From Gordonia terrae (GTDB taxonomy: Bacteria > Actinomycetota > Actinomycetes > Mycobacteriales > Mycobacteriaceae): a stretch of 64,000 nt of DNA. The position numbers and the translations under genes are program-made. The first letter of the stretch is position 1; each line of letters begins with the position of its first letter. Shown piece by piece: positions 1-64,000 of this stretch. Location of the stretch: assembly GCF_001698225.1 (NCBI RefSeq), contig NZ_CP016594.1:1736001-1800000 (forward strand), written 5' to 3'. The notes under the pieces were generated by a model, which worked only from the letters and a program-made list of their open reading frames with translations, searched no databases and was not told the DNA's origin.

Positions 1-2
1 CT

Positions 3-335
3 CTGGCGTCGTCGGGCAAGTCGGAGTTCACCGACGCGGCGCTCGAGTCGATGGGTTTGTCCCGGAACGACTTCGCCGCCGTGACCACGTCAGACGACGC
101 CGATTCGTCCAAGCCGGCACCCGACATCCTGTCGGTCGCCCTCGACGAGGCCGGCGGCGGCAAGGCCGTCGTCGTCGGCGACACGGTGTGGGACGTGGCG
201 TCGGCGCACCGACTGCCTGCGGACTGCGTGGCGGTGCGGTCCGGTGGGTTCGCGGAGGGGGAGTTGCGCGATGCGGGCGCGGTGCTCGTCGTCGAGCATG
301 TCGGCGAACTCGTGGACCGCGGATGGCGCCCCTGA
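3..335 (+). CDS. HAD-family hydrolase (C-terminal part, 5' end outside window)
   Basis: This is the C-terminal part of a haloacid dehalogenase-like phosphatase, read in frame from base 3 to the TGA at 333-335. Visible family features are a lysine-containing KPAPDI motif (motif III region, SSKPAPD) and a motif IV stretch VVVGDTVWDV with the paired acidic residues that bind Mg2+. Such proteins remove phosphate from small molecules such as phosphoglycolate or sugar phosphates. The substrate cannot be told from this fragment. The catalytic DxD of motif I lies upstream of the window. It is followed 75 bp later by ispE on the same strand. Confidence 0.8.
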   Translation: MASSGKSEFTDAALESMGLSRNDFAAVTTSDDADSSKPAPDILSVALDEAGGGKAVVVGDTVWDVASAHRLPADCVAVRSGGFAEGELRDAGAVLVVEHVGELVDRGWRP

Positions 336-410
336 CCGACCCCGGCTGGGCCCCCGACCGGTTGCGGCGGTGGGCACGGGGCCGACCCCGGGGCGCTAGG
401 CTGGATCATT

Positions 411-1373
411 GTGTCGCGAACGTCGCTGTCGGTGGTGTCGGACTCCGTCACCGCGCGGGCTCCGTCGAAGGTCAATCTGCACCTCGGGGTGGGTCCGCGC
501 CGCGATGACGGCTACCACGACCTGGTCACCGTCTTCCAGGCGCTGTCCCTGCACGACGACGTCAGGGTGGCCCGTGCCAACGAGATGACCGTCACCGTCC
601 GCGGCGAGGGCGCCGCGTCGGTCCCGGCCGACGAGTCCAACCTCGCGGTTCGGGCGGCACTGGCACTGGCCGACTGGGCGGACCGTTCCGGCAAGGTCGC
701 CATCGACATCGACAAGACGATCCCGGTTGCCGGCGGCATGGCCGGCGGCAGCGCCGACGCCGCGGGGGCGCTCGTCGCACTGGCCGCGCTGTGGAAACTC
801 GACATCGGCCGGGACGACCTCGCCGCGATCGCCGCGGGTCTGGGCAGTGACGTGCCGTTCGCGCTGCACGGCAACACCGCACTCGGCACCGGACGCGGCG
901 AGCGGCTGATGCAGGTCCTCTCCCGCGGAGAATTCCACTGGGTCCTGGCCCTCGCGCGGGAGGGGCTGTCCACGCCGGCGGTGTATGGCGAGCTGGATCG
1001 GTTGCGCGACAGCCGATCTGGCGAGTGCGCCGACGACGCCGGGCGCGATCTGCTGCGTCGTCCCGACGAACTGATGCAGGCGCTGGCGTCGGGTGACCCG
1101 CACGCGGTGGCGCCGCTCCTGCACAACGACCTGCAACCCGCCGCGCTCTCACTGCAGCCGACCCTCCGCCGGACCCTGCGCGCCGGGGTCGATGCCGGGG
1201 CGCTGGGCGGCATCGTCTCGGGCTCGGGTCCGACGTGTGCCTTCCTCTGCGCCGACGAGACCAGCGCGGTGAACGTTGCCGCGGAACTGTCCGGCGCCGG
1301 CGTCGCGCGCTCGGTCCGCACCGCCAGCGGTCCGGCAGCCGGGGCGCGAGTGCTCGGGGCCGACCGAACCTGA
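411..1373 (+). CDS. ispE: 4-(cytidine 5'-diphospho)-2-C-methyl-D-erythritol kinase
   Basis: This is a GHMP-superfamily kinase of the MEP (non-mevalonate) isoprenoid pathway. It phosphorylates the 2-hydroxyl of CDP-methylerythritol in the cytosol. The 320-residue length is normal for actinobacterial IspE. Seen in the protein: the N-terminal APSKVNLHL block (about residues 17-25, with the conserved Lys20), the glycine-rich ATP loop [12 protein letters not shown] at about 105-116, GSDVPF with the catalytic Asp near 154, and the C-terminal [16 protein letters not shown] motif. The start is a GTG at 411. Gene order with pth/rplY/prs/glmU/mfd further along matches the mycobacterial ispE-mfd block. 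It converges on the minus-strand FUSC gene. Confidence 0.95.
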
Positions 1374-1450
1374 CCGTTCGTGCCGGCGCCCGCACGTGAC
1401 CCTTCGACGAGGCGCGGGCAACAGCCAGCCGTCGAGTTCGACGAGGACGG

Positions 1451-3385
1451 TTATCGTCTGTCGGTCTGCGTCGTGCTGTCCAGTTCGTGGGGCGCAGGTC
1501 GGGATTCGCGACCGATCAGTGACCGCAGATGTGCGAGTTCGTCGGCGAGTTCACGCACAGCGGGGTCGGGGGAGTGCGCTTCGCGTGCGGGTGGTGTCGG
1601 GGTACGGCGTGCGCGGTGCTCGGCGGTGACCTGATGGTCGAGGTCGGCGAGCTCGCCGGCGAGGACCGAGAGTTCGTCGGCGTCGGGGGTCGTCGCCGGT
1701 GGTGTCCGCGCTGCGGATGCGCTTGTGACCCGGTCGGCGACGCGCTCCGTCGCGCTGACCACCGGAATCCAGGCCCAGGCTTCAGCTCCCGCCGGGGGAG
1801 GCTCGGAGAGGGTGCGCTGCAACGAGGTTCGCGCATCCGATAGCCGTCGATACACGATCCGGCGATCGGCGGTCACGACGTCTGGTGACGCATTGCCCGC
1901 CACGTCTTGGGCGTACCGTGCGAGAACGGTCAGCGTGGCGCCGAATGACTCGACCATGTGCACGCGGCGAGCCCCCGGCCAGACGAGGTAGCCGACGACG
2001 ATCACGATGACACAGCCGATCACCGTCGTGGCCACCCGCGCTTCACTGAGATGGAGGATCGATGCGTGGGGTACGACCACATCGAGCAGAATCATGATCA
2101 GCGGTGTGAGCACCAATGCTTGCCCCAGATATGACCGCGTCATGGCCCAGGGCAAGGTTGCCGCAAGGACCGCGATGACAAGCCCGGAGATGATCGGTTG
2201 ATGAGGGAGAACACCGACCGCGACGGCGACGCAGGCGCCGCCGACGGTGCCGATGCCACGAAGGACCGCACGACCGAATACCGAACCGAGGTCGGGCTTC
2301 ATCACCAGCGCGACGGTCAGCGCGATCCAGTACCCATGTGCGACGGGCAGGACGAAGTACATGGCGTAGGCGATGGCTGTGCACAAGGCCAGTCGGCCGG
2401 CCGACGCGAGCAAGGCCGGACCCGGCGGGGACGGCGTGGTGCGTTCGGGCGGTGCGGTCGATACCGGCGAGGGCGCGTCGCCGAAGATCGCGTCCTCCAG
2501 CATGCCGAGGCGGATCAACGTCCCGTCCGGTGGGCGAGCCCCGGGTCGGCGCCGATGGGTGAGTGCAGCGGCGCATTCGGCCAGCCGCGGCGCCGTCTGT
2601 ACGGATAGGTCCCGATCTGCATCGTCGGCGAGCAGGCGGGCCATCAGCTGATCGGCAGCCCGCGAGATGGCCGCTGCCCGGTCGTACTCGGGGGTCGGTC
2701 CACCTGCGGTACCGCGCCCGGTGATGGCCATGTGATCGAAGGCGTCGAGCGCACTGATGGCCTGCGCCCGCTCCACGGCGAGATCGGTGTTGCCGGCAGC
2801 TTGTGCGCGAGCGAGCACGGACAGTGACCGCAGCAGGGTCACCAATGAGTCTCGCTGGGGCCGAGACCGGCTGATGGCCACCTCGACCGCAAGTCCCGCG
2901 GCATAGAGAACCGCCCCGGCGAGGAACAGTACCGCCGGTTCCCAATAGGGTCGAGCTGCTGGGACCCCGATCGCGATCGCCGCGATCACCATCGCCTGCA
3001 TCGTCGCCACCGACACTGTTCCCGAGTACCCGCTGACGATGCCGGAGACGCCGGCGATCACGGCCATCACGGCCACGGTGACCGGGGCCGGTGCGGTGGA
3101 CAGGACTCCGAGACAGTACGCGGCGGCCGCGAGTGGTGTGGTCGTCGCGAACTGTCGGAAGCGGGCCCGGTACGCCACCGACTTCTCGCCGGCCGCGAGC
3201 AGCAGCGTTCCCATGCTGATCCACATCCCGACCAAAGGGTGACCGGTCAGCGCACCGAGGGTCACCGGGGCAGCAACGGTCACCGCGCCCCGGATCGACC
3301 GGCCCAGCGGCCATGTCGCCGACGGTGTGGCGAGGAGGGCCCGCATCCACACCGTCGGCTGCCAGCCGGGCAGATCGGTGGTCAC
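1451..3385 (-). CDS. FUSC-family membrane protein (aromatic acid/fusaric acid exporter-like)
   Basis: This 644-residue inner-membrane protein belongs to the FUSC/YccS/AaeB group. Two hydrophobic bundles are visible, roughly residues 30-160 and 330-480. They are separated by a soluble helical region, and a second soluble domain forms the C-terminus. The second bundle carries the FUSC_2 pattern WIALTVALVMKPDLGS followed by an R-rich GT(V)GG turn. Family members export aromatic or amphipathic acids, but the substrate here is unknown. The GTG at 3385 is chosen because it overlaps the TGA of the upstream amide hydrolase by 4 bp (GTGA), which points to translational coupling. An upstream extension in this frame only reads through that gene. 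Confidence 0.85.
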   Translation of the reverse strand: MTTDLPGWQPTVWMRALLATPSATWPLGRSIRGAVTVAAPVTLGALTGHPLVGMWISMGTLLLAAGEKSVAYRARFRQFATTTPLAAAAYCLGVLSTAPAPVTVAVMAVIAGVSGIVSGYSGTVSVATMQAMVIAAIAIGVPAARPYWEPAVLFLAGAVLYAAGLAVEVAISRSRPQRDSLVTLLRSLSVLARAQAAGNTDLAVERAQAISALDAFDHMAITGRGTAGGPTPEYDRAAAISRAADQLMARLLADDADRDLSVQTAPRLAECAAALTHRRRPGARPPDGTLIRLGMLEDAIFGDAPSPVSTAPPERTTPSPPGPALLASAGRLALCTAIAYAMYFVLPVAHGYWIALTVALVMKPDLGSVFGRAVLRGIGTVGGACVAVAVGVLPHQPIISGLVIAVLAATLPWAMTRSYLGQALVLTPLIMILLDVVVPHASILHLSEARVATTVIGCVIVIVVGYLVWPGARRVHMVESFGATLTVLARYAQDVAGNASPDVVTADRRIVYRRLSDARTSLQRTLSEPPPAGAEAWAWIPVVSATERVADRVTSASAARTPPATTPDADELSVLAGELADLDHQVTAEHRARRTPTPPAREAHSPDPAVRELADELAHLRSLIGRESRPAPHELDSTTQTDRR

Positions 3386-4413
3386 GACTGGTGCGACGGA
3401 TCCTGCAGTGTGGCGAGTTGGGCGAGGAGTGCGAAGGAAAGGAACGTCATCGGACCCTGATCGGCGAACTGTCCGCTGACGTTGCCGGCGATCCCGCCTT
3501 CGACCGACAGTTTGCCCTGCAGGTCGAGTTTGAGTTGCGGAGAGTCCTCGGCGAAGTCGAGATCCGCGAGGTCGACCCAGACGATGTTCGGCCGTGTGGT
3601 CGACTCGAAGACGAAACGCTTGTTCGTCAGGTCGGTCACCGTCTGCCAAATCGTCTGGGAGGCATCGGGTTTTCCGGGATCGGGCAACCGGAAGGGTTGC
3701 GCAGCATTGCGGATGACGCTGAACATCCCGGCGATAGCCTCGACCTTGCTCTTCGGCTGGGGTAGTCGCCCGGAGTAGTACGCCGCGCGCGCGAATCGGT
3801 GCTCTGCCTCGGTGTCACCGGGGAGGGGCTGGTCGCCGCCGAGGCCCTCCCAACGCCGGAGAAGCTCGACCTGCTTGTCATAGGTCGGTGAATTCGTCAT
3901 CACCCGGAAGGAGCTGTCGTGATAGACACGCGGCTTCCCGTCGATGTACTCGATGATCGCCGAGTCGCCGGTTGCATCGTCGAGCGCGAGATGAATGGTC
4001 GGCGGGTTCCCGCCGGTCGGATCCGGCATCTGGATGACCTGAACATTGGTGTCCTCGACCCACTGCACGGCATCGGCGACGGTTGCGAAGTTGTCGAGGA
4101 AGTACTGCAGCCAGACCGCCTGGCTGAGCGCAGGCCTGGATTTGTCGTGCTCGCCGTATGTGGATTCTGCCAGCCAGAGGACGTGACCGGCGAGTCCTGC
4201 TTCGTTGATGCCATCGACCGAGATGATGTCGAACGCAGCAGCGATCACGCTCCCGTACTTCGAGGTCCAGGTCAGCTCTCCCTCGACGCCGTCGTCGCGA
4301 CTGATCCCACGGGGCTGGGTCCACAGGTTGGTCATCAAGTCCTTGTGGAAATCCATGTTGCGGCCCACGAGCACTGCGCCCGCGGCGTCAGGCCAAATGA
4401 CTCGGGTGCACAT
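3382..4413 (-). CDS. choloylglycine hydrolase / penicillin V acylase-family Ntn amide hydrolase
   Basis: This is a 343-residue N-terminal-nucleophile hydrolase that cleaves linear C-N amide bonds (family: bile salt hydrolase, penicillin V acylase, some AHL acylases). The protein begins Met-Cys, so removal of Met exposes Cys2 as the catalytic nucleophile. Family positions Arg18, Asp21 (GRNMDF), Asn174 (MTNSPTYD) and Arg209 (RFARAAYY) are all present, so it should be active. No signal peptide is visible, so a cytosolic location is inferred. Its stop overlaps the start of the FUSC exporter by 4 bp, so hydrolysis and export may be linked. Substrate unknown; bile salt, beta-lactam and N-acyl amide are all possible. 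Confidence 0.88.
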   Translation of the reverse strand: MCTRVIWPDAAGAVLVGRNMDFHKDLMTNLWTQPRGISRDDGVEGELTWTSKYGSVIAAAFDIISVDGINEAGLAGHVLWLAESTYGEHDKSRPALSQAVWLQYFLDNFATVADAVQWVEDTNVQVIQMPDPTGGNPPTIHLALDDATGDSAIIEYIDGKPRVYHDSSFRVMTNSPTYDKQVELLRRWEGLGGDQPLPGDTEAEHRFARAAYYSGRLPQPKSKVEAIAGMFSVIRNAAQPFRLPDPGKPDASQTIWQTVTDLTNKRFVFESTTRPNIVWVDLADLDFAEDSPQLKLDLQGKLSVEGGIAGNVSGQFADQGPMTFLSFALLAQLATLQDPSHQS

Positions 4414-5161
4414 ACTTGATCACCACTTTCTTTATAAGACGAGCGAATTGACTCGAAGGAGCTGGCGGTACGCGAAGATGTCAACGGGTGATGTCGCTGA
4501 ATGGATGCGATCAACCCTGCAAGGTATCGACTTTCGCGAATCCGTGACCATCTCGGTCGATCAGGACATTAATACTCGGGAACCGTCCTGCCGGTGGTTC
4601 GAGACCCATCTGGCACAGATTCGCTGCGTTGTGGTCACAGAATGCAGACGCGAATATGTGTCCGGTGTCGACGGTTGGGTTTGGGACATTTCAGGCACGG
4701 ATTCGTGCCCTGTTTGGGTTGGTCGGGTACGACCGTCGGGGTGCCCGACCGGTGGGCACCCGCCCGATTCCGGTCGCTGCCCGGAGCGCCCGGTTTCGAT
4801 GCGAAGGTTGTGAAAAGCGCTGTACAACAGCACTTTCTGTCGATGTTGGTTTCGGTTCGCCTACCCCGGTTCGGTGTTTCTCGACGACGGGGGATCGTTC
4901 GAGGCGACGACCTGACGCCGGCCTGATGTCGATTGATCGATAGCGGACTTCCGCTGTGACGCGACGCAATTCGACGCTAATCTCCGGCCGTGACGAATGC
5001 TGAGCCAGGCATGTGGATGTCTCAATCGAAGCGTTGTCCGAACAGGTTCACGTCCCGATGAACGGGCCGAGGATTCTGTGTCGTGTGCCGTCGGGGCCGA
5101 ACGAGGGGCTGATCTCCGCGTCATTCCATCGCGGAACGCCACTCCTGATGAGAGGTCCATC
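4414..5161. other. 748-bp intergenic region between divergent genes
   Basis: I find no convincing gene here. Open frames on both strands lack family resemblance, and base composition is less biased than in the flanking genes, with A/T-rich stretches near 4425-4460. A small perfect hairpin (GGCACG/CGTGCC, 4-nt loop) lies at about 4696-4711. The region should hold the promoter of the minus-strand amide hydrolase operon and that of the plus-strand ABC/YhgE pair. A GAGAGG ribosome binding site lies at about 5150-5157, before the ATG at 5162. Confidence 0.55.
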
Positions 5162-5929
5162 ATGAGCGCGACCGGAGATTCCGGAGAGGGAGGGCCTGGT
5201 CCGATCGGCGTCGCGGACGAATTCCGCGACTCGGATGAGTTCCTGATTGTCGCCGAGGGGGTGGCGGTACGTGCCTCCTGGGGGCCGATCTTCGGACCCA
5301 CCGACGTGGCGATCCGCGCGGGCGGGGTCACGGTCCTGCAGGGTTCGGGCGGTCGTGGACGAACGGCACTCCTGCTCACACTGGCCGGGCGGATGGCACC
5401 CACCAGCGGCTCACTCACCGCTTTCGGGAGGACGAACGACGCCCGAAAGCTCTTCAAGAACGCGGCGATCGCCGACATCGACGAGGTCGACGGCATCGAC
5501 CAGACGATCAGGGTAAGTGACGTCCTGACCGAGCAGATCCGCTGGCAGGCCCCGTGGTTCCGATGGGTGGGGCAGTCGACGGCCGACGATCTGGAGCGGT
5601 TGTGCCGACCGGTGTTCGGGCCGCTGACCCTTCCGCACCTCGATGCCTTCGTCGAGGAACTGCCCGAACTGACGGCTGCACTGTTCCGCATCGCGATGGC
5701 GAACCTGCGACGACCGCCACTGCTCGTCACCGGCGGCGTCGACCGGATGACGCGGACCAGCAGCGCGCACCGGCTACTCGAGCGGTTGGTCGACCTCGGG
5801 CGTGAACAGACGGTCATCACCGCCGACGTCAACGGTGTCCATCCAGGTGTCGGCATACGTGAGGTCCTCCTGGTCGACAACCTCACCGACCACGAGTTCG
5901 TGCGAATCGTCTCAGAAGATCGGAACTGA
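5162..5929 (+). CDS. ABC ATPase-like protein with degenerate nucleotide-binding motifs
   Basis: This 255-residue protein has the layout of an ABC transporter ATPase, but its active-site motifs are altered. The Walker A position reads GSGGRGRT (residues 61-68), so the invariant lysine is Arg67. The signature position reads ELPELTAALFR (about 166-176) instead of LSGGQ. The Walker B position reads PPLLVTGGVDR (about 185-195) without the usual DE pair. A weak or dead ATPase acting as a structural partner is inferred. The next gene starts 2 bp after its stop and encodes a YhgE/Pip membrane protein, a pairing often seen in actinobacteria. ATG 5162 follows GAGAGG; an earlier in-frame start at 4997 adds only Arg-rich sequence with no family match. 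Confidence 0.75.
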   Translation: MSATGDSGEGGPGPIGVADEFRDSDEFLIVAEGVAVRASWGPIFGPTDVAIRAGGVTVLQGSGGRGRTALLLTLAGRMAPTSGSLTAFGRTNDARKLFKNAAIADIDEVDGIDQTIRVSDVLTEQIRWQAPWFRWVGQSTADDLERLCRPVFGPLTLPHLDAFVEELPELTAALFRIAMANLRRPPLLVTGGVDRMTRTSSAHRLLERLVDLGREQTVITADVNGVHPGVGIREVLLVDNLTDHEFVRIVSEDRN

Positions 5930-5931
5930 AC

Positions 5932-7896
5932 ATGCTTGCCGCATTCTCTCCGGGCAGCGACTTCAAGCGTTACTACCGGGGCCGCATGCCCCGACTCGCG
6001 CTGATCGTCATCATCCTCATGCCGCTGATGTACGGCGCGCTCTACCTGTGGGCATTCTGGAATCCGTTCAACGCCGTCGACAAGATTCCCGTGGCCCTTG
6101 TGAACGCAGACAGCGGTGCCGTCGTCCAGGGGGAGCCTCTCAAAGCCGGTGATCAGGTCGCGGCAGGTCTGATTGCTTCCAAGCAACTCGACCTCCACCC
6201 CGTCTCGGCAAAGGAGGCCGAGGAAGGCGTCGCGAACGGGACCTACTACTTCTCGATCACCCTGCCCGAGGACTTCAGCGAGGCCCTGGCGTCCCCGACG
6301 AGCGGCACGCCGCGATCGGCCGAGCTGATCTTCACTTACAACGACGCGAACAACTACCTGTCGACGGTCATGGGACAGGACGCCGCCCAGCAAGTTGTCA
6401 ACCAGGTCGGTGCGCAGGTCGGCGCGCAGACCTTCGACATCGTCCTGAACGACGTCAGCCAGATGATCCCGAAGCTGCGACAGGCGCAGGCCGGTGCGAA
6501 CGAGCTGAACGCCGGGATGAAGACTGCGAACACCGGTGCCGGGGAACTGGCCACCAACCTGGTGACGGCGCGGGACGGCAGTCAGCAGCTGGCCGGCGCC
6601 CTCGATGAGCTCGACACGGTCGTCCAGCGCGCGACGACCCCGCTGATCGCCGCACTCGGTCAGGGCCCTGGTTCCGGACCGAGTCCGCAGGAACTCGCGG
6701 CGACCGCGTCTCGGCTGGGCGCCACGAGCGGGTCCATCGCCGAGCAGCTCGGAGCAGTGTCCTCACGGCAGTCACAGGCGAGTCGACTGCTGTCCGACGC
6801 TGTGAACCGCCTGCGGTCCAGTCCTGACCCCAACGTGCGTGCCATCGCCGACACCATCGCACCAGCCCAATCGCTGCTCGACACCGGCGGATCGAGTCCC
6901 GACGCGAACAACCAGCTCACCCAGCTGCGAACCGACGCGCAACTGTTGTCCGGCCAGTTGTCGAACCCGCAGAGCCCGACGCGGATCGCGCTGGGCCTGT
7001 TCGCCGACGACGGCCTGCGCAATGACGTTCTCGCCGCGCGCTCGGCGTCCTCGCAACTGAGCTCCGGCGCCGACCAACTGAGTACCGGTCTGGTCGAGCT
7101 CAGCAACGGCGCCGACCAGCTCGCGGCGGGTACCGTCCGACTCGCGGCCGGTACCCAGCAACTGGCGAACGGGATCAACGAGGGCGTCGCGGCGATTCCC
7201 GCGTGGTCACAACAGCAGAAGGACGAACTGACCGCCACTCTGGCACGCCCGGTCGCGCTCAAGGAGAACACCCTCAACGAGGCCAAGACCTTCGGCACCG
7301 GCTTCACCCCGTTCTTCTTCGGGCTCGCGCTCTTCGTCGGCAGCATCATCGCCTGGATGCTGTTCAACCCGTTGCAATCCCGGCCGATCGCGCAGGGTCT
7401 CAATTCGTTCCGCGTGGTCCTGGCGTCGTTCGCGCCGACCTTCATGGTCGGACTGCTGCAAGCGACCATCCTCTATCTCGTGGTGGTCTTCGCGATCGGT
7501 CTGCGACCGGCGTATCCCGTTGCCACATATGGCTTCATGCTGCTTATGGTCGCCATGTTCCTCGCGATGATCCAGATGTTCAACGCGCTGTTCGGTCCGG
7601 CGGTCGGACGAGTGGTGACCTTGGCGTTCCTGATGATCATGCTCACCTCGGCGGGAGGTATCTATCCCGTCCCGACCACCACGAAACCGTTCCAATACAT
7701 CCACTGGGTGGATCCGATGACGTACACCGTCAACGGCCTGCGGCAACTGACGGTCGGCGGCGTCGATCATCGCCTGTGGATCGCGGTCGGTGTGGTGGCC
7801 GGACTCACGGCGGTGTTCCTCGCCGTGTCCACCTGGGCGGCACGCCGAAACCGCCAGTACAACATGGACCGTCTCTACCCGCCGGTCGAGGTCTAG
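5932..7896 (+). CDS. YhgE/Pip-domain membrane protein (ABC-2 permease fold)
   Basis: This is a 654-residue integral membrane protein of the YhgE/Pip family (phage-infection-protein and EsaA-like). One transmembrane helix at about residues 20-40 is followed by a large extracytoplasmic part. That part starts with the typical VALVNADSGAVVQG segment and continues through repeated AGANELNAG / GADQLAAGT / LAAGTQQLANG heptad-like blocks, predicted to form a long helical stalk (about 190-430). The C-terminal third has about five membrane helices of ABC-2 type (residues 455-640). Members are linked to type VII secretion and to export of unknown cargo. It starts 2 bp after the ATPase-like gene, so the two are co-transcribed and probably form one complex. 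Confidence 0.88.
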   Translation: MLAAFSPGSDFKRYYRGRMPRLALIVIILMPLMYGALYLWAFWNPFNAVDKIPVALVNADSGAVVQGEPLKAGDQVAAGLIASKQLDLHPVSAKEAEEGVANGTYYFSITLPEDFSEALASPTSGTPRSAELIFTYNDANNYLSTVMGQDAAQQVVNQVGAQVGAQTFDIVLNDVSQMIPKLRQAQAGANELNAGMKTANTGAGELATNLVTARDGSQQLAGALDELDTVVQRATTPLIAALGQGPGSGPSPQELAATASRLGATSGSIAEQLGAVSSRQSQASRLLSDAVNRLRSSPDPNVRAIADTIAPAQSLLDTGGSSPDANNQLTQLRTDAQLLSGQLSNPQSPTRIALGLFADDGLRNDVLAARSASSQLSSGADQLSTGLVELSNGADQLAAGTVRLAAGTQQLANGINEGVAAIPAWSQQQKDELTATLARPVALKENTLNEAKTFGTGFTPFFFGLALFVGSIIAWMLFNPLQSRPIAQGLNSFRVVLASFAPTFMVGLLQATILYLVVVFAIGLRPAYPVATYGFMLLMVAMFLAMIQMFNALFGPAVGRVVTLAFLMIMLTSAGGIYPVPTTTKPFQYIHWVDPMTYTVNGLRQLTVGGVDHRLWIAVGVVAGLTAVFLAVSTWAARRNRQYNMDRLYPPVEV

Positions 7897-7968
7897 ATAG
7901 CCAGGTCACCCACGGACTGCCCGAGTACGTCAATCCGACTGAAACCCCTACTCCCAAGGAGAGAGAGT

Positions 7969-9381
7969 ATGACCACCACCGAGCATTCGAATGCCAGAAC
8001 AACCACCAACGCAACCGATTCGCTGTTCATCAACCCGGTCTTCGTGCGGCCCGGCGAGGCGACCGAGCTGCCGAAGTTCCAGATCCCGGACGGAATGAGC
8101 CTGCCCCAGACGGCGTATCAGATCGTGCACGATGAGGCGATGCTCGACGGCAACGCACGCCTCAACCTCGCCACGTTCGTCACCACCTGGATGGACGACG
8201 AGGCGCGACAGCTCTATAGCGAGACCTATGACAAGAACATGATCGACAAGGACGAGTACCCGCAGACCGCGGCGATCGAGGACCGGTGCTGGAAGATCCT
8301 CGCCGACCTGTGGCACGTGCCCGACGTGGAGAGTTCGATCGGGACATCGACCATCGGCTCGTCGGAGGCGGCGATGCTCGGGGGCTTGGCACTCAAGCGG
8401 CACTGGCAGGCGCGTCGCAAGGCCGAGGGCAAGTCGACCGAATCGCCGAACCTCGTGCTGTCCACCGCGGTTCAGGTCTGCTGGGAGAAGTTCCTCAACT
8501 ACTTCGAGGTGGAGCCGCGGTGGGTTCCGGTCACCGAGGACCACGTCGTCTTGGACGGTCACGACCTCGAGAAGTACGTCGACGAGAACACGATCGGTGT
8601 CGTGGCGATCATGGGTGTCACCTACAACGGGTTGTACGAGCCCGTGAAAGCGATCTCGGAGAAGCTCGACGAGATCCAGGCGTCGACCGGGCTGGACGTG
8701 AAGATCCACGTCGACGGTGCGTCGGGCGCGATGATCGCCCCGTTCTGTCAGCCGGAACTGGAATGGGACTTCCGGGTACCGCGGGTGGTGTCGATCAACA
8801 CCTCCGGGCACAAGTACGGCCTCGTCTACCCGGGCCTCGGCTGGATCATCTGGCGCGACACCGAAGCCCTGCCGGAGAGCATGGTGTTCCACTGCAGCTA
8901 CCTGGGCGGTGACATGCCCACCCTCGCGCTCAACTTCTCGCGTCCGGGCGCACAGGTTCTGTTGCAGTACTACAACTTCCTGCGCCTCGGGCGGGAGGGG
9001 TATCGCCAGATCCAGCAGAGCTCACTGGACGTCGCGCAATACCTGTCCGGGAAGATCGCCGAGATCGGACCGTTCGAGCTGGTGAGTCGAGGCGACACCA
9101 TCCCGGTCTTCGCGTGGCGACTCAAGTCCGATCACACCGACAACTGGACACTGTTCGACCTGTCCGACCGACTCCGGATGAAGGGCTGGCTCGTACCCGC
9201 CTACCCGATGGCGGACAACCTCGCGTCGATGACCCTGCAGCGCATCGTCGTACGAGCGGGATTGAGCCATGATCTGGCGACCGCGCTGCTGACCGACATC
9301 GTGGCCGAGGTCGACTTCCTCGACAGTCTCGACGCTCCGATGCCGCGCGTGTCCGACACCGGTTCGCACTTCCACCACTGA
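7969..9381 (+). CDS. gadB: glutamate decarboxylase
   Basis: This is a PLP-dependent enzyme that converts L-glutamate to GABA plus CO2 and consumes a cytosolic proton. The 470-residue length and block order fit bacterial GadA/GadB. Seen: TSTIGSSEAAMLGGLALKRHW (substrate/PLP phosphate region), HVDGASG with Asp249, and the PLP-lysine motif INTSGHKYG with Lys282. The start codon at 7969 has a strong AAGGAGAGAG site. No GABA antiporter (gadC) is adjacent. A very strong hairpin follows the stop. The downstream membrane protein and two AraC-type genes may be a separate unit. Confidence 0.94.
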   Translation: MTTTEHSNARTTTNATDSLFINPVFVRPGEATELPKFQIPDGMSLPQTAYQIVHDEAMLDGNARLNLATFVTTWMDDEARQLYSETYDKNMIDKDEYPQTAAIEDRCWKILADLWHVPDVESSIGTSTIGSSEAAMLGGLALKRHWQARRKAEGKSTESPNLVLSTAVQVCWEKFLNYFEVEPRWVPVTEDHVVLDGHDLEKYVDENTIGVVAIMGVTYNGLYEPVKAISEKLDEIQASTGLDVKIHVDGASGAMIAPFCQPELEWDFRVPRVVSINTSGHKYGLVYPGLGWIIWRDTEALPESMVFHCSYLGGDMPTLALNFSRPGAQVLLQYYNFLRLGREGYRQIQQSSLDVAQYLSGKIAEIGPFELVSRGDTIPVFAWRLKSDHTDNWTLFDLSDRLRMKGWLVPAYPMADNLASMTLQRIVVRAGLSHDLATALLTDIVAEVDFLDSLDAPMPRVSDTGSHFHH

Positions 9382-9385
9382 TGTC

Positions 9386-9420
9386 CCGGTGCCGGGGCGC
9401 CGTCGACGCCCCGGCACCGG
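9386..9420 (+). terminator. strong hairpin after gadB
   Basis: A perfect 14-bp inverted repeat (left arm 9386-9399, right arm 9407-9420, 7-nt loop) begins 4 bp after the gadB stop. There is no clear T tract, as is common in actinobacterial intrinsic terminators. It should separate or attenuate transcription between gadB and the downstream membrane protein gene. Confidence 0.7.
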
Positions 9421-9456
9421 TACGTGTGGTGTCCGACTCCTGAGGACGCACAACAC

Positions 9457-10122
9457 ATGAGCATCGCTGTCGAGCCACGGCACTGGCGCCATCTCCTGCT
9501 CGAACCGACCCTCAACAAGCAGTGCTGGGGTTTCGTCATCGGCTCCGCACTGTTCGCACTCGGATCGGCCCCCGGCTTCGGCGCCTGGGCGGGGGCGTCG
9601 AACTCCAACCTGTGCTACTTCGTCGGTGCCTGGTTCTTCACCGCGGCCGGACTGGTCCAGCTGCTCCGCAGCGGACCCGCCATCGTCTCCGTCGGTTACG
9701 GTTCGGGCACGATGGTGCGTGCGGAATGGCTTGCCGCATCGACCCAATCGGCCGGCACTATCATGTTCAACGTGAGTACAGCCTCCGCGCTCACCGCCCA
9801 TACCGCCGCGGCCGACAAGCATTTCGTCTGGTCTCCCGACGCGGCAGGTTCGGTGGCGTTCCTCATCAGCGGTGTCGCCGCGAGCATTGCCTACACCCGC
9901 ACCGACCGATGGTGGAATCCGCGGAGCGTCGAATGGTGGTCGACCCAGATCAACTGGGTCGGCTGCGTCGCGTTCGCGGTGTCCGCGGTGGGTGCCTACG
10001 TCCTCGCCGACGGCAACAGCCTGGACAACACCCTCGCCAACACCGGTACGTTCGTCGGCGCGCTGTGCTTCATGTTCGCGTCGCTCATCGTCGCGCCGGT
10101 CTGGAAGCGGGACAGGGGATGA
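9457..10122 (+). CDS. YrhK-like small multi-pass membrane protein
   Basis: This 221-residue protein has about five hydrophobic segments. The N-terminal stretch (residues about 10-70) resembles the YrhK domain. A second segment near 150-215 repeats the same pattern of an aromatic/Gly-rich helix followed by a helix of the FVGA.(W/C)F type, suggesting an internal duplication. Function is unknown. ATG 9457 is chosen because GAGGA lies 10 nt upstream; a GTG at 9424 would add a sequence with no family match. Its stop overlaps the start of the next AraC-type gene in an ATGA, so the two are translationally coupled. Confidence 0.7.
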   Translation: MSIAVEPRHWRHLLLEPTLNKQCWGFVIGSALFALGSAPGFGAWAGASNSNLCYFVGAWFFTAAGLVQLLRSGPAIVSVGYGSGTMVRAEWLAASTQSAGTIMFNVSTASALTAHTAAADKHFVWSPDAAGSVAFLISGVAASIAYTRTDRWWNPRSVEWWSTQINWVGCVAFAVSAVGAYVLADGNSLDNTLANTGTFVGALCFMFASLIVAPVWKRDRG

Positions 10123-11153
10123 CACCTTCTGGGCAGTCACCCGACACGGCTTCGGTATTCGCGGACGATGTCGTCGAGCAGTGGTACGGGGAGATCGGAG
10201 CATTCAGCCCGGTGGGCCAGAGCGCGACCCGCCATGTCTACCGGGCAGGTAGGGAAGGTGCCGCGCAGTACCTGCCGGCAGCACTTACGGTCTCCGGACC
10301 GGAGGGAGTCGAGAGCTTCGCCGAGATCGTTTTCTGGCGTCCCCTCTCGCTGATCTGCGCCTTCGCCGCGCTGCGTACGCCCTGCACGATGGTCGGCAAG
10401 GGCCCGCCCGATACGACCGGACGCGAGTCCTATGTCATCGTCGGCACCCAGTCCATGCCTACCACGGGGCTCATCACCCAGGGTCGCCGTTCGACGTCGT
10501 ATCGAGGAGAGGACTTTCTCGCCGTACTCAATACGTCGCGCAGATTCACGCACACGTCCTTCGACATCAGTGATCCAGTCGGGGTGTGGATACCCTCCGC
10601 GCTGCTGGCCGAGGATGCCGGAGAGGATGTACCCCCCATCATCGAGACCCCGCTCGCCCGCTCCGCCGCTGCGTTCGTGCGGAACTTCGCCCACGAGGTC
10701 GCGGTACGCGGGGCGGAAACCGACGCGGAGGCAGAGCTCGCCGCGATCGACGTCGTCCGTAGCGCCCTGCGCAGTGTGCGGACGGAGACCGCACAGATCG
10801 GCAACAACGTCACGAGCACCCAGGAGGCCGCGGTGGCACTTATCGAACAGAACTACCGCGACCCTGAGTTCACCGTCGACTCGATCGTCCGCAGCATGCA
10901 TGTCAGCCGACGCCATCTGTACCGGATGTTCACCGGGGTCGGTGAGTCACCGGCAGCACTGATCGCCCGGCGTCGGCTCGAGAGGGCCCGGACCCTGTTG
11001 GAGACGCAGGGCGACATCACCATCGACAGAGTTGCCGCGGCCTCGGGGTTCACGTCGGCGGCCATCCTGCGCAACAGATTTCGCGCTGAGTTCGGCGTGA
11101 CCCCGGACCTCTTCCGTCGCAACAGTTGTCAGACCGCAGGAGCGGATGGGTGA
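10119..11153 (+). CDS. AraC-family transcriptional regulator (AraC_binding_2 type)
   Basis: This is a 344-residue DNA-binding regulator. The first 200 residues look like the AraC_binding_2 sensing domain. The C-terminus carries the two helix-turn-helix motifs of AraC, with core DSIVRSMHVSRRHLYRMF and the second HTH RVAAASGFTSAAILRNRFR, ending in the typical FG.TP..FRR. ATG 10119 overlaps the TGA of the membrane protein gene (ATGA). A near-paralogue follows with an 8-bp overlap. The ligand is unknown. Because of its position it may control the gad region, which is an inference. Confidence 0.88.
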   Translation: MTPSGQSPDTASVFADDVVEQWYGEIGAFSPVGQSATRHVYRAGREGAAQYLPAALTVSGPEGVESFAEIVFWRPLSLICAFAALRTPCTMVGKGPPDTTGRESYVIVGTQSMPTTGLITQGRRSTSYRGEDFLAVLNTSRRFTHTSFDISDPVGVWIPSALLAEDAGEDVPPIIETPLARSAAAFVRNFAHEVAVRGAETDAEAELAAIDVVRSALRSVRTETAQIGNNVTSTQEAAVALIEQNYRDPEFTVDSIVRSMHVSRRHLYRMFTGVGESPAALIARRRLERARTLLETQGDITIDRVAAASGFTSAAILRNRFRAEFGVTPDLFRRNSCQTAGADG

Positions 11154-12234
11154 AGGTGCGCGGATGAACGGCCGAGGCTACTCCCGCAGGGGCCTTGAAC
11201 CCGCCGTCGTAGATGCTTGGTACGACCGGTGGGGGGTGCGGCATCCGGACGAGTTGCCCGACCCCATTCGCCTCCGCGGACGGGCAGGTCTCGCGGCCTA
11301 TTCGTCGGCATTCAGTTCGGTCAACGCTGAGTTTCCAGAGGGCTACGAGTCGATCATCTATCACCGCAAGATGTCGATGATGATGGCGCACTGCGAGTTA
11401 CACACACCAAGAACGACGGAGCTGACCAGGGCGGCGATCCGAGAGATGCCGATCGACCTGGTGATCGTCGCCGCTCATGTTCTCGAGTCCGATCTCCGTA
11501 TCACCCAGTACGGCACGGAGATGGCATACGGCGAGGGGCAGTTGGTCGTCCTGGCGTTGGACAGTCCGTTCGTGAACGTCGTCGACTGTGTCGCAGACAG
11601 CGCGATGTTGCTCATCCCCAAGCGGTTGCTCGGTCTCAGCAGCGAGTCCGGATCGGCGCCGCGCCTCCCGGTTGCCGCTGACTCACTCGTATCGAGGTCG
11701 ACGGCGCAGTTCGTGCGTCGGTTCGCCAGTGACGCTGCGATGCTGGGACGAGAGGTCACCACGGAGATGGAGCTCGCGGCGATCCGGATGATCCGGGAGG
11801 CGATCGGTATGCACAGCTACCACGAGCGTCATCCCCAGCGCGACAGCGTCATGGTGCGCGAGGCCGCTGCCGAGCTGATCGAACAACACTTCGCAGATCC
11901 GCGCTATTCGGCGGATTCGATCGCGTCGGCGCTGCACATGAGCCGCCGCCATCTCTATCGGCACTTCGCCGACGCGGATACCTCGCCAGCGATCTTGCTC
12001 AAGCGACGTCGACTTGCGCACGCTATGGAGTTGCTCGCCGCCGAGCCGGACCTACCGCTCGACGCGGTCGCCGGACGGTCGGGTTTCCTGTCGGTCGCCG
12101 CCCTGCGCGGCCGATTGCGGGCGGAATTCGGGGCGGGGTGGACCGAAATTCGCACTCCGGTTCACCCACCGCGTCCGCCGGCATCTCCGAAATCATCGGG
12201 ACATCACCGCGCGCAAGGACCGACCGGGGGCTGA
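11146..12234 (+). CDS. AraC-family transcriptional regulator (second tandem copy)
   Basis: This 362-residue protein has the same architecture as its upstream neighbour: an AraC_binding_2-like N-terminal half, then a C-terminal AraC HTH pair (DSIASALHMSRRHLYRHF and AVAGRSGFLSVAALRGRLR). It diverges strongly at the N-terminus, so the pair is not a recent duplication. The ATG at 11146 overlaps the previous stop by 8 bp. A second ATG at 11164 has a better spaced GAAGG and is a fair alternative that shortens the protein by six residues. Two overlapping AraC genes suggest heteromeric or hierarchical control of one target, which is inference. Confidence 0.86.
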   Translation: MGEGARMNGRGYSRRGLEPAVVDAWYDRWGVRHPDELPDPIRLRGRAGLAAYSSAFSSVNAEFPEGYESIIYHRKMSMMMAHCELHTPRTTELTRAAIREMPIDLVIVAAHVLESDLRITQYGTEMAYGEGQLVVLALDSPFVNVVDCVADSAMLLIPKRLLGLSSESGSAPRLPVAADSLVSRSTAQFVRRFASDAAMLGREVTTEMELAAIRMIREAIGMHSYHERHPQRDSVMVREAAAELIEQHFADPRYSADSIASALHMSRRHLYRHFADADTSPAILLKRRRLAHAMELLAAEPDLPLDAVAGRSGFLSVAALRGRLRAEFGAGWTEIRTPVHPPRPPASPKSSGHHRAQGPTGG

Positions 12235-12273
12235 CCCGCTTCTGCAGGTTTCCATAGCCGGTACAGTCGGTCG

Positions 12274-13419
12274 ATGCTCTGCCGACCACCGCGGACCGCG
12301 ACGCCAACCCTCATCGTTCTGCTGCTCTGGCTCGGGTCCCTCGTCGTGACCGGCCCTGCCACCGCCGCCGCCCCCGCCGACGGGTTCGTGTTCACCACCA
12401 CCGACGTCGTTGCCGACGAACTCCCCTCGGCGGCCGCATCGGGCACCCGGCTCACCTACGCGACGCGCGATCAGAACGGCCGCCCGGCGATGTCGAGCGG
12501 CGTGTACTGGGTGCCGAAGGGGACGCCGCCGGCCGGTGGCTGGCCGATCGTCTCCTGGGCACACGGGACGGTGGGCCTGGCCGATGAGTGCGCGCCGACC
12601 CTGCACCGGCTCGGCGATGGCGTCGAAGCGCCCGTGCGGGCGGCACTCGCAGCCGGTTATGCCGTGACCGCAACCGATTACGCCGGGCTCGGATCGGCGG
12701 GGGAGACGGAGTACCTCGGCGGCCGGGCGGCGGCGTATTCGGTGCTCGACATGATCCGCGCGGCGCGATCGGTCGATCCCTCACTCGGGTCGCGATGGGT
12801 GTCGACCGGCCATTCGCAAGGCGGGCACGCCGCGCTGCAGGCGGGCCGCCTCGCCGCGGACCACGCACCCGAGCTGCCGGTGGCCGGCATCGTCGCGATC
12901 GCCCCGGTCTCGTCGCTGGAGAACCTGTTCGGATTGTTCGGCCCCCGCGTCCCCGGTCTCGGCGCGCTCAACGTCCTCAGTGCGCCGTTCCTGTTCACCC
13001 TCGCCGGACTCGACCACGCCCACCCGGAGCTCGGTGTCGCCGACTTCCTGACCTCCGACGGCAAGCGTTTCCTCGACCGCGCGCGAGCCCGGTGCAACGG
13101 CGATCTCGTCGACGCGCTGCGGTCGGTGTCCCCGGGCTCGCTCGTCGCGTCCTCGTTCACCGCCGAGCCGGAGTTCCGCAACGCCTTGCGCGAGTATGCC
13201 GAGGTCCCCACCTCCGGGTATCCGGCGAAGGTCACTCTCGCACATGGGCTTCTCGATCCGGTGCTGCCCTATCCGCTCAGTCGCTCCCTGCGGTCGGCGA
13301 TGCGCGAGGCCGGTACCGATGTCGACCTCAAGACCTACGCACGCGCCGACCACAGCAGTGTCGTCGACGAGTCGCTGCCCGACGTGATGACCGCGATCCG
13401 GGAGTCGTTCGGCCGGTAG
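12274..13419 (+). CDS. secreted lipase (LIP/secretory lipase family alpha/beta hydrolase)
   Basis: This 381-residue exported esterase or lipase has a classical N-terminal signal (hydrophobic 12-27, cleavage likely near Ala32-Ala33). The fold motifs are WAHGTVG (oxyanion region, about 95-101), the nucleophile elbow GHSQGG with Ser181, Asp328 in LLDPVLP, and His360 in RADHSS. This is a complete Ser-Asp-His triad. Family members hydrolyse triacylglycerols or other esters outside the cell. It stands alone on the plus strand after the AraC pair and ends 3 bp before the convergent stop of the ABC-F gene. Confidence 0.87.
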   Translation: MLCRPPRTATPTLIVLLLWLGSLVVTGPATAAAPADGFVFTTTDVVADELPSAAASGTRLTYATRDQNGRPAMSSGVYWVPKGTPPAGGWPIVSWAHGTVGLADECAPTLHRLGDGVEAPVRAALAAGYAVTATDYAGLGSAGETEYLGGRAAAYSVLDMIRAARSVDPSLGSRWVSTGHSQGGHAALQAGRLAADHAPELPVAGIVAIAPVSSLENLFGLFGPRVPGLGALNVLSAPFLFTLAGLDHAHPELGVADFLTSDGKRFLDRARARCNGDLVDALRSVSPGSLVASSFTAEPEFRNALREYAEVPTSGYPAKVTLAHGLLDPVLPYPLSRSLRSAMREAGTDVDLKTYARADHSSVVDESLPDVMTAIRESFGR

Positions 13420-13422
13420 CGA

Positions 13423-15231
13423 TCACTCGAGCGCTTCGCCGAGTTCCATCCAGCGTTCCTCGACCTCGGCCAGCTCGGTCTCCATCGCGCGGATGCTCTC
13501 CGTCTCCGCGGCGAGCCCCTGGTAATCGGAGTGATCGTGGTCGGCCAGCGCGGCTCGGGCGGAGTCGATCTTGCTGTGCAGCTTGTCGATCCGACGTTCC
13601 AGCGAGGCCAGCTCCTTGTTGGCCGCGCGGAGCTCGGCGCCACTGAGAGACGGGCTCGAGTTCCCGCCGGCAGGGGTCGACGCGGTCGCCGAGGCCACCG
13701 CCGAGTTGCTCTTCGACTGTGCTGCACGCAGTTTCAGGAACTCGTCGACCCCGTTCGGGAGGTGACGCAGCTTGCCGTCGAGGACGGCGAACTGCTGATC
13801 GGTGACGCGTTCGAGGAAGTACCGGTCGTGCGAGACGACGATGAGCGTGCCCGGCCAGGAGTCGAGGAGATCCTCGAGCGCGGCGAGCATGTCGGTGTCG
13901 AGGTCGTTGGTCGGCTCGTCGAGAATCAGCACGTTGGGGGCGGCGAGCAGGATGAGGAGCAGCTGCAGCCGACGCTTCTGCCCGCCGGACAGGTCTTTGA
14001 CGGGGGTGGAGAGCTGGGCGGTGTCGAAGCCCAGTCGTTCGAGGAGTTGCGACGGCGAGAGCTCCTGCGCCTTCGACCCCGAGCCGAAGGTGTAGGTGGT
14101 CTGTAGTTCGGCGATCACCTTCCGGACCGGGTCGTCGAGGTACCGGTCGAGATCGTCGAGGCGTTGGGTCAGCGTCGCGACCTTGACGGTCTTGCCACGC
14201 TTGACCCGTCCGCCGGTCGGCTCCACGGTGCCGGCGATGAGGCCGAGGAGCGTCGACTTGCCGGCGCCGTTGACGCCGAGGATGCCGGTTCGCTCACCCG
14301 GGGCGAGTCGCCACTCGACGCCGTCGAGGACGTCGCGGTCGCCATAGGACACCGACACGTCGAGGAGGTCCACGACGTCTTTGCCCAGACGCGCGGTGGC
14401 CAGGGACTGCAGGGCGACCGTGTCGCGCACCGGCGGGACGTCGGCGATCAGCGCGTTGGCGGCGTCGATGCGGAACTTCGGCTTGGAGGTCCGCGCGGGG
14501 GCCCCGCGACGCAGCCAGGCGAGTTCCTTGCGGGCGAGGTTCTGCCGACGCGCCTCGACGGCCGCGGCCTGCCGGTCGCGTTCGACGCGCTGCAGGATGT
14601 AGGCGGCATAACCGCCTTCAAACGGTTCGACGATCCGGTCGTGCACCTCCCAGGTGACGGTGCAGACCTCGTCGAGGAACCACCGATCGTGGGTGACGAC
14701 CATCAGTCCGCCGGCGTTGACCGGCCAGCGCCGCTTGAGGTGCTCGGCGAGCCAGGTGATGGCCTCGACGTCGAGGTGGTTGGTCGGCTCGTCCAGCGCG
14801 AGGACGTCGTGCTCGCCGGCGAGCAGCCGGGCCAGCGACACCCGACGGCGCTGACCGCCCGACAGCGAACTGGTGGGCGCCGCCCATTCGACGTCCCCGA
14901 GCAGTCCGCCGATGACGTCGCGGACCTTGGCGTCGCCCGCCCATTCGTGTTCGGGGCGGTCGCCGACGACTGCATGCCCGACGGTCTCGTCCTCGTCGAA
15001 GACGTCGACCTGGTCCAGGACACCGATCCGCACTCCGCCACGCACGGTGACGCGACCGGAATCCGGCTGCATCCGTCCGGCGAGCATCGCCATCAGGCTC
15101 GACTTGCCGTCGCCGTTGCGGCCGACGATCCCGATGCGGTCGCCCTCGTTGACCCCGAGGGACACCGACTCGAAGACCTTGGTGGTCGGGTATTCCAGGC
15201 CTAGGGTTTCCGCGCCGAGTAGATGAGCCAC
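13423..15231 (-). CDS. ABC-F family ATPase (Uup-like, with C-terminal coiled coil)
   Basis: This 602-residue cytosolic ABC-F protein has two nucleotide-binding domains and no membrane segment. Domain 1 has Walker A GRNGDGKSS, signature SLSGGQRRR and Walker B ALDEPTNHLD. Domain 2 has GVNGAGKST, LSGGQKRR and LILDEPTNDLD. The linker between them (about 225-300) is Arg/Lys-rich. The last 70 residues are a charged helical hairpin like the Uup C-terminal domain. ABC-F proteins act on the ribosome or on nucleic acid and are not transporters. The start is GTG at 15231. This copy looks like housekeeping, unlike the second ABC-F gene at 33.5-35.1 kb. Confidence 0.9.
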   Translation of the reverse strand: MAHLLGAETLGLEYPTTKVFESVSLGVNEGDRIGIVGRNGDGKSSLMAMLAGRMQPDSGRVTVRGGVRIGVLDQVDVFDEDETVGHAVVGDRPEHEWAGDAKVRDVIGGLLGDVEWAAPTSSLSGGQRRRVSLARLLAGEHDVLALDEPTNHLDVEAITWLAEHLKRRWPVNAGGLMVVTHDRWFLDEVCTVTWEVHDRIVEPFEGGYAAYILQRVERDRQAAAVEARRQNLARKELAWLRRGAPARTSKPKFRIDAANALIADVPPVRDTVALQSLATARLGKDVVDLLDVSVSYGDRDVLDGVEWRLAPGERTGILGVNGAGKSTLLGLIAGTVEPTGGRVKRGKTVKVATLTQRLDDLDRYLDDPVRKVIAELQTTYTFGSGSKAQELSPSQLLERLGFDTAQLSTPVKDLSGGQKRRLQLLLILLAAPNVLILDEPTNDLDTDMLAALEDLLDSWPGTLIVVSHDRYFLERVTDQQFAVLDGKLRHLPNGVDEFLKLRAAQSKSNSAVASATASTPAGGNSSPSLSGAELRAANKELASLERRIDKLHSKIDSARAALADHDHSDYQGLAAETESIRAMETELAEVEERWMELGEALE

Positions 15232-15263
15232 CCGTCAGACGCTAGTGGGTGGCCGGTGCCGGG

Positions 15264-16154
15264 CTAACGGCGGATGGCCCCGTTGACCATGGCCGCGAAC
15301 GCGACGGCGCCCGCCTGGTTGACGTGGAAGGGCAGCGCGATGCGATTCGACAGCGAGCTCTCGTACCAGGGGTTGATCAGGTTGCACGCATCGTGGCCCG
15401 CCGATCGCCGGTTCGCGTCGATGAAGGTGCCGCCGACCTTGGTCGACGCCCGCCAGAGCGCGCCGTTGGCACGATTGAAGACCTCGCGCATCCATCGGGC
15501 GTCGGGGTCGCTCAGGGGTACGAGCGGCCAGCATCCGCTGAAGCCGATGAAACCACCGAGCCCGACGACGATGATCTGGGCCTTCGGCGCCTTCTGCCGG
15601 ATCGCACGCAGCGCCGGTGTCACCCGGTTCTCCATCAGGTCGATCCGCCACCGGACCTCGTTTTCGAGAGCGCGGTTGTGGCGACAGCGGCGGTCGGTGA
15701 ACGCGGGGGTCCGGCACTGGTTCAGGATCGCGTTCCACCGCATGTCGTTGCCGCCGATACTCACGGTGATCACTTGCGCATCACGGGGGACCAGGTGCAG
15801 CTGAATCGGTTTGGTACCGCCGCTGGTGTGCTGCGGGGACCGGTACAGGTGTGTCGCCTGCGCGCCCGCACACGAGGCGTCGATGAAACGCCGCGGCAGG
15901 GTCGCCCCGGCGACGAGGGTCGGGTAGTTGAACGCCGACCGCTTACATCCCGCGAAGTACGCGGGGGTCGGGGTGTAGAAACTCCCGGACGCACGCGAAT
16001 CTCCGAGCGCCACGTAGGTGCCGCCGGTGTAGCGCACGGGGGCGGCCTGCGCGGGCGCGGCCACCGCCGCCATCATCGACACCACGAACGCGGTGACCAA
16101 CACCGTCGCCAACACCTGGAATCCGCCCCGGACAAACCCCACCACGCACACCAC
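15264..16154 (-). CDS. secreted SGNH/GDSL-family hydrolase
   Basis: This is a 296-residue exported hydrolase. Residues 1-38 form a signal peptide (long hydrophobic core, APAQAAP cleavage region). The mature part begins with block I, ALGDSRASG, giving nucleophile Ser53. Block III is VSIGGNDM with oxyanion Asn136. A late PFHVNQAG supplies His277. Paired cysteines suggest disulfides, in line with export. Related actinobacterial proteins act as esterases or lipases on lipids or acylated glycans. The gap to the ABC-F gene is 32 bp on the same strand, but the genes do not look functionally linked. Confidence 0.87.
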   Translation of the reverse strand: MVCVVGFVRGGFQVLATVLVTAFVVSMMAAVAAPAQAAPVRYTGGTYVALGDSRASGSFYTPTPAYFAGCKRSAFNYPTLVAGATLPRRFIDASCAGAQATHLYRSPQHTSGGTKPIQLHLVPRDAQVITVSIGGNDMRWNAILNQCRTPAFTDRRCRHNRALENEVRWRIDLMENRVTPALRAIRQKAPKAQIIVVGLGGFIGFSGCWPLVPLSDPDARWMREVFNRANGALWRASTKVGGTFIDANRRSAGHDACNLINPWYESSLSNRIALPFHVNQAGAVAFAAMVNGAIRR

Positions 16155-16211
16155 TTCCGCTACCCGCCGATTGCTCAGGAAATCTTAAGGCAACGACCCC
16201 GGGTCCGGCCG

Positions 16212-16258
16212 CAGAGTGCGGGATCGGTCTCGGAAGTCGGCACAGATACCGCACTCTG
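16212..16258. repeat. 47-bp palindromic element, upstream copy (locus A)
   Basis: This imperfect palindrome has outer arms CAGAGTGCGG and CCGCACTCTG. It matches the element at 16735-16781 over its whole 47 bp, including an off-centre GGAAnnCGGCAC core that gives both the same orientation. It lies 45 nt before the start of a decayed AbiEi-type gene. It is not at a gene end, so a terminator role is unlikely. Confidence 0.8.
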
Positions 16259-16303
16259 CCGCGGACGTGGAACCTGCACGGTTCGGCGTGCGTCTACCTG
16301 TGC

Positions 16304-16730
16304 ATGGCCACTGCACCTGCCTTGCGGGCATTCGCTCTGGCGCGCGACGGCGTTGTCACCGCGGCCGAAGCCGGCGAGCACGGTCTCGTGACCACACGGC
16401 CGGCGACGACAACCGTCACCGCTTCGCGGAGTTGGCACGGTTCGCCGGTGAAGGGGACGCTCGTCGTGCGAAGAAACCTCGACGAGTCCGACATCGTGGT
16501 CGAGAAGGGCCTCACGGTGACGACCGTGCCGCTGTCCGTCCTCGAGGGTGCCATCGAAGGAAAGATCGACGTGCTCGACCGCGCCTTGCAGGACAAGAGG
16601 GTCACCGTCGATGCTCTGGTGCAGACGTATCAGCGTCGACGACGCTGCCGAGGTGCACACGAGATGGCGAAGATGCTCGCGCTCCTGGGTTCTGGTGCTC
16701 GTTCGGTCGCCGAGCGATCGCCTGATAGTC
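16304..16730 (+). pseudogene. decayed AbiEi/DUF559-type gene (paralogue of the gene at 38880)
   Basis: The reading frame from ATG 16304 aligns with the intact protein encoded at 38880-39767, but large parts are missing. Matching blocks are the start (LR..AL.RDGV.T with a GLT/GLV turn), then a jump over about 65 residues of the intact protein (the DNA-binding and WWHGL region). The match resumes with the conserved stretches (G(T/S)PV.G, VRR, and PLSVLE.AIE) and ends at SGARSVAER. Everything after that is absent, including the whole PDDEXK-like nuclease domain. The frame then runs into a palindrome at 16735. It is therefore an internally deleted and truncated relic, not a small gene. Confidence 0.8.
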
Positions 16731-16734
16731 CTCA

Positions 16735-16781
16735 CAGAGTGCGGGATTCGTACTGGAAACCGGCACGAATCCCGCACTCTG
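16735..16781. repeat. 47-bp palindromic element, downstream copy (locus A)
   Basis: This is a perfect palindrome with 17-bp arms around a 13-nt centre, starting just after the point where the relic gene loses homology. It is the better preserved of the two copies; the upstream copy carries mismatches in the inner arm. It lies between convergent reading directions (relic plus, acyl-CoA dehydrogenase minus), so it may also stop transcription. The matching upstream copy argues that it is part of a paired element. Confidence 0.8.
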
Positions 16782-16799
16782 CGGACGCGGGTCCTACAC

Positions 16800-17957
16800 C
16801 TACAGGCCGAGATCCTTGGCGATGATCGTCTTCATGACCTCGCTGGTGCCGCCGTAGATGCGGGTGACACGGGTGTCGGCGTACAGCCGGGCGATCGGGT
16901 ACTCCAGGACGTAGCCGTACCCGCCGTGCAACTGCAGGCACTTGTCGATGACCTTGCCCGCCGTCTCGGTGGCGAACAGCTTCGCGCGGGCCGCGTCCGG
17001 GACGGTGAGCTCGCCCTCGTTGTGGAGTTCGAGTGCCCGGTCGACGAATTGCCGGATGGCCTCCACCTCGGCGGAGCACTCGGCGAGTACGAACTTGGTG
17101 TTTTGGAACGCGGCAACGGGTTTGCCGAAGACGTCGCGCTCCTTGGTGTAGGCGATCGCGTGCTGGACGGCGGCGGCCGCGGTGGCCGACGCCCCGATGG
17201 CGATGGTCAGCCGTTCCTGCGCGAGGTTGTGCGCCAGGTAGGAGAAGCCCGCGCCCTCCTCGCCGAGCCGATCCTCGACGGGAACCCGGACCGAGCTGAA
17301 CGAGAGCTCGGCGGTGTCGGAGGCCTTGAGTCCGATCTTCTCGATCTTGCGACCCACCGCGAAACCCTCGGATGCGGTGTCGACGACCAGGATCGACAGC
17401 CCCGCACGACGATTCGACTCGTCGAACGCCGCGGTTCGGGCGACCACCAGGATGCGATCGGCCAGCGCTCCACCCGTGATGAACGTCTTCGCGCCGTCGA
17501 GTACGTAGTGCGACCCGTCCTCGGACAGCTTGGCCGTGGTCGAGATGTTGGCGAGGTCCGAGCCGGTTCCGGGTTCGGTCATCGCAATGGCGAACATGAG
17601 TTCGCCGGAACAGAATCCGGGCAGCCAGCGCTGCTTCTGCTCGTCGGTGGCGTACTCGACGAGGTAGGGGAGGATCAGGTTGGAGTGCACCGAGTAGCTG
17701 CCGAAGGTGACACCCGCGGCCGAGGTCTCCTCGGCGATCACCATCGAGTAGGTGAAGTCCGAGACACCTCCGCCGCCGAACTCCTCGGGCGCTTCGATAC
17801 CCAGGACGCCGAGTTCGCCCAGCCGGTTGTAGAACTCGCGCGGCGGATGCCCCTGCTTCTCCCAGTCGTGGTAGACGGGCGCAACCTCTTTGGCGATGAA
17901 GTCCCTGATCGTCTTGCGGAAGGATTCGTGGTCCTCGGTGAAGATGCGGCGCTGCAT
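16800..17957 (-). CDS. acyl-CoA dehydrogenase (long-chain/isovaleryl-type active site)
   Basis: This FAD-dependent enzyme of 385 residues oxidises acyl-CoA to trans-2-enoyl-CoA. The family motif MTEPGTGSD (127-134) and the FAD contact RDVFGKP..AFQ are present. At the usual catalytic spot it reads IYGGTSEV (367-374) with Gly in place of Glu. Glu248 in QERL of helix G most likely serves as the base, as in long-chain and isovaleryl-CoA dehydrogenases. It lies 58 bp downstream of a second acyl-CoA dehydrogenase on the same strand, so the two are likely one operon. The substrate is not readable. Confidence 0.9.
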   Translation of the reverse strand: MQRRIFTEDHESFRKTIRDFIAKEVAPVYHDWEKQGHPPREFYNRLGELGVLGIEAPEEFGGGGVSDFTYSMVIAEETSAAGVTFGSYSVHSNLILPYLVEYATDEQKQRWLPGFCSGELMFAIAMTEPGTGSDLANISTTAKLSEDGSHYVLDGAKTFITGGALADRILVVARTAAFDESNRRAGLSILVVDTASEGFAVGRKIEKIGLKASDTAELSFSSVRVPVEDRLGEEGAGFSYLAHNLAQERLTIAIGASATAAAAVQHAIAYTKERDVFGKPVAAFQNTKFVLAECSAEVEAIRQFVDRALELHNEGELTVPDAARAKLFATETAGKVIDKCLQLHGGYGYVLEYPIARLYADTRVTRIYGGTSEVMKTIIAKDLGL

Positions 17958-18015
17958 GTGATCCCTCGAAACTGTTGTGGGCGGGTGGTTCTGACGACGT
18001 TCATCCCTGCGGCGG

Positions 18016-19212
18016 TCATCGCTCCCGATACTCGCGCAGCAGTCCCTTGGAGATGATCTGTTTCTGGATTTCGCTGGTGCCCTCGCCGATCAGCAGGAAG
18101 GGCGCGTCGCGCATCAGCCGCTCGATCTCGAATTCCTTCGAATAGCCGTAGCCACCGTGGATTCGGAAGCTGGCCTGCGTGACCTCGGCGCAGTACTCGC
18201 TGCACAGGTACTTGGCCATCCCGGCGGCGACGTCGTTGCGCTCGCCGGAGTCTTTCAATCGCGCCGCGTTGACCATCATCAGGTGCGCCGCCTCGACCTT
18301 GGTCGCCATCTCGGCCAGCGAGAACGCGATGGCCTGATGTTCGGCGATGGGTTTGCCGAACGTGGATCGCTGCTGTGCGTACTTCACGCCGAGTTCGAAT
18401 GCGCGCTGGGCGATTCCGCAGGCGCGCGCCGACACGTTGACCCGCCCGACCTCGACGCCGTCCATCATGTGCGCGAAACCGCGGCCGGGTTCGCCGCCGA
18501 GGATGTCCGTGGCCGGCGCGCGATAACCGTCGAAGATCAGCTCGGTGGTGTCGATGCCCTTGTAGCCCATCTTGTCCAGCTTGCGCGGGATCGTCAGGCC
18601 GGGCAGCACCTCGCCGAATCCGGCGGGTTTCTCCACCAGGAACGCCGTGAGGTTCTTGTGCGGCCGTTCGCTGCCCTCGTCGGTACGGACCAGGGCGGCA
18701 ACGAGAGTCGACGACCCGCCGTTCGTCAGCCACATCTTCTGCCCGCTGATGACGTATGCGTCGGCTCCGTCCCGCTTCGCGGTGGTCTTGATCGCCGCCA
18801 CGTCCGACCCGAGTTCCGGTTCGGACATCGAGAACGCGCCGCGGACCTCACCGGTCGCCATGCGTGGCAGGAACCGTCGCTTCTGGTCGTCGGTCCCGTG
18901 CTGGCGGATCATGTACGCCACGATGAAATGGGTGTTGATCACCCCGGACACGCTCATCCACCCGCGAGCGAGTTCTTCGACGCACAGGGCGTAGGTGAGC
19001 AGTGACTCGCCCAGCCCGCCGTACTCCTCGGGGATCATCAGGCCGAACAGGCCCATCTCGGCCATGCCGTCGACGATGGCCTGTGGATACTCGTCGGCGT
19101 GCTCGAGCTCCTGCGCGGCGGGGATGATCTGTTTGTCGACGAACGAGCGGACGTTGGCCAGGATCTCCGTCTGGATCTCGGTGAGGCCCAGGGTCTGCGC
19201 GAGGCGGGTCAT
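18016..19212 (-). CDS. acyl-CoA dehydrogenase
   Basis: This 398-residue acyl-CoA dehydrogenase has MSEPELGSDVA (substrate/FAD loop, 128-138) and the catalytic glutamate Glu377 in IGEGTSEIQ, the short/medium-chain type arrangement. It is first in a minus-strand pair with the 16.8 kb acyl-CoA dehydrogenase. The start ATG 19212 gives the normal family N-terminus (L.L.E.Q.EI); an upstream in-frame extension to 19284 has no family match. It is divergent from an MFS transporter gene. Confidence 0.9.
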   Translation of the reverse strand: MTRLAQTLGLTEIQTEILANVRSFVDKQIIPAAQELEHADEYPQAIVDGMAEMGLFGLMIPEEYGGLGESLLTYALCVEELARGWMSVSGVINTHFIVAYMIRQHGTDDQKRRFLPRMATGEVRGAFSMSEPELGSDVAAIKTTAKRDGADAYVISGQKMWLTNGGSSTLVAALVRTDEGSERPHKNLTAFLVEKPAGFGEVLPGLTIPRKLDKMGYKGIDTTELIFDGYRAPATDILGGEPGRGFAHMMDGVEVGRVNVSARACGIAQRAFELGVKYAQQRSTFGKPIAEHQAIAFSLAEMATKVEAAHLMMVNAARLKDSGERNDVAAGMAKYLCSEYCAEVTQASFRIHGGYGYSKEFEIERLMRDAPFLLIGEGTSEIQKQIISKGLLREYRER

Positions 19213-19590
19213 GGTGGTGGCTTGTCTCCGAAGTCGGTCGGGGTGCGAACGCACCATCGGCGGCGAAGTGGCGTGCGACTCCACACGGTCCGTCTCACAG
19301 CATGCACGCCTCGACCTCGGCGAGGTAGTCGCCGTGAACTAAGGGAGCGATAGCGCGTGCCAATGAAACGAGGCGTGCCGAACGCACCAACGCTAAGTCT
19401 CCGATAGGGCCTGCCAATGACCCCAGCTCGCGCCGGGGCGGGCCTGGACACATAGGCAGGCGCAGTCGGATCGTTTGCCGAGCGAACGTTGTCAGTGGTG
19501 TTCACGCGCGGTTTGAATCAGGACAGATGTGATCCACCCCACTCGGCGATCACGTCGTCACCCAGACCACCCGTCGGAAGAGGTATCACC
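19213..19590. other. 378-bp divergent intergenic region with a 28-bp imperfect direct repeat
   Basis: There is no gene here. The region separates the minus-strand acyl-CoA dehydrogenase pair from the plus-strand MFS gene and must hold both promoters. Two related 28-bp segments, 19339-19366 and 19393-19420 (54 bp apart), share CTAAG, then GATAG, then TGCCAATGA at identical spacing. They could be operator sites for a regulator of the divergent genes or a small dispersed repeat. Confidence 0.55.
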
Positions 19591-21015
19591 ATGCCGGTCA
19601 CGACCACCTCCGGATCAGGACCCGGGAAGAGGCCTGGGTTCGCGGCGCGCGCCTCATCCGGAGAGGCCACGCAGACCACCGACTTCGAAGCGGGCCGCAC
19701 CCCGCGGGGCCTCGGCCCGCGCGGCGAATCCCGCGCCGGCGCCTGGGGTCTCACGGCTCTGCTGGTGAGCCTCTACGTGATCAACTACGCCGACAAGGCG
19801 GTGCTGGGCATCATCGCGCAACCGCTCCGCGAAGAGCTGGGCCTGAGCTCGTCCCAGATCGGTCTCGTCGGCAGCCTGTTCTTCCTGACGTTCACGATCG
19901 GCGGCTTCTTCGCGGGACTGCTCAACCGCTGGATGACCCTGCGCTGGTCGCTGGTCCTGCTGGCGCTGTGCTGGGCCGCGGCGATGCTACCGATGGTCAT
20001 GGTGGCGTCGTTCGCGGTCCTCATCCTCAGCCGGCTGTTCCTCGGTCTCGCCGAAGGTCCGAGTTCGGCGCTCCTGCACACCGCTGCCTACTCCTGGCAC
20101 CCCCCGGCCCGACGCGCGCTGCCCGGCGCACTCCTCGCCGGGGCGGCGTCGATCTCGAAGATCGCGATCGCTCCGCTGCTCGCCGTGATCACCGTGAGCT
20201 TCGGGTGGCGTTGGGCGCTGATCTCCCTCGCCGCCGGCGGCCTCGTCTGGTGCGTCGTCTGGCTGTCGACCTGGCGCAACGGCCCGTACATCGCGAGCGG
20301 CAAGGCGTCCAAGAAGACGCCCGCCGCGAGCGCCGACGCCGAACCGGCGACGCCGTGGATCTCGATCTTCCGCTCGCGCACCTTCGTCACCGGAGCCCTC
20401 GTGGTCATGAGTGTCTACGCGCTGGTCAGCGTCGTGCTGACCTGGCTGCCGTCGTACTTCGAAGAAGGACTGGGCTACAGCCGGCTGCAGTCCGGGTCGA
20501 TGTTCGCGTTCCCCTCGATCGTCGGCCTGGTCCTGATGGTGCTGAGTTCGATCACGAGTGACCGGATGATCTCGAAGGGGGCGACGTCGCGGATGCTGCG
20601 CATCGTCGTGCCGTCGGTCGGGGTCCTCGTCTCGGGCGTCCTGCTGTTCCTGCTGCCCTCGGTCGGCACCCCGATCATCGCGGTAGCGATCCTGTCGATC
20701 GGCTATGGCTTCGCGGCCACGGTGTTCCCGCTGTTCAACGCGGCGGTCGCCGAGATCTGCCCGCCCCGGCAGACCGCGGGCACGCTGGGTGTCTTCCTGG
20801 CGATCATGGCGATCGGCGGTCTCGTCGCGCCGTACGCCACGGGTGTCATCGTCGACGCGGCCGCCACACCCGCCGAGGGCTACGCCACCGCGTTCCAGGT
20901 GCTCGGGATCGTCGCCGCGGTGTGCGCGCTACTCGCCCTGGTGTTCGCCGATCCCGAGCGGGACCGTGCCCGGTTGCGTCCGCACGCGCCGGCCGTCGAA
21001 GGCGCCACACCGTGA
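19591..21015 (+). CDS. MFS transporter (anion:cation symporter-like)
   Basis: This 474-residue major facilitator has twelve predicted helices. It opens with the pattern VSLYVINYADKAVLG (about residues 55-70), typical of the anion:cation symporter/phthalate permease branch. A cytoplasmic loop of about 30 residues (KASKKTPAASADAEP) lies between helices 6 and 7. Members take up organic acids with protons. ATG 19591 follows GGAAGAGG. It sits next to beta-oxidation genes, so it probably imports the acid degraded by this region, which is inference. A thiolase gene follows on the same strand. Confidence 0.85.
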   Translation: MPVTTTSGSGPGKRPGFAARASSGEATQTTDFEAGRTPRGLGPRGESRAGAWGLTALLVSLYVINYADKAVLGIIAQPLREELGLSSSQIGLVGSLFFLTFTIGGFFAGLLNRWMTLRWSLVLLALCWAAAMLPMVMVASFAVLILSRLFLGLAEGPSSALLHTAAYSWHPPARRALPGALLAGAASISKIAIAPLLAVITVSFGWRWALISLAAGGLVWCVVWLSTWRNGPYIASGKASKKTPAASADAEPATPWISIFRSRTFVTGALVVMSVYALVSVVLTWLPSYFEEGLGYSRLQSGSMFAFPSIVGLVLMVLSSITSDRMISKGATSRMLRIVVPSVGVLVSGVLLFLLPSVGTPIIAVAILSIGYGFAATVFPLFNAAVAEICPPRQTAGTLGVFLAIMAIGGLVAPYATGVIVDAAATPAEGYATAFQVLGIVAAVCALLALVFADPERDRARLRPHAPAVEGATP

Positions 21016-21176
21016 CCTACGCGTCCCATAGGCAGGGCCTCATCGACTGTGAGTGTGAATCGACTTGTCTGCCAAGCGCCCCGGTGGTCGGCTCGTCACA
21101 ACGGGCGATCGGCGTCCGCCGGCGTCGTGCACGTCGGACACAACCACATCCCTTGCCCTGACCTCGAGGAGTCCCC

Positions 21177-22310
21177 ATGCGTGATGCAGTGATCGTCGAC
21201 GCGGTCCGCGCGCCCATCGGCCGCCGCCGCGGCGCCCTGTCCGGTATCCATCCCGCCGATTTGTCGGCCCACGTACTCGAGGCGCTCGTCGAGCGGACCG
21301 GCCTCGATCCGGCCGTCGTCGACGATGTGGTGTGGGGTTGTGTCAGCCAGGCCGCCGAACAGGCGGGCAATGTCGCGCGGACGGCCGTACTCGCCGCCGG
21401 CTGGCCCGAGAGTGTCCCCGGGACCACCGTGACCCGGGCCTGCGGATCGAGCCAGCAGGCGGTCAGTATGGCGGCCGCGGCGGTTGCATCGGGTCAGCAG
21501 GACGTCGTGATCGCCGGCGGTGTCGAGTCGATGAGTCGGGTGCCGATGGGCAGCGCTGCACCGAACGGCGAGCATCAGCCGCCCACGGTCCTCGACCGCT
21601 ACGGCGTCGACAAGTTCAGCCAGGGGACCGGCGCGGAGATGGTCGCCGCGAAATGGGGATTGGATCGCACGCGTCTCGACGAATACTCCTTGCGATCGCA
21701 CGAACTCGCCGCACAGGCAGCCGACCGCGGCGCCTTCGACGCCCAGCTGGCCCCGATCCCAGGAGTGCTCGAGGGCGATGAGGGAATCCGGCGCGGTGGC
21801 ACCCTCGAGTCGCTCGCCAAGCTCAAGCCGGCCTTCAGCGAGGACGGTGTCATCCACGCCGGCAACTCCTCGCAGATCTCCGACGGATCGGCTGCCCTGC
21901 TGATCATGTCCGCCGAGACGGCGAAGTCGCACGGTCTCACGCCGATCGCCCGAATCCACACCGCGGTCGTCGCCGCCGACGACCCGGTGATCATGCTGAC
22001 CGGACCGATCCCGGCCACGGCGAAGGCACTCAAGCGCTCCGGGCTGTCGATCGACGACATCGGGGCCTTCGAGATCAACGAGGCATTCGCCCCGGTGCCC
22101 CTGGCCTGGCAGGCCGAGACCGGCGCCGACATCGAGCGTCTCAACCCACTCGGCGGTGCGATCGCCGTCGGCCATCCCCTCGGCGGATCCGGCGCGATCC
22201 TCATGACGCGGCTCGTCCACCACATGCGCGACAACGGCATCCGGTACGGGCTGCAGTCGATGTGCGAAGCCGGCGGCATGGCCAACACCACCATCCTCGA
22301 ACTGCTCTGA
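21177..22310 (+). CDS. thiolase (acetyl-CoA C-acyltransferase)
   Basis: This 377-residue thiolase carries out CoA-dependent cleavage of 3-ketoacyl-CoA (or the reverse condensation). The active site is complete: nucleophile Cys89 in TRACGSSQQAV, NEAFAPVP, His333 in GHPLGGSGA and the second cysteine Cys363 in MCEAGG. The start ATG 21177 has a GAGGAG site. It is followed by a large intergenic repeat array and then an SDR dehydrogenase in the same direction. It is one of two thiolases in this region and only moderately like the other, so the two likely act on different chain types. Confidence 0.92.
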   Translation: MRDAVIVDAVRAPIGRRRGALSGIHPADLSAHVLEALVERTGLDPAVVDDVVWGCVSQAAEQAGNVARTAVLAAGWPESVPGTTVTRACGSSQQAVSMAAAAVASGQQDVVIAGGVESMSRVPMGSAAPNGEHQPPTVLDRYGVDKFSQGTGAEMVAAKWGLDRTRLDEYSLRSHELAAQAADRGAFDAQLAPIPGVLEGDEGIRRGGTLESLAKLKPAFSEDGVIHAGNSSQISDGSAALLIMSAETAKSHGLTPIARIHTAVVAADDPVIMLTGPIPATAKALKRSGLSIDDIGAFEINEAFAPVPLAWQAETGADIERLNPLGGAIAVGHPLGGSGAILMTRLVHHMRDNGIRYGLQSMCEAGGMANTTILELL

Positions 22311-22372
22311 TACGGAAGAAGCGCAGAACCCCTGGGCCTTCTGCTCCCGAATCCGAAAGAAGCGACCCCATT

Positions 22373-22577
22373 TGCTCCCTGAGGTGCGAGGAGCGCAAGC
22401 GACGAGCCTCGAAGGGCCTGGTGAGGCACCTTGCGAGGCCCTTCGAGGCTCGCTTCGCTCGCACCTCAGGGAGCAACGGGGGCTCGCTTCGCTCGCACCT
22501 CAGGGAGCAACGGGGGCTCGCTTCGCTCGCACCTCAGGGAGCAACGGGGGCTCGCAAGATCGCACCTCAGGGAGCGG
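22373..22577. repeat. composite intergenic repeat array 1 (inverted repeat plus 34-bp tandem units)
   Basis: From 22373 to 22476 there is a long imperfect inverted repeat. Its left arm begins TTGCTCCCTGAGGTGCGAG and its right arm ends with the reverse complement of that, separated by about 16 bp. Three head-to-tail units of 34 bp follow, at 22477-22510, 22511-22544 and a degenerate copy at 22545-22577. The motif GCTCGCTTCGCTCGCACC recurs in each. The same inverted repeat, including its asymmetric left arm, occurs at 46536-46640. It sits between the thiolase and SDR genes and is non-coding. Confidence 0.85.
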
Positions 22578-22609
22578 CAAAATATTTCATCGAAAGGTAC
22601 TGCAATACA

Positions 22610-23374
22610 ATGGAACTCAAGGGACTCTCCGTCGCGATCACCGGTGGCGCATCCGGTCTCGGTCTCGCAACGGCCCAACGTGTCGTCGACGCCGGCGGCC
22701 TGGTCACCCTGATCGATCTGCCGAACTCGGACGGGCAGGCCGTGGCCGACGGACTCGGCACCGCTGCCTCGTTCGCCGCCGCCGACATCACCGATGCCGA
22801 ACAGTTCGCCGCCGCACTCGATGTCGCCGACGACCGCGGAGGTCTGCGCGGACTCGTGCACTGTGCCGGAGCCGGCCGGCGCATGCGCATCCTCGACAAG
22901 GAGGGCAAGGCGGGTTCGGTCGAGGACTTCGAATTCGTCATCAAGCTCAACCTCGTCGGGTCGTTCCATGCGCTCGCGCTCGGCGCGGAACGCATCGCGC
23001 GGCAGGAACCGGTCGACGGCGAACGCGGCGCCATCGTCATGACCGCGTCGGTCGCGGCGTTCGAGGGACAGATAGGCCAGATCAACTACGCGGCGTCGAA
23101 GGCGGGCATCGTCGGGATGACGCTGGTCGCCGCGCGGGACCTGGCCAGCAAGCTCATCCGTGTCAACACCATCGCGCCGGGCACGATGGACACGCCGCTG
23201 CTCGCGCGTCTGCGCGACGACGTGCGCGATGCGCTGGCCGCGAGCATCCCCAACCCCGCACGGCTGGGGCGTCCGGAGGAGTTCGGCCGGCTCGCGGCCT
23301 CGATCCTGGAGAACTCCTACCTCAACGGCGAGACCATCCGCCTCGACGGGGCGATCCGGATGGCGCCGCGGTAG
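22610..23374 (+). CDS. SDR-family 3-hydroxyacyl-CoA dehydrogenase-like (HSD17B10 type)
   Basis: This is a 254-residue short-chain dehydrogenase. The NAD(P) loop is TGGASGLG (11-18), and Asp36 after the second strand favours NAD. The catalytic Ser147, Tyr160 and Lys164 (YAASK) are present. The sequence is closest in style to type-II 3-hydroxyacyl-CoA dehydrogenases (MELKGLSVAITGG start, late MDTPLL motif), which suits the third beta-oxidation step. ATG 22610 lies just after the repeat array with GAAAGG upstream. Frames reading through the array into this gene are artefacts. A CoA ligase follows 58 bp later. Confidence 0.88.
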   Translation: MELKGLSVAITGGASGLGLATAQRVVDAGGLVTLIDLPNSDGQAVADGLGTAASFAAADITDAEQFAAALDVADDRGGLRGLVHCAGAGRRMRILDKEGKAGSVEDFEFVIKLNLVGSFHALALGAERIARQEPVDGERGAIVMTASVAAFEGQIGQINYAASKAGIVGMTLVAARDLASKLIRVNTIAPGTMDTPLLARLRDDVRDALAASIPNPARLGRPEEFGRLAASILENSYLNGETIRLDGAIRMAPR

Positions 23375-23432
23375 CCGGAGCCGGCATGAACGGTTCGGCA
23401 CTCCCACAACGCCTCTCGAGAGGAACATCGCG

Positions 23433-25079
23433 ATGTCTGCCCCGACGCCCACCACTCTCCGCTATCCCGAGACCACGATGGCGGTACTGCCGGCGAGTAT
23501 GGCGGCCCTGTACGGCGATCGTGCAGCCGTCGTCGACGGCGCGACGACGCTCACGTTCGCCGGGCTCGACGCACGGTCGGCCGCGGTGGCGTCGGCGTTG
23601 CGCTCCGCGGGGGTCGCCGATCGCGATGTGGTCCTGCTGTACCTGACCAACAGCGTCGAGTTCGTCGTCGCCTACTACGGGTCGTTGCGCGCGGGCGCAT
23701 CCGTGACCCTGGTCAATCCGTTGCAGCCCGTACCGGGTCTGCGGCGTCAGATCGCGGAAACCGGTGCGGTGGTGGGTTTCACGCAGGTCGAACAGTCCGG
23801 GCGTCTCCTGGAAGCCGCCATCGGTACGAGGTTGACGACGGTGGTGACGGTGGACGGGGCCGCGGATGCGCGGGACGGCATCGACGCCGTCCCCCTCGCG
23901 GAGTTCGTCGCCGGGCATGGTGCGGCACCGCAGGTTTCGACCACGAGCGACGACGTCGCGCATCTGGCCTTCACCGGTGGCACCACGGGTGTGTCCAAGG
24001 GTGTGCGGGTCCTGCATCGCAACGTCCTCGGCAACGTCACGCAGATGATCGGGTGGCGGGCGGGACATTCCGTCGAGGTGGGTGCCGACGGGCTCCTGAC
24101 GTTGGCACCCCGGTCGGCGGAGAACCCGGGGGTCGTCCCCGGGCACGCGGCGACGGTCGTGGTGTCCCCGCTGTTCCACGCGCATGCCCTCATCAACATG
24201 TCGTTTCTCCTTCTGTGCGGCGCCACGCACGTGTTCGCCGGTCGTTTCGAACCCGGACGGATGCTGGCCCTCATCGAGGAGCACCGGGCGTCGTACATGA
24301 CGGGTAGCCCAGCGATGTGGCACGCGCTCGCCGTGCACCCCGACGTCCCCGCGCGGGACCTGACCTCGGTGCGGGTCGTCTCCTCCGGCGCCGCACCGAT
24401 CGACCATGTGACTCTCGAGCAGCTCGAAAAGGCGTTCCCGGCAGCGGCGATCGTGGAGGGCTACGGCCTCACCGAGGCGACATGCCTGGTGTCCTCGGCG
24501 CCCCTGACGTCCGCGGGACGATACCGGCTCGGCAGTGTGGGTCTGCCGACGTTCGACACCGAGATCGAGATCCGCGCCGTCGACGATCCGACCGTCGTCC
24601 TCGCGCCGGGGGAGAAGGGGCAGTTGTGGGTGCGTGGACCGCAGGTCACCGATGGTTACCTCGATCACCCCGACAAGACGGCCGAACAGTTCGTCGACGG
24701 GTGGCTCGACACCGGTGACATCGCCTACCGCGACGCCGACGGGTACCTCTACATCTGCGACCGTGCCAAGGACATGCTGATCTACAAGGGCTACAACGTG
24801 TATCCGCGCGAGCTCGAGGAGATCCTGGTGACGCATCCCGACGTCGAGGCGGCCGCGGTCGTCGCCCGGGAGGCGGGTGCGGTGGGTCAGGAACCGGTCG
24901 CCTTTCTCGTCGCCCGGGGCGGTCATGTCATCGACGCCGATGCGGTGTCGGACTTCGTCGCGGCACAGGTTTTGCCGTACAAGAAGATTCGCGAGGTATT
25001 CGTCGTCGACGAGCTGCCAACGTCGGCGGCGGGCAAGGTCCAGAAGGTGGCGTTGCGGGAGCGCCTGACGAAAGCCTGA
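23433..25079 (+). CDS. AMP-forming acyl-CoA synthetase (class I adenylate-forming)
   Basis: This 548-residue enzyme activates a carboxylic acid to its CoA thioester through an acyl-AMP. Seen: the P-loop FTGGTTGVSKG (180-190), GYGLTEATC (about 345), the hinge region YLYICDRAKDMLIYKGYNVYP, and the C-terminal catalytic Lys535 in TSAAGKVQK. The length is normal. ATG 23433 has GAGAGGA upstream; earlier in-frame starts lie inside the SDR gene. It is the entry enzyme for the adjacent beta-oxidation set. Chain-length preference cannot be read. Confidence 0.91.
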   Translation: MSAPTPTTLRYPETTMAVLPASMAALYGDRAAVVDGATTLTFAGLDARSAAVASALRSAGVADRDVVLLYLTNSVEFVVAYYGSLRAGASVTLVNPLQPVPGLRRQIAETGAVVGFTQVEQSGRLLEAAIGTRLTTVVTVDGAADARDGIDAVPLAEFVAGHGAAPQVSTTSDDVAHLAFTGGTTGVSKGVRVLHRNVLGNVTQMIGWRAGHSVEVGADGLLTLAPRSAENPGVVPGHAATVVVSPLFHAHALINMSFLLLCGATHVFAGRFEPGRMLALIEEHRASYMTGSPAMWHALAVHPDVPARDLTSVRVVSSGAAPIDHVTLEQLEKAFPAAAIVEGYGLTEATCLVSSAPLTSAGRYRLGSVGLPTFDTEIEIRAVDDPTVVLAPGEKGQLWVRGPQVTDGYLDHPDKTAEQFVDGWLDTGDIAYRDADGYLYICDRAKDMLIYKGYNVYPRELEEILVTHPDVEAAAVVAREAGAVGQEPVAFLVARGGHVIDADAVSDFVAAQVLPYKKIREVFVVDELPTSAAGKVQKVALRERLTKA

Positions 25080-25087
25080 GGTCCCGG

Positions 25088-25116
25088 GCGCCGGCGCACG
25101 AACGAGGCGCCGGCGC
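25088..25116. terminator. GC-rich hairpin between convergent genes
   Basis: Two copies of GCGCCGGCGC at 25088-25097 and 25107-25116 can pair with each other across a 9-nt loop. They lie between the stop of the CoA ligase (25079) and the convergent stop of the acyl-CoA dehydrogenase (25134). A bidirectional terminator is the likely role. Confidence 0.6.
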
Positions 25117-25133
25117 GGCGCACACCGGCGGGG

Positions 25134-26318
25134 TCAGCGTTGCGCGCGCTTGACCAGGTTGCGCCCGATGATGAGTCGCTGGATCTCGCTGGTGCCCTCG
25201 TACAGGCGGAGCAATCGCACCTCGCGGTAGATGCGCTCGACCGGGACGTCGCGCATGTAGCCGCTGCCGCCGTGGATCTGCACGGCGAGATCGGCGACCT
25301 TGCCGACCATCTCGGTGCAGAACAGTTTGGCAGCCGACGGGGCGATGCGCCGGTCGGTGTCGTCGACCCAGGCACGGGCCGCCTCCCGGACCAGTGCGCG
25401 CCCGGCCATGACACCGGATTGCTGATCGGCGAGCATCGCCTGGACCAATTGGAACTCGCCGATGGCGGTACCGCCCTGGGTGGCGGTCGCGGCCCACGAG
25501 ACAGACTCGTCGAGCGCCCGCTGGGCGGTGCCCACCGAGAGTGCGGCGATATGGACCCGGCCGCGGGCGAGGCTCATCATCGCGGCCTTGTAGCCCACGT
25601 CATCACTGCCGCCGACGAGGGCCGAATCCGGCACACGGACACCGTCGAAGTGCACGTCGGAGGTCCAGGCGCCCTCCTGGCCCATCTTGCGATCCTTGGC
25701 TCCGACGCTGAGCCCCGCGGCATCGGCGGGGACGAGGAACACCGCGATGCCGGTGCCGGCGTCGTCGGCCGGCCGGGTTCGCGCGAACACGACGAACAGA
25801 TCGGCCAGCGGGGCGTTGGTGATGAACCGCTTCTCGCCGGTGATCACCCAGTCATCACCGTCGCGGACGGCTTTCGTGCGCAGTCCGGCCGGGTCGGACC
25901 CGGCCCCCGGTTCCGTCAGCGCGAACGAGGCGACCACCTCGCCGGACGCGATCTTCTCCAGCCAGGCGGTCTTCTGTTCGTCGGTGCCGAAGTGGACGAG
26001 GACCTGGCCGGCGATGCCGTTGTTGGTGCCGAACATCGACCGCAGCGCCAGGGACGTGTAGCCCAGTTCCATCGCGAGTTCGACGTCCTGGGTGAGATCG
26101 AGGCCGAGGCCGCCCCATTCCTGTGGGATGGCGTAGCCGAAAAGGCCCATGTCCTTGGCTGTTTGGCGGATGTCGTCGGGGATCGCGTCGGTGTCGAGGA
26201 TCTCCTGCTCACGGGGGACCACCGCCTCGCGGACGAACGCACGCGTCGCGGCGAGGATGTCGGCGAAATCCTCGGGGCCCACCTGGGAGGTCGTGGCTGG
26301 TTGCATCACACCGGTCAT
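25134..26318 (-). CDS. acyl-CoA dehydrogenase
   Basis: This is a 394-residue acyl-CoA dehydrogenase. The substrate/FAD loop reads ALTEPGAGSDPAG and the catalytic base Glu374 lies in LYEGTSEIQRLIIGRNL, the canonical short/medium-chain form. ATG 26318 (MTGVMQ) is preferred; ATG 26306 is an alternative, and the further upstream frame is Arg-rich and unlike the family. It is on the minus strand, alone, between plus-strand ligase and SDR genes. It is divergent from the SDR gene at 26469, so a shared control region of 150 bp is likely. Confidence 0.9.
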   Translation of the reverse strand: MTGVMQPATTSQVGPEDFADILAATRAFVREAVVPREQEILDTDAIPDDIRQTAKDMGLFGYAIPQEWGGLGLDLTQDVELAMELGYTSLALRSMFGTNNGIAGQVLVHFGTDEQKTAWLEKIASGEVVASFALTEPGAGSDPAGLRTKAVRDGDDWVITGEKRFITNAPLADLFVVFARTRPADDAGTGIAVFLVPADAAGLSVGAKDRKMGQEGAWTSDVHFDGVRVPDSALVGGSDDVGYKAAMMSLARGRVHIAALSVGTAQRALDESVSWAATATQGGTAIGEFQLVQAMLADQQSGVMAGRALVREAARAWVDDTDRRIAPSAAKLFCTEMVGKVADLAVQIHGGSGYMRDVPVERIYREVRLLRLYEGTSEIQRLIIGRNLVKRAQR

Positions 26319-26468
26319 GAAACCACTCTGGCGTGTCCGCCTGCGACCGTCCAATACGAAACCGGGATCGATCCGATAGCCGCTGCGTATGAGCGCGGAG
26401 GGGTTCGACGGCGCCGGATCTCGATAGATTGAGGTCACTCAACCGTTCCCGGAAGGACGACACCACAC

Positions 26469-27230
26469 ATGGCTCCCAGCACCACCGCCGAGTTGCTGCT
26501 CGAAGGACGCACCGCCGTCGTGACCGGCGGCGCGCAGGGCATCGGTCTCGAGATCGCCCGGTCGTTCGTCGGCGCAGGCGCCCGGGTCGTCCTCGGTGAT
26601 CTCAGCCTCGACGCCGCGCAGGCCGCCGTCGACGAACTCGGCGGCAGCGAGGTGGCCCGGGCGGTACGGTGCGACGTCGTCGACGCGGGCGAGGTCGACA
26701 CACTGCTCGCGGCGGCGGTCGAGGGCTTCGGATCCCTCGACGTCCTGGTGAACAACGCGGGGATCACCCGGGACGCGACGATGCGGACGATGACCGAAGA
26801 CGACTTCGACCAGGTCATCTCCGTGCATCTCAAGGGCACCTGGAACGGGACGCGCAAGGCGGCGGCGATCATGCGCGAGGCCAAGCGCGGTGCGATCGTG
26901 AACATCTCGTCGTTGTCCGGCAAGGTCGGCATGGTGGGACAGACCAACTACTCGGCGGCCAAGGCGGGCATCGTCGGACTGACCAAGGCCGCGGCCAAGG
27001 AGATGGCCCATCACGGTGTGCGGGTCAACGCGATCCAGCCCGGCCTGATCCGGTCGGCGATGACCGAGGCGATGCCGCAGAAGGCGTGGGACCAGAAGAT
27101 GGCGGAGATCCCGATGCGACGCGCCGGTGAGGTCGGTGAGGTCGCGAGCGTGGCCCTGTTCCTCGCCTCGGACATGTCGTCGTACATGACGGGCACCGTC
27201 CTCGAGGTCACCGGCGGTCGCTTCATGTGA
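26469..27230 (+). CDS. SDR-family 3-oxoacyl reductase / 3-hydroxyacyl-CoA dehydrogenase
   Basis: This 253-residue short-chain dehydrogenase has a FabG-like sequence: cofactor loop TGGAQGIG (19-26), NNAG (95-98), catalytic Ser148, Tyr161 and Lys165 (YSAAK), and C-terminal [10 protein letters not shown](F/M). Being paired with a thiolase 52 bp downstream, it more likely acts on 3-hydroxyacyl-CoA in catabolism than in fatty acid synthesis; that is inference from context. The start at 26469 (ATGGCTCCC) is preceded by GGAAGGAC. Confidence 0.88.
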
Positions 27231-27282
27231 CGGTCCGCGCCCACCGAACCCCGCACGCTTCTCTTCACTCGAAAGGTCACCC

Positions 27283-28506
27283 ATGCGCGACGTCGTCATC
27301 TGCGAACCGGTACGCACCCCTATCGGCCGCTACGGCGGAATGTTCACGAGCCTCACCGCCGTCGACCTCGGGGTCGCCGCGCTGACCGGAATGCTCGACC
27401 GCACGGGGCTCGACCCGGAGAAGGTCGAGGACGTCATCCTCGGACATTGCAACGGCAACAGCGAGGCGCCGGCGCTCGGTCGTGTGATAGCACTCGACGC
27501 CGGATTGCCGATCACGGTGGGCGGCATGCACATCGATCGACGATGCGGCTCGGGCCTGCAAGCCGTCATCCAGGCCGCCTACCAGGTGTCCGCGGGCGAC
27601 AACGACCTCGTCGTCGCGGGCGGGGCCGAATCGATGAGCAATGCGTCGTTCTACTCCGTCGACATGCGGTGGGGTGGGGCCCGCACCGGTATCGCGATGC
27701 ACGACAGCCTCGTTCGTGCTCGCTCGACCGCCGGCGGCAAGAACTATCCGGTGCCCGGCGGGATGATCGAGACGGCCGAGAACCTGCGCAAGGAGTACGA
27801 GATCTCCCGCGCGGAGCAGGACGAGCTGGCTGTGGCATCGCACGAACGAGCGGTCCGCGCCCAGAAGGACGGCGTGCTGGCCGAGGAGATCATCCCGGTC
27901 ACGGTGCCCGGCCGCAAAGGCGATCAGGTCATCGACACCGACGAACATCCGCGCCCCGATGTCTCGGTCGAATCGCTGTCGAAACTGAAGCCGATCATGG
28001 GCACGATCGATCCGGACGCGACCGTGACGGCGGGCAACGCCAGTGGCCAGAACGACGCCGCGTCGATGGCGATCGTGACCACACCCGAGGTCGCGGAGAA
28101 GCTGGGCCTACGTCCACTGGTGAAGCTGGTGTCCTGGGGTCTGGCGGGGGTACCGCCGCGCACCATGGGGATCGGACCGGTACCCGCGACCGAAAAGGCG
28201 CTCGCGAAGGCCGGACTGACACTCGCCGACATCGACGTGATCGAGTTGAACGAGGCCTTCGCGGCGCAAGCGCTGGCGGTGACGCGCGAGTGGGGATTCG
28301 GCCGGTTCGGCGCCGGTGGCGACTTCGAGCGCACCAACGTCAACGGTTCGGGTATCTCCCTGGGACACCCCGTCGGCGCGACCGGCGGCCGCATGCTGGC
28401 CTCGCTGGCCCGCGAACTGCACCGTCGAGATGCGCGCTACGGGCTGGAGACCATGTGTATCGGCGGCGGCCAGGGACTCGCGGCGGTCTTCGAGCGCGTC
28501 GCCTGA
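27283..28506 (+). CDS. thiolase (acetyl-CoA C-acetyltransferase)
   Basis: This is a 407-residue thiolase with a full active site: Cys88 in DRRCGSGLQAV, NEAFAAQALA, His362 in GHPVGATGGR and Cys392 in MCIGGGQG. That arrangement is typical of biosynthetic/degradative acetyl-CoA acetyltransferases. It follows the SDR gene closely on the same strand (52 bp, with a GAAAGG site), giving a two-gene unit for the last two steps of beta-oxidation. A strong hairpin follows the stop. Confidence 0.93.
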   Translation: MRDVVICEPVRTPIGRYGGMFTSLTAVDLGVAALTGMLDRTGLDPEKVEDVILGHCNGNSEAPALGRVIALDAGLPITVGGMHIDRRCGSGLQAVIQAAYQVSAGDNDLVVAGGAESMSNASFYSVDMRWGGARTGIAMHDSLVRARSTAGGKNYPVPGGMIETAENLRKEYEISRAEQDELAVASHERAVRAQKDGVLAEEIIPVTVPGRKGDQVIDTDEHPRPDVSVESLSKLKPIMGTIDPDATVTAGNASGQNDAASMAIVTTPEVAEKLGLRPLVKLVSWGLAGVPPRTMGIGPVPATEKALAKAGLTLADIDVIELNEAFAAQALAVTREWGFGRFGAGGDFERTNVNGSGISLGHPVGATGGRMLASLARELHRRDARYGLETMCIGGGQGLAAVFERVA

Positions 28507-28518
28507 CACCGAGACTCG

Positions 28519-28553
28519 CCGGGCCCCACCTGATCCGCACCGGTGGGGCCCGG
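28519..28553. terminator. 12-bp-stem hairpin between convergent genes
   Basis: The perfect inverted repeat CCGGGCCCCACC / GGTGGGGCCCGG (28519-28530 and 28542-28553, 11-nt loop) lies between the thiolase stop and the convergent LysR stop at 28565. A bidirectional intrinsic terminator without a T tract is likely. Confidence 0.7.
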
Positions 28554-28564
28554 AGTTCCACCCG

Positions 28565-29437
28565 TCATCCCGCCGATTCGCGCACGAGGTCGACGAATGC
28601 CTGGCCAACGGCCGACAGCGACGGCGGGTGGAAAGCGATCGCGAAGGGACGCACTACATTCGGCTCGATCTCGCGGATGACGACCGGTCCGTCGGCCGAC
28701 TCCGCGACCGACCGCTCGAGGAGCGTACCGCCGATCCCGGACTCCACCATGGGAAGCCGTTCCTCGCGGATCTCCGACAGTACGGCCAGCGGTGGCCGGA
28801 CGCCCGCGACTCGGATGGCCTCCTCGAACTCGTCGGCCACCGAGTAGCCGCGCGGCACGAAGACCATCGGGATCGACGGCAGGTTGTTCAGCGGGATCGG
28901 GCCATCGGGCACCTCGGTACCGGGTGGGTAGACCAGCACGTGTTCGTGTTCGCCGATCACGATCACCTCGAGATCGTCACCGGCGATGGGCAGGTGGGCG
29001 ACGGCGAACTCGCAGTGACCGTCCTCGATGGCCGACGCGGCCCTGGTCTCGTCGCGCAATTCGCCGAGCCGCACCGACACTCGCGGATACGTGGCCCGGA
29101 ACCGGGCGACGAGATCGACGACGGGCCCGACGGCGGTCGCGGCGAAGGCGAGAATGTCCAGGTGGCCGGTGAGTTCGTCCGCCGATGCGGAGAGCAGATC
29201 GTCGACGGCGTCCATGTCCCGCACGATCTGCCGTGCGGGACCGACCATCGTGCGCCCGGCCGCCGACAGGACCATCCCCCGACCTATGCGGTGGAACAGC
29301 TGAACCCCGAGTTCGCGTTCGAGCGCCCGGAGTGCCTGGGACACAGTGGGTTGGGCGACACCCAGGGCCGATGCCGCACCACCGATGCCCTTGTTCTCGA
29401 CCACTGCCAGGAAGTATTCGACCTGCCGCAATTCCAT
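28565..29437 (-). CDS. LysR-family transcriptional regulator
   Basis: This 290-residue LysR-type regulator has an N-terminal winged HTH, MELRQVEYFLAVVENKGIG followed by ASALGVAQPTVSQALRALE, then the inducer-binding domain. ATG 29437 gives the canonical LysR start. An in-frame GTG at 29449 would overlap the upstream LysR stop by 4 bp (GTGA) and is a fair alternative, adding four residues. Either way the gene is tightly coupled to the upstream LysR gene. It probably senses an aromatic or organic acid linked to the nearby catabolic genes; that is inference. Confidence 0.88.
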   Translation of the reverse strand: MELRQVEYFLAVVENKGIGGAASALGVAQPTVSQALRALERELGVQLFHRIGRGMVLSAAGRTMVGPARQIVRDMDAVDDLLSASADELTGHLDILAFAATAVGPVVDLVARFRATYPRVSVRLGELRDETRAASAIEDGHCEFAVAHLPIAGDDLEVIVIGEHEHVLVYPPGTEVPDGPIPLNNLPSIPMVFVPRGYSVADEFEEAIRVAGVRPPLAVLSEIREERLPMVESGIGGTLLERSVAESADGPVVIREIEPNVVRPFAIAFHPPSLSAVGQAFVDLVRESAG

Positions 29438-29445
29438 GGTGGAAC

Positions 29446-30357
29446 TCACCAATCCCGTGGTTCGGCGGGATCGGGAGCGATCCCGCAGTGGACCTTCGCC
29501 GCGGAGATGAAGGCGAGTGCGGCCGGCGAGGGGAGCCCCGATCGCAGGACGAGGCCCCACGGTCGGGTCAGGGGCGGGTCGAGTGCCAGGCGCCGGAGTC
29601 CCGCGAGCTGCCGGTCGGCCACGGTGCGCGGGAGAACCGTTGCCCCGGTTCCCTTCTTGACCAGGCTCCACACCGCGGACGGCAACTGGCAGTCGACCAC
29701 CACGTTCTTGCCGTCGTCGTCGAGGAGCCCGTCGAGAAGCGCCGCGGTGATCGGGTCGCTGTGATCGATGACGAGAGGTAACGAGCGGACCGCCGCGTGC
29801 GGCATCGGATCGTGCAGGCTGTCGGCGAGCGTGGCCGGCGCCGCCACGACCAGCTCCTGCTCGGCCATCGGGATGGCCGTGAACGTCGCGTGCTCGGCGG
29901 CCGAGTCCATGATCCCGACCTCGGCGTCGCCCGATCGCAACGCCGACAGCACTCCGGCGGGGCTGTCGGCGGAGACGACCCGAACCGACAAGCGCGGGAA
30001 ACGTTCCCGGAACAGGCGGACGACGTTGACCACCGGATCCACACTGAACGCCGCGTAGGTCACGACGTCGACGCGGCCGGCGCGCAACTCGCGAACCGCA
30101 TCGACCTTGGCCTTGGCTCGGTCGACGTCGGCCAGGATGCGCCGGGCGGCGACGTCGAGTTTGCGACCGGCCTCGGTGAGTTCGAGACGACGGCCGGTGC
30201 GGTCGAACAGGGTGACGCCGAGTCGCTTCTCGAGTGTCCGGATGGCCTGGGAGAGCGAGGGTTGTGAGATGTACAGCGACTGGGCGGCCTTCGTGATGCC
30301 GCCGTGGTCGACCACGGCGACGAAGTAGGTCACGAGGTGCAGGTCCACCCCGGTCAC
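29446..30357 (-). CDS. LysR-family transcriptional regulator (tandem partner)
   Basis: This 303-residue LysR-type regulator starts with GTG at 30357 (VTGVDLHLVTYFVAVVDHGG). The HTH is KAAQSLYISQPSLSQAIRTLEKRLG. The rest is an effector-binding domain of normal length. It lies immediately upstream of a second LysR gene whose start it touches. Its own 5' leader consists of four copies of a 36-bp repeat that begin 3 bp before the start codon, which is unusual for a regulator gene. Divergence from its neighbour in the effector domain suggests the two sense different ligands. Confidence 0.88.
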   Translation of the reverse strand: MTGVDLHLVTYFVAVVDHGGITKAAQSLYISQPSLSQAIRTLEKRLGVTLFDRTGRRLELTEAGRKLDVAARRILADVDRAKAKVDAVRELRAGRVDVVTYAAFSVDPVVNVVRLFRERFPRLSVRVVSADSPAGVLSALRSGDAEVGIMDSAAEHATFTAIPMAEQELVVAAPATLADSLHDPMPHAAVRSLPLVIDHSDPITAALLDGLLDDDGKNVVVDCQLPSAVWSLVKKGTGATVLPRTVADRQLAGLRRLALDPPLTRPWGLVLRSGLPSPAALAFISAAKVHCGIAPDPAEPRDW

Positions 30358-30360
30358 CTT

Positions 30361-30504
30361 ATCCGGCGCCGGGAGCGGAGCGAGCGGGCCGAGTGGATCC
30401 GGCGCCGGGAGCGGAGCGAGCGGGCCGAGTGGATCCGGCGCCGGGAGCGGAGCGAGCGGGCCGAGTGGATCCGGCGCCGGGAGCGGAGCGAGCGGGCCGA
30501 GTCG
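30361..30504. repeat. four tandem copies of a 36-bp repeat
   Basis: Four head-to-tail, essentially identical 36-bp units begin at 30361, 30397, 30433 and 30469. Each contains the self-complementary CCGGCGCCGG followed by GAGCGGAGCGAGCG. A diverged partial unit follows to about 30520. They lie between the enoyl-CoA hydratase stop (30523) and the LysR start (30357) on the minus strand, so they form the LysR 5' leader. The period is a multiple of 3 but no gene runs through them. Confidence 0.92.
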
Positions 30505-30522
30505 ATACGGCGTCCGGGGAGG

Positions 30523-31284
30523 TCACTTACCCGTCCATCGCGGCGCCCGCTTCTCGGCGAAGGCGATGGCGCCCTCCTTGGCGTCGTCGGAGGCGAACAC
30601 CGGGCCGAGGAAGTCCCACTGCTTCTTGATCAGTTCGGGATCGGTGTAGCGGATCGCCATCGAGGTGACCTGTTTGGTCGCCCGGACGGCGAGGGGGCCG
30701 TTCGCGGCGATGACGGCGGCCAGTTCGCGGGCGCCGGCGAGTGCCTCACCCGGTTCGGTGACCCGGTTGACCAGCCCGAACTGGTGCGCGCGTTCGGCGG
30801 TGAGCGGTTCGCCGGTCAATGCGAGTTCCATCGCGACCTGGTACGGCAGGATCTTCGGCAGGCGGAGCAGCCCACCTGCTGCGGCGGCGAGCCCGCGCTT
30901 GACCTCGGGGATGCCGAATTTGGAGTTGTTCGCCGCGACGACGAGGTCGGCCGACAACGCGAGTTCGCACCCACCTGCCAGCGCCCAGCCTTCGACGGCG
31001 GCGATGAGTGGCTTGGTCGGCGGCGAATCGGCGAGCCCGCCGAATCCGCGGCCTTCCAGCGACACCACTTCGCCGCGCGTGAAGGCCTTCAGGTCCATCC
31101 CTGCGCAGAACGTCCCGCCGGCGCCGGTGAGGATGCCGATGGTGAGGTCGTCGCGTGCCTCGAGTTCGTCGATGGCGGCGGCGATGCCCTCGGAGACCTC
31201 GCGGTTGACGGCGTTCTTCGCTTCGGGGCGGTTGATCGTGATGACGGCGACGCCGTCGGCGAACTCGGTGAGCACTGCACTCAT
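30523..31284 (-). CDS. enoyl-CoA hydratase (crotonase family)
   Basis: This 253-residue crotonase is likely to hydrate trans-2-enoyl-CoA to 3-hydroxyacyl-CoA. Seen: INRPEAKNAVN near the start, oxyanion-hole blocks FCAGMDLKAF and AVEGWALAGGCELALSADL, and the IPEVKRGL segment. The acidic residue Glu in PEV(K) is present, while the first catalytic Glu position of rat hydratase is less clear, so isomerase activity is possible. An MBL-fold gene lies 33 bp upstream on the same strand, suggesting co-transcription. It fills the hydratase step of the regional beta-oxidation set. Confidence 0.9.
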   Translation of the reverse strand: MSAVLTEFADGVAVITINRPEAKNAVNREVSEGIAAAIDELEARDDLTIGILTGAGGTFCAGMDLKAFTRGEVVSLEGRGFGGLADSPPTKPLIAAVEGWALAGGCELALSADLVVAANNSKFGIPEVKRGLAAAAGGLLRLPKILPYQVAMELALTGEPLTAERAHQFGLVNRVTEPGEALAGARELAAVIAANGPLAVRATKQVTSMAIRYTDPELIKKQWDFLGPVFASDDAKEGAIAFAEKRAPRWTGK

Positions 31285-31317
31285 GGGGACTCCTGGATCG
31301 GTGGGTGGAGCGGGATG

Positions 31318-32445
31318 TCAGGTGTTCTCGGTCATGGAGATCGGTTGCGGCTCAGCCGATGTGGCGCTATCGGTGAGGAACCAGCGAACCGGGTTCGTGG
31401 CAGCCGTGTCGTCGTCGGGAGCACCGGCGGGCACGCGTGCGTCGAGGATCCCGCGTTCCTGCAGGACGACCAGATGGGCGTGTGTCTCCCGCAGTGCCAG
31501 GCGGCTGAGCGTGAGCGACAGCTCCTCGAACGGGCGCGACCAGGTCACCGATCGGGTGATCTCCCACGCCGTGCTCTCCGGATGCCGGGCCACCGTCTCG
31601 GTGATCTCACCGAGTCGTTCCTCGTGATGCGTGAGCAGCCCCGTCACCCGGTTGCCGAGGCCCCGGAATCGGTACTCGTGGGACGGCAGCGCCTCGTGGT
31701 CGCGCATCTTCTCGGTGTTGGCCAGCGAGATCAGGTAGTCGGCGAGGGGGCTGTCGGTCTGCATGGGATTGGTCGAGATGTTCGGACTGATCCGCGGCAG
31801 CAGGTGGTCGCCGGTGAAGATGACGCCGGCGGTGTCGTCGGCGAAGCAGAGGTGTCCTGCGGTGTGGCCGGGGGTCCAAATGGCGCGGAGATCCCAGCCG
31901 GGGATGTCGAGCGGGGCGTCGCCGGTCAGCTCGCGGTCGACCGTCCGGCCGTCGGGCATGCGGATGAAACCCACCAGGCCCTCGTCGGCGACCTCGGCCG
32001 GTGCGCCGAGCAGCCGGAGTTCCGACCGCGCCTGCTCCAGCTGGCTCTCGACCTCGTCGTCGGAGTGGTGACGCAGATACCGGGCGTCGTCGCGATGCAT
32101 CCACAGCTCGGCGTCGACGTGTTCGAGCAGGCGCGGCACGAGCCCGAAGTGGTCGGGATGGAGGTGGGTCACACCGATCGAGCGCACGTCGGTGAGGTCG
32201 TGGCCGGTGGAGCGGATGCCGGCGACGAGGACATCCCATGACTCGTCGGACGGCCAGCCGGCATCGATGAGCGCGAGACCGCCGTCGGGCAGTCCGAGGG
32301 CGTAGACGAGGACGTATCGCAGCGGATTGGGACCCATGGGTACCGGGATCGACCACAGCTGCGGCCGGACCTCCTCGACCGGCGGCAGGACCTTGTCGGC
32401 CCAGGCCTGCTTCTGCAGTACGCCGGTGACCTCGATCGGGACCAT
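31318..32445 (-). CDS. MBL-fold metallo-hydrolase
   Basis: This 375-residue metallo-beta-lactamase-fold protein has a metal-binding motif THLHPDHFG (93-101, HxHxDH), followed by further ligands in TPGHTAGH and FTGDHLLP. The C-terminal 100 residues form a helical domain seen in related MBL hydrolases. ATG 32445 is chosen because GAGGAGG lies 3-9 nt upstream; the longer frame to 32514 adds an Arg-rich tail. Relatives act as thioesterases or lactonases; the substrate is unknown. It is upstream of and probably co-transcribed with the enoyl-CoA hydratase. Confidence 0.88.
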   Translation of the reverse strand: MVPIEVTGVLQKQAWADKVLPPVEEVRPQLWSIPVPMGPNPLRYVLVYALGLPDGGLALIDAGWPSDESWDVLVAGIRSTGHDLTDVRSIGVTHLHPDHFGLVPRLLEHVDAELWMHRDDARYLRHHSDDEVESQLEQARSELRLLGAPAEVADEGLVGFIRMPDGRTVDRELTGDAPLDIPGWDLRAIWTPGHTAGHLCFADDTAGVIFTGDHLLPRISPNISTNPMQTDSPLADYLISLANTEKMRDHEALPSHEYRFRGLGNRVTGLLTHHEERLGEITETVARHPESTAWEITRSVTWSRPFEELSLTLSRLALRETHAHLVVLQERGILDARVPAGAPDDDTAATNPVRWFLTDSATSAEPQPISMTENT

Positions 32446-32575
32446 CCAGCCTCCTCCTCGGGTGCGTCGTTCGCGCCGGGCACCGCGACGAGTGGTGCAG
32501 TGAACTGCTGTCATCCGATCACGAGACGACTTCGACGCTCAAACTGGGTGCGGCTCAGACACCCTGAGGTAGGAC

Positions 32576-33439
32576 CTATGTGTCGAGTTCGGCGACGCAC
32601 ACGGGTCGGCCGTCGGCCGGGTCGATGGGGCGGCCTTCGGCCGGGCGACCACCGGCGGCCTCCGCGGACCCACCGAGTGCGGCGGTGTCACACGCCGCCG
32701 CGACCTCGCCGATGAGACGACCGGCGAGTTCCGGCTGGATGAGCGGGAAGAGGTGACTCGCACCGGGAATGACGGTGAGCGATCCATTCTGGGCCGCCTC
32801 GACGAACCGCTGCTCGTGCATCCGGAACTGGTCATGGCTCCCGTTGACGAACACCGTGCGACCCGGATAGCGCCGGATCTCACCGAGAGCGTCGAATCGC
32901 TTGATCCCGGCGACGACGTCGGCGATCGAACCCAGGGCGAGCCCGCCGATCTCCATGTCCGCCGACACCTGCCGCCCGACGGCGAGGCGGGTGGCCACCT
33001 GGCTGATGATGGCGGCCTGACGCGGGAGGAACGCTGTCACCGCCCCGAAAGTCTCGAACGGGGCGGCGAGCAGCGGACTCGGTTGCGTGGTCGCGCACAT
33101 CGGCACCAGGGCCGCGGCAGCCTCCGGGTGGTGTCCGGCGACCGCCATCGCCACATAACCGCCCATCGACATCCCGGCGACGACCGCGGGTCGGCCCAGT
33201 CGGCGGATCTCGGTGAGCACCGTGTCCACCGCACCGGACATCGAGAACGTCTCATCGCGTCGCGCACCGTGGCCGGGGAGGTCCGGGGTGGCGACCTCCC
33301 GCCCCGGTGCGGCAGAACCGGCGACTGCCTCGGCGACGCGGTGCAGCGTTGCGCCGCTCACTCGTAAGCCGTGGACGAGGACGACAGGTGTGGGCTCGTC
33401 CACCGGGGAATCGACGGTGACGGGTGCGGGCGCGGCCAT
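32576..33439 (-). CDS. alpha/beta hydrolase
   Basis: This 287-residue cytosolic alpha/beta hydrolase has LVHGLRVSG (oxyanion loop, 21-29), the nucleophile elbow AGMSMGG with Ser91, and the late histidine in PGASHLFPL. The fold is that of esterases, lactonases or meta-cleavage hydrolases, with no signal peptide. The last 30 residues are low-complexity. It precedes the MBL-fold gene by 130 bp on the same strand. Its role in the catabolic region is plausible but not shown. Confidence 0.85.
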   Translation of the reverse strand: MAAPAPVTVDSPVDEPTPVVLVHGLRVSGATLHRVAEAVAGSAAPGREVATPDLPGHGARRDETFSMSGAVDTVLTEIRRLGRPAVVAGMSMGGYVAMAVAGHHPEAAAALVPMCATTQPSPLLAAPFETFGAVTAFLPRQAAIISQVATRLAVGRQVSADMEIGGLALGSIADVVAGIKRFDALGEIRRYPGRTVFVNGSHDQFRMHEQRFVEAAQNGSLTVIPGASHLFPLIQPELAGRLIGEVAAACDTAALGGSAEAAGGRPAEGRPIDPADGRPVCVAELDT

Positions 33440-33495
33440 CGCACGCAGTATGCAGGCGAATCGGCCTCCACGCCGCGCGCGTCATCGACTGTTCG

Positions 33496-35088
33496 TCAGC
33501 GGGCTGCTTCGGAGTCCGTTTGTTCGGTGTCTGTTCGTTCGAGATCTGCTTCCGCGGCGGGCGGGGACACCCGCCGCTCGATCCCGATCCGATCCAGGAA
33601 CCCGGCGTCGTGGGAGACCACCAGGAGCGCACCGGTCCAGGCCTCCAGAGCGTCGACGAGTTGCGTGACGGTGTCGAGGTCGAGGTTGTTCGTCGGTTCG
33701 TCGAGGATCAGGAGCCGCGGTGTGGGGTCGCCGAGCAGGGCGTCGGCCAGGGCGACGCGTAGTCGTTCCCCGCCGGACAGTTCGGCGAGTGCGCGATCCG
33801 CGCGGGCCCCCCGGAACAGGAACCGCGCGAGGTGCGCCCGCACCTCCTGGGTGGAGATGTCCGGGTGGGTCCGCGCCAGGTGTTCGGCGATCGATCGCGC
33901 CGGGTCGGGGAAGGCGATCCGTTGAGGCACCGATGCGTACGGCACGACGACGGATTCGCGCGCGATGACGTCGGCGATCAGCGTAGATTTCCCGGAACCG
34001 TTGGGACCGACGAGGGCCACCCGCTCGGGTCCGTCGACGCGCAGACGGTCGTCGACGATGATCTGGGCGCGCGGGGCCACCTCCGGCGTCGGCACGACGA
34101 TCCGGGCGGTCCGGTCGGCGCGGATGTCCTCGCGCGCCTCGTCGAGACGTGTTGCCGCGGAGGCGACGTCGTCGCGATGGGCGTTGCGGAGCTTGCCCGC
34201 CGACACCTGTGCCTCACTCTTCCGATTGTGCGCGACGATCTTCGGTACCCGCTTCTCGCGTTCGGCGGTGGCGCCGGTCCGGGCCCGCCGGTCGAGTTTG
34301 ATCAACGCCTCGGACATCTCCCGGCGCTGTTTGCGCAAGTCGCCGGCCGCGGTGGCGAGCGCGGCCTCGGCGGCTTCCTGCTCGGCGTCGACGATCTCGC
34401 GGTACTGCGAGTACGGGCCGCCGAACAGTCGCACGCGACCGTGGTACAGCTCCACCGTTGCGTCGACGCGCTCGAGGAGCTCGAGGTCGTGACTCGCCAC
34501 GACCACCGTGCCCGTGAACGCGGTGATGGCGTCGAAAAGCCGTGCGCGCGAGTCGGTGTCCAGGTTGTTGGTCGGCTCGTCGAGAAGCAGGATCGTCGGA
34601 TTGGCGAGAAGCGCGGCGACGATCGCCAGCAGGGTGGCCTCACCGCCGGACATGGCGCCGACCGGGCGGTCGAGGTCGCGCGGCAGGCCCATCTGCTCGA
34701 GGAGTCCGACGGCGCGCTCCTCGACGCCCCAGTCGTCCCCGACGGCGTCGAAGTCCGCCGGATCGACCGAACCGTTCTCGATTCGCGCTATGGCGCAGCG
34801 GATCTCGTGGATGCCGAGAGCCTGCGCCACGGTGGACGACGGATCGGATTGCGGGTCCTGTGCGACCACGCCGACCTCGGTTGTCGACGCCCCGCCCGCG
34901 AGGGTGACACTGCCGGACGCCGGCCGCAAACGGCCCGCGATCAGGCCCAGGAGCGTCGACTTGCCCGCACCGTTCGCACCGATGAGAGCGTAGGTCTCGG
35001 CACCGAGAGCGAGGTCGAGGTGATCGAAGACGACGGTCCCGTCAGGCCAGGCGAACGAGACGTCGGACAGCACGATGGAAGATGGCAT
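33496..35088 (-). CDS. ABC-F ATPase, antibiotic-resistance type
   Basis: This 530-residue twin ABC protein has no membrane part. Domain 1 has IGANGAGKST, AMSGGEATL (a modified signature) and LLLDEPTNNLD. A charged linker follows (about 240-330). Domain 2 has VGPNGSGKST, ELSGGERLR and LILDEPTNNLD. It resembles the actinobacterial ribosome-protection ABC-F proteins (ARE group) more than Uup or EttA. ATG 35088 has AGGAG 5 nt upstream. The preceding 115 nt hold a tiny reading frame and a stem that can cover this ribosome binding site, which fits induced expression. Which drug it protects against cannot be read. Confidence 0.87.
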   Translation of the reverse strand: MPSSIVLSDVSFAWPDGTVVFDHLDLALGAETYALIGANGAGKSTLLGLIAGRLRPASGSVTLAGGASTTEVGVVAQDPQSDPSSTVAQALGIHEIRCAIARIENGSVDPADFDAVGDDWGVEERAVGLLEQMGLPRDLDRPVGAMSGGEATLLAIVAALLANPTILLLDEPTNNLDTDSRARLFDAITAFTGTVVVASHDLELLERVDATVELYHGRVRLFGGPYSQYREIVDAEQEAAEAALATAAGDLRKQRREMSEALIKLDRRARTGATAEREKRVPKIVAHNRKSEAQVSAGKLRNAHRDDVASAATRLDEAREDIRADRTARIVVPTPEVAPRAQIIVDDRLRVDGPERVALVGPNGSGKSTLIADVIARESVVVPYASVPQRIAFPDPARSIAEHLARTHPDISTQEVRAHLARFLFRGARADRALAELSGGERLRVALADALLGDPTPRLLILDEPTNNLDLDTVTQLVDALEAWTGALLVVSHDAGFLDRIGIERRVSPPAAEADLERTDTEQTDSEAAR

Positions 35089-35203
35089 GAGCACTCCTGA
35101 AGTGGATCGGGTACACCGACGAGGGCGTCGATGATGTCCGCCGGCGGTGCCGACGGGCCGGGGCCACTTCAGTTCTTCATCGCGGTGGATCACTCCTGAC
35201 AGG
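35089..35203 (-). promoter_or_regulatory. putative attenuator leader (MKN peptide plus RBS-sequestering stem)
   Basis: Read on the minus strand, this leader has AGGAG (35197-35193), then a three-codon frame ATG AAG AAC TGA (35180-35169). Its stop lies inside CTGAAGTGG (35172-35164). That nonamer is perfectly complementary to CCACTTCAG (35105-35097), which runs into the AGGAG of the ABC-F gene (35098-35094). A ribosome held on the leader would mask the first arm and free the ABC-F site. This is the layout of translational attenuation known from erm and ABC-F resistance genes. Regulation is inferred from sequence only. Confidence 0.55.
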
Positions 35204-35302
35204 TCTACGTGCAGTGGTGACCACCGTAGCGGACGAGTCCGGCGTTGCCAACGGAATTACGGCCGGAGTGTTCTGGTCCGGGGTCACCGCTACGGTTGGG
35301 GT

Positions 35303-36313
35303 ATGTCTCACCTCCGAACCTCGGTGTCCAACGGCGTCGGCGAGATCGTCCTGGACCGGCCCAGGGCTCTCAATGCGTTGGACCAGAGCATGATCGACGA
35401 CATGTACGTCACCCTCGGCGAATGGGGCGACGACGACGCGATCGACACGGTCCTGATCACCTCGGCGAGCGACCGCGCATTCTGCGCGGGCGGCGACATC
35501 CGCGCGATCCGCGAGCACGCCATCGACGGCGACGCCGCGGCCATCAGCAGGTACTTCGGCAGCGAGTATCGACTCGATCAGCTCGTCGCCGACTACCCGA
35601 AGCCCTACATCAGCCTCATAGACGGGGCGGCGATGGGCGGCGGGCTGGGGATCAGCGTGCACGGCGAGATCCGGGTGGTGACCGAGAAGGCGATGATCGC
35701 TATGCCCGAGACCGCGATCGGCTTCTTCCCCGACATCGGCTCGACCTACTTCCTCCCGCGACTCCCCGAAGGCGTGGGCATGTGGCTCGGCCTCACCGGC
35801 GCCCGGATTCGCGGCGTCGACGCGGTGGCCGTCGGCCTGGCAACGCATTTCGTGTCCTCCGCGGACCTGCCGGCGGTCGCCGACAGCATCCGTTCGGGTG
35901 CTCCGCTCGCCGACGCGCTCGCCACCTCCGGGACCGAGGACATGAGCGACGTGCCCCTGCGAAAGATCGGTGAGTACTTCGCCGACGACAACGTCAACGC
36001 GATCCTCGGGGGTCTGCGCGGTGCGGTCGGCGACGACTGGGCCCAGGAGATGGTGCGCCTCCTCGAGAGCGCCTCACCCACCAGCCTCTGGGTGACCGCG
36101 GCGATGATCAGTGCCGGCGCGAAGTCGGGGATCGACGAGTGCTTCGACCGCGAACTGTATGCGGCAGAACAGATCACGCAGACCCATGACTTCCGCGAAG
36201 GCGTGCGGGCGGTACTCGTGGACAAGGACCGCAGCCCCGCGTTCGACCCGGCCACCATCGACGACGTCGACCCCGCCCTCGTGGCGCGGATCGTTGGTGC
36301 CGCCGCTGGTTGA
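35303..36313 (+). CDS. 3-hydroxyisobutyryl-CoA hydrolase
   Basis: This 336-residue crotonase-superfamily thioesterase hydrolyses 3-hydroxyisobutyryl-CoA in valine catabolism. The family hallmark PETAIGFFPDIGSTYFLPRL gives Glu136 and Asp144, spaced eight apart as in characterised hydrolases. The oxyanion blocks FCAGGDIRAI (60-69) and GAAMGGGLGISVHG (108-121) are present. The C-terminal ECH_2 extension makes it longer than ordinary enoyl-CoA hydratases. ATG 35303 gives the normal N-terminus; longer frames run into the ABC-F leader. It is divergent from the ABC-F gene. Confidence 0.9.
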   Translation: MSHLRTSVSNGVGEIVLDRPRALNALDQSMIDDMYVTLGEWGDDDAIDTVLITSASDRAFCAGGDIRAIREHAIDGDAAAISRYFGSEYRLDQLVADYPKPYISLIDGAAMGGGLGISVHGEIRVVTEKAMIAMPETAIGFFPDIGSTYFLPRLPEGVGMWLGLTGARIRGVDAVAVGLATHFVSSADLPAVADSIRSGAPLADALATSGTEDMSDVPLRKIGEYFADDNVNAILGGLRGAVGDDWAQEMVRLLESASPTSLWVTAAMISAGAKSGIDECFDRELYAAEQITQTHDFREGVRAVLVDKDRSPAFDPATIDDVDPALVARIVGAAAG

Positions 36314-36366
36314 GTCGGTCGCCCCCGCTGGTCGAGCCCTGTCGAGACCACCTGGCGACACCCGTG

Positions 36367-37116
36367 TCAGGGCGTGAGTTGGAACCACCCCGACAGTGCG
36401 ACACTGTCTGTCGAATTGCCCTCGGCGTCCGGTTGTTTCGTCGTCGACGACTCGTCGAGGTCGTAGGCGACGTCATCGTTCGGGGCGAGTGGGTTGGCGT
36501 CGACCCGCGTCGCCGTCGGGCAGGAGAACGACCCGGCCGCGAGTGTGCCCGACATCCCGCTGACACTGAGCTGGCAGGTGGACGAGTGGTGATAGACGCC
36601 GTTGATCGAGACACCGATCTGGGCGTTGATCGGCCTGGTCAACGGCCCGACGGTGGGGCGGGTCGCGCCAACGGGCGGTAACAGGCCGCCGGTCAGTTCA
36701 CTGATCAGGAACTCGATCTGTGCGCCGCCGGCACCGGCGTCCTTGAACACGAACAGCAGCGAGTCCGGTGGCACGTCGGGCCGTGCGGGTCCCCACCGGT
36801 CGAATTCGTAGCAGCTCGAGTCGGCGGCGCGGCTCGGACCCGCCGCGGGCCCGCGGCCGGAGTCCGCCGGGGTCTTCGTGACCGCGACCTTGATGTCGCC
36901 GTGGCGGAATTCGAAGTTCTGGCCGCTGCGGTCGACGCTGCCCTGGGGTGGCTTCTCGGCGCAGATCGCGGAGTCGACCGGTCGTGCGGTGGGCGTCGGG
37001 GTCGAGGTGGTGGTCGTCGACTGCGGCGGGGTGTCCGAGCCGCAGGCGGCGATGAGTGCCGACACCGCCGCGCCCATCAGCACGGCAGCGCGTACGGGCC
37101 GTCCCCGGGAACCCAC
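36367..37116 (-). CDS. lipoprotein of unknown function
   Basis: This 249-residue protein has a lipoprotein signal: Arg-rich n-region, hydrophobic AAVLMGAAVSALIA and lipobox LIAAC with Cys25, followed by a Ser/Thr/Pro-rich linker. The mature domain has four Cys residues and beta-rich sequence with no family I can name. GTG 37116 is chosen because it places the signal correctly and lies 7 bp after the prfC stop; longer frames are antiparallel to prfC coding sequence. It is probably co-transcribed with prfC but unlikely to share its function. Confidence 0.78.
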   Translation of the reverse strand: MGSRGRPVRAAVLMGAAVSALIAACGSDTPPQSTTTTSTPTPTARPVDSAICAEKPPQGSVDRSGQNFEFRHGDIKVAVTKTPADSGRGPAAGPSRAADSSCYEFDRWGPARPDVPPDSLLFVFKDAGAGGAQIEFLISELTGGLLPPVGATRPTVGPLTRPINAQIGVSINGVYHHSSTCQLSVSGMSGTLAAGSFSCPTATRVDANPLAPNDDVAYDLDESSTTKQPDAEGNSTDSVALSGWFQLTP

Positions 37117-37123
37117 CGTCCGG

Positions 37124-38734
37124 TCAGTCCGCAGCCGCGACAAGGGGTTCGAGAGTGAGGTCGGGGTGTTCCTTCTCGATGTACTGCAGGCGCCACTTGT
37201 CACTGAAGAGGGCCAGCACCGCGCCGTCGGTGCGCGTGAAGACCTCCACGCCGCGTTGCCGGTTCAGTTCGGCCGCGCTGTCGGCGTCCGTGCGCCGGGC
37301 GAGGGTGTAGCCGAGGGGTTCGATGATCGTGTCGACGTTGTACTCGGCCTTCATCCGGGCCGTCACGACCTCGAACTGCATCGGTCCGACCGCGGCGAGC
37401 ACCGGTGACGCCTCACCGCGGGTGTCGTTGCGCAACACCTGGACCACGCCCTCGCTCTCGAGTTGGTCCATGCCCTTGCGGAACTGCTTGTACTTGTCGG
37501 CCGTGGTGGCGCGCAGCGTCGAGAAGTGTTCGGGCGCAAACGACGGGATGGGCGGGAACTGCACCTTGGGGCCGTCGTAGAGGGTGTCGCCGGGGGCGAG
37601 CGCGGTGGCGTTGACCAGGCCGACCACATCGCCCGGATAGGCGGTGTCGACCGTCGAGCGGTCGCGACCGAACACGGCCTGGGCGTACTTGGTGGCGAAC
37701 GGTTTTCCGGTCTGGGCGTGGGTGACGACCATGCCGCGTTCGAACTCACCGGACACGATCCGCATGTAGGCCAGGCGATCCCGATGACTCGAGTCCATCC
37801 CGGCCTGCACCTTGAAGACCACCGCGCTGAACGGATCCGTCACCGGCCGGTCGGTGCCGTCGACATCGGCTCGGGGGCCGGGCGGGGGAGCGAGCTCCAC
37901 CAGGACCTCGAGGAGTTGCCGCACACCGAAGTTGAGCATCGCCGAGGCGAAGATCATCGGCGAGGTCTGTCCGGCGAGGAACAGTTCCTGATCGTGGTCC
38001 TGGCCCATCTCGGTGAGAAGTTCGCTCTCCTCGAGTGCCGATGTCCACTCGTCGCCTTCGCGGGCCTGCGCGTCGTCGGCGGACATGATCTCCTCGGGCG
38101 CGATCTTGGCGCCGCCTGCGGTGCGGGTGAAGTGCACGTATTCGCCGGTGCGTCGATCGAGGAGACCGCGGAAGTCGCCCGCGATGCCGACCGGGAAGAA
38201 CAGTGGGGTCGGCGTGAGGCCGATGCGCTCGGTGATCTCGTCGATCAGCTCGAGCGGACTCTGCCCGGGCCGGTCCCACTTGTTGATGACCGTGATCACC
38301 GGGATGCCGCGGTGGCGGCACACCTGGAAGAGTTTCAGGGTCTGCGGCTCGAGTCCCTTGGCGGCGTCGATCAGCATCACCGCCGCGTCGACGGCGGTGA
38401 GCACCCGATAGGTGTCCTCGGAGAAGTCGGCGTGACCCGGGGTGTCGACGAGGTTGATCACACTCGGGATCTCGGGGTCCGGCTGAGCGGCCGCGGAGTA
38501 GTTGAACTGCAGCGCCGTCGAACTCACTGAGATGCCGCGTGCCTTCTCCATCTCCATCCAGTCGGAGACGGTCGACTTGCGGCCCGCCTTGCCGTGGACG
38601 GCGCCGGCCTCGCTGATCATCCGCGCATGCAGCGCCAACGCCTCGGTCATCGTCGATTTACCGGCGTCGGGGTGGGAGATGATGGCGAAGGTTCGACGAC
38701 GCGTCACTTCGCGACTGATCACCTCGGAACTCAC
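37124..38734 (-). CDS. prfC: peptide chain release factor 3
   Basis: This 536-residue translational GTPase recycles class I release factors from the ribosome. Seen: G1 SHPDAGKST, G2 RGISVSS, G3 DTPGHADFSEDTYR, G4 NKWDR, then domain II and the RF3 C-terminal domain. The length fits RF3 (529 in E. coli) and is far shorter than EF-G. The start is GTG at 38734 (VSSEVISREVTRRRTFAIISHP); a longer frame to 38965 adds a basic, unmatched tail and would overlap the divergent gene's palindrome. It is divergent from the AbiEi/DUF559 gene. Confidence 0.93.
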   Translation of the reverse strand: MSSEVISREVTRRRTFAIISHPDAGKSTMTEALALHARMISEAGAVHGKAGRKSTVSDWMEMEKARGISVSSTALQFNYSAAAQPDPEIPSVINLVDTPGHADFSEDTYRVLTAVDAAVMLIDAAKGLEPQTLKLFQVCRHRGIPVITVINKWDRPGQSPLELIDEITERIGLTPTPLFFPVGIAGDFRGLLDRRTGEYVHFTRTAGGAKIAPEEIMSADDAQAREGDEWTSALEESELLTEMGQDHDQELFLAGQTSPMIFASAMLNFGVRQLLEVLVELAPPPGPRADVDGTDRPVTDPFSAVVFKVQAGMDSSHRDRLAYMRIVSGEFERGMVVTHAQTGKPFATKYAQAVFGRDRSTVDTAYPGDVVGLVNATALAPGDTLYDGPKVQFPPIPSFAPEHFSTLRATTADKYKQFRKGMDQLESEGVVQVLRNDTRGEASPVLAAVGPMQFEVVTARMKAEYNVDTIIEPLGYTLARRTDADSAAELNRQRGVEVFTRTDGAVLALFSDKWRLQYIEKEHPDLTLEPLVAAAD

Positions 38735-38792
38735 GAGGTTCCAGGCTACCGGGCGTGCAGAGGGCGGCCAAACTCGCTCGCGGTCGAGCGCC

Positions 38793-38833
38793 CGGGGGCA
38801 GGTTGTGCCGGTATGCGGCATCTGATGCCCCCG
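38793..38833. repeat. palindromic element upstream of AbiEi/DUF559 gene (locus B)
   Basis: A nested palindrome: outer arms GGGGGCA (38794-38800) and TGCCCCC (38826-38832) enclose 25 nt, within which TGCCG and CGGCA form an inner stem. It lies 46 nt before the start codon at 38880 and between divergent genes, so it is not a terminator. The partner element after the gene (39772-39816) has the same outer arms and the same 25-nt interior length. Confidence 0.8.
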
Positions 38834-38879
38834 CGCCAGAAGCCGGGAACCCGTCACCCGTGCTGCGCGTCTGATCATC

Positions 38880-39767
38880 GTGCAGCTTCCCCCGGGCCTT
38901 CGGCGCCGCGCTCTCGTCCGTGACGGCGTACTGACCATGGCCGATGCGCTCGACTTCGGCCTCACGCGGTCCGCGGTCCGGCGTCGAGTCGATTGCGGGG
39001 ACTGGCTGCGGTACTCACGTGGGGTGTATTCGCTCGCCGATCATCCGGCGACGCCGGCCACCCGTGCGCGGCTGGCGGTCGCGACCGTGGGCCGCGGTGC
39101 GGCGCTGTCCGGAGCCGGAGCCGCGTGGTGGCACGGGCTGATGGACGAGCCGCCGAAGAAGTTCACGGTCACCGCGCCGCGATCGCGGCATGGCACTCCG
39201 GTCGAGGGCGTTCGGGTCCGGCGCCGCCGCCTCACGGACGCGGAGGTGGTGACCCGCAAGGAGCTGCTCGTGACAGCGTTGCCGCTGTCCGTGCTGGAAG
39301 CCGCGATCGAGAGCGACAGCGGAGTCCTCGACAACGCTCTGCTCGTTCGCAAGGTCTCGCTGCGTCAGCTACGAGTCGCCGCTGAACGTCGACGCGGTAA
39401 GGAGGACGGACCCGCGATCGCGGCCCTTGTCGACGGGGTCGAATCCGGTGCGCGCTCGGTGGCGGAGCGGCTCGCCGTCGACGCGTTGAGCGCCGGGGGC
39501 GTGAGCGGTTGGTCGTGCGGTCATCCGGCCGGCGGCTACTTCATCGACCTGGCGTTCCCGGATCGGCTGCTGGCGGTGGAGATCGACGGGATGGCATTCC
39601 ATCGCGACGCGGAGACGTTCCAGCGAGACCGCCGACGCCGAAACGACCTCATCGCATTGGGTTGGACCGTCCTCAACTTCACATGGAGTGACCTGCGGGA
39701 GCGGCCCGACGACGTCGTGGCGCGTGTCCGCCAAGCGCTGGGCCTGCAGCGCGACCGGCCGGCATGA
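38880..39767 (+). CDS. AbiEi-like DNA-binding plus DUF559 (PDDEXK/Vsr-like) endonuclease-domain protein
   Basis: This is a 295-residue two-domain protein. The N-terminal part (about 1-60) resembles the AbiEi antitoxin winged-helix domain (VRDGVLTMADALDFGLTRSAVRRRV...G.WLR...GVY). A middle region carries SGAGAAWWHGL. The C-terminal 100 residues match DUF559-type nucleases: Glu196, Asp223 in IDLAFP, Glu234-x-Asp236 in VEIDG, and the closing GWTVLNFTW. The likely metal-binding residues are intact. No AbiEii toxin partner is adjacent, so it is not an ordinary type IV toxin-antitoxin pair. It starts at GTG 38880. A truncated paralogue lies at 16304. Both loci have matched flanking palindromes. Function unknown. 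Confidence 0.85.
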   Translation: MQLPPGLRRRALVRDGVLTMADALDFGLTRSAVRRRVDCGDWLRYSRGVYSLADHPATPATRARLAVATVGRGAALSGAGAAWWHGLMDEPPKKFTVTAPRSRHGTPVEGVRVRRRRLTDAEVVTRKELLVTALPLSVLEAAIESDSGVLDNALLVRKVSLRQLRVAAERRRGKEDGPAIAALVDGVESGARSVAERLAVDALSAGGVSGWSCGHPAGGYFIDLAFPDRLLAVEIDGMAFHRDAETFQRDRRRRNDLIALGWTVLNFTWSDLRERPDDVVARVRQALGLQRDRPA

Positions 39768-39771
39768 CAAA

Positions 39772-39816
39772 TCCGGGGGCACCGTGAACCGCTGAGCGGA
39801 CCAGATTGCCCCCGGA
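39772..39816. repeat. palindromic element downstream of AbiEi/DUF559 gene (locus B)
   Basis: Perfect 10-bp outer arms TCCGGGGGCA (39772-39781) and TGCCCCCGGA (39807-39816) enclose 25 nt that contain the inner palindrome CCGCTGAGCGG. It begins 5 bp after the stop codon. It could act as a terminator between the convergent genes. The shared arm and interior length with the upstream element at 38793 also suggest one bracketing pair. Confidence 0.8.
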
Positions 39817-39830
39817 CGCGATACGCCGCC

Positions 39831-40847
39831 CTACTCGAACGGCACCGGCGGCATGGTGACGACCTGCGCGGCGTAGGAGAGTCCGGCGCCGAAGCCGAGG
39901 AGAAGCGCGGTCTGCCCGGGCTGCGCCTTGCCGGTGGACAGCAGGTCCTCCATGGCGAGCGGGATCGAGGCGGCGCTGGTGTTGCCGGTGTACTCGATGT
40001 CCTTGGCCACCACGGCGTCGTCGCGCAGTTTGAGGTTCTTCGCGAGCAGTTCGTTGATGCGGGCGTTCGCCTGGTGGGGGACGAACACGTCGAGGTCCTC
40101 GGAGCCGAGCTTCGCTGCCTCGAGGGCGCGGTGGGCGACCTTGCCCATCTCGAACGCGGCCCAGCGGAACACCGCGGTGCCCTCCATGCGCAGGTACGGA
40201 CGCTGGGTGCGGTCGCTGTCGAGGAAGGTGACCCAGTCGAAGTCCTGGCGGATGGCGTTGAACTGCGAGCCGTCGGAGCCCCAGATCACCGGGCCGAGCT
40301 GCTGCTGCTCGGTGGGTCCGACGACGACCGCGCCGGCGCCGTCGCCGAAGATGAAACAGTTGGTGCGGTCGGTCATGTCCATGGTCACCGAGAGCTGTTC
40401 GGCTCCGATGACCAGAACGTGCGTGGCGCTTCCGCCGCGGATCATGTCGGAGGCGAGGGCCATTCCGTAGCCGAAGCCGGCACAGCCGACGGTCACGTCG
40501 AAGGCGGGGACGCCGTTGCAGCCGAGTTCGGTGGCGACCTTGGTCGCGCCGGCCGGGGTCAGCAGCAGGTGGGTGTTGGTGGCGAGGATGACGGCGTCGA
40601 TGTCGGAACCCTGCAGCAGCGCGTTGGCGATCGCCTTGCGCCCGGCGTTGACCGACATCTCCATGACGCTCTCGTCGCGACGCGCGAACCGGCGGGTCTT
40701 GATTCCCGTTCGGGTGTAGATCCACTCGTCGGACGAGTCGATGTGCTGACAGATCTCCTCGTTGGTGACGACGCGTTCGGGGCGGTACGCGCCGATGCCG
40801 AGCATGCCGATGTTGTTGATGCCAGTGGTGTCTGCGATGACCGCCAT
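39831..40847 (-). CDS. beta-ketoacyl-ACP synthase III family protein (FabH-like)
   Basis: This 338-residue KAS III fold enzyme condenses an acyl-CoA with malonyl-ACP or a related acceptor. The catalytic triad is complete: Cys122 in [11 protein letters not shown], His258 in VPHQANARI and Asn289 in YTGNTSAAS. The [14 protein letters not shown]-terminus is typical. The product could be a fatty acid primer or a specialised ketone or lactone; context does not tell. A second, about half-identical KAS III gene lies at 42969-44036, and an ABC exporter pair sits between them. Confidence 0.92.
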
Positions 40848-41137
40848 GGTGAACCCTTCCCGAAAACGTGCCCGGCGAATATGTGACCCGACATACGACG
40901 GTACTCACACGGTCTCTTACTGGGAAGTAGCGGGACCCCGCCCGTATTCGTTACGGACTTGCGAAATGCGGACCGAATTCGTCCTCGATGCGGTGGAACC
41001 TGGTCGGTAGGTCGATCGACCACCGTCGGGGCGTCGGAAAGTCGCCCCGAGGTCCGACGATCAGCACACGACGACGTGCGTGCACCGCACAGCGCGCCCG
41101 TCGACACACCGTTCAGGCATCGAGAAGGGGAGTCCGC

Positions 41138-42211
41138 ATGATCCACGCACGCGGGTTGGTCCAGGTGTTCCACACCGGGAAAGGAAAGAAGAAGCGCGAG
41201 GTGAGGGCCGTCGACGGTGTCGACCTCGACATCGCGGAAGGAGAGGTGGTCGGGTTCCTGGGTCCCAACGGCGCGGGCAAGACCACGACGCTGCGAATGC
41301 TGACGACCCTGCTGCGACCGACCGCGGGAACCGCGACGGTCAACGGTTTCGACGTGGTCGCCGACCCGGTCTCGGTCCGGCGCAGCATCGGCTATGTCTC
41401 GCAGGCCGGCGGCACCTTCAGTCAGGCGCAGGCCGGCGACGAGATCGTCGACCACGGCATGCTCTACGGGCTGTCCCGTGCCGAGGCGACCCGCCGCGGT
41501 CACGATCTGTTCTCCCAGCTCCAGCTCGACGGTCTGTGGGAGCGGCAGCCCAAGAACATGTCCGGCGGCCAGAAGCGCCGGCTCGACATCGTCATGGGGC
41601 TGGTCCACGAACCGTCCCTGGTCTTCCTCGACGAGCCCACGACCGGTCTCGACCCGCAGGCGCGCGCGAACCTGTGGGACCACATCCGGCGCCTTCGCAC
41701 CGAGCGTGGCGCAACGGTCTTCCTCACGACCCACTACCTCGACGAGGCAGACGAGCTGTCCGACCGGATCATCATCATCGACAACGGCCGCATCGTCGCG
41801 GCGGACACCGCCGACAACCTGAAGGCACAGGTTTCCGGTGATCTGGTGGCACTCGAGGTCGCCGACTCCGCGGCCGTGTCCACGGCTGCGGAGAAACTGG
41901 CCGCGGTCACCGGTGGTGGGGGCGAAGGCCGGATCGAGATCGACGGCCGACATGTCCGAAGCCGTGTGCCACGGGCCGGCCGGGCGGTTCCCGGGTTGCT
42001 GCGCGACCTCGACGCCGCGGGCATCACCCTGGACTCCATCGAGGTCATCCGGCCGACCCTCGACGACGTGTTCCTCACCCTCACCGGCCGGTCGCTTCGC
42101 GACGCCGAAACCGAGCGAGGCGACGACATCGCTTCGCAGACAACCGAAACCGAATCCGACTCGGCCGCCGCCGCGTCGTCCGAACTCGATCAGCAGGGGG
42201 CCAACCGATGA
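41138..42211 (+). CDS. ABC exporter ATPase (DrrA-like)
   Basis: This is a 357-residue ATPase of the daunorubicin-resistance type. Seen: Walker A LGPNGAGKTTT (41-51), a YVSQAGG Q-loop, signature MSGGQKRRLD, Walker B LVFLDEPTTGLD, H-loop TTHYLDEADE, and the C-terminal domain of about 80 residues found in DrrA proteins. ATG 41138 has GAAGGGGAG. Its TGA overlaps the permease start (ATGA), so the pair is co-translated. It likely exports a lipid-like or hydrophobic compound. Its position between two KAS III genes hints at a lipid product. Confidence 0.9.
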   Translation: MIHARGLVQVFHTGKGKKKREVRAVDGVDLDIAEGEVVGFLGPNGAGKTTTLRMLTTLLRPTAGTATVNGFDVVADPVSVRRSIGYVSQAGGTFSQAQAGDEIVDHGMLYGLSRAEATRRGHDLFSQLQLDGLWERQPKNMSGGQKRRLDIVMGLVHEPSLVFLDEPTTGLDPQARANLWDHIRRLRTERGATVFLTTHYLDEADELSDRIIIIDNGRIVAADTADNLKAQVSGDLVALEVADSAAVSTAAEKLAAVTGGGGEGRIEIDGRHVRSRVPRAGRAVPGLLRDLDAAGITLDSIEVIRPTLDDVFLTLTGRSLRDAETERGDDIASQTTETESDSAAAASSELDQQGANR

Positions 42212-42972
42212 CCACGTTCCTCCGCGAGAGCACCATCGTGTTCCGCCGACAGATCCGCATGAACCTGCGGAACCCGGCCTGGGTTCTCATCGGCGTGATG
42301 CAGCCGATCCTCTATCTCGTACTGTTCGGGCCTCTGCTGAAGCCGCTTGTCGCGCAGTTCCCGGGCGGGGCGGACAATCCGTACACGTTCCTGGTGCCCG
42401 GTCTGCTCGTGCAGCTGGGCCTGTTCGGTGCGCTGTTCGCCGGCTTCAGCCTGATCGGCGAATGGCGCGAAGGTGTCATCGAGGCCGAACGGGTGACTCC
42501 CGCAAGCCGCACGGCCCTGCTCACCGGCCGGCTCATGCGGGACATGCTGCAGCTGCTCGTGCAGGCGCTGATCCTGGTGGTGCTCGGCTACCTGATGGGC
42601 ATGCGCGGTTCGGTGGTCGGCGTGATCCTCGGCATCATCATCACGATGCTGATCGGTGGCGCGTGCGCCGCGGCGTCGAATGCCCTGGCGCTGACCACCA
42701 AGAGCGAGGATGTGATGGCGCCCCTCATCAACATGGTGATGATGCCGGTCCTGTTGCTGTCGGGCATCCTGCTCCCGATGACCCTCGGGCCGTCGTGGCT
42801 GCAGAGCCTGAGCGACTTCATGCCGTTCCGGTGGATCGTCGACGCGGTGCGCGACACCTTCTCCGGCGACCTCGCCAGTGCTCAGGTCCTGTGGGGCGTC
42901 CTCGCGTCGCTAGTCCTCGCCGGACTCGGAACCCTGTGGGGCACTTCGGTGTTCCGTAAGGAAAACGCCTAG
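42208..42972 (+). CDS. ABC-2 type permease (DrrB-like)
   Basis: This 254-residue membrane protein has six helices and the DrrB/ABC-2 layout (RESTIVFRRQIRMNLRNPAWVL start; VPGLLVQLGLFGALFAGF; final PFRWIVDAVRDTFSG motif). It starts 4 bp inside the DrrA-like gene. Its TAG stop (42970-42972) overlaps the TAG stop of the convergent KAS III gene (42969-42971) within the palindrome CTAG, so the two genes end in the same four bases. Confidence 0.9.
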   Translation: MTTFLRESTIVFRRQIRMNLRNPAWVLIGVMQPILYLVLFGPLLKPLVAQFPGGADNPYTFLVPGLLVQLGLFGALFAGFSLIGEWREGVIEAERVTPASRTALLTGRLMRDMLQLLVQALILVVLGYLMGMRGSVVGVILGIIITMLIGGACAAASNALALTTKSEDVMAPLINMVMMPVLLLSGILLPMTLGPSWLQSLSDFMPFRWIVDAVRDTFSGDLASAQVLWGVLASLVLAGLGTLWGTSVFRKENA

Positions 42973-44036
42973 CGCCCGTCGAAACTGGTGATCGCCGGGG
43001 CCGGGGGCAGGGTCACGACCGCGCCCGCGTAGCTGAGGCCTGCGCCGAAGCCGAGGAGCAGCGCGGTCTGCCCGCCCCTGGCCTTGCCGGTCGCGAGCAT
43101 CTCCTCCATGGCGAGGGGGATCGAGGCCGCCGAGGTGTTCCCGGTGTTCTCGATGTCGTTCGCCATCGGCAGGTCGTCGGGGAAGCCGAGGTTCTTCTTC
43201 ATCAGGTCGTTGATGCGGGCATTGGCCTGGTGGGGCACGAAGACCTCGATGTCCTCGACACCGACTCCGGAGGTCTCCAGCACGGTGGCGAGGGCCCTGG
43301 GCAGGGTGATGGCTGCCCAGCGGAACACCTTGGGTCCGGCCATCGTCACCACCATGCGACCGACCGGGTCGGTCCCGGGGTCTTTGTCCTGATAGGCCTG
43401 CGCGCGGTCCATGTACTCGGGGATGTCCCAGTTCTGCCCGATCGCCTCGGCGTTCTCGCCGTCGCTGCCCCAGACGGTCGGGGAGATCCCGTTGTCCTCG
43501 CTCGGCCCGACGACGACCGCCCCGGCGCCGTCGCCGAAGATGAACGCGGTGTTGCGGTCGGTGGGGTCCATGACCACCGACATGGTCTCGACGCCGACGA
43601 GGAGGACGTACTCGGCGCTGCCGGCACGGATGGTGTCGGCGGCGACCCCGAGTCCGTAGCCGAAGCCGCCGCACCCGGCGGCGACGTCGTAGGCGGGGAT
43701 CCCGTTCAGCCCGATGTCGGAGGCCACGATCGGCCCGCCGTGCGGGATCTTGGTCTTCCAGCTGTTGGTGGCGAGGATCAGCGCACCGATCTTCTCCTTC
43801 GCGATGCCGGAGTTCGCGATGGCCCGCTCGGCGGCCGCGGCGGCCATGGACCGCGCCGACTCGTCGCCGCTGATCCACCGGCGGTTGCGGATGCCGCTGC
43901 GCTCGAAGATCCACTCGTCGGAGGAGTCGAGGACCTCGCACACCTCGTCGTTGCTGACCAGGCGTCGCGGACGGTAGGCGCCGATGCCGAGCATCGAGAC
44001 GTTCTGATGTCCGGTCTTCACCGAGAGGTTGACCAC
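42969..44036 (-). CDS. beta-ketoacyl-ACP synthase III family protein (second FabH-like)
   Basis: This 355-residue KAS III enzyme has Cys122 in AAGCGGFGYG, His269 in VPHQANARI and Asn300 in NTGNTSAAS, so it should be active. It parallels the copy at 39831 through most of the length but has a longer N-terminus, an extra acidic insertion near 205-225 and Gly after the nucleophile in place of Ala. That suggests a different acyl pocket. pth follows 70 bp downstream on the same strand. Its stop shares CTAG with the convergent permease gene. Confidence 0.92.
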   Translation of the reverse strand: MVNLSVKTGHQNVSMLGIGAYRPRRLVSNDEVCEVLDSSDEWIFERSGIRNRRWISGDESARSMAAAAAERAIANSGIAKEKIGALILATNSWKTKIPHGGPIVASDIGLNGIPAYDVAAGCGGFGYGLGVAADTIRAGSAEYVLLVGVETMSVVMDPTDRNTAFIFGDGAGAVVVGPSEDNGISPTVWGSDGENAEAIGQNWDIPEYMDRAQAYQDKDPGTDPVGRMVVTMAGPKVFRWAAITLPRALATVLETSGVGVEDIEVFVPHQANARINDLMKKNLGFPDDLPMANDIENTGNTSAASIPLAMEEMLATGKARGGQTALLLGFGAGLSYAGAVVTLPPAPAITSFDGR

Positions 44037-44105
44037 TGTTGCCGATCCCTTCGCATTGCCCGCCGCAGCGATTCTACGGCCGCGCGGCCGCCCGGTTGGC
44101 CGTCC

Positions 44106-44672
44106 TCACCAGGCGTGCACGGTGTTCTGCGCGGACTCCAGATCCTGTCCGAGCAGCAGTTCGACGGCGTCACAACCGTTCGCGATCAGGAGTTCGACCT
44201 CGTTGCGAGCCGAGGAGGGGAACGGCTTCAGCACGAAATCGGCGGGATCCTGACGGCCGGGCGGCCGGCCGATGCCGATGCGCACGCGCAGATAGTCGCG
44301 CGTGCCGAGTACCTGGCTGATCGACCGCAACCCGTTGTGGCCGCCCTCGCCGCCGCCCCGCTTCAGGCGGACGGCGCCGAAGTCGATGTCGAGTTCGTCG
44401 TGGACGACGATCAGATCGTCGACGGTCACGGAGTAGAACTTCGCGAGCGGGCCGATCTGGCGGCCGGACTCGTTCATATAGGTGCGAGGCTTGGCGACGA
44501 GAACCGACTGGCCGCCGAGGCGCACCTCGGCGACCTCGGCGCCGGACTTCTTGTGCACCTTCCAGCGCTCACCGGCCGAGGCGACGAGGCCGTCGGCGAC
44601 CATCGCGCCGACGTTGTGCCTCGTCTTCTCGTACTTGGACCCGGGATTACCGAGTCCGACAATGATTTTCAC
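44106..44672 (-). CDS. pth: peptidyl-tRNA hydrolase
   Basis: This 188-residue cytosolic enzyme frees tRNA from prematurely released peptidyl-tRNA. Seen: [18 protein letters not shown] with catalytic His19 and Asn9, the FMN/YMNESGR-type segment, [11 protein letters not shown] with the conserved Asp, and [13 protein letters not shown]. The length is typical. It lies 37 bp downstream of rplY on the same strand, the order seen in mycobacteria (rplY-pth). Confidence 0.96.
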
Positions 44673-44709
44673 TACTGCACTTCTCGAACCGAGTGGTCGA
44701 GGGTCGGGA

Positions 44710-45345
44710 TCACTCCGACTCCGCGGCGGCTTCCTCGGTGGCCTCGGCTTCGCCCTCGGCGTCGGCCGAGCCGTCGGCCTCGGACTCGGTGGCGGCGAGC
44801 TGCGCCTCGGTGACCGACACGATGAGGGTCTCCGGATCGGCGGTGAGGGTCACGCCCTCCGGCAGGTCCAGATCGGCGGCGTGCACGGACAGGCCGACCT
44901 CGGCGTCCTCCACGCTGACGACGATCTGCTCGGGGATCGACAGGGCGTCGGCCTCGACCTCGACGACGCTCGCGTCCTGGACGACCAGGGTACCCGGAGC
45001 GGCATCGCCCTCGACGATGATCGCGATCTCGACGGTGACCTTCTCGCCGCGGCGGACGATCAGCAGGTCGGCGTGCTCGATGTAGTTGCGGATCGGGTGG
45101 ACGTCGACCTGCTTGGTCAGCGCGAGCTGGCTGCTGCCCTCGATGTCGAGATCGATGACGGCGTTGAGGCCGCTGTTACGCAGGATCGCGGCGAACTCGC
45201 GAGCCGGGAGGTGCAGGTGCTGGGGATCGGTGCCGTGGCCGTACAGCACGGCGGGGACCTTGCCCTCGCGACGGGCGCGACGCGCCGCGCCCTTGCCCTT
45301 CTCGGTGCGGGTGCTGACGGACAGCTTGCTGGTCTGGGTGGCCAT
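44710..45345 (-). CDS. rplY: 50S ribosomal protein L25 (general stress protein Ctc type)
   Basis: This 211-residue protein has the N-terminal 5S rRNA-binding L25 domain ([27 protein letters not shown]), the longer C-terminal TL5/Ctc domain, and an acidic Ala/Glu-rich tail from about residue 190. ATG 45345 has GAGGAG; a longer frame to 45678 runs antisense through the promoter region. It is upstream of pth and divergent from the epoxide hydrolase-like gene. Confidence 0.95.
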
Positions 45346-45580
45346 GATGGTCTCCTCGCGATCGGTGGGTGTGTTCGGTCGGCGTCGCGACGAGCGACAC
45401 CGGGCACGAGGACCGACGCGGGCATCCATCCGCCCGTAGGGCGTGCAGAGTGCTGCGATGGCCGCGCCGATCACGGTGACTGGGTCACCCTCGCCGAGAC
45501 AACGGCGACCAGAGTAGCCGATGACCAACCGGGATGTCACATCCCCCGCTGCCGACGCTGAGCTCGGGGATACTGCTGAC

Positions 45581-46042
45581 ATGACCTCACAGACGCCGAT
45601 CGAGATCGTGACGACCCTGCTGACCGAGTTCGCGCGGGGCGACGTGCCCGCCGCACTGGAGACCATCGACGACGACATCGCCTACACGAACGTCTCGTTG
45701 CCGACGATCCGCGGGAAGCGGAAGGTGGCCGGCGTCCTGGGCGGGGTGGCGCGCAAGGACTCGGTGGGATTCAACTACCGGATGATCAACGTGAGTGCCG
45801 ACGACACCGGTGTGGTGCTGACCGAGCGGGTCGACGAACTCCGATTCGGTCGGCTGCACCTGCAGTTCTGGGTGTGCGGTCGCTTCGAGGTGCGGGAGGG
45901 CCGGATCACGGTGTGGCGGGACTACTTCGACTACTTCGACATGACCAAGGCACTGGTGCGCGGGGTCGCGGCTCTGGCCGTGCCCACGGTGCAGCGTCCA
46001 CTGCCCGTGCCGGCGGTCTCGGCCCGACCCGCACCCGCCTGA
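45581..46042 (+). CDS. limonene-1,2-epoxide hydrolase-family protein
   Basis: This 153-residue protein has the small alpha+beta barrel of LEH/EphG enzymes, which add water to epoxides. The expected residues appear as [10 protein letters not shown] (Arg83 and Asp85) and WRDYFDYFD (Asp114), matching the Asp-Arg-Asp site of the family. The C-terminus after residue 125 is Pro/Ala-rich. ATG 45581 (MTSQTPIE) is preferred to 45521, whose added residues are unmatched. It converges on arsC with an 18-bp gap. Confidence 0.82.
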
Positions 46043-46060
46043 CCCGGCCGCTGCCGGCGG

Positions 46061-46402
46061 TCAGAGGATCTCGTCGAGTTTGTCGATGGGCCGCGGGATG
46101 CGAGTGCCCTTGTCGGTCACGACGATCGGGCGTTCGACGAGGATGGGGTGCTCGACCATCGCGTCGAGGATCTGATCGTCGGTGGCCGAGGCGAGATCGA
46201 GTTCCTTGTAGAGCGCCTCGCGTGTCCGGACGGCCTGCTTGGGTGTGATCCCGGCGTCGGCGAACAGCTCGACGAGTTGCTCGCGGCTGTACGGCTCGTC
46301 GAGGTATTTGACGATGGTCGGCTCGATGCCGGCGTCGCGGAGCGCCTGGAGCGCCTTCCGCGAGGTCGAACACTTCGGGTTGTGATAGATCGTCGCGTCC
46401 AC
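46061..46402 (-). CDS. arsC: arsenate reductase (glutaredoxin-dependent ArsC family)
   Basis: This 113-residue thioredoxin-fold protein has the ArsC active site HNPKCSTSRKALQ, nucleophile Cys11. It also has the family's TREALYKEL and HPILVERPIVV segments and a conserved late Arg (GTRIPRP). It may reduce arsenate or act as a related Spx/YffB-type reductase; no other ars gene is nearby, so arsenic detoxification is not certain. GTG 46402 is used; GTG 46411 is an alternative adding three residues. The upstream 30 bp lead straight into repeat array 2. Confidence 0.87.
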   Translation of the reverse strand: MDATIYHNPKCSTSRKALQALRDAGIEPTIVKYLDEPYSREQLVELFADAGITPKQAVRTREALYKELDLASATDDQILDAMVEHPILVERPIVVTDKGTRIPRPIDKLDEIL

Positions 46403-46431
46403 GGGTGACACGGTACCCGGCGGATCTCCGC

Positions 46432-46681
46432 CTGCTCCCCGAGGAGCGCCGATCCCTCTGCTCCCTGAGGTGCACCGATCCCTCTGCTCCCTGGGGAGCG
46501 CCGATCCCTCTGCTCCCTGAGGTGCACCAATCCCTCTGCTCCCTGAGGTGCGAGGAGCGCAAGCGACGAGCCTCGAAGGGCTGGCAACTCGTGCTACGGA
46601 GCCCTTCGAGGCTCGCTTCGCTCGCACCTCAGGGAGCGGGGAGGCTCGCTTCGCTCGCACCTCAAAGAGCGGGGGAGGGGG
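46432..46681. repeat. composite intergenic repeat array 2 (26-bp tandem units plus inverted repeat)
   Basis: Four 26-bp units (starts 46432, 46458, 46484, 46510) of the type CTGCTCCCTGAGGTGCACCG lead into a long inverted repeat (46536-46640) that is nearly the same as the one at 22373-22476, including the odd left arm GAGGAGCGCAAGCGACGAGCC. A partial extra copy follows to about 46673. The array ends 1-2 bp from the prs stop codon. It is non-coding and lies between arsC and prs on one strand, so it may affect read-through from prs to arsC. Confidence 0.87.
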
Positions 46682-46682
46682 C

Positions 46683-47660
46683 TCAGGCGATGCCGTCGAA
46701 CAGGCTTGTGACAGAGCCGTTCTCGAAGACCTCGCGGATCGTCTGCGCGAGCAGGGGAGCGATCGAGAGGACGGTGAGGTTCTCGAACCGCTTCTCCGCC
46801 GGGATCGGCAGGGTGTCGGTGGCGATGACTTCCTTGGCACCGCAGCTCGCGAGACGCTCGGCCGCGGGGTCGGAGAACACGCCGTGTGTGGTGGCGATGA
46901 TGACGTCGCCGGCACCGGCGTCCTTGAGGACGCGCACCGCGCCGGCGATGGTGCCGCCGGTGTCGATCATGTCGTCGATCAGGATGCAGGTCCGGCCCTC
47001 CACCTCGCCGACGACGCGGTTCGACTTGACCTGGTTCGGTACGAGCGGATCACGGGTCTTGTGGATGAACGCGAGCGGGGCGCCACCGAGGGTGTCGGCC
47101 CACTTCTCGGCGACCCGCACGCGACCGGAGTCGGGGGACACCACGGCGATGTTGTCGGTGCCGTACTTGCCCCGGATGTACTCGGCGAGCTGGCCCTGCG
47201 CGTGCATGTGGTCGACGGGGCCGTCGAAGAATCCCTGGATCTGATCGGTGTGCAGGTCGACCGTGATGATCCGGTCGGCGCCCGCGGTCTTGAGCAGGTC
47301 GGCGATGAGGCGGGCCGAGATGGGCTCGCGACCGCGGTGCTTCTTGTCCTGGCGGGCGTACGGGTAGAAGGGGAGGATGACGCTGATGCGCTTCGCCGAA
47401 CCGCGCTTGAGGGCGTCGATCATGATGAGCGCCTCCATGACCCACTGATTCAGCGGGTACGGGCAGCTCTGCAGGACGAACGCGTCCGAGCCGCGCACGG
47501 AGTCCTCGAAACGGACGAACAGCTCACCGTTGGCGAAGTCGCGGGCGGTCTGCGGCGTGACCTTGATGCCCAGTTCGTCGGCGACGGCTTCGGCGAGTTC
47601 GGGATGGGCACGACCAGAGAACAGCATCAGGTTCTTCTGGTTGTCAGTGGTCCAGGTCAT
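46683..47660 (-). CDS. prs: ribose-phosphate diphosphokinase
   Basis: This 325-residue enzyme makes PRPP from ribose 5-phosphate and ATP for nucleotide, His, Trp and arabinogalactan precursor synthesis. Seen: FANGELFVRFEDSVRG, PYARQDKKHRGREPISA (ATP region), VDLHTDQIQGFFD (ribose 5-phosphate/metal) and the PRPP loop LIDDMIDTGGT. It follows glmU by 57 bp on the same strand, as in mycobacteria. Confidence 0.97.
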   Translation of the reverse strand: MTWTTDNQKNLMLFSGRAHPELAEAVADELGIKVTPQTARDFANGELFVRFEDSVRGSDAFVLQSCPYPLNQWVMEALIMIDALKRGSAKRISVILPFYPYARQDKKHRGREPISARLIADLLKTAGADRIITVDLHTDQIQGFFDGPVDHMHAQGQLAEYIRGKYGTDNIAVVSPDSGRVRVAEKWADTLGGAPLAFIHKTRDPLVPNQVKSNRVVGEVEGRTCILIDDMIDTGGTIAGAVRVLKDAGAGDVIIATTHGVFSDPAAERLASCGAKEVIATDTLPIPAEKRFENLTVLSIAPLLAQTIREVFENGSVTSLFDGIA

Positions 47661-47717
47661 GAAAACTCTTCTGTTCGTGTCGTTTCGGATCTGCAGGGTC
47701 GAGCACGGGTCGGGGTG

Positions 47718-49178
47718 TCAGGCCGTCCCGGAGTCGTTCTCGCGTGCGTCGAGGGCCGCCCGCGCCGCCGCGGTGTCGGGCCGCTTGCGCACGACCCAGT
47801 CCTCGATGACGCGTTGTTCTCCCGCCGAGACCGCGAGGGCCCCCGGCGGTACATCTTGCCGCACGACGGTTCCGGCGCCGGTGTACGCCCCGTCGCCGAC
47901 GGTGACCGGGGCGACGAACATGTTGTCCGAGCCCGTGCGGCAGTGGTCGCCGATCACCGTGCGGTGCTTGGCGACTCCGTCGTAGTTGACGAAGACGCTC
48001 GACGCACCGATGTTGGAGTGCTCGCCGATGGTGGCGTCGCCGACGTAGGTGAGGTGCGGGATCTTCGATCCGTCGCCGATGGTCGCGTTCTTGGTCTCGA
48101 CGAACGTGCCGATCTTGCCCGCGACCCCGAGAGCCGTCCCGGGACGAAGGTAGGCGAACGGACCGACGGTGGCGTCGGCACCGATGACCGCGTCGCTGCC
48201 GTGCGTCCGGATCACCTGCGCACCCGCTCCGACGGTGACGTCGGTGAGAGTCGTGTCGGGTCCGATCACGGTGTCGGCGGAGAGGTGTGTACGACCGTGC
48301 AGCTGTGTGCCGGGCCGGATCTGCGCATCGGGCTCGATGGTGACGTCGATGTCGATCCACGTGGTCGCCGGGTCGACCACGGTCACCCCGTCGAGCTGAT
48401 GACGACGGATGATGCGTCGGTTCAGTTCGGCGCCGAGCGCGGAGAGTTGAGCGCGGTCGTTGCACCCGGCCACGAGTACCGGATCGGCGACCGTGTGTCC
48501 GCGGACCGCCCGCCCCTCGCCGCGGGCGATCTCGACGATGTCGGTCAGGTAGTACTCGCCCTGCACGTTGTCCGTCGAGAGCTTCGACAGACCGACGCGC
48601 AGCGCGGCGGCGTCGAAGGCGTACACGCCGGCGTTCACCTCGGTGATCGCCCGCTGGTCGGGGGTCGCGTCCTTGTGTTCGATGATTGCCGCGACGGCGT
48701 CCCCGTCGCGGATGATGCGTCCGTATCCGGTCGGGTCGTCGGCAACGAAGCTCGTCAGCGTGACGGCGGCCCCGCCGCCGTCGAGGTGGGTGTCCACGAG
48801 GGCGCGCAGGGTGTCGGCGTCGAGGAGTGGGACGTCGGCGGCGGTGACGATGACGGTGCCGTCGAAATCCTCGGGGAGCGCGCTGAGTCCGACCCGGGCG
48901 GCGTCGCCGGTTCCGCGCGGCGAGTCCTGCTCGGCGATGCCGACCTCGACACCCAGGAGCGCGGCGATCTCACCGATGGCCGCCGTCACCCGTTCGCGTT
49001 CGTGGCTGACGACCGCAACCAGGTGCTCGGGTCCGATTCCTGCCGCGCCGTGCAACGCGTGGCCGACGAGGGACCGTCCGGCGATGGTGTGGAGGATCTT
49101 CGGGGTCTTGGACTTCATGCGGGTACCGGCGCCCGCGGCCAGGACGATCACGGCCACGGATGGCGACGTTCCCGTCAT
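47718..49178 (-). CDS. glmU: bifunctional GlcNAc-1-P uridylyltransferase / GlcN-1-P acetyltransferase
   Basis: This 486-residue cytosolic enzyme makes UDP-GlcNAc for peptidoglycan. The N-terminal pyrophosphorylase domain begins [15 protein letters not shown] (nucleotide loop at 13-24). The C-terminal half is a left-handed beta helix with hexapeptide repeats ending in the acetyltransferase site ([25 protein letters not shown]). ATG 49178 is chosen because AGGAAGAGG lies upstream; the start at 49220 would add 14 unmatched residues. It is first in the glmU-prs unit. Confidence 0.96.
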
Positions 49179-49506
49179 CGAATGCCCACCCTCTTCCTGA
49201 TCGGTTACTGCCACGATCATGTCTCCTCGACGGCGCCGACGGGGGTCGCTGACCCGGCCCGCGGTCGCACGTCGGGTGCGATCCTACGCATCGGTGCCCC
49301 ACGGCCGAAATGCAGCGCGCTGTTTGTGCCCGATCCTCCCGACGGGGCCTGATAGAACACATAGGGACCGCGAACGCCGAGCGATCAATCGGTAGATCCT
49401 GCTGATGTCCCGTTGACTGTCACCGACGGATCAGGGTGGGTGCGGGAGCGAGAACCAAGCGCGCCGGAGTTGTCCGGTTCGTGAAACGACCACACGGAGG
49501 TAATGA
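49179..49506. other. 328-bp divergent intergenic region
   Basis: There is no gene. It separates glmU (minus) from the SDR gene (plus) and should contain both promoters. A CACGGAGG ribosome binding site lies just before ATG 49507. I see no repeat, riboswitch-like fold or other marked structure in it. Confidence 0.5.
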
Positions 49507-50262
49507 ATGAGCACGCAGAAGACGGCGATCGTCACCGGGGCGGCACGGGGGATCGGCGCGGCCGTGGCCAGGCGTCTGGCCGACGACGGACTGGCGGTGG
49601 CCGTCCTGGACCTCGACGCCGACGCCTGCGCCGACACCGTCAAGGCCATCACCGACGGCGGTGGCAAGGCCATCGCGGTGGGTGCCGACGTCGCCGACGA
49701 GGCCTCGGTGAACGCCGCGGTCGAGAAGGTCGTCGCCGAACTCGGCAAGCCGACGGTGGTCGTCAACAACGCGGGCATCACCCGTGACAACCTCCTGTTC
49801 AAGATGACTGTCGACGACTGGGACGCGGTCATGGCGGTTCACCTTCGCGGCGCGTTCAACGTCACCAAGGCTGCTCAGAAGTACATGGTCGAGGCGGAGT
49901 GGGGACGCATCGTGAACCTGTCGAGCACCTCGGCCCTGGGCAACCGCGGCCAGGTCAACTACTCGGCGGCGAAGGCGGGCATGCAGGGATTCACCAAGAC
50001 CCTCGCGATCGAGCTCGGCCGGTTCGGCGTGACCGCCAACGCCATTGCACCCGGATTCATCGAGACCGAGATGACCGCGGCGACCGCCGAGCGCGTCGGT
50101 GTGCCCTTCGAGGACTTCAAGCGCGCCGCAGCGGGCCAGATTCCGGTCAACCGTGTCGGTGTGCCCGAGGACATCGCGCACACCGCGTCGTTCTTCATCA
50201 GTGAGGGTGCGGGCTTCGTGTCCGGCCAGGTCGTCTATGTGGCCGGCGGCCCCAAGGACTGA
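49507..50262 (+). CDS. SDR-family 3-oxoacyl-ACP reductase (FabG-like)
   Basis: This is a 251-residue short-chain reductase. Cofactor loop TGAARGIG (10-17), NNAG (87-90), catalytic Ser140, Tyr152 and Lys156 (YSAAK), and the FabG-like C-terminus SGQVVYVAGGPKD. It may reduce 3-oxoacyl thioesters; a separate metabolic role is possible because no fatty acid synthesis genes are adjacent. A very stable 18-bp hairpin follows the stop. Confidence 0.87.
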   Translation: MSTQKTAIVTGAARGIGAAVARRLADDGLAVAVLDLDADACADTVKAITDGGGKAIAVGADVADEASVNAAVEKVVAELGKPTVVVNNAGITRDNLLFKMTVDDWDAVMAVHLRGAFNVTKAAQKYMVEAEWGRIVNLSSTSALGNRGQVNYSAAKAGMQGFTKTLAIELGRFGVTANAIAPGFIETEMTAATAERVGVPFEDFKRAAAGQIPVNRVGVPEDIAHTASFFISEGAGFVSGQVVYVAGGPKD

Positions 50263-50273
50263 TCGGTCTCAGG

Positions 50274-50323
50274 CCTCGTTTCGACGACGCGATCCCGACC
50301 GGAGGCGCGTCGTCGAAACGAGG
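50274..50323. terminator. perfect 18-bp-stem palindrome after the FabG-like gene
   Basis: Arms 50274-50291 and 50306-50323 are perfectly complementary over 18 bp around a 14-nt loop, starting 12 bp after the reductase stop and ending 51 bp before tRNA-Gln. The likely role is termination, protecting the tRNA gene from read-through. The stem is longer than needed, so a dispersed palindromic repeat is possible. Confidence 0.65.
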
Positions 50324-50374
50324 TCGCGCCGACGTGAGTGCCGCGGTGCTGTGGCACAATCGTCAGCGCAGTGA

Positions 50375-50446
50375 TCCGCCATGGTGTAATCGGCAACACT
50401 CCTGATTTTGGTTCAGGCATTCTAGGTTCGAGTCCTGGTGGCGGAG
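50375..50446 (+). tRNA. tRNA-Gln (anticodon TTG)
   Basis: A 72-nt cloverleaf folds cleanly. The acceptor TCCGCCA pairs with TGGCGGA. The anticodon stem CCTGA/TCAGG encloses loop TTTTGGT with anticodon TTG (reads CAA, glutamine). The T arm is CTAGG-TTCGAGT-CCTGG. CCA is not encoded. It stands alone between the reductase hairpin and the monooxygenase genes. Confidence 0.95.
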
Positions 50447-50512
50447 CTCATGAGTCGAGGCGCGCTGGAGCCGTCCTGAGGTGCCCGGCAAGCGACGGGG
50501 TCCTGACGAGGC

Positions 50513-51853
50513 TCAGCCCGCCGGATGCGCCAGCCCCAGATTGTCCCGCAGCGTGGTGCCCTCGTAGTCGATGCGATACACGCCGAGTTCTTGCAGGACC
50601 GGCACCACCTCGTCGACGAACCGGTCGAGCCCGCCGGGCACGATGTGGGGCACGAGGATGAAGCCGTCGGCGACGTCGGCCTGCACGAAGTCGTTGATCG
50701 TGTGCGCGACGGTCAGAGGCGAGCCGACGAATGACTGGCGGCCGGTGACCTCGATGATGAGTTCACGCGTCGTCAGGTTCTTCGCCTCGGCGAGGTCGCG
50801 CCACTCGCGGGCGACGGCGACCGGGTCGCGGTGCATACGCACGCTCGCTCGTCCCTTCGCGACCGTGTTCTCGCCCGGGACCGGATCCTCCTGCGGGAGC
50901 GGGCCGTCGGGGTCGTGGGCGGAGAGATCGCGGTTCCACAACTGCTCCAAGAACTTGATCGCCGTCTGCCCGCTGACCTGCTGCAGGCGCACCTCGTGGG
51001 CGAGTTCGGCGGCCTGCGCGTCGGTGTCGCCGACGACGAACGTGGCGGCGGGCAGCACCAGGAGTTCCTCGGGACGCCGGCCGTGGGAGGCGAGCCGCCG
51101 CTTGACATCGGTGTAGAAGTCTCGCCCCGCGTCGTAGGTGGCGTGCCGGGAGAAGATGGCGTCGGCGGTCGCGGCCGCGAACTCCCGTCCCTCATCGGAG
51201 TCCCCGGCCTGGAAGATGACCGGCCTACCCTGCGGCGGACGAGGGGTCGGAAAGTGCCCGTGGATGTCGAATTGCGAACTCGTGAAGTCGAATTTGCCGG
51301 CCTCCTCACGAGCCAGGAACCGGCCGCTCGAGGTGTCGGCAAGCACGTCATCGTCGCGCCACGAGTCCCACAGCGTCGCCGCGGCGGTGAGGAATTCCTT
51401 GGCGCGTGCATAGCGCTGGTCCTCGGGCAGATAGCCCCCGCGACGGAAGTTCTCGCCGGTGAACTCGTCCCACGAGGTCACCACATTCCAGGCCGCGCGT
51501 CCGGCGGACAGATGGTCGAGGGTGGCGAATTGCCGTGCGACGTCGACGGGTTCGTTGAAGGTCGAGTTGATGGTGCCGGTCAGGCCGAGGTGGGTGGTCA
51601 CCGCGGCCAGGGCGGACAGGACGGTGAACGTGTCCGGTCGCCCGACCACGTCGAGGTCGTAGATCAGCCCGTTCTGCTCGCGGAGTCGCAGGCCTTCGGC
51701 GAGGAAGAAGAAGTCGAACTTCCCGCGCTCGGCGGTCTGGGCGAGATGGACGAATGAGTCGAACTCGATCTGGCTGCCCGACGCCGGGTCGCTCCACACC
51801 GTGGTGTTGTTGACCCCGGGGAAGTGTGCGGCGAGATGCACCTGCTTGGTCAT
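50513..51853 (-). CDS. FMN-dependent monooxygenase, NtaA/SnaA/DszA (SoxA) family
   Basis: This 446-residue luciferase-like monooxygenase needs reduced FMN from a partner reductase, which is not in the window. The family blocks are FFFLAEGLRLR, GLTGTINSTFNEPVDVARQFATLDHLSAGRAAWNVVTS, GRPVIFQAGDSDEG and late GGLDRFVDEVVPVLQ. Relatives oxidise nitrilotriacetate, sulfones or sulfonates. Its start overlaps the stop of the next LLM gene (ATGA), so the two are coupled. A sulfur-scavenging role is inferred from family and neighbours. Confidence 0.9.
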   Translation of the reverse strand: MTKQVHLAAHFPGVNNTTVWSDPASGSQIEFDSFVHLAQTAERGKFDFFFLAEGLRLREQNGLIYDLDVVGRPDTFTVLSALAAVTTHLGLTGTINSTFNEPVDVARQFATLDHLSAGRAAWNVVTSWDEFTGENFRRGGYLPEDQRYARAKEFLTAAATLWDSWRDDDVLADTSSGRFLAREEAGKFDFTSSQFDIHGHFPTPRPPQGRPVIFQAGDSDEGREFAAATADAIFSRHATYDAGRDFYTDVKRRLASHGRRPEELLVLPAATFVVGDTDAQAAELAHEVRLQQVSGQTAIKFLEQLWNRDLSAHDPDGPLPQEDPVPGENTVAKGRASVRMHRDPVAVAREWRDLAEAKNLTTRELIIEVTGRQSFVGSPLTVAHTINDFVQADVADGFILVPHIVPGGLDRFVDEVVPVLQELGVYRIDYEGTTLRDNLGLAHPAG

Positions 51854-53022
51854 GCGACACCGGCCTTTCCAGTGGCGAATCGGTTGGACGGGCGGTCGAG
51901 GCCGAGGTGTCCGCGCAGCGTCGACTCGGTGTATCCGGAACGAAAGAGGTTGCGGCGTTGCAGTTCCGGTACGAGCCCTTGCGTGATCGCGCGTAGGTCC
52001 TCGGACAAGGCGGCCGGGTGCAGCCGGATACCGCTGATTCCCGCCACCGCCGCCCAGCGTTCGATCTCGTCGGCGAGTCCGGTCGGTGTACCGGTGAACG
52101 CAGCACTGTCGGGTGTGAACGGTTCACCGGCCCAGTCGTCCAGTTGGGCCCGGCGCCCTTCCGCCTCCTCGTCCGATGCGGCCAGCACCACGGACAGGTC
52201 GACGAACAACAGCGCGGGATCGTCGATCTCGCGACCGGCGTCCGAATGGGCGGCACCCACGGCGTCCACCGCGCGCACGGCGTCGTCGACATCGCGGGGG
52301 CTGATGAACCCGACATCGGCACCCCGCCCGATCACCTGTAGGTCGGTGGGATGTGCGCCGGTCGCGGCGACGACCGGCCGCCCCTGCGGCGGGCGCGGGG
52401 TGATGGCGGGGCCCCGCACCGAGAAATGGTCCCCGGCGAAGTCGATGTAGTGCAGCTTGTCTCGGTCGACGAAGCGGCCGGTCGCGACGTCGCGGATCTC
52501 GGCGTCGTCCTCCCACGAATCCCAGAGCAGTCCGAGCACGGTCGCGAAATCCAGTGCCTCGGAGGCGAGGTCGGCGAGCACCGCCGGGTCGTCGGGGAAA
52601 CTCCGCCTGCCGAACAGGGCGGCCTCGGCCGGGTCCGCGGTGGTGCGCAGGACGACTCCGGCACGGCCGTTGCTGACGTAGTCGAGGGTCGCGATCGCCT
52701 TGGAGACGTGGAACGGCTCGGTGTGGGTGACCGTCGCCGTCGGGATCAGCCCGATCGAGCGGGTCGTGGGTGCGAGACGGGAGGCGAGCAGTAGCGAGTC
52801 GAGTCCACCGGTTGCCCGGTCGGTACGCGGGCGCACGCGGTGCAGGGCAAACGAATCCGCGAAGGTGACGAAGTCGAGCAACCCGGTTTCGGCCTCTGAA
52901 ATCAGTCGCTGCCAGTGTGCCGCCGTCGTCAGGGTGTGTGGCTGGGCCCCGGGCGCGCGCCACGCACCCGGATGCGACCCCGAACCGTCGAGCGCCACGG
53001 CAACATGCACGTGTTCGGCCAT
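51850..53022 (-). CDS. LLM-class flavin-dependent oxidoreductase
   Basis: This 390-residue bacterial luciferase-like protein (MAEHVHVAVALDGSGSHPGAW start, FVTFADSF near 50, FHVSKAIATLDYVSNGRAG, and GRPVVAATG further on) has the TIM-barrel flavin fold. ATG 53022 is chosen over 53148 because it gives the family N-terminus. It is upstream of and 4 bp overlapped with the NtaA/DszA-type gene, forming a two-gene operon. The substrate is unknown. Confidence 0.88.
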   Translation of the reverse strand: MAEHVHVAVALDGSGSHPGAWRAPGAQPHTLTTAAHWQRLISEAETGLLDFVTFADSFALHRVRPRTDRATGGLDSLLLASRLAPTTRSIGLIPTATVTHTEPFHVSKAIATLDYVSNGRAGVVLRTTADPAEAALFGRRSFPDDPAVLADLASEALDFATVLGLLWDSWEDDAEIRDVATGRFVDRDKLHYIDFAGDHFSVRGPAITPRPPQGRPVVAATGAHPTDLQVIGRGADVGFISPRDVDDAVRAVDAVGAAHSDAGREIDDPALLFVDLSVVLAASDEEAEGRRAQLDDWAGEPFTPDSAAFTGTPTGLADEIERWAAVAGISGIRLHPAALSEDLRAITQGLVPELQRRNLFRSGYTESTLRGHLGLDRPSNRFATGKAGVA

Positions 53023-53207
53023 CGAGTCCTCCCTCAGTCGTGTCGTGGATGTCTGTCCCCGTCTCGAACGGTGGCGGGAAGCCGGGGATTCCGGGACCCG
53101 ATCATCGGATCGTGGTGGGTCAAACCCTTCCGATCTGCCGCCGACCACGCTTCGGTGATCAGGATGAGGCGTGTTCGGCGGAGGACTCGAGACGGTCAGG
53201 GAGAGGC

Positions 53208-54341
53208 ATGACAGACAAGGAACCGATACCGCTGTCGGTGCTCGACCTCGCGCCGGTCACCGAGGGGAGTGACGCCGCGACGGCAGTGCGTCGCAGCGTT
53301 GCGCTGGCCCAGCACGCCGAACGCCTGGGATACCGGCGGTTCTGGCTCGCCGAGCATCACTTCGTCGCGGTCGCCAGTTCGTCGACGACCACCCTCATCG
53401 GGCTGATCGCCGGCGCGACCGAGTCCATCCGGGTGGGGTCGGCGGCGGTACAGAGCGGACTGCACACCCCGGTGTCGATCGTGGAGGCATTCGGGACGAT
53501 CGACGCGCTGTACCCCGGCCGGCTGGACCTCGGCCTCGGCCGGTCCGCTCAACGTCGCACCGAGTTGTCGACCGCTGACCCGCAACCGGCACCCCGCGAG
53601 CCGGCACCCCGACAGCCCGACGAGATCATCGACGGCCTGCTCATCCCGACGCCGTTCCCCGTCGAGTCGGTCCTGAACGCACCGCGGGTCGTCGCCGCGT
53701 TCGAGGCGTCGCAGTTCGACGGTGCGTCACCGCCGGACTTCGACGACGCCGTCGGCGACGTCCTCGCACTCTTGTCCGGCGACTTCGTTCACCACGACGT
53801 TGCACTGACCGCTGTGCCCGGACGCGGTGCGGACGTGGCGATCTGGATCTTCGGGAGCAGCAAGGGGCAGAGTGCCCAGACCGCGGGGGCGCGTGGCCTG
53901 CCGTTCGTGGCCAACTATCACGTCAGCCCGAGCACGGTTCTCGAGGCCGTCGAGGCGTATCGCAGCGCCTTCCGCCCGTCGTCGGTCCTGGCCGAACCCT
54001 ATGTCGTCGTATCCGCGGATGTCGTTGTCGCCGAGGATGAGCCGACCGCACGTCACCGCGCGTCCACCTACGGACACTGGGTGCACGGCATCCGGAGCGG
54101 GGCAGGCGCGCAACCGTATCCGGACCCGGATACGGCACGTCCCCTCGACGACGGTGCGCGCGTTCTCGTCGACGATCGGGTGCGAACCCAGTTCGTCGGT
54201 GATCCCCAGACCGTGGTGGACGGTCTGCGGACACTGGCCCGGGTGACCGGCGCCGACGAGTTGTTGGTCACCAGCGTCACGCACGACTTCGACCATCGCT
54301 TGATCTCGCACGAATTGCTCGCCACCGCGTGGGGATTGTGA
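53208..54341 (+). CDS. LLM-class flavin-dependent oxidoreductase (MsnO8-type)
   Basis: This 377-residue luciferase-like monooxygenase has PLSVLDLAPV, HAERLGYRRFWLAEHHFVA, RVGSAAVQSGLHTPVSIVEAFGTIDALYPGRLDLGLGRS, and a later GSS. It is of the subgroup often next to sulfur or organosulfur monooxygenases. An AGGGAGAGG site precedes ATG 53208. It is divergent from the two-gene LLM operon, with 185 bp between them, so a shared regulator binding in that gap is likely. Confidence 0.88.
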   Translation: MTDKEPIPLSVLDLAPVTEGSDAATAVRRSVALAQHAERLGYRRFWLAEHHFVAVASSSTTTLIGLIAGATESIRVGSAAVQSGLHTPVSIVEAFGTIDALYPGRLDLGLGRSAQRRTELSTADPQPAPREPAPRQPDEIIDGLLIPTPFPVESVLNAPRVVAAFEASQFDGASPPDFDDAVGDVLALLSGDFVHHDVALTAVPGRGADVAIWIFGSSKGQSAQTAGARGLPFVANYHVSPSTVLEAVEAYRSAFRPSSVLAEPYVVVSADVVVAEDEPTARHRASTYGHWVHGIRSGAGAQPYPDPDTARPLDDGARVLVDDRVRTQFVGDPQTVVDGLRTLARVTGADELLVTSVTHDFDHRLISHELLATAWGL

Positions 54342-54622
54342 GGGCAGTGACGTGACCGGTTTCGCGACAGCGGGTTTCGGGAGGCGCGCGGGCGTGCTGG
54401 CGTCGTTGAACGCCGTATGTGCGGGCATCGGACGCCGTGTCGACGTCGACCTCCTCGCCGCCGGCGCGGCTCTGCATCCCGAGGCGCCGCCACTGGGTCT
54501 GCCGCTCCAGACAGCAAGAACGGTCGGCCGCGAACAGCCCTCGTAGCCGGCTTCCGGTGGCACCATGGGGTTCCTCGGTGACGACGGTCGTCGCCGGTGA
54601 ACGGCCACGAGGAACTATCACC

Positions 54623-55132
54623 ATGTACGAGACCCCGGACGAACTCCGCGACCTCCAGACGCTTCTCGACGCGTCCCTTTCCCGATCGACCGACCACCTC
54701 CGGTCCATCATCAATACCGAGAACACCGTCGACGCAACCCAATTGACCGAGATCCTGACCGGCATGCGAGTGCTTGCGCTCTCGACGGTGACCGCATCGG
54801 GTGAACCGCGGATCAGTGCCGTCGACGGTCATTTCCTCCACGGCAAGTGGGTCTTCGGGACCGCGCGCACCGCCGCGAAGGCCCAGCACCTCCAGACACG
54901 TCCGGCCGCCAGCGCCGCGCACATCCAGGGCGAAGAACTCGGCGTGTTCACGCACGGGACGGTCGAGATCCTCAATCCGCTGGACGGTCCTCGCGCCGAT
55001 GACTGGCCCGAGCTGGTGGCGCACTTCAAGAAGATCTACGGCGACGACGCCTTCGACTGGGACGTCGAAGTCATCTACTTCCGATTGCACCCGCACTGGA
55101 TGACGGTGTACGCCCCGAACCCGTCTCGTTGA
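54623..55132 (+). CDS. pyridoxamine 5'-phosphate oxidase-fold (PPOX) flavin/F420-type protein
   Basis: This 169-residue split-barrel protein has LTGMRVLALSTVTASGEPRISAVDG (typical PPOX strand and nucleotide contact), FGTARTAAKAQHLQTRPAASAAHI and the late DWDVEVIYFRLHPHWM. The cofactor may be FMN, F420 or heme; sequence alone does not say. ATG 54623 has an ACGAGGA site. The 280 bp before it contains no other gene I can support. Confidence 0.83.
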   Translation: MYETPDELRDLQTLLDASLSRSTDHLRSIINTENTVDATQLTEILTGMRVLALSTVTASGEPRISAVDGHFLHGKWVFGTARTAAKAQHLQTRPAASAAHIQGEELGVFTHGTVEILNPLDGPRADDWPELVAHFKKIYGDDAFDWDVEVIYFRLHPHWMTVYAPNPSR

Positions 55133-55148
55133 CTGTGGTCGAAAATCG

Positions 55149-55230
55149 TTGACTGTGCGTCGGTCGAACGTGGGACGCACAGTCGACGGATATAGACGCA
55201 CAGTCGACGGATGTAGACGCACAGTCGACG
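55149..55230. repeat. 21-bp tandem repeat with inverted copy between convergent genes
   Basis: Three units with period 21 start at 55174, 55195 and 55216; each holds GACGCACAGTCGACGG. An inverted copy GACTGTGCGTC lies at 55151-55161 and can pair with any of them. It is located between the PPOX gene and the convergent opu binding-protein gene, so it probably works as a bidirectional terminator whose arm has been duplicated. Confidence 0.8.
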
Positions 55231-55231
55231 G

Positions 55232-56236
55232 TCAGTCCACCGGGACGATGAACCCCTCGTCCTTGAGCCAGTTGTACGCGACGTCGGACGGGTCGGCCCC
55301 GTCGATGTCGATGAGCCCGTTCAGTTCCTGCATGAGCGGATCGGTCAGCTTGGCCGATACCGGCGCCATGAGTTCGGCGATCTCCGGATTGGCCTCGTTG
55401 AGGCCGGTGTTGACGACGACGCACCCGCTGTAGGGGAGGAAGAATTTGCGGTCGTCCTCCAGGACGACGAGATCGAGGTTCTTGATGCGGCCGTCGGTGG
55501 AGTACACCATGCCGAAGTTGCAGGGTTCGCTGCGTGCGGTCGAGGTGTAGACGACACCGGAATCCATGGTGGTCACGTTGCCCTTGGGCACGCCGCCCGG
55601 GGCGCCGAGCGGGATGTCGTAGGCCTCCAGCATCGGGATGAAACCGTCGGCGCGCGAGAGGAACTCGTCGTTGATGCAGAACGTCCGCTCGGACTCGGGC
55701 AGCTTGGCGATGTCGGACATCGTGCGGACGTTCAGTCTCTTGGCGGTGGGCGAGGAAGCCGCGAACGCGTAGGTGTTGTTGAAGTTCGACGGCGGCAGCC
55801 ACTCGACGCCGTTGGCGCGTTCGGCGTCCCGGACGCGTTCGTAGAGCTGTTGCGGGTCGGAGATCGTCTCGGTCTCGCCGAGGTAGGTCTGCCACGCCGT
55901 GCCGGTGTACTCCCAGACGATGTCGGCGTCGCCGTTGAGGACCGCCTGTCGCGACGACATCGAACCAGGCGCGTTGGTCAGGTCGTCGACGTCGGCCCCG
56001 GCTGCAGCCAGGTAGGTCGCGGTGATCTTGCCGAGCAGGACCTGTTCGGTGAAGTTCTTCGACGTCACCGCGATCGACGTCCCTTCGAGCGGACGTTCGC
56101 CGCCGGGAAGGGAGGCGGGACGGAAGGTTCCGGACGAACTGACCAGCCCGCACGCCGACAGTGTCATCACCAGGGCGGCGGACGCGGCCAGGAGAGTGAG
56201 TGCGCGCGAGCGGGACAGGCGTGACCGAGCCATCAT
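55232..56236 (-). CDS. osmoprotectant ABC importer substrate-binding lipoprotein (OpuC/ProX type)
   Basis: This 334-residue lipoprotein has a signal peptide ending in lipobox LSAC with Cys29. The mature part has the glycine betaine/choline-binding pattern (GTSIAVTSKNFTEQVLLGKI, then DADIVWEYTGTAW, and conserved Tyr/Trp residues for the cation cage). The start ATG 56236 overlaps the permease stop (ATGA). It is last in a four-gene importer operon and delivers the solute to the permeases. Confidence 0.91.
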   Translation of the reverse strand: MMARSRLSRSRALTLLAASAALVMTLSACGLVSSSGTFRPASLPGGERPLEGTSIAVTSKNFTEQVLLGKITATYLAAAGADVDDLTNAPGSMSSRQAVLNGDADIVWEYTGTAWQTYLGETETISDPQQLYERVRDAERANGVEWLPPSNFNNTYAFAASSPTAKRLNVRTMSDIAKLPESERTFCINDEFLSRADGFIPMLEAYDIPLGAPGGVPKGNVTTMDSGVVYTSTARSEPCNFGMVYSTDGRIKNLDLVVLEDDRKFFLPYSGCVVVNTGLNEANPEIAELMAPVSAKLTDPLMQELNGLIDIDGADPSDVAYNWLKDEGFIVPVD

Positions 56237-57051
56237 GCGATCCCCCGTGGTGTGGCGGCGAGTTCGACGAGGCGACCGAGCCAGTCGATCGTCATGGCGA
56301 GCAGGGCGACCAGGATCGCGCCCGACACCAGCAGCTTGGGCAGGAACAGCGTGATGCCGGTGGTGATGAGCGTGCCCAGGCTGTTCGCGCCGATGAACGT
56401 GCTGAGGGTGGCGGTACCGACGAGGATGACCAGCGCGGTCCGCACCCCGTTCAGGATGACGGGTACGGCGAGGGGGAGTTCGACCTGGACGAGGGTCCGG
56501 ACGGCCGACAGGCCGATGCCCCGGGAGGCCTCGACCGTCCGCTGGTCGACCTGCCGCAGTCCGACGATGGTGTTCTGCAGGATCGGGAGCACCGCGTAGA
56601 CGACCAGACCGACGATGGCGGTGGTGAAACCGGTGCCGAGCCAGAACGTGAAGAGCACCAGGAGCCCGATCGCCGGCGCCGCCTGCCCGATGTTGGCGAT
56701 GTTGACGGCGATGGGGTTCAGCCACCGGAGGGACGGCCGGGTGAGCGCGATGCCCAGCGGAATGGCGATCAGGACGACGATGATCGTCGCGACGAGTGTC
56801 AGCTGGATGTGATCGAGGATGGTGGCGCGCAGCGCGGGCCACGACATCGACGCGCTCTCCGTGGTGGTGAACGTCGTGTTCGCGTACCAGATGACGAAAC
56901 CGACGCCGACGACCACGATCACCAGCGGCTCGAACCAGACGTCGATCGGGATGCGGGCGAGACGGCGTCGAAATCCCTTCGGGACGGATTCCGGCGCAGG
57001 CGGTTTCGCGGTCTCGGTGATCCTCGCCTCTTCGGCGATGAAACCCGTCAC
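56233..57051 (-). CDS. osmoprotectant ABC importer permease (OpuBB/ProW type)
   Basis: This 272-residue permease has about six helices and the inner-membrane transport signature EASRGIGLSAVRTLVQVELPLAVPVIL (EAA loop). GTG 57051 overlaps the ATPase stop (GTGA); longer frames are antisense to the ATPase gene. It has an N-terminal cytoplasmic extension of about 40 residues not seen in the other permease of this operon. Confidence 0.9.
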   Translation of the reverse strand: MTGFIAEEARITETAKPPAPESVPKGFRRRLARIPIDVWFEPLVIVVVGVGFVIWYANTTFTTTESASMSWPALRATILDHIQLTLVATIIVVLIAIPLGIALTRPSLRWLNPIAVNIANIGQAAPAIGLLVLFTFWLGTGFTTAIVGLVVYAVLPILQNTIVGLRQVDQRTVEASRGIGLSAVRTLVQVELPLAVPVILNGVRTALVILVGTATLSTFIGANSLGTLITTGITLFLPKLLVSGAILVALLAMTIDWLGRLVELAATPRGIA

Positions 57052-58379
57052 CGGTCGGCGCTCGTCTCGGGAGCGCCGACCGCGGCGGTTCCGGTGCCGG
57101 GATTGGTGTCCTCGAAGCCGGGTTCGTCGTCGGCGGCGACGACCGGGGTCTCGACGGGTGCCGATCCCTCGGCGTGGTCGAGGTAGCCGCCGTGATCGTC
57201 GTCGTCGCGAACGGTCGCGAGCTGTCCGCGGATCGCTTCCATCACCGACGCGATGTTCAGGGCACCGACGACCGCGCCGCGCCCGTCGGTCACGAGCACG
57301 CCACCCTGACTGGTCGCGAGCATCGAGTCGAGGGCGTCGTTCAGCGTCGAGGACTTGGCGACGACGGGCAGCCGGTGATCGAGGTAGTCCGAGACCTCCG
57401 GCTTGGCGCGGATCTCCTCGACCGACGGCCAGGCGCGTGGGCGGCCGTGCTGATCGACCACGGCGACCCAGTCCTCGCCGGCCGCCTTCGCGCGCGACAC
57501 GACGGCGCCGGACGCTTCTCCGACCTGGGCGGTGACGACCTCGCGGAAGTCGACGTCGCGGACGCGGGTCAGGGTCAGGTGGGCGAGGGTCGCGCCCGAA
57601 CCCACGAACTCCTCGACGAAGGGGCTCGCCGGATTGGCGAGGATCTCCTCCGGGGGAGCGAACTGCTCGATGTGGCCGCCCTCGGAGAGAATCAGCACCT
57701 TGTCGCCGAGTTTGGTCGCCTCCTCGAAATCGTGGGTGACGATGACGATGGTCTTGGCCAGCTCGTGCTGGATCGCGATCAGCTTGTCCTGCAGACGAGC
57801 CCGGGTGATCGGGTCGACGGCGCCGAACGGCTCGTCCATCAGGAGGACCGGCGGGTCGGCGGCGAGGGCGCGGGCGACGCCCACGCGCTGTTGCTGGCCG
57901 CCGGACATGTCCTTGGGGAGCCGGTCGGCGAAAGTGGCGGATTCGAGACCGACGAGGTCGAGCAGGTACTCGGTGCGTTCGGCGATGCGCTTCTTGTCCC
58001 AGTTGAGGATTCGGGGGATGGCGCCGACGTTCTTGCTCACCGACCAGTGCGGGAAGAGTCCCCCGGACTGGATGACGTAGCCGATGGACTGACGAAGCTT
58101 GTCCGGATTCTCCGCGGTGACGTCGCGCCCGCCGATGTAGATGCGACCCTCGGTGGGTTCGATGAGCCGGTTGATCATCTTCAGGGTCGTCGTCTTGCCG
58201 CATCCGGACGGGCCGACGAAGGCGACGATGTCGCCGGCGTCGATCTCGAGGTCGAGGCGTGCGACGGCCGGGGTCGTGGTGCCGCGGTAGCGCTTCACCA
58301 CACCGTCGAGCCGGATGGACTCGCCGGTGACGCTGCGGTTGTCGCCGTTCGGCGCGGACGAGGTGGCGGAGTCGGTCAT
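57048..58379 (-). CDS. osmoprotectant ABC importer ATPase with CBS domains (OpuA/ProV type)
   Basis: This 443-residue ATPase has Walker A GPSGCGKTT (56-64), MSGGQQQR, Walker B LLMDEPFGAVD and an H-loop THDFEEA. The last 150 residues form a CBS pair (HRLPVVAKSSTLNDALDSM, GGVLVTDGRGAVVGALNI) that in OpuA senses ionic strength. An acidic tail follows. ATG 58379 overlaps the upstream permease stop (ATGA). This makes regulation by osmotic state likely. Confidence 0.93.
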   Translation of the reverse strand: MTDSATSSAPNGDNRSVTGESIRLDGVVKRYRGTTTPAVARLDLEIDAGDIVAFVGPSGCGKTTTLKMINRLIEPTEGRIYIGGRDVTAENPDKLRQSIGYVIQSGGLFPHWSVSKNVGAIPRILNWDKKRIAERTEYLLDLVGLESATFADRLPKDMSGGQQQRVGVARALAADPPVLLMDEPFGAVDPITRARLQDKLIAIQHELAKTIVIVTHDFEEATKLGDKVLILSEGGHIEQFAPPEEILANPASPFVEEFVGSGATLAHLTLTRVRDVDFREVVTAQVGEASGAVVSRAKAAGEDWVAVVDQHGRPRAWPSVEEIRAKPEVSDYLDHRLPVVAKSSTLNDALDSMLATSQGGVLVTDGRGAVVGALNIASVMEAIRGQLATVRDDDDHGGYLDHAEGSAPVETPVVAADDEPGFEDTNPGTGTAAVGAPETSADR

Positions 58380-59020
58380 GAGAGTCCCTTGGAGATGGTG
58401 AGTCGGCCGAGCAAGACCAGCAGAGCGTCGAAGACGAGGGCGATGATGACGATCAGAATCGTTCCGGCAAGGGCCATTTCGAGAGCATTGGCGCCGCCCA
58501 GGCGGGAAAGCCCGTTGAAGATGAGCGATCCCAGGCCGGGGCCGAGAACGTAGGCGACGATCGCCGCCACACCGACGATCATCTGCGTCGACACCCGGAT
58601 ACCGGTCAGGATCACCGGCCAGGCGATCGGCAGCTCTACGGTGAGCAGGATCCGCCACCTCGAAAGCCCGATCCCGCGGGCGGATTCGACGACGGACGGC
58701 GGCACGGAGCGTAGTCCGACCACCGCGTTGCCGATGACCGGCAGCGTGGCGAAGAACGCGAGCATCAGAAACGACGGCGTCACACCGAGTCCGAAGGGCA
58801 CGATCAGCAGTGCGAGCAGTGCCAGCGACGGAATGGTCAGCGCCACACGGCTCGACGTCAGCGTCAGCGCGCTCGCCAGGGGGAGCCGGTAGACGACGGC
58901 GGCGATGAGGATGGCCACGGCCGTACCCACGAGCACTGTCTGGAACGACAGCGACGCGTGCTGATAGGTCAGAAAAGTGAGTGATCGCGCGTTCTCGCTG
59001 AGGTAATCCCACAATTGCAC
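58376..59020 (-). CDS. osmoprotectant ABC importer permease (OpuBD/ProW type)
   Basis: This is a 214-residue permease of five to six helices, with the EAA-loop motif ESARGIGLSRWRILLTVELPIAWPVIL. GTG 59020 (VQLWDYLSENARSLTFL) is preceded by GGGGATGGGA; the longer frame to 59722 runs antisense to the divergent gene. It is the first gene of the importer operon, in the order permease, ATPase, permease, binding protein. Confidence 0.9.
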   Translation of the reverse strand: MQLWDYLSENARSLTFLTYQHASLSFQTVLVGTAVAILIAAVVYRLPLASALTLTSSRVALTIPSLALLALLIVPFGLGVTPSFLMLAFFATLPVIGNAVVGLRSVPPSVVESARGIGLSRWRILLTVELPIAWPVILTGIRVSTQMIVGVAAIVAYVLGPGLGSLIFNGLSRLGGANALEMALAGTILIVIIALVFDALLVLLGRLTISKGLS

Positions 59021-59155
59021 TGTCGGTGTCCCATCCCCGGTGTCTGGCTCGACATTACGCACGGAACAACGAGACTGCCGACATTTGGACCGATCCAGTG
59101 TGACTTTCGCGCGTCCGGGGTCGAAGTCCGCCCGAAGCGGTGCCATCCTGGACGG

Positions 59156-59806
59156 GTGAGTGACAGTGCGCTGACCAGTTCGGAGGCCGGGCCCGACGAC
59201 GACCGGGCCCACCTGGCCGAGGCCGTGCGTTCGTGGACGCGAATCGTCGCCTGGCTGCTGAGTGTCGGCGGGGCCATCGGGTTCGTCGCCGCGTTCGTGC
59301 TGACCGTGGAACGGTTCGAACTGGCCGCCGACCCCGACTACGTGCCGTCCTGCAACTTCAATCCCGTGCTGAGCTGCGGTTCGGTGATGGCCGAGCCGCA
59401 GGCGGCGCTCTTCGGCTTCCCGAACCCGTTGCTCGGCATCGCCGGTTTCGCGGTCGCGGTCACGACCGGGATGGCGCTGCTGGCCGGGGCCCGCCTCGCG
59501 GGGTGGTACTGGGCGGGGCTGCAGGTCGGGGTCACCGCCGCCATGGTGTTCATCGGGTGGCTCATCTACTCGAGCCTGTACTCGATCGGGGCGTTGTGCC
59601 CCTACTGCATGGTGGTGTGGGCGGTCACCCTGCCGATCTTCGTCTTCGTCAGTGTGCGCAACGCGCATGCGAGTGGTCTCACCTCGCGTTCGCGCCTCGC
59701 GCTGGTCCTCGCGCGCAATCACGCCCCGATCCTCGTCGTGGGCGTCGGCCTCGTGATCGTGCTGATCGCGGTCCGGTTCTGGTCGTACTGGTCGAGCCTG
59801 TACTGA
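59156..59806 (+). CDS. vitamin K epoxide reductase (VKOR)-family membrane protein
   Basis: This 216-residue membrane protein has five predicted helices and the four conserved cysteines of VKOR: Cys66 and Cys74 in the loop (CNFNPVLSCGSVM) and the CPYC pair Cys148/Cys151. In actinobacteria it reoxidises DsbA-like proteins, passing electrons to menaquinone. The start is GTG 59156; a longer frame has no match. It stands between the divergent importer operon and a TetR gene. Confidence 0.91.
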   Translation: MSDSALTSSEAGPDDDRAHLAEAVRSWTRIVAWLLSVGGAIGFVAAFVLTVERFELAADPDYVPSCNFNPVLSCGSVMAEPQAALFGFPNPLLGIAGFAVAVTTGMALLAGARLAGWYWAGLQVGVTAAMVFIGWLIYSSLYSIGALCPYCMVVWAVTLPIFVFVSVRNAHASGLTSRSRLALVLARNHAPILVVGVGLVIVLIAVRFWSYWSSLY

Positions 59807-59825
59807 TCCCCACTACGCTGGGCCC

Positions 59826-60527
59826 ATGGCTATCGGGCGTCCAGCGGAGGGTTCGGCCGAGGTGCAGCGCGCGCCCCGGGCGAGGATGACGGGCGCGCAG
59901 CGGCGATTGCAGCTCATCGAAGTCGCTCGGGGTCTGTTCGCCGAGCGCGGTTTCGAGGGCACGTCGATCGAGGAGATCGCGCAGCGGGCCGGCGTCTCGA
60001 AGCCGATCGTGTACGAGCACTTCGGCGGCAAGGAGGGGCTGTATGCGGTCGTCGTGGACCGCGAGATGGAGACCCTGCTCGAGATGGTCACCTCGTCGCT
60101 CTCGAAGAACCGGTCGCTCTACCGCATCCAGCAGGTGGCTCTCGCGCTGCTGACGTACATGGAGGAGCGCACGGACGGCTTCCGCATCCTGGTCCGCGGC
60201 GACAGCACCGCCAGCACCGACGAGACGGCCACGTATTCGAGTCTCCTGAACGATGCGATCAGCCAGGTCGAGCACATCCTCGCCAACGACTTCGAACGAC
60301 GCGGTTTCGATCCCACACTCGCCCCGCTCTACGCCCAGGCGCTCGTCGGGATGGTGTCGGTCACCGCGCAGTGGTGGCTCGATGTCCGCGAGCCGCCGAA
60401 GGAGGTCGTGGCCGCTCACCTGGTCAACCTGTGCTGGAACGGGCTGACGCGGCTCGACCCGGATCCCACCCTGGTCGGGCCTGACTACGTGGAATCGCTG
60501 AAGCGGACGAGGGTCGACGACGCCTGA
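59826..60527 (+). CDS. TetR-family transcriptional regulator (Rv1019-like position)
   Basis: This 233-residue regulator has an N-terminal TetR HTH at about residues 24-70 (RLQLIEVARGLFAERGFEGTSIEEIAQRAGVSKPIVYEHFGGKEGLY). The C-terminal ligand domain is helical and has no readable ligand. Its location shortly before mfd matches the mycobacterial TetR gene Rv1019, next to mfd Rv1020. It starts 19 bp after the VKOR stop. Confidence 0.9.
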   Translation: MAIGRPAEGSAEVQRAPRARMTGAQRRLQLIEVARGLFAERGFEGTSIEEIAQRAGVSKPIVYEHFGGKEGLYAVVVDREMETLLEMVTSSLSKNRSLYRIQQVALALLTYMEERTDGFRILVRGDSTASTDETATYSSLLNDAISQVEHILANDFERRGFDPTLAPLYAQALVGMVSVTAQWWLDVREPPKEVVAAHLVNLCWNGLTRLDPDPTLVGPDYVESLKRTRVDDA

Positions 60528-60639
60528 CCGACGCGCAACTATGGTTGATTCACTCTGCGTCCCCCGGCCGGAAGGATCACCCTGATGTCGACCCCCGGTG
60601 CCGACCGGCCGAACCCCGCCCTCCGCTGAGACTCCGAAG

Positions 60640-62223
60640 ATGGAGACCGTCGGGATCTACCTGGTCGTCATCTTCGGATGCGGATTCCTCGCGCGCGCGG
60701 CACGTCTCCCGACGCTGGTCGGCTACCTCGCCGCCGGATTCATCTTGCACGCACCGGGAATCGACGAACTGCCGATCGTCGACAGGATGGCGGAACTGGG
60801 CGTCACCATCTTGCTGTTCACGATCGGACTCAAGCTCGACGTACGGATGCTGCTCCGGCGGGAGGTGGTCGTCACCACCGGGGTTAACCTCCTCGTCATC
60901 GTCGGTCTGACGACGGGCTTCCTCGGCATCCTGGGTGCGGTCGGGGTGCCGATGCTCGCCGGCGAGGGCTGGGAGACGCTCGCGCTGTTGGGGTTTGCGC
61001 TGTCCTTCTCGAGTACGGTGTTCGTCGTCCAGGTGCTCGACGAGCGCTCGGAGTCGCATTCCCTCTACGGCCGGATCGCCATCGGTGTCCTGGTCCTCCA
61101 GGACATCGTCGCCGTCGTCTATCTGACCGCGATGCAGGGCGAACCGCCCAGCCCCTGGGCGCTGGCCCTCGTGCTGCTGATACCCGGCGCGTGGATCGTC
61201 CGCAGGTTGTGGAACACCCTCGGCCACGGCGAGTTGCAGACCCTGTTCGGGATCGTGATGGCCCTCGTGCCCGGTTACTGGCTCTTCGAATCAGTCGGGG
61301 TGAAGGGCGATTTCGGTGCGATGGTCGTCGGTGTCCTGCTGGCGTCGCATCCTCGCGCGGGTGAGTTGTCGCGCACGTTGTTCGGGCTCCGCGAACTGCT
61401 CCTGGTCGGCTTCTTCGTGTCGATCGGGCTGCACGTCACCCCCACGACCGAAACGGTTCTGCTCGGCCTGCTCCTGATGGTCCTCCTGCCGTTCGAGGGT
61501 GCGGTGTACACACTCGTCCTCGCCCTGTTCGGCCTGCGTCGCCGGACGTCGATCCTGACCGGACTCGCGTTGGCCAACTTCTCGGAGTTCGGGCTGATAG
61601 TGATCGCGACCGGGGTGGGAGCGGGGATCATCGGCGAGGACTGGCTGGTCGTGACGTCGGTGGCGGTGGCGGGGAGCTTCGTGTTCTCCTCCCTGCTCAA
61701 TCGCCGCGGCTCCGGCCTGGTGAACCGGTTGTCGGCGTTCGTCCCGACCACGGCCGCGGCCCGGCGACACCCCGACGACGCGCCGATCGTGCTGGCGCCG
61801 GCGCGGGTGCTCGTCCTCGGCATGGGCCGCGTCGGGCACTCGGTGTACGAGCGGCTCGTCGACGAGTACGGCCTTCCGGTGATCGGTGTGGAGAACGATC
61901 CGCTGAAGGCGAGCGAACTCGCCGGACGCGGCGTCCGGGTGCTCGACGCCGACGCCACCGAGACCGACTTCTGGGACCGTGCGGTGGGCGTCCACGAGCT
62001 CGAACTGCTTGTCCTGGCGATGCCCTTCCACGGCTCGAATCTGGTGGCGCTGGAACGGATCGAGGAACTCGGCGTCACCGGGACGATCGCCGTCGTCGCG
62101 CAATACGACGACGAACGCGACGAACTGCTCCTGCGCGGCGCCGACGTGGCGTTCCACATCTACGAGGGCACCGGCGTCGGGCTCGCCGACGCGGCGGCCG
62201 AGGCCGCGGGTCTGGAACGGTGA
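60640..62223 (+). CDS. CPA2-family cation:proton antiporter with TrkA-N (RCK) domain
   Basis: This 527-residue transporter of the KefB/YbaL type has about 12 helices over residues 1-390, then a soluble RCK domain starting [17 protein letters not shown] (NAD-binding GxGxxG), with D(A)DATE..FWDRA. Such proteins move K+ or Na+ against protons and are gated by nucleotide or glutathione. ATG 60640 is the first good start; the frame from 60598 adds an unmatched tail. An inserted loop near 360-390 is Arg/Ala-rich. Confidence 0.88.
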
Positions 62224-62260
62224 CACCGGCGGTGCATCTGCGAGCCGGCGTCGCGCGTGG

Positions 62261-62833
62261 TCAGCCGTCGGCGCCGGTGGTGTCGTCGCGCTGCCACAGG
62301 TCCTTCTGCATGTAGACACAGTCGATCCACTGCTCGGCCTTGTGACCGATGGCCCGCAGACGGCCGACTTCGGTGAATCCGAACCGCCGGTGCAGAGCGA
62401 TGGATCCCTCGCCACCCGTCGCGGCGATCACCGCGACGATCTGGCGGACGTTGTCCGGATTCGCGCGATCGAGCAGCGCCGCCATGAGGGCTGTGCCGAT
62501 CCCGCGTCCGCCCTGACCGGGCCGCACGTAGATCGAGTCCTCGGTCGACAGGTCGTAGGCGGGCATCGTCCGGAACGTCCCGAGGTAGGCGTAACCGACC
62601 ACTCGCTCGACACCGTCGTCGACGCCGCGGGCCACCACGAAGGGCCGCCCCGCGGCCGTGATCGCGGCGTGCTTGGCATGCCACTGGGACACCGACGGGA
62701 CCAGATAGTCGAAGGTCGCGACGGTGTTCTGGACGTAGTGGGCGTAGATCTCCGCGACTGCCCCGCAGTCGTCGATCGTCGCGTCGGTCACCCGGATCGG
62801 GGTCGTGGGTGCCTCGGCTGCGCGCTCGCTCAT
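62261..62833 (-). CDS. GNAT-family N-acetyltransferase (phosphinothricin acetyltransferase-like)
   Basis: This 190-residue acetyltransferase has [18 protein letters not shown] near the start and the acetyl-CoA loop [15 protein letters not shown] (RxxGxG/A). It also has the [20 protein letters not shown]-terminal pattern common to the PAT/Bar branch of GNATs. The amine substrate is unknown; phosphinothricin or methionine sulfoximine are only family guesses. ATG 62833 is the family start. It is divergent from mfd. Confidence 0.88.
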
Positions 62834-62923
62834 GCCGACGAGGGTAGGACAGGGGCGACGGCCGCGAGAACTCCCGCTGACCGGGCGGGGACCGGCGGAT
62901 CGTCGCCCCATAGAATCGGCGGA

Positions 62924-64000
62924 GTGTCGACGCAGTCTGCTCTGTCCGGTCTGGCCGCGCTCGCGTGTGCGGACAAGTCCTTCCGCGAGGTGCACGCGCA
63001 CCGGAACGAGGGTCGGCTGGACATCACCGCGCCCGACGCGGCGCGACCCTTCCTCGTGTCGTGCCTGGTCGCCGGTGCCGAGGCCCCGCTCCTCGTCGTG
63101 TCGGCCAACGGCCGGGAGGCCGACGATCTGACCGCCGAACTCGCCGAGCTCCTCGACGACGCCGACGCCGTCGCGCAGTTCCCGTCGTGGGAGACCCTGC
63201 CGCATGAGCGGTTGTCCCCGAGCGCGGATACCGTGGGCCAGCGGCTCGCGGTGTTGCATCGCCTCGCCAACCCGGGTGACACCCCGTTGCGGGTCGTCGT
63301 GACGACCGTTCGCTCTCTGGTCCAGCCGATGGCCCCCGGGCTCGGCGACGTCGCGACGGTGACCTTGCGCGAGGGCATCGAGGTCGACTTCGACGCGCTG
63401 CTGTCCCAGCTCGTCGAGATGGCCTACGAGCGCGTCGACATGGTCGGGCGCCGCGGCGAATTCGCGGTGCGCGGCGGCATTCTCGACGTGTTCCCGACCA
63501 CCGCCGACCATCCGGTGCGCGTGGAGTTCTGGGGCGACGAGATCACCGAGATGCGCGCGTTCTCGGTCGCCGACCAACGTTCCCAGCCCGAGGTCGAGAC
63601 CCGCGAGGTGCGGATTCACCCGGGCCGTGAGCTGCTCCTGACCGAGAAGGTCCGTACGCGCGCAGCCGATCTGGCGGCGAGCAACGCCGGCGACCCGACC
63701 CTCACCGAGATGCTCGGCAAACTCACCGAGGGCATTCCGGTCGAGGGGATGGAGGCGCTGATCCCCGCGCTCGTCGACGGTGGCATGCAATTGCTGACCG
63801 AGGTGGTCCCGGACGGCACACGGGTGCTCATCCTCGACCCGGAGAAGGTGCGGACCCGGGCGTCGGATTTGTCGAAGACGGGTGCGGAGTTCCTCGAGGC
63901 GTCGTGGACCGCGGCCGCCATGGGTGCGGGCGCACCGATCGACGGCCGGTCCTCGGCGAGCCTCGGCATCGATCTGCAGGCCAGCGCGTACCGCCCGCTC
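62924..64000 (+). CDS. mfd: transcription-repair coupling factor Mfd (N-terminal part, runs off window)
   Basis: An open frame from GTG 62924 continues without a stop to the window end (359 codons) and matches the first third of Mfd. The UvrB-like N-terminal module is clear: [35 protein letters not shown], then [18 protein letters not shown] and [14 protein letters not shown]. Mfd removes stalled RNA polymerase and recruits UvrA. The RNA-polymerase-binding and helicase domains lie outside. It is preceded closely by a GGCGGA site and is divergent from the GNAT gene. Confidence 0.95.

Follow-up and report, generated by a model that had tools for sequence, protein, structure and literature searches.

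To our knowledge, the dispersal of REP sequences is tied to a single protein family, the RAYTs. Insertion sequences of the IS200/IS605 group have palindromes near both ends, and a homing gene normally interrupts its own target, thereby protecting itself. In RAYT/REP systems, as described in excerpts of two papers (PMC3686654, PMC8266576), the gene lies between cognate palindromes, a genome has tens of additional copies, and gene and palindrome are associated. Excerpts of other papers report that the homing endonuclease I-Bth0305I dimerises on a target almost 60 bp long (PMC3943268), that AbiEi antitoxins bind inverted repeats for autoregulation (PMC7319586), and that mycobacteria possess stem-loop families (PMC2267715).

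We analysed a gene in a 64,000-nucleotide stretch (the window; G000:C1:1736001-1800000) of a 5.70-Mb genome (G000) of the genus Gordonia, together with its relatives. The analogy to RAYT/REP proposed in an earlier note on this DNA is supported: 84 of 111 family genes are flanked by their own palindromes, and many gene-free copies accompany one gene in M. agri, the one genome viewed at such depth. Unlike RAYTs, the family protein is unrelated, with no match to the HUH Y1 transposase domain (PF01797) at E 1 in six family proteins, and its nuclease half is predicted to be Vsr-like. The palindromes also differ from REPs in being ~37-53 bp long, in aligning, for 66 of 84 pairs, better as direct than as inverted copies (a comparison biased towards direct, the fragments having been picked by direct alignment), and in the absence of a GTAG-type 5’ tag from 24 M. 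agri copies, whose flanks are variable. Palindromes near both ends of the unit recall IS200/IS605, though the Y1 domain of those elements is missing from the six family proteins.

The nuclease half shares the predicted catalytic fold of the EDxHD enzyme I-Bth0305I, but the family protein has an AbiEi-like N-terminal half, no intron or intein was seen, and the gene leaves its putative target uninterrupted, with whole palindromes on both sides. The predicted antitoxin fold is that of AbiE type IV toxin-antitoxin systems; here, however, the AbiEi-like half is fused to a nuclease and bracketed by palindromes, and no AbiEii adjoins the window gene, which has RF3 on one side and KAS III on the other. 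We found no description of a gene-palindrome system in the excerpts of open-licence papers on DUF559, RAYT/REP, AbiEi, or mycobacterial and Gordonia palindromes, including those of PMC2267715 and PMC3733652. Leaving aside the mycobacterial stem-loop families of PMC2267715, the system is real, widespread and apparently undescribed.

The window gene and its palindromes

The earlier note described an AbiEi-like/DUF559 gene with Asp223, Glu234 and Asp236 intact; the frame is indeed open, and all three residues are present (Table 1). The protein matches the Pfam families AbiEi_4, MTES_1575 and DUF559. Among 18 family proteins D223 is invariant, and E234 and D236 are at least 90% conserved. A single AlphaFold2 prediction of a family protein, built from 18 sequences (pLDDT 90.3), suggests an AbiEi-like antitoxin fold (6y8q) for the N-terminal half; for the nuclease half of the model, the closest solved folds include I-Bth0305I (3r3p), the best match, and Vsr.

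Table 1. Coordinates, in window numbering, of the features at the nuclease gene and its decayed paralogue.
Feature	Position	Strand	Details	Basis
Upstream palindrome	38793..38833	.	arms CGGGGGCA/TGCCCCCG; between RF3 gene and nuclease gene	sequence; gapless homology and covariation with orthologous palindromes
ECF-sigma-like promoter motif (putative)	38846..38871	+	GGAACC 38846-38851, CGTC 38868-38871; 17 nt separating GGAAC and CGTC	conservation in leaders
Nuclease gene, 295 aa, AbiEi-like + Vsr/I-Bth0305I-like (predicted)	38880..39767	+	GTG start at 38880; TGA stop at 39765-39767	open frame, Pfam, AlphaFold model, PDB matches
Downstream palindrome	39773..39815	.	arms CCGGGGGCA/TGCCCCCGG	sequence; homology and covariation with orthologous palindromes
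Upstream palindrome of decayed paralogue	16212..16259	.		sequence
Promoter motif as at window gene	16269..16294	+	GGAACC 16269-16274, CGTC 16291-16294	sequence
Decayed family gene	16305..16734	+		profile match limited to residues 85-197 (16379-16717; G000:C1:1752379-1752717)
Downstream palindrome of decayed paralogue	16735..16782	.		sequence

The palindromes lie where the note had placed them, 46 nt before the GTG and 5 bp past the TGA. Its claim that they share the same 25-nt interior was wrong: the interiors are equal in length and different in sequence. In an alignment of the two flanks of the gene, the window pair scored 11.0, within the range of the controls (maximum 12.0), and on the window alone is therefore no better than chance. 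It is nonetheless recognised because it is homologous to the palindromes of orthologues at the same site, which comprise both palindromes of seven units (G045, G022, G002, G014, G018, G019 and G023) and the upstream one of a remnant (G047).

The window pair and these orthologous palindromes form a gapless 37-nt alignment of 17 sequences. Dyad positions pair in 84.1% of cells, compared with 25-49% after sliding by 1 to 3 columns. Double-sided changes occupy 24 cells against 13.3 +/- 2.6 in shuffles, and none of 500 shuffles was as high, a figure that is not a probability since the sequences are few and related; six pairs show double-sided change, no higher than in shuffles (6.2). The outer arms of most relatives read GCGGCA/TGCCGC; in G000 and G045 both copies have GGGGCA/TGCCCC. 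Judged from the aligned orthologues, the window pair is real but worn, and the comparison shows, at the level of sequence, that the palindromes are maintained as dyads through compensatory change.

The GGAACC and GCGTCT blocks, which the note saw as shared by the leaders of the gene and its decayed paralogue, are real and together form one promoter-like motif, GGAAC-N17/18-CGTY. It was found in 76 of 84 leaders (0.25 expected in shuffles) when the last 100 nt before the start were searched in paired loci with spacers of 16 to 18 allowed. We take it to resemble the promoters of ECF sigma factors.

At the decayed paralogue the matched pair is confirmed, with 48 nt in each palindrome and 79% identity. 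Over 48 nt, the downstream copy matches the upstream palindrome of the G047 unit at the same site (L101) with 92% identity. Among the loci compared there (L101, L102, L104, L106), G047 has a longer, apparently frame-broken copy, G052 has unrelated sequence, and G022 and G002 have a solo palindrome of another kind. Elsewhere in the window, a 14-bp perfect stem with a 7-nt loop (9386-9420) was the sole hairpin at the strictest setting; it matches no collected palindrome.

Rfam gave no match in six family loci and a tRNA alone within the window. Carriage by phages or plasmids was rejected: the phage search gave one weak match covering part of the protein, the plasmid search gave four records, each below 60% identity, one of them spanning most of the protein, and 40 viral-contig loci each matched solely within residues 163-295.

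Palindrome pairs across the family

To score bracketing, the 5’ flank of each gene was aligned with its 3’ flank, and flanks of different genes served as the control. Matched palindrome pairs (score at least 18) bracket 84 of 111 non-redundant family genes, mainly from Gordonia, Williamsia and mycobacteria, whereas 2.87% of mismatched pairs score as high. Identical proteins had been merged and L009, L026, L034, L068, L099 and L100 excluded beforehand. The two subsets of these genes gave 51/63 and 33/48, and the 27 loci below threshold include the window’s own. In the first set, 13 of 17 loci reached 18 (mismatched 99% quantile, 17.6); this set consisted of 19 motif-matching loci minus L009 and L018, which have no N-terminal anchor, the motif having missed L004 and L026 and L034 being too short. 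In an 80-locus set, 59 scored at least 20 (mismatched, 2.9%). In a further test, using 49 of 50 loci, 9 of the 15 nearer loci and 14 of the 34 distant ones scored at least 18.

The note had asked whether pairs stand beside most DUF559/AbiEi genes or are equally frequent beside unrelated ones. Within the AbiEi-fused subfamily most genes have them. None of 14 genes from other DUF559 subfamilies does (maximum 11.5; L036 had a short 5’ flank), nor do any of 43 other window ORFs, the window gene itself excluded (maximum 12.0). The property is one of the AbiEi-fused subfamily and not general to DUF559 genes. The family profile at E 1e-20 matches in 145 of 296 genomes of the class. The original observation is confirmed and is far more general than the window alone shows.

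Palindrome similarity rises with protein identity (rho 0.466; 0 of 999 permutations as high; 80 complete loci, score at least 18), and alike palindromes occur almost exclusively above ~65% protein identity. One example is the G000 unit L002, whose palindromes are of the GTTGCGTTTTGTCCCGG kind. L028, L088 and L092, which occupy a different site (the L004 site) of other species, have this kind too. The L002 protein is nearest to those three (66-71%), and stands at 58-63% to the nine units of the L004 site with another palindrome. These comparisons show that gene lineages, by the evidence of their sequences, own their palindromes: palindrome kind tracks the protein and not the site. The self-associated, lineage-specific pair proposed in the note is thereby supported.

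These patterns bear on the possibility that the palindromes are passive repeats, either terminators or old REPs, among which nuclease genes, perhaps defence- or restriction-like, were shuffled by homologous recombination with no connection between protein and palindrome. PADLOC matches, which fell on AbiEi and on the nuclease portions of defence proteins, would suit such a history, but neither the tracking of protein lineage nor the contrast between 84 of 111 family loci and 0 of 43 other window ORFs is expected from it, and we consider it unlikely.

Recognition of the palindrome by the N-terminal half was unsupported: the partial correlation with palindrome similarity was 0.30 for C-terminal and 0.15 for N-terminal identity. 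Palindrome similarity follows the C-terminal half no less closely than the N-terminal one, so either half may be the one that recognises it. Longer or doubled palindromic ends occur in some units (L029; L033, with two hairpins per side), perhaps layered insertions.

Empty, solo and occupied sites

We compared the same intergenic sites among species. At the window site, 16 relatives have no gene, one of them (L044) with a solo palindrome; among 21 further relatives, 15 have the gene, one has a remnant (L068) and five have none. Including G000, 12 units are forward and four reversed. The reversed units of G052, G012 and G039 have palindromes of the TTCAGCAGTAGGTATCG kind, as does the solo copy of L044. 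At the L004 site eight units are forward and six reversed, one of the latter partial. Inversion of one unit between its own palindromes is disfavoured at both sites: the reversed units differ, for the most part, in palindrome kind and have more distantly related proteins, which makes separate insertions the likelier cause. Of the reversed units, L097 and L098 have a palindrome resembling that of forward units, and inversion may have occurred in single cases.

The L218 site was compared in 20 mycobacterial relatives. Stop codons abut in four of them (L315, L317, L318, L320), twelve have a gap of 6-67 nt, L331 and L340 have a solo palindrome without the gene, L336 has a full unit, and L339 (G152) has a 1.1-kb insert without a family gene. 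The L360 site gives sharp boundaries: M. agri reads ...CATA-(53 bp)-TCGACG, and other mycobacteria read ...CCTA-G-TCGACG (L380) or ...CTA-A-TCGACG (L387, L391), which indicates that the insert is the palindrome itself. Of eight sites queried for M. agri solo copies, three had no contiguous empty site among the fetched loci. At one Gordonia site, a solo palindrome is present in L135 (G052) and absent from L147 (G012), and in G000, G047 and G045 the place is taken by 1.9-2.3 kb of other sequence.

The note had predicted empty sites whose boundaries match the palindromes. Empty sites exist, and solo copies end where the palindrome ends (L360), but full units retain a further 10-15 nt or so beyond their palindromes (L218). 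The coexistence of empty, solo and full states at one site, the two orientations, and the recurrence of one palindrome, alongside a related protein, at separate sites support the mobility suspected in the note. Mobility of the unit is, by such comparison, well supported, with one genome per species at ~70-97% identity and no between-strain movement seen.

These states also weigh on a purely regulatory reading, in which the upstream palindrome is an operator for AbiEi-like autorepression, the downstream one a terminator, and solo copies the operators or terminators of other genes. The reported binding of inverted repeats by AbiEi antitoxins (above) and the conserved promoter motif adjoining the upstream palindrome are in keeping with it. 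It leaves unexplained why the downstream copy is of the same lineage-specific kind, as well as the empty, solo and full states, both orientations and the conserved nuclease, and we regard it as decidedly improbable.

Dispersed palindromes and a candidate mechanism

Palindromes of these kinds are found well beyond the units. Among 59 Gordonia genomes, GTTGCGTTTTGTCCCGG (at most one mismatch) occurs in 11, with no hit for the reversed pattern, and TCAGCAGTAGGTATCG in 16, with four reversed hits in three genomes; these counts include unit copies, and among the 20 chosen regions whose context was viewed one (L133) is a unit remnant. GCGATTTCGGCGCGC occurs exactly in 17 of 19 mycobacterial genome entries (reversed, none), most of which were picked for a unit with this kind and two of which (G164 and G418) look like one genome.

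M. agri (G412), the sole genome examined in depth, has 44 GCGATTTCGGCGCGC arms and one family gene at E 1e-60. Twenty sampled regions, covering 23 of 34 listed exact-arm positions, contain 24 palindromes of one kind; each is 53 bp long and has arms of 15 bp, an inner GCGC stem and a mismatch retained at columns 19-21/33-35. The family gene lies between one pair, and the remaining 19 regions have no family match. Several species share some of the solo palindromes, whose sequences have diverged at the site, as would suit a system that is slow or domesticated.

By crude ORF calls, solo palindromes are frequently located where convergent genes end, as passive terminators or old REPs might, but 5 of the 24 M. 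agri palindromes lie between divergent frames. The latter, with an upstream copy of the same lineage sequence, led us to reject an ordinary terminator pair as a full account. A cassette in G000 also suits the idea of passive repeats: in L128 (646-4308; G000:C1:4486245-4489907), 3.6 kb without a family gene, encoding an ESX/EspA-like TPR protein (PF23275), lie between two palindromes of the TCAGCAGTAGGTATCG kind, and G047, G045 and G052 have a single palindrome at the counterpart. In G039 (L141), two palindromes of this kind stand 3.4 kb apart with other frames between them. The palindromes may bound other cargo as well.

The reading that we favour, and think rather probable, is that the gene and its two palindromes form the unit of a REP-like mobile system whose protein recognises and cuts its own palindrome, with new copies placed elsewhere. 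The protein would recognise the palindrome of its own lineage, as a dyad or a hairpin, possibly as a dimer that reads it while the nuclease half cuts or nicks; repair or strand transfer would then set the palindrome, or palindrome-gene-palindrome, into a new intergenic site. Solo palindromes would be dispersed copies, or leftovers of recombination between two flanking copies. From the sequence comparisons and the predicted folds we infer that the family protein binds and cuts the palindrome and moves the unit. Both halves are plausible in these roles because I-Bth0305I and AbiEi are reported, in the excerpts cited above, to dimerise on almost 60 bp and to bind inverted repeats, respectively.

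Several observations stand against a mobile unit of this type. If the nuclease acted on intact palindromes, the flanks of its own gene and all solo copies would be cleaved as well. The threshold is missed by 27 of the 111 family loci and, in the further test, by 6 of the 15 nearer ones, and the L128 cassette sits between two such palindromes without a family gene. No consistent target-site duplication was found around the 24 M. agri palindromes, in comparisons between species. With regard to the first point, TnpA-REP acts on single-stranded REP, according to an excerpt of PMC8266576. Since the gene lies between intact palindromes, free cutting of duplex would be less likely than cutting confined to a folded single strand or to a replication state; such a restriction is our speculation.

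The same intact palindromes count against a free-standing homing endonuclease, which would cut the palindrome at an empty site, be copied in by break repair and so duplicate it. The best predicted fold match, I-Bth0305I, and its reported target length (nearly 60 bp; palindromes here ~37-53 bp) speak for this, but the gene has a whole palindrome on either side, many solo copies persist in a genome that also has the gene, and units occupy many different sites and not one allelic site; we consider it very improbable. A hidden RAYT as the mover was rejected: 9 of the 10 genomes searched gave no Y1 transposase. The mycobacterial genome G414 has two Y1-transposase matches (L479, L480), the only ones in the ten.

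The earlier interpretation as a whole is partly supported. The REP-like unit may belong to a mobile system that spans the actinobacterial class and has no relation to RAYTs, with a homing-type nuclease and its AbiEi-derived reader dispersing their own ~40-53-bp palindrome and occasionally their own gene. This would be an independent invention of the REP lifestyle, a proposition that we hold to be evenly balanced. If true, a second, unrelated protein would share the gene-palindrome architecture, and the REP lifestyle would have evolved twice. A large set of DUF559/MTES_1575 genes now annotated merely as nucleases would gain a function, a class of repeats in mycobacterial and Gordonia genomes would be accounted for, and many protein-target pairs would become available for the study or use of palindrome-specific nucleases.

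At one further intergenic site, the inverted repeat in G000 (L174; L175 and L176 are similar) differs from that in G052 (L137), as if such sites attract palindromes.
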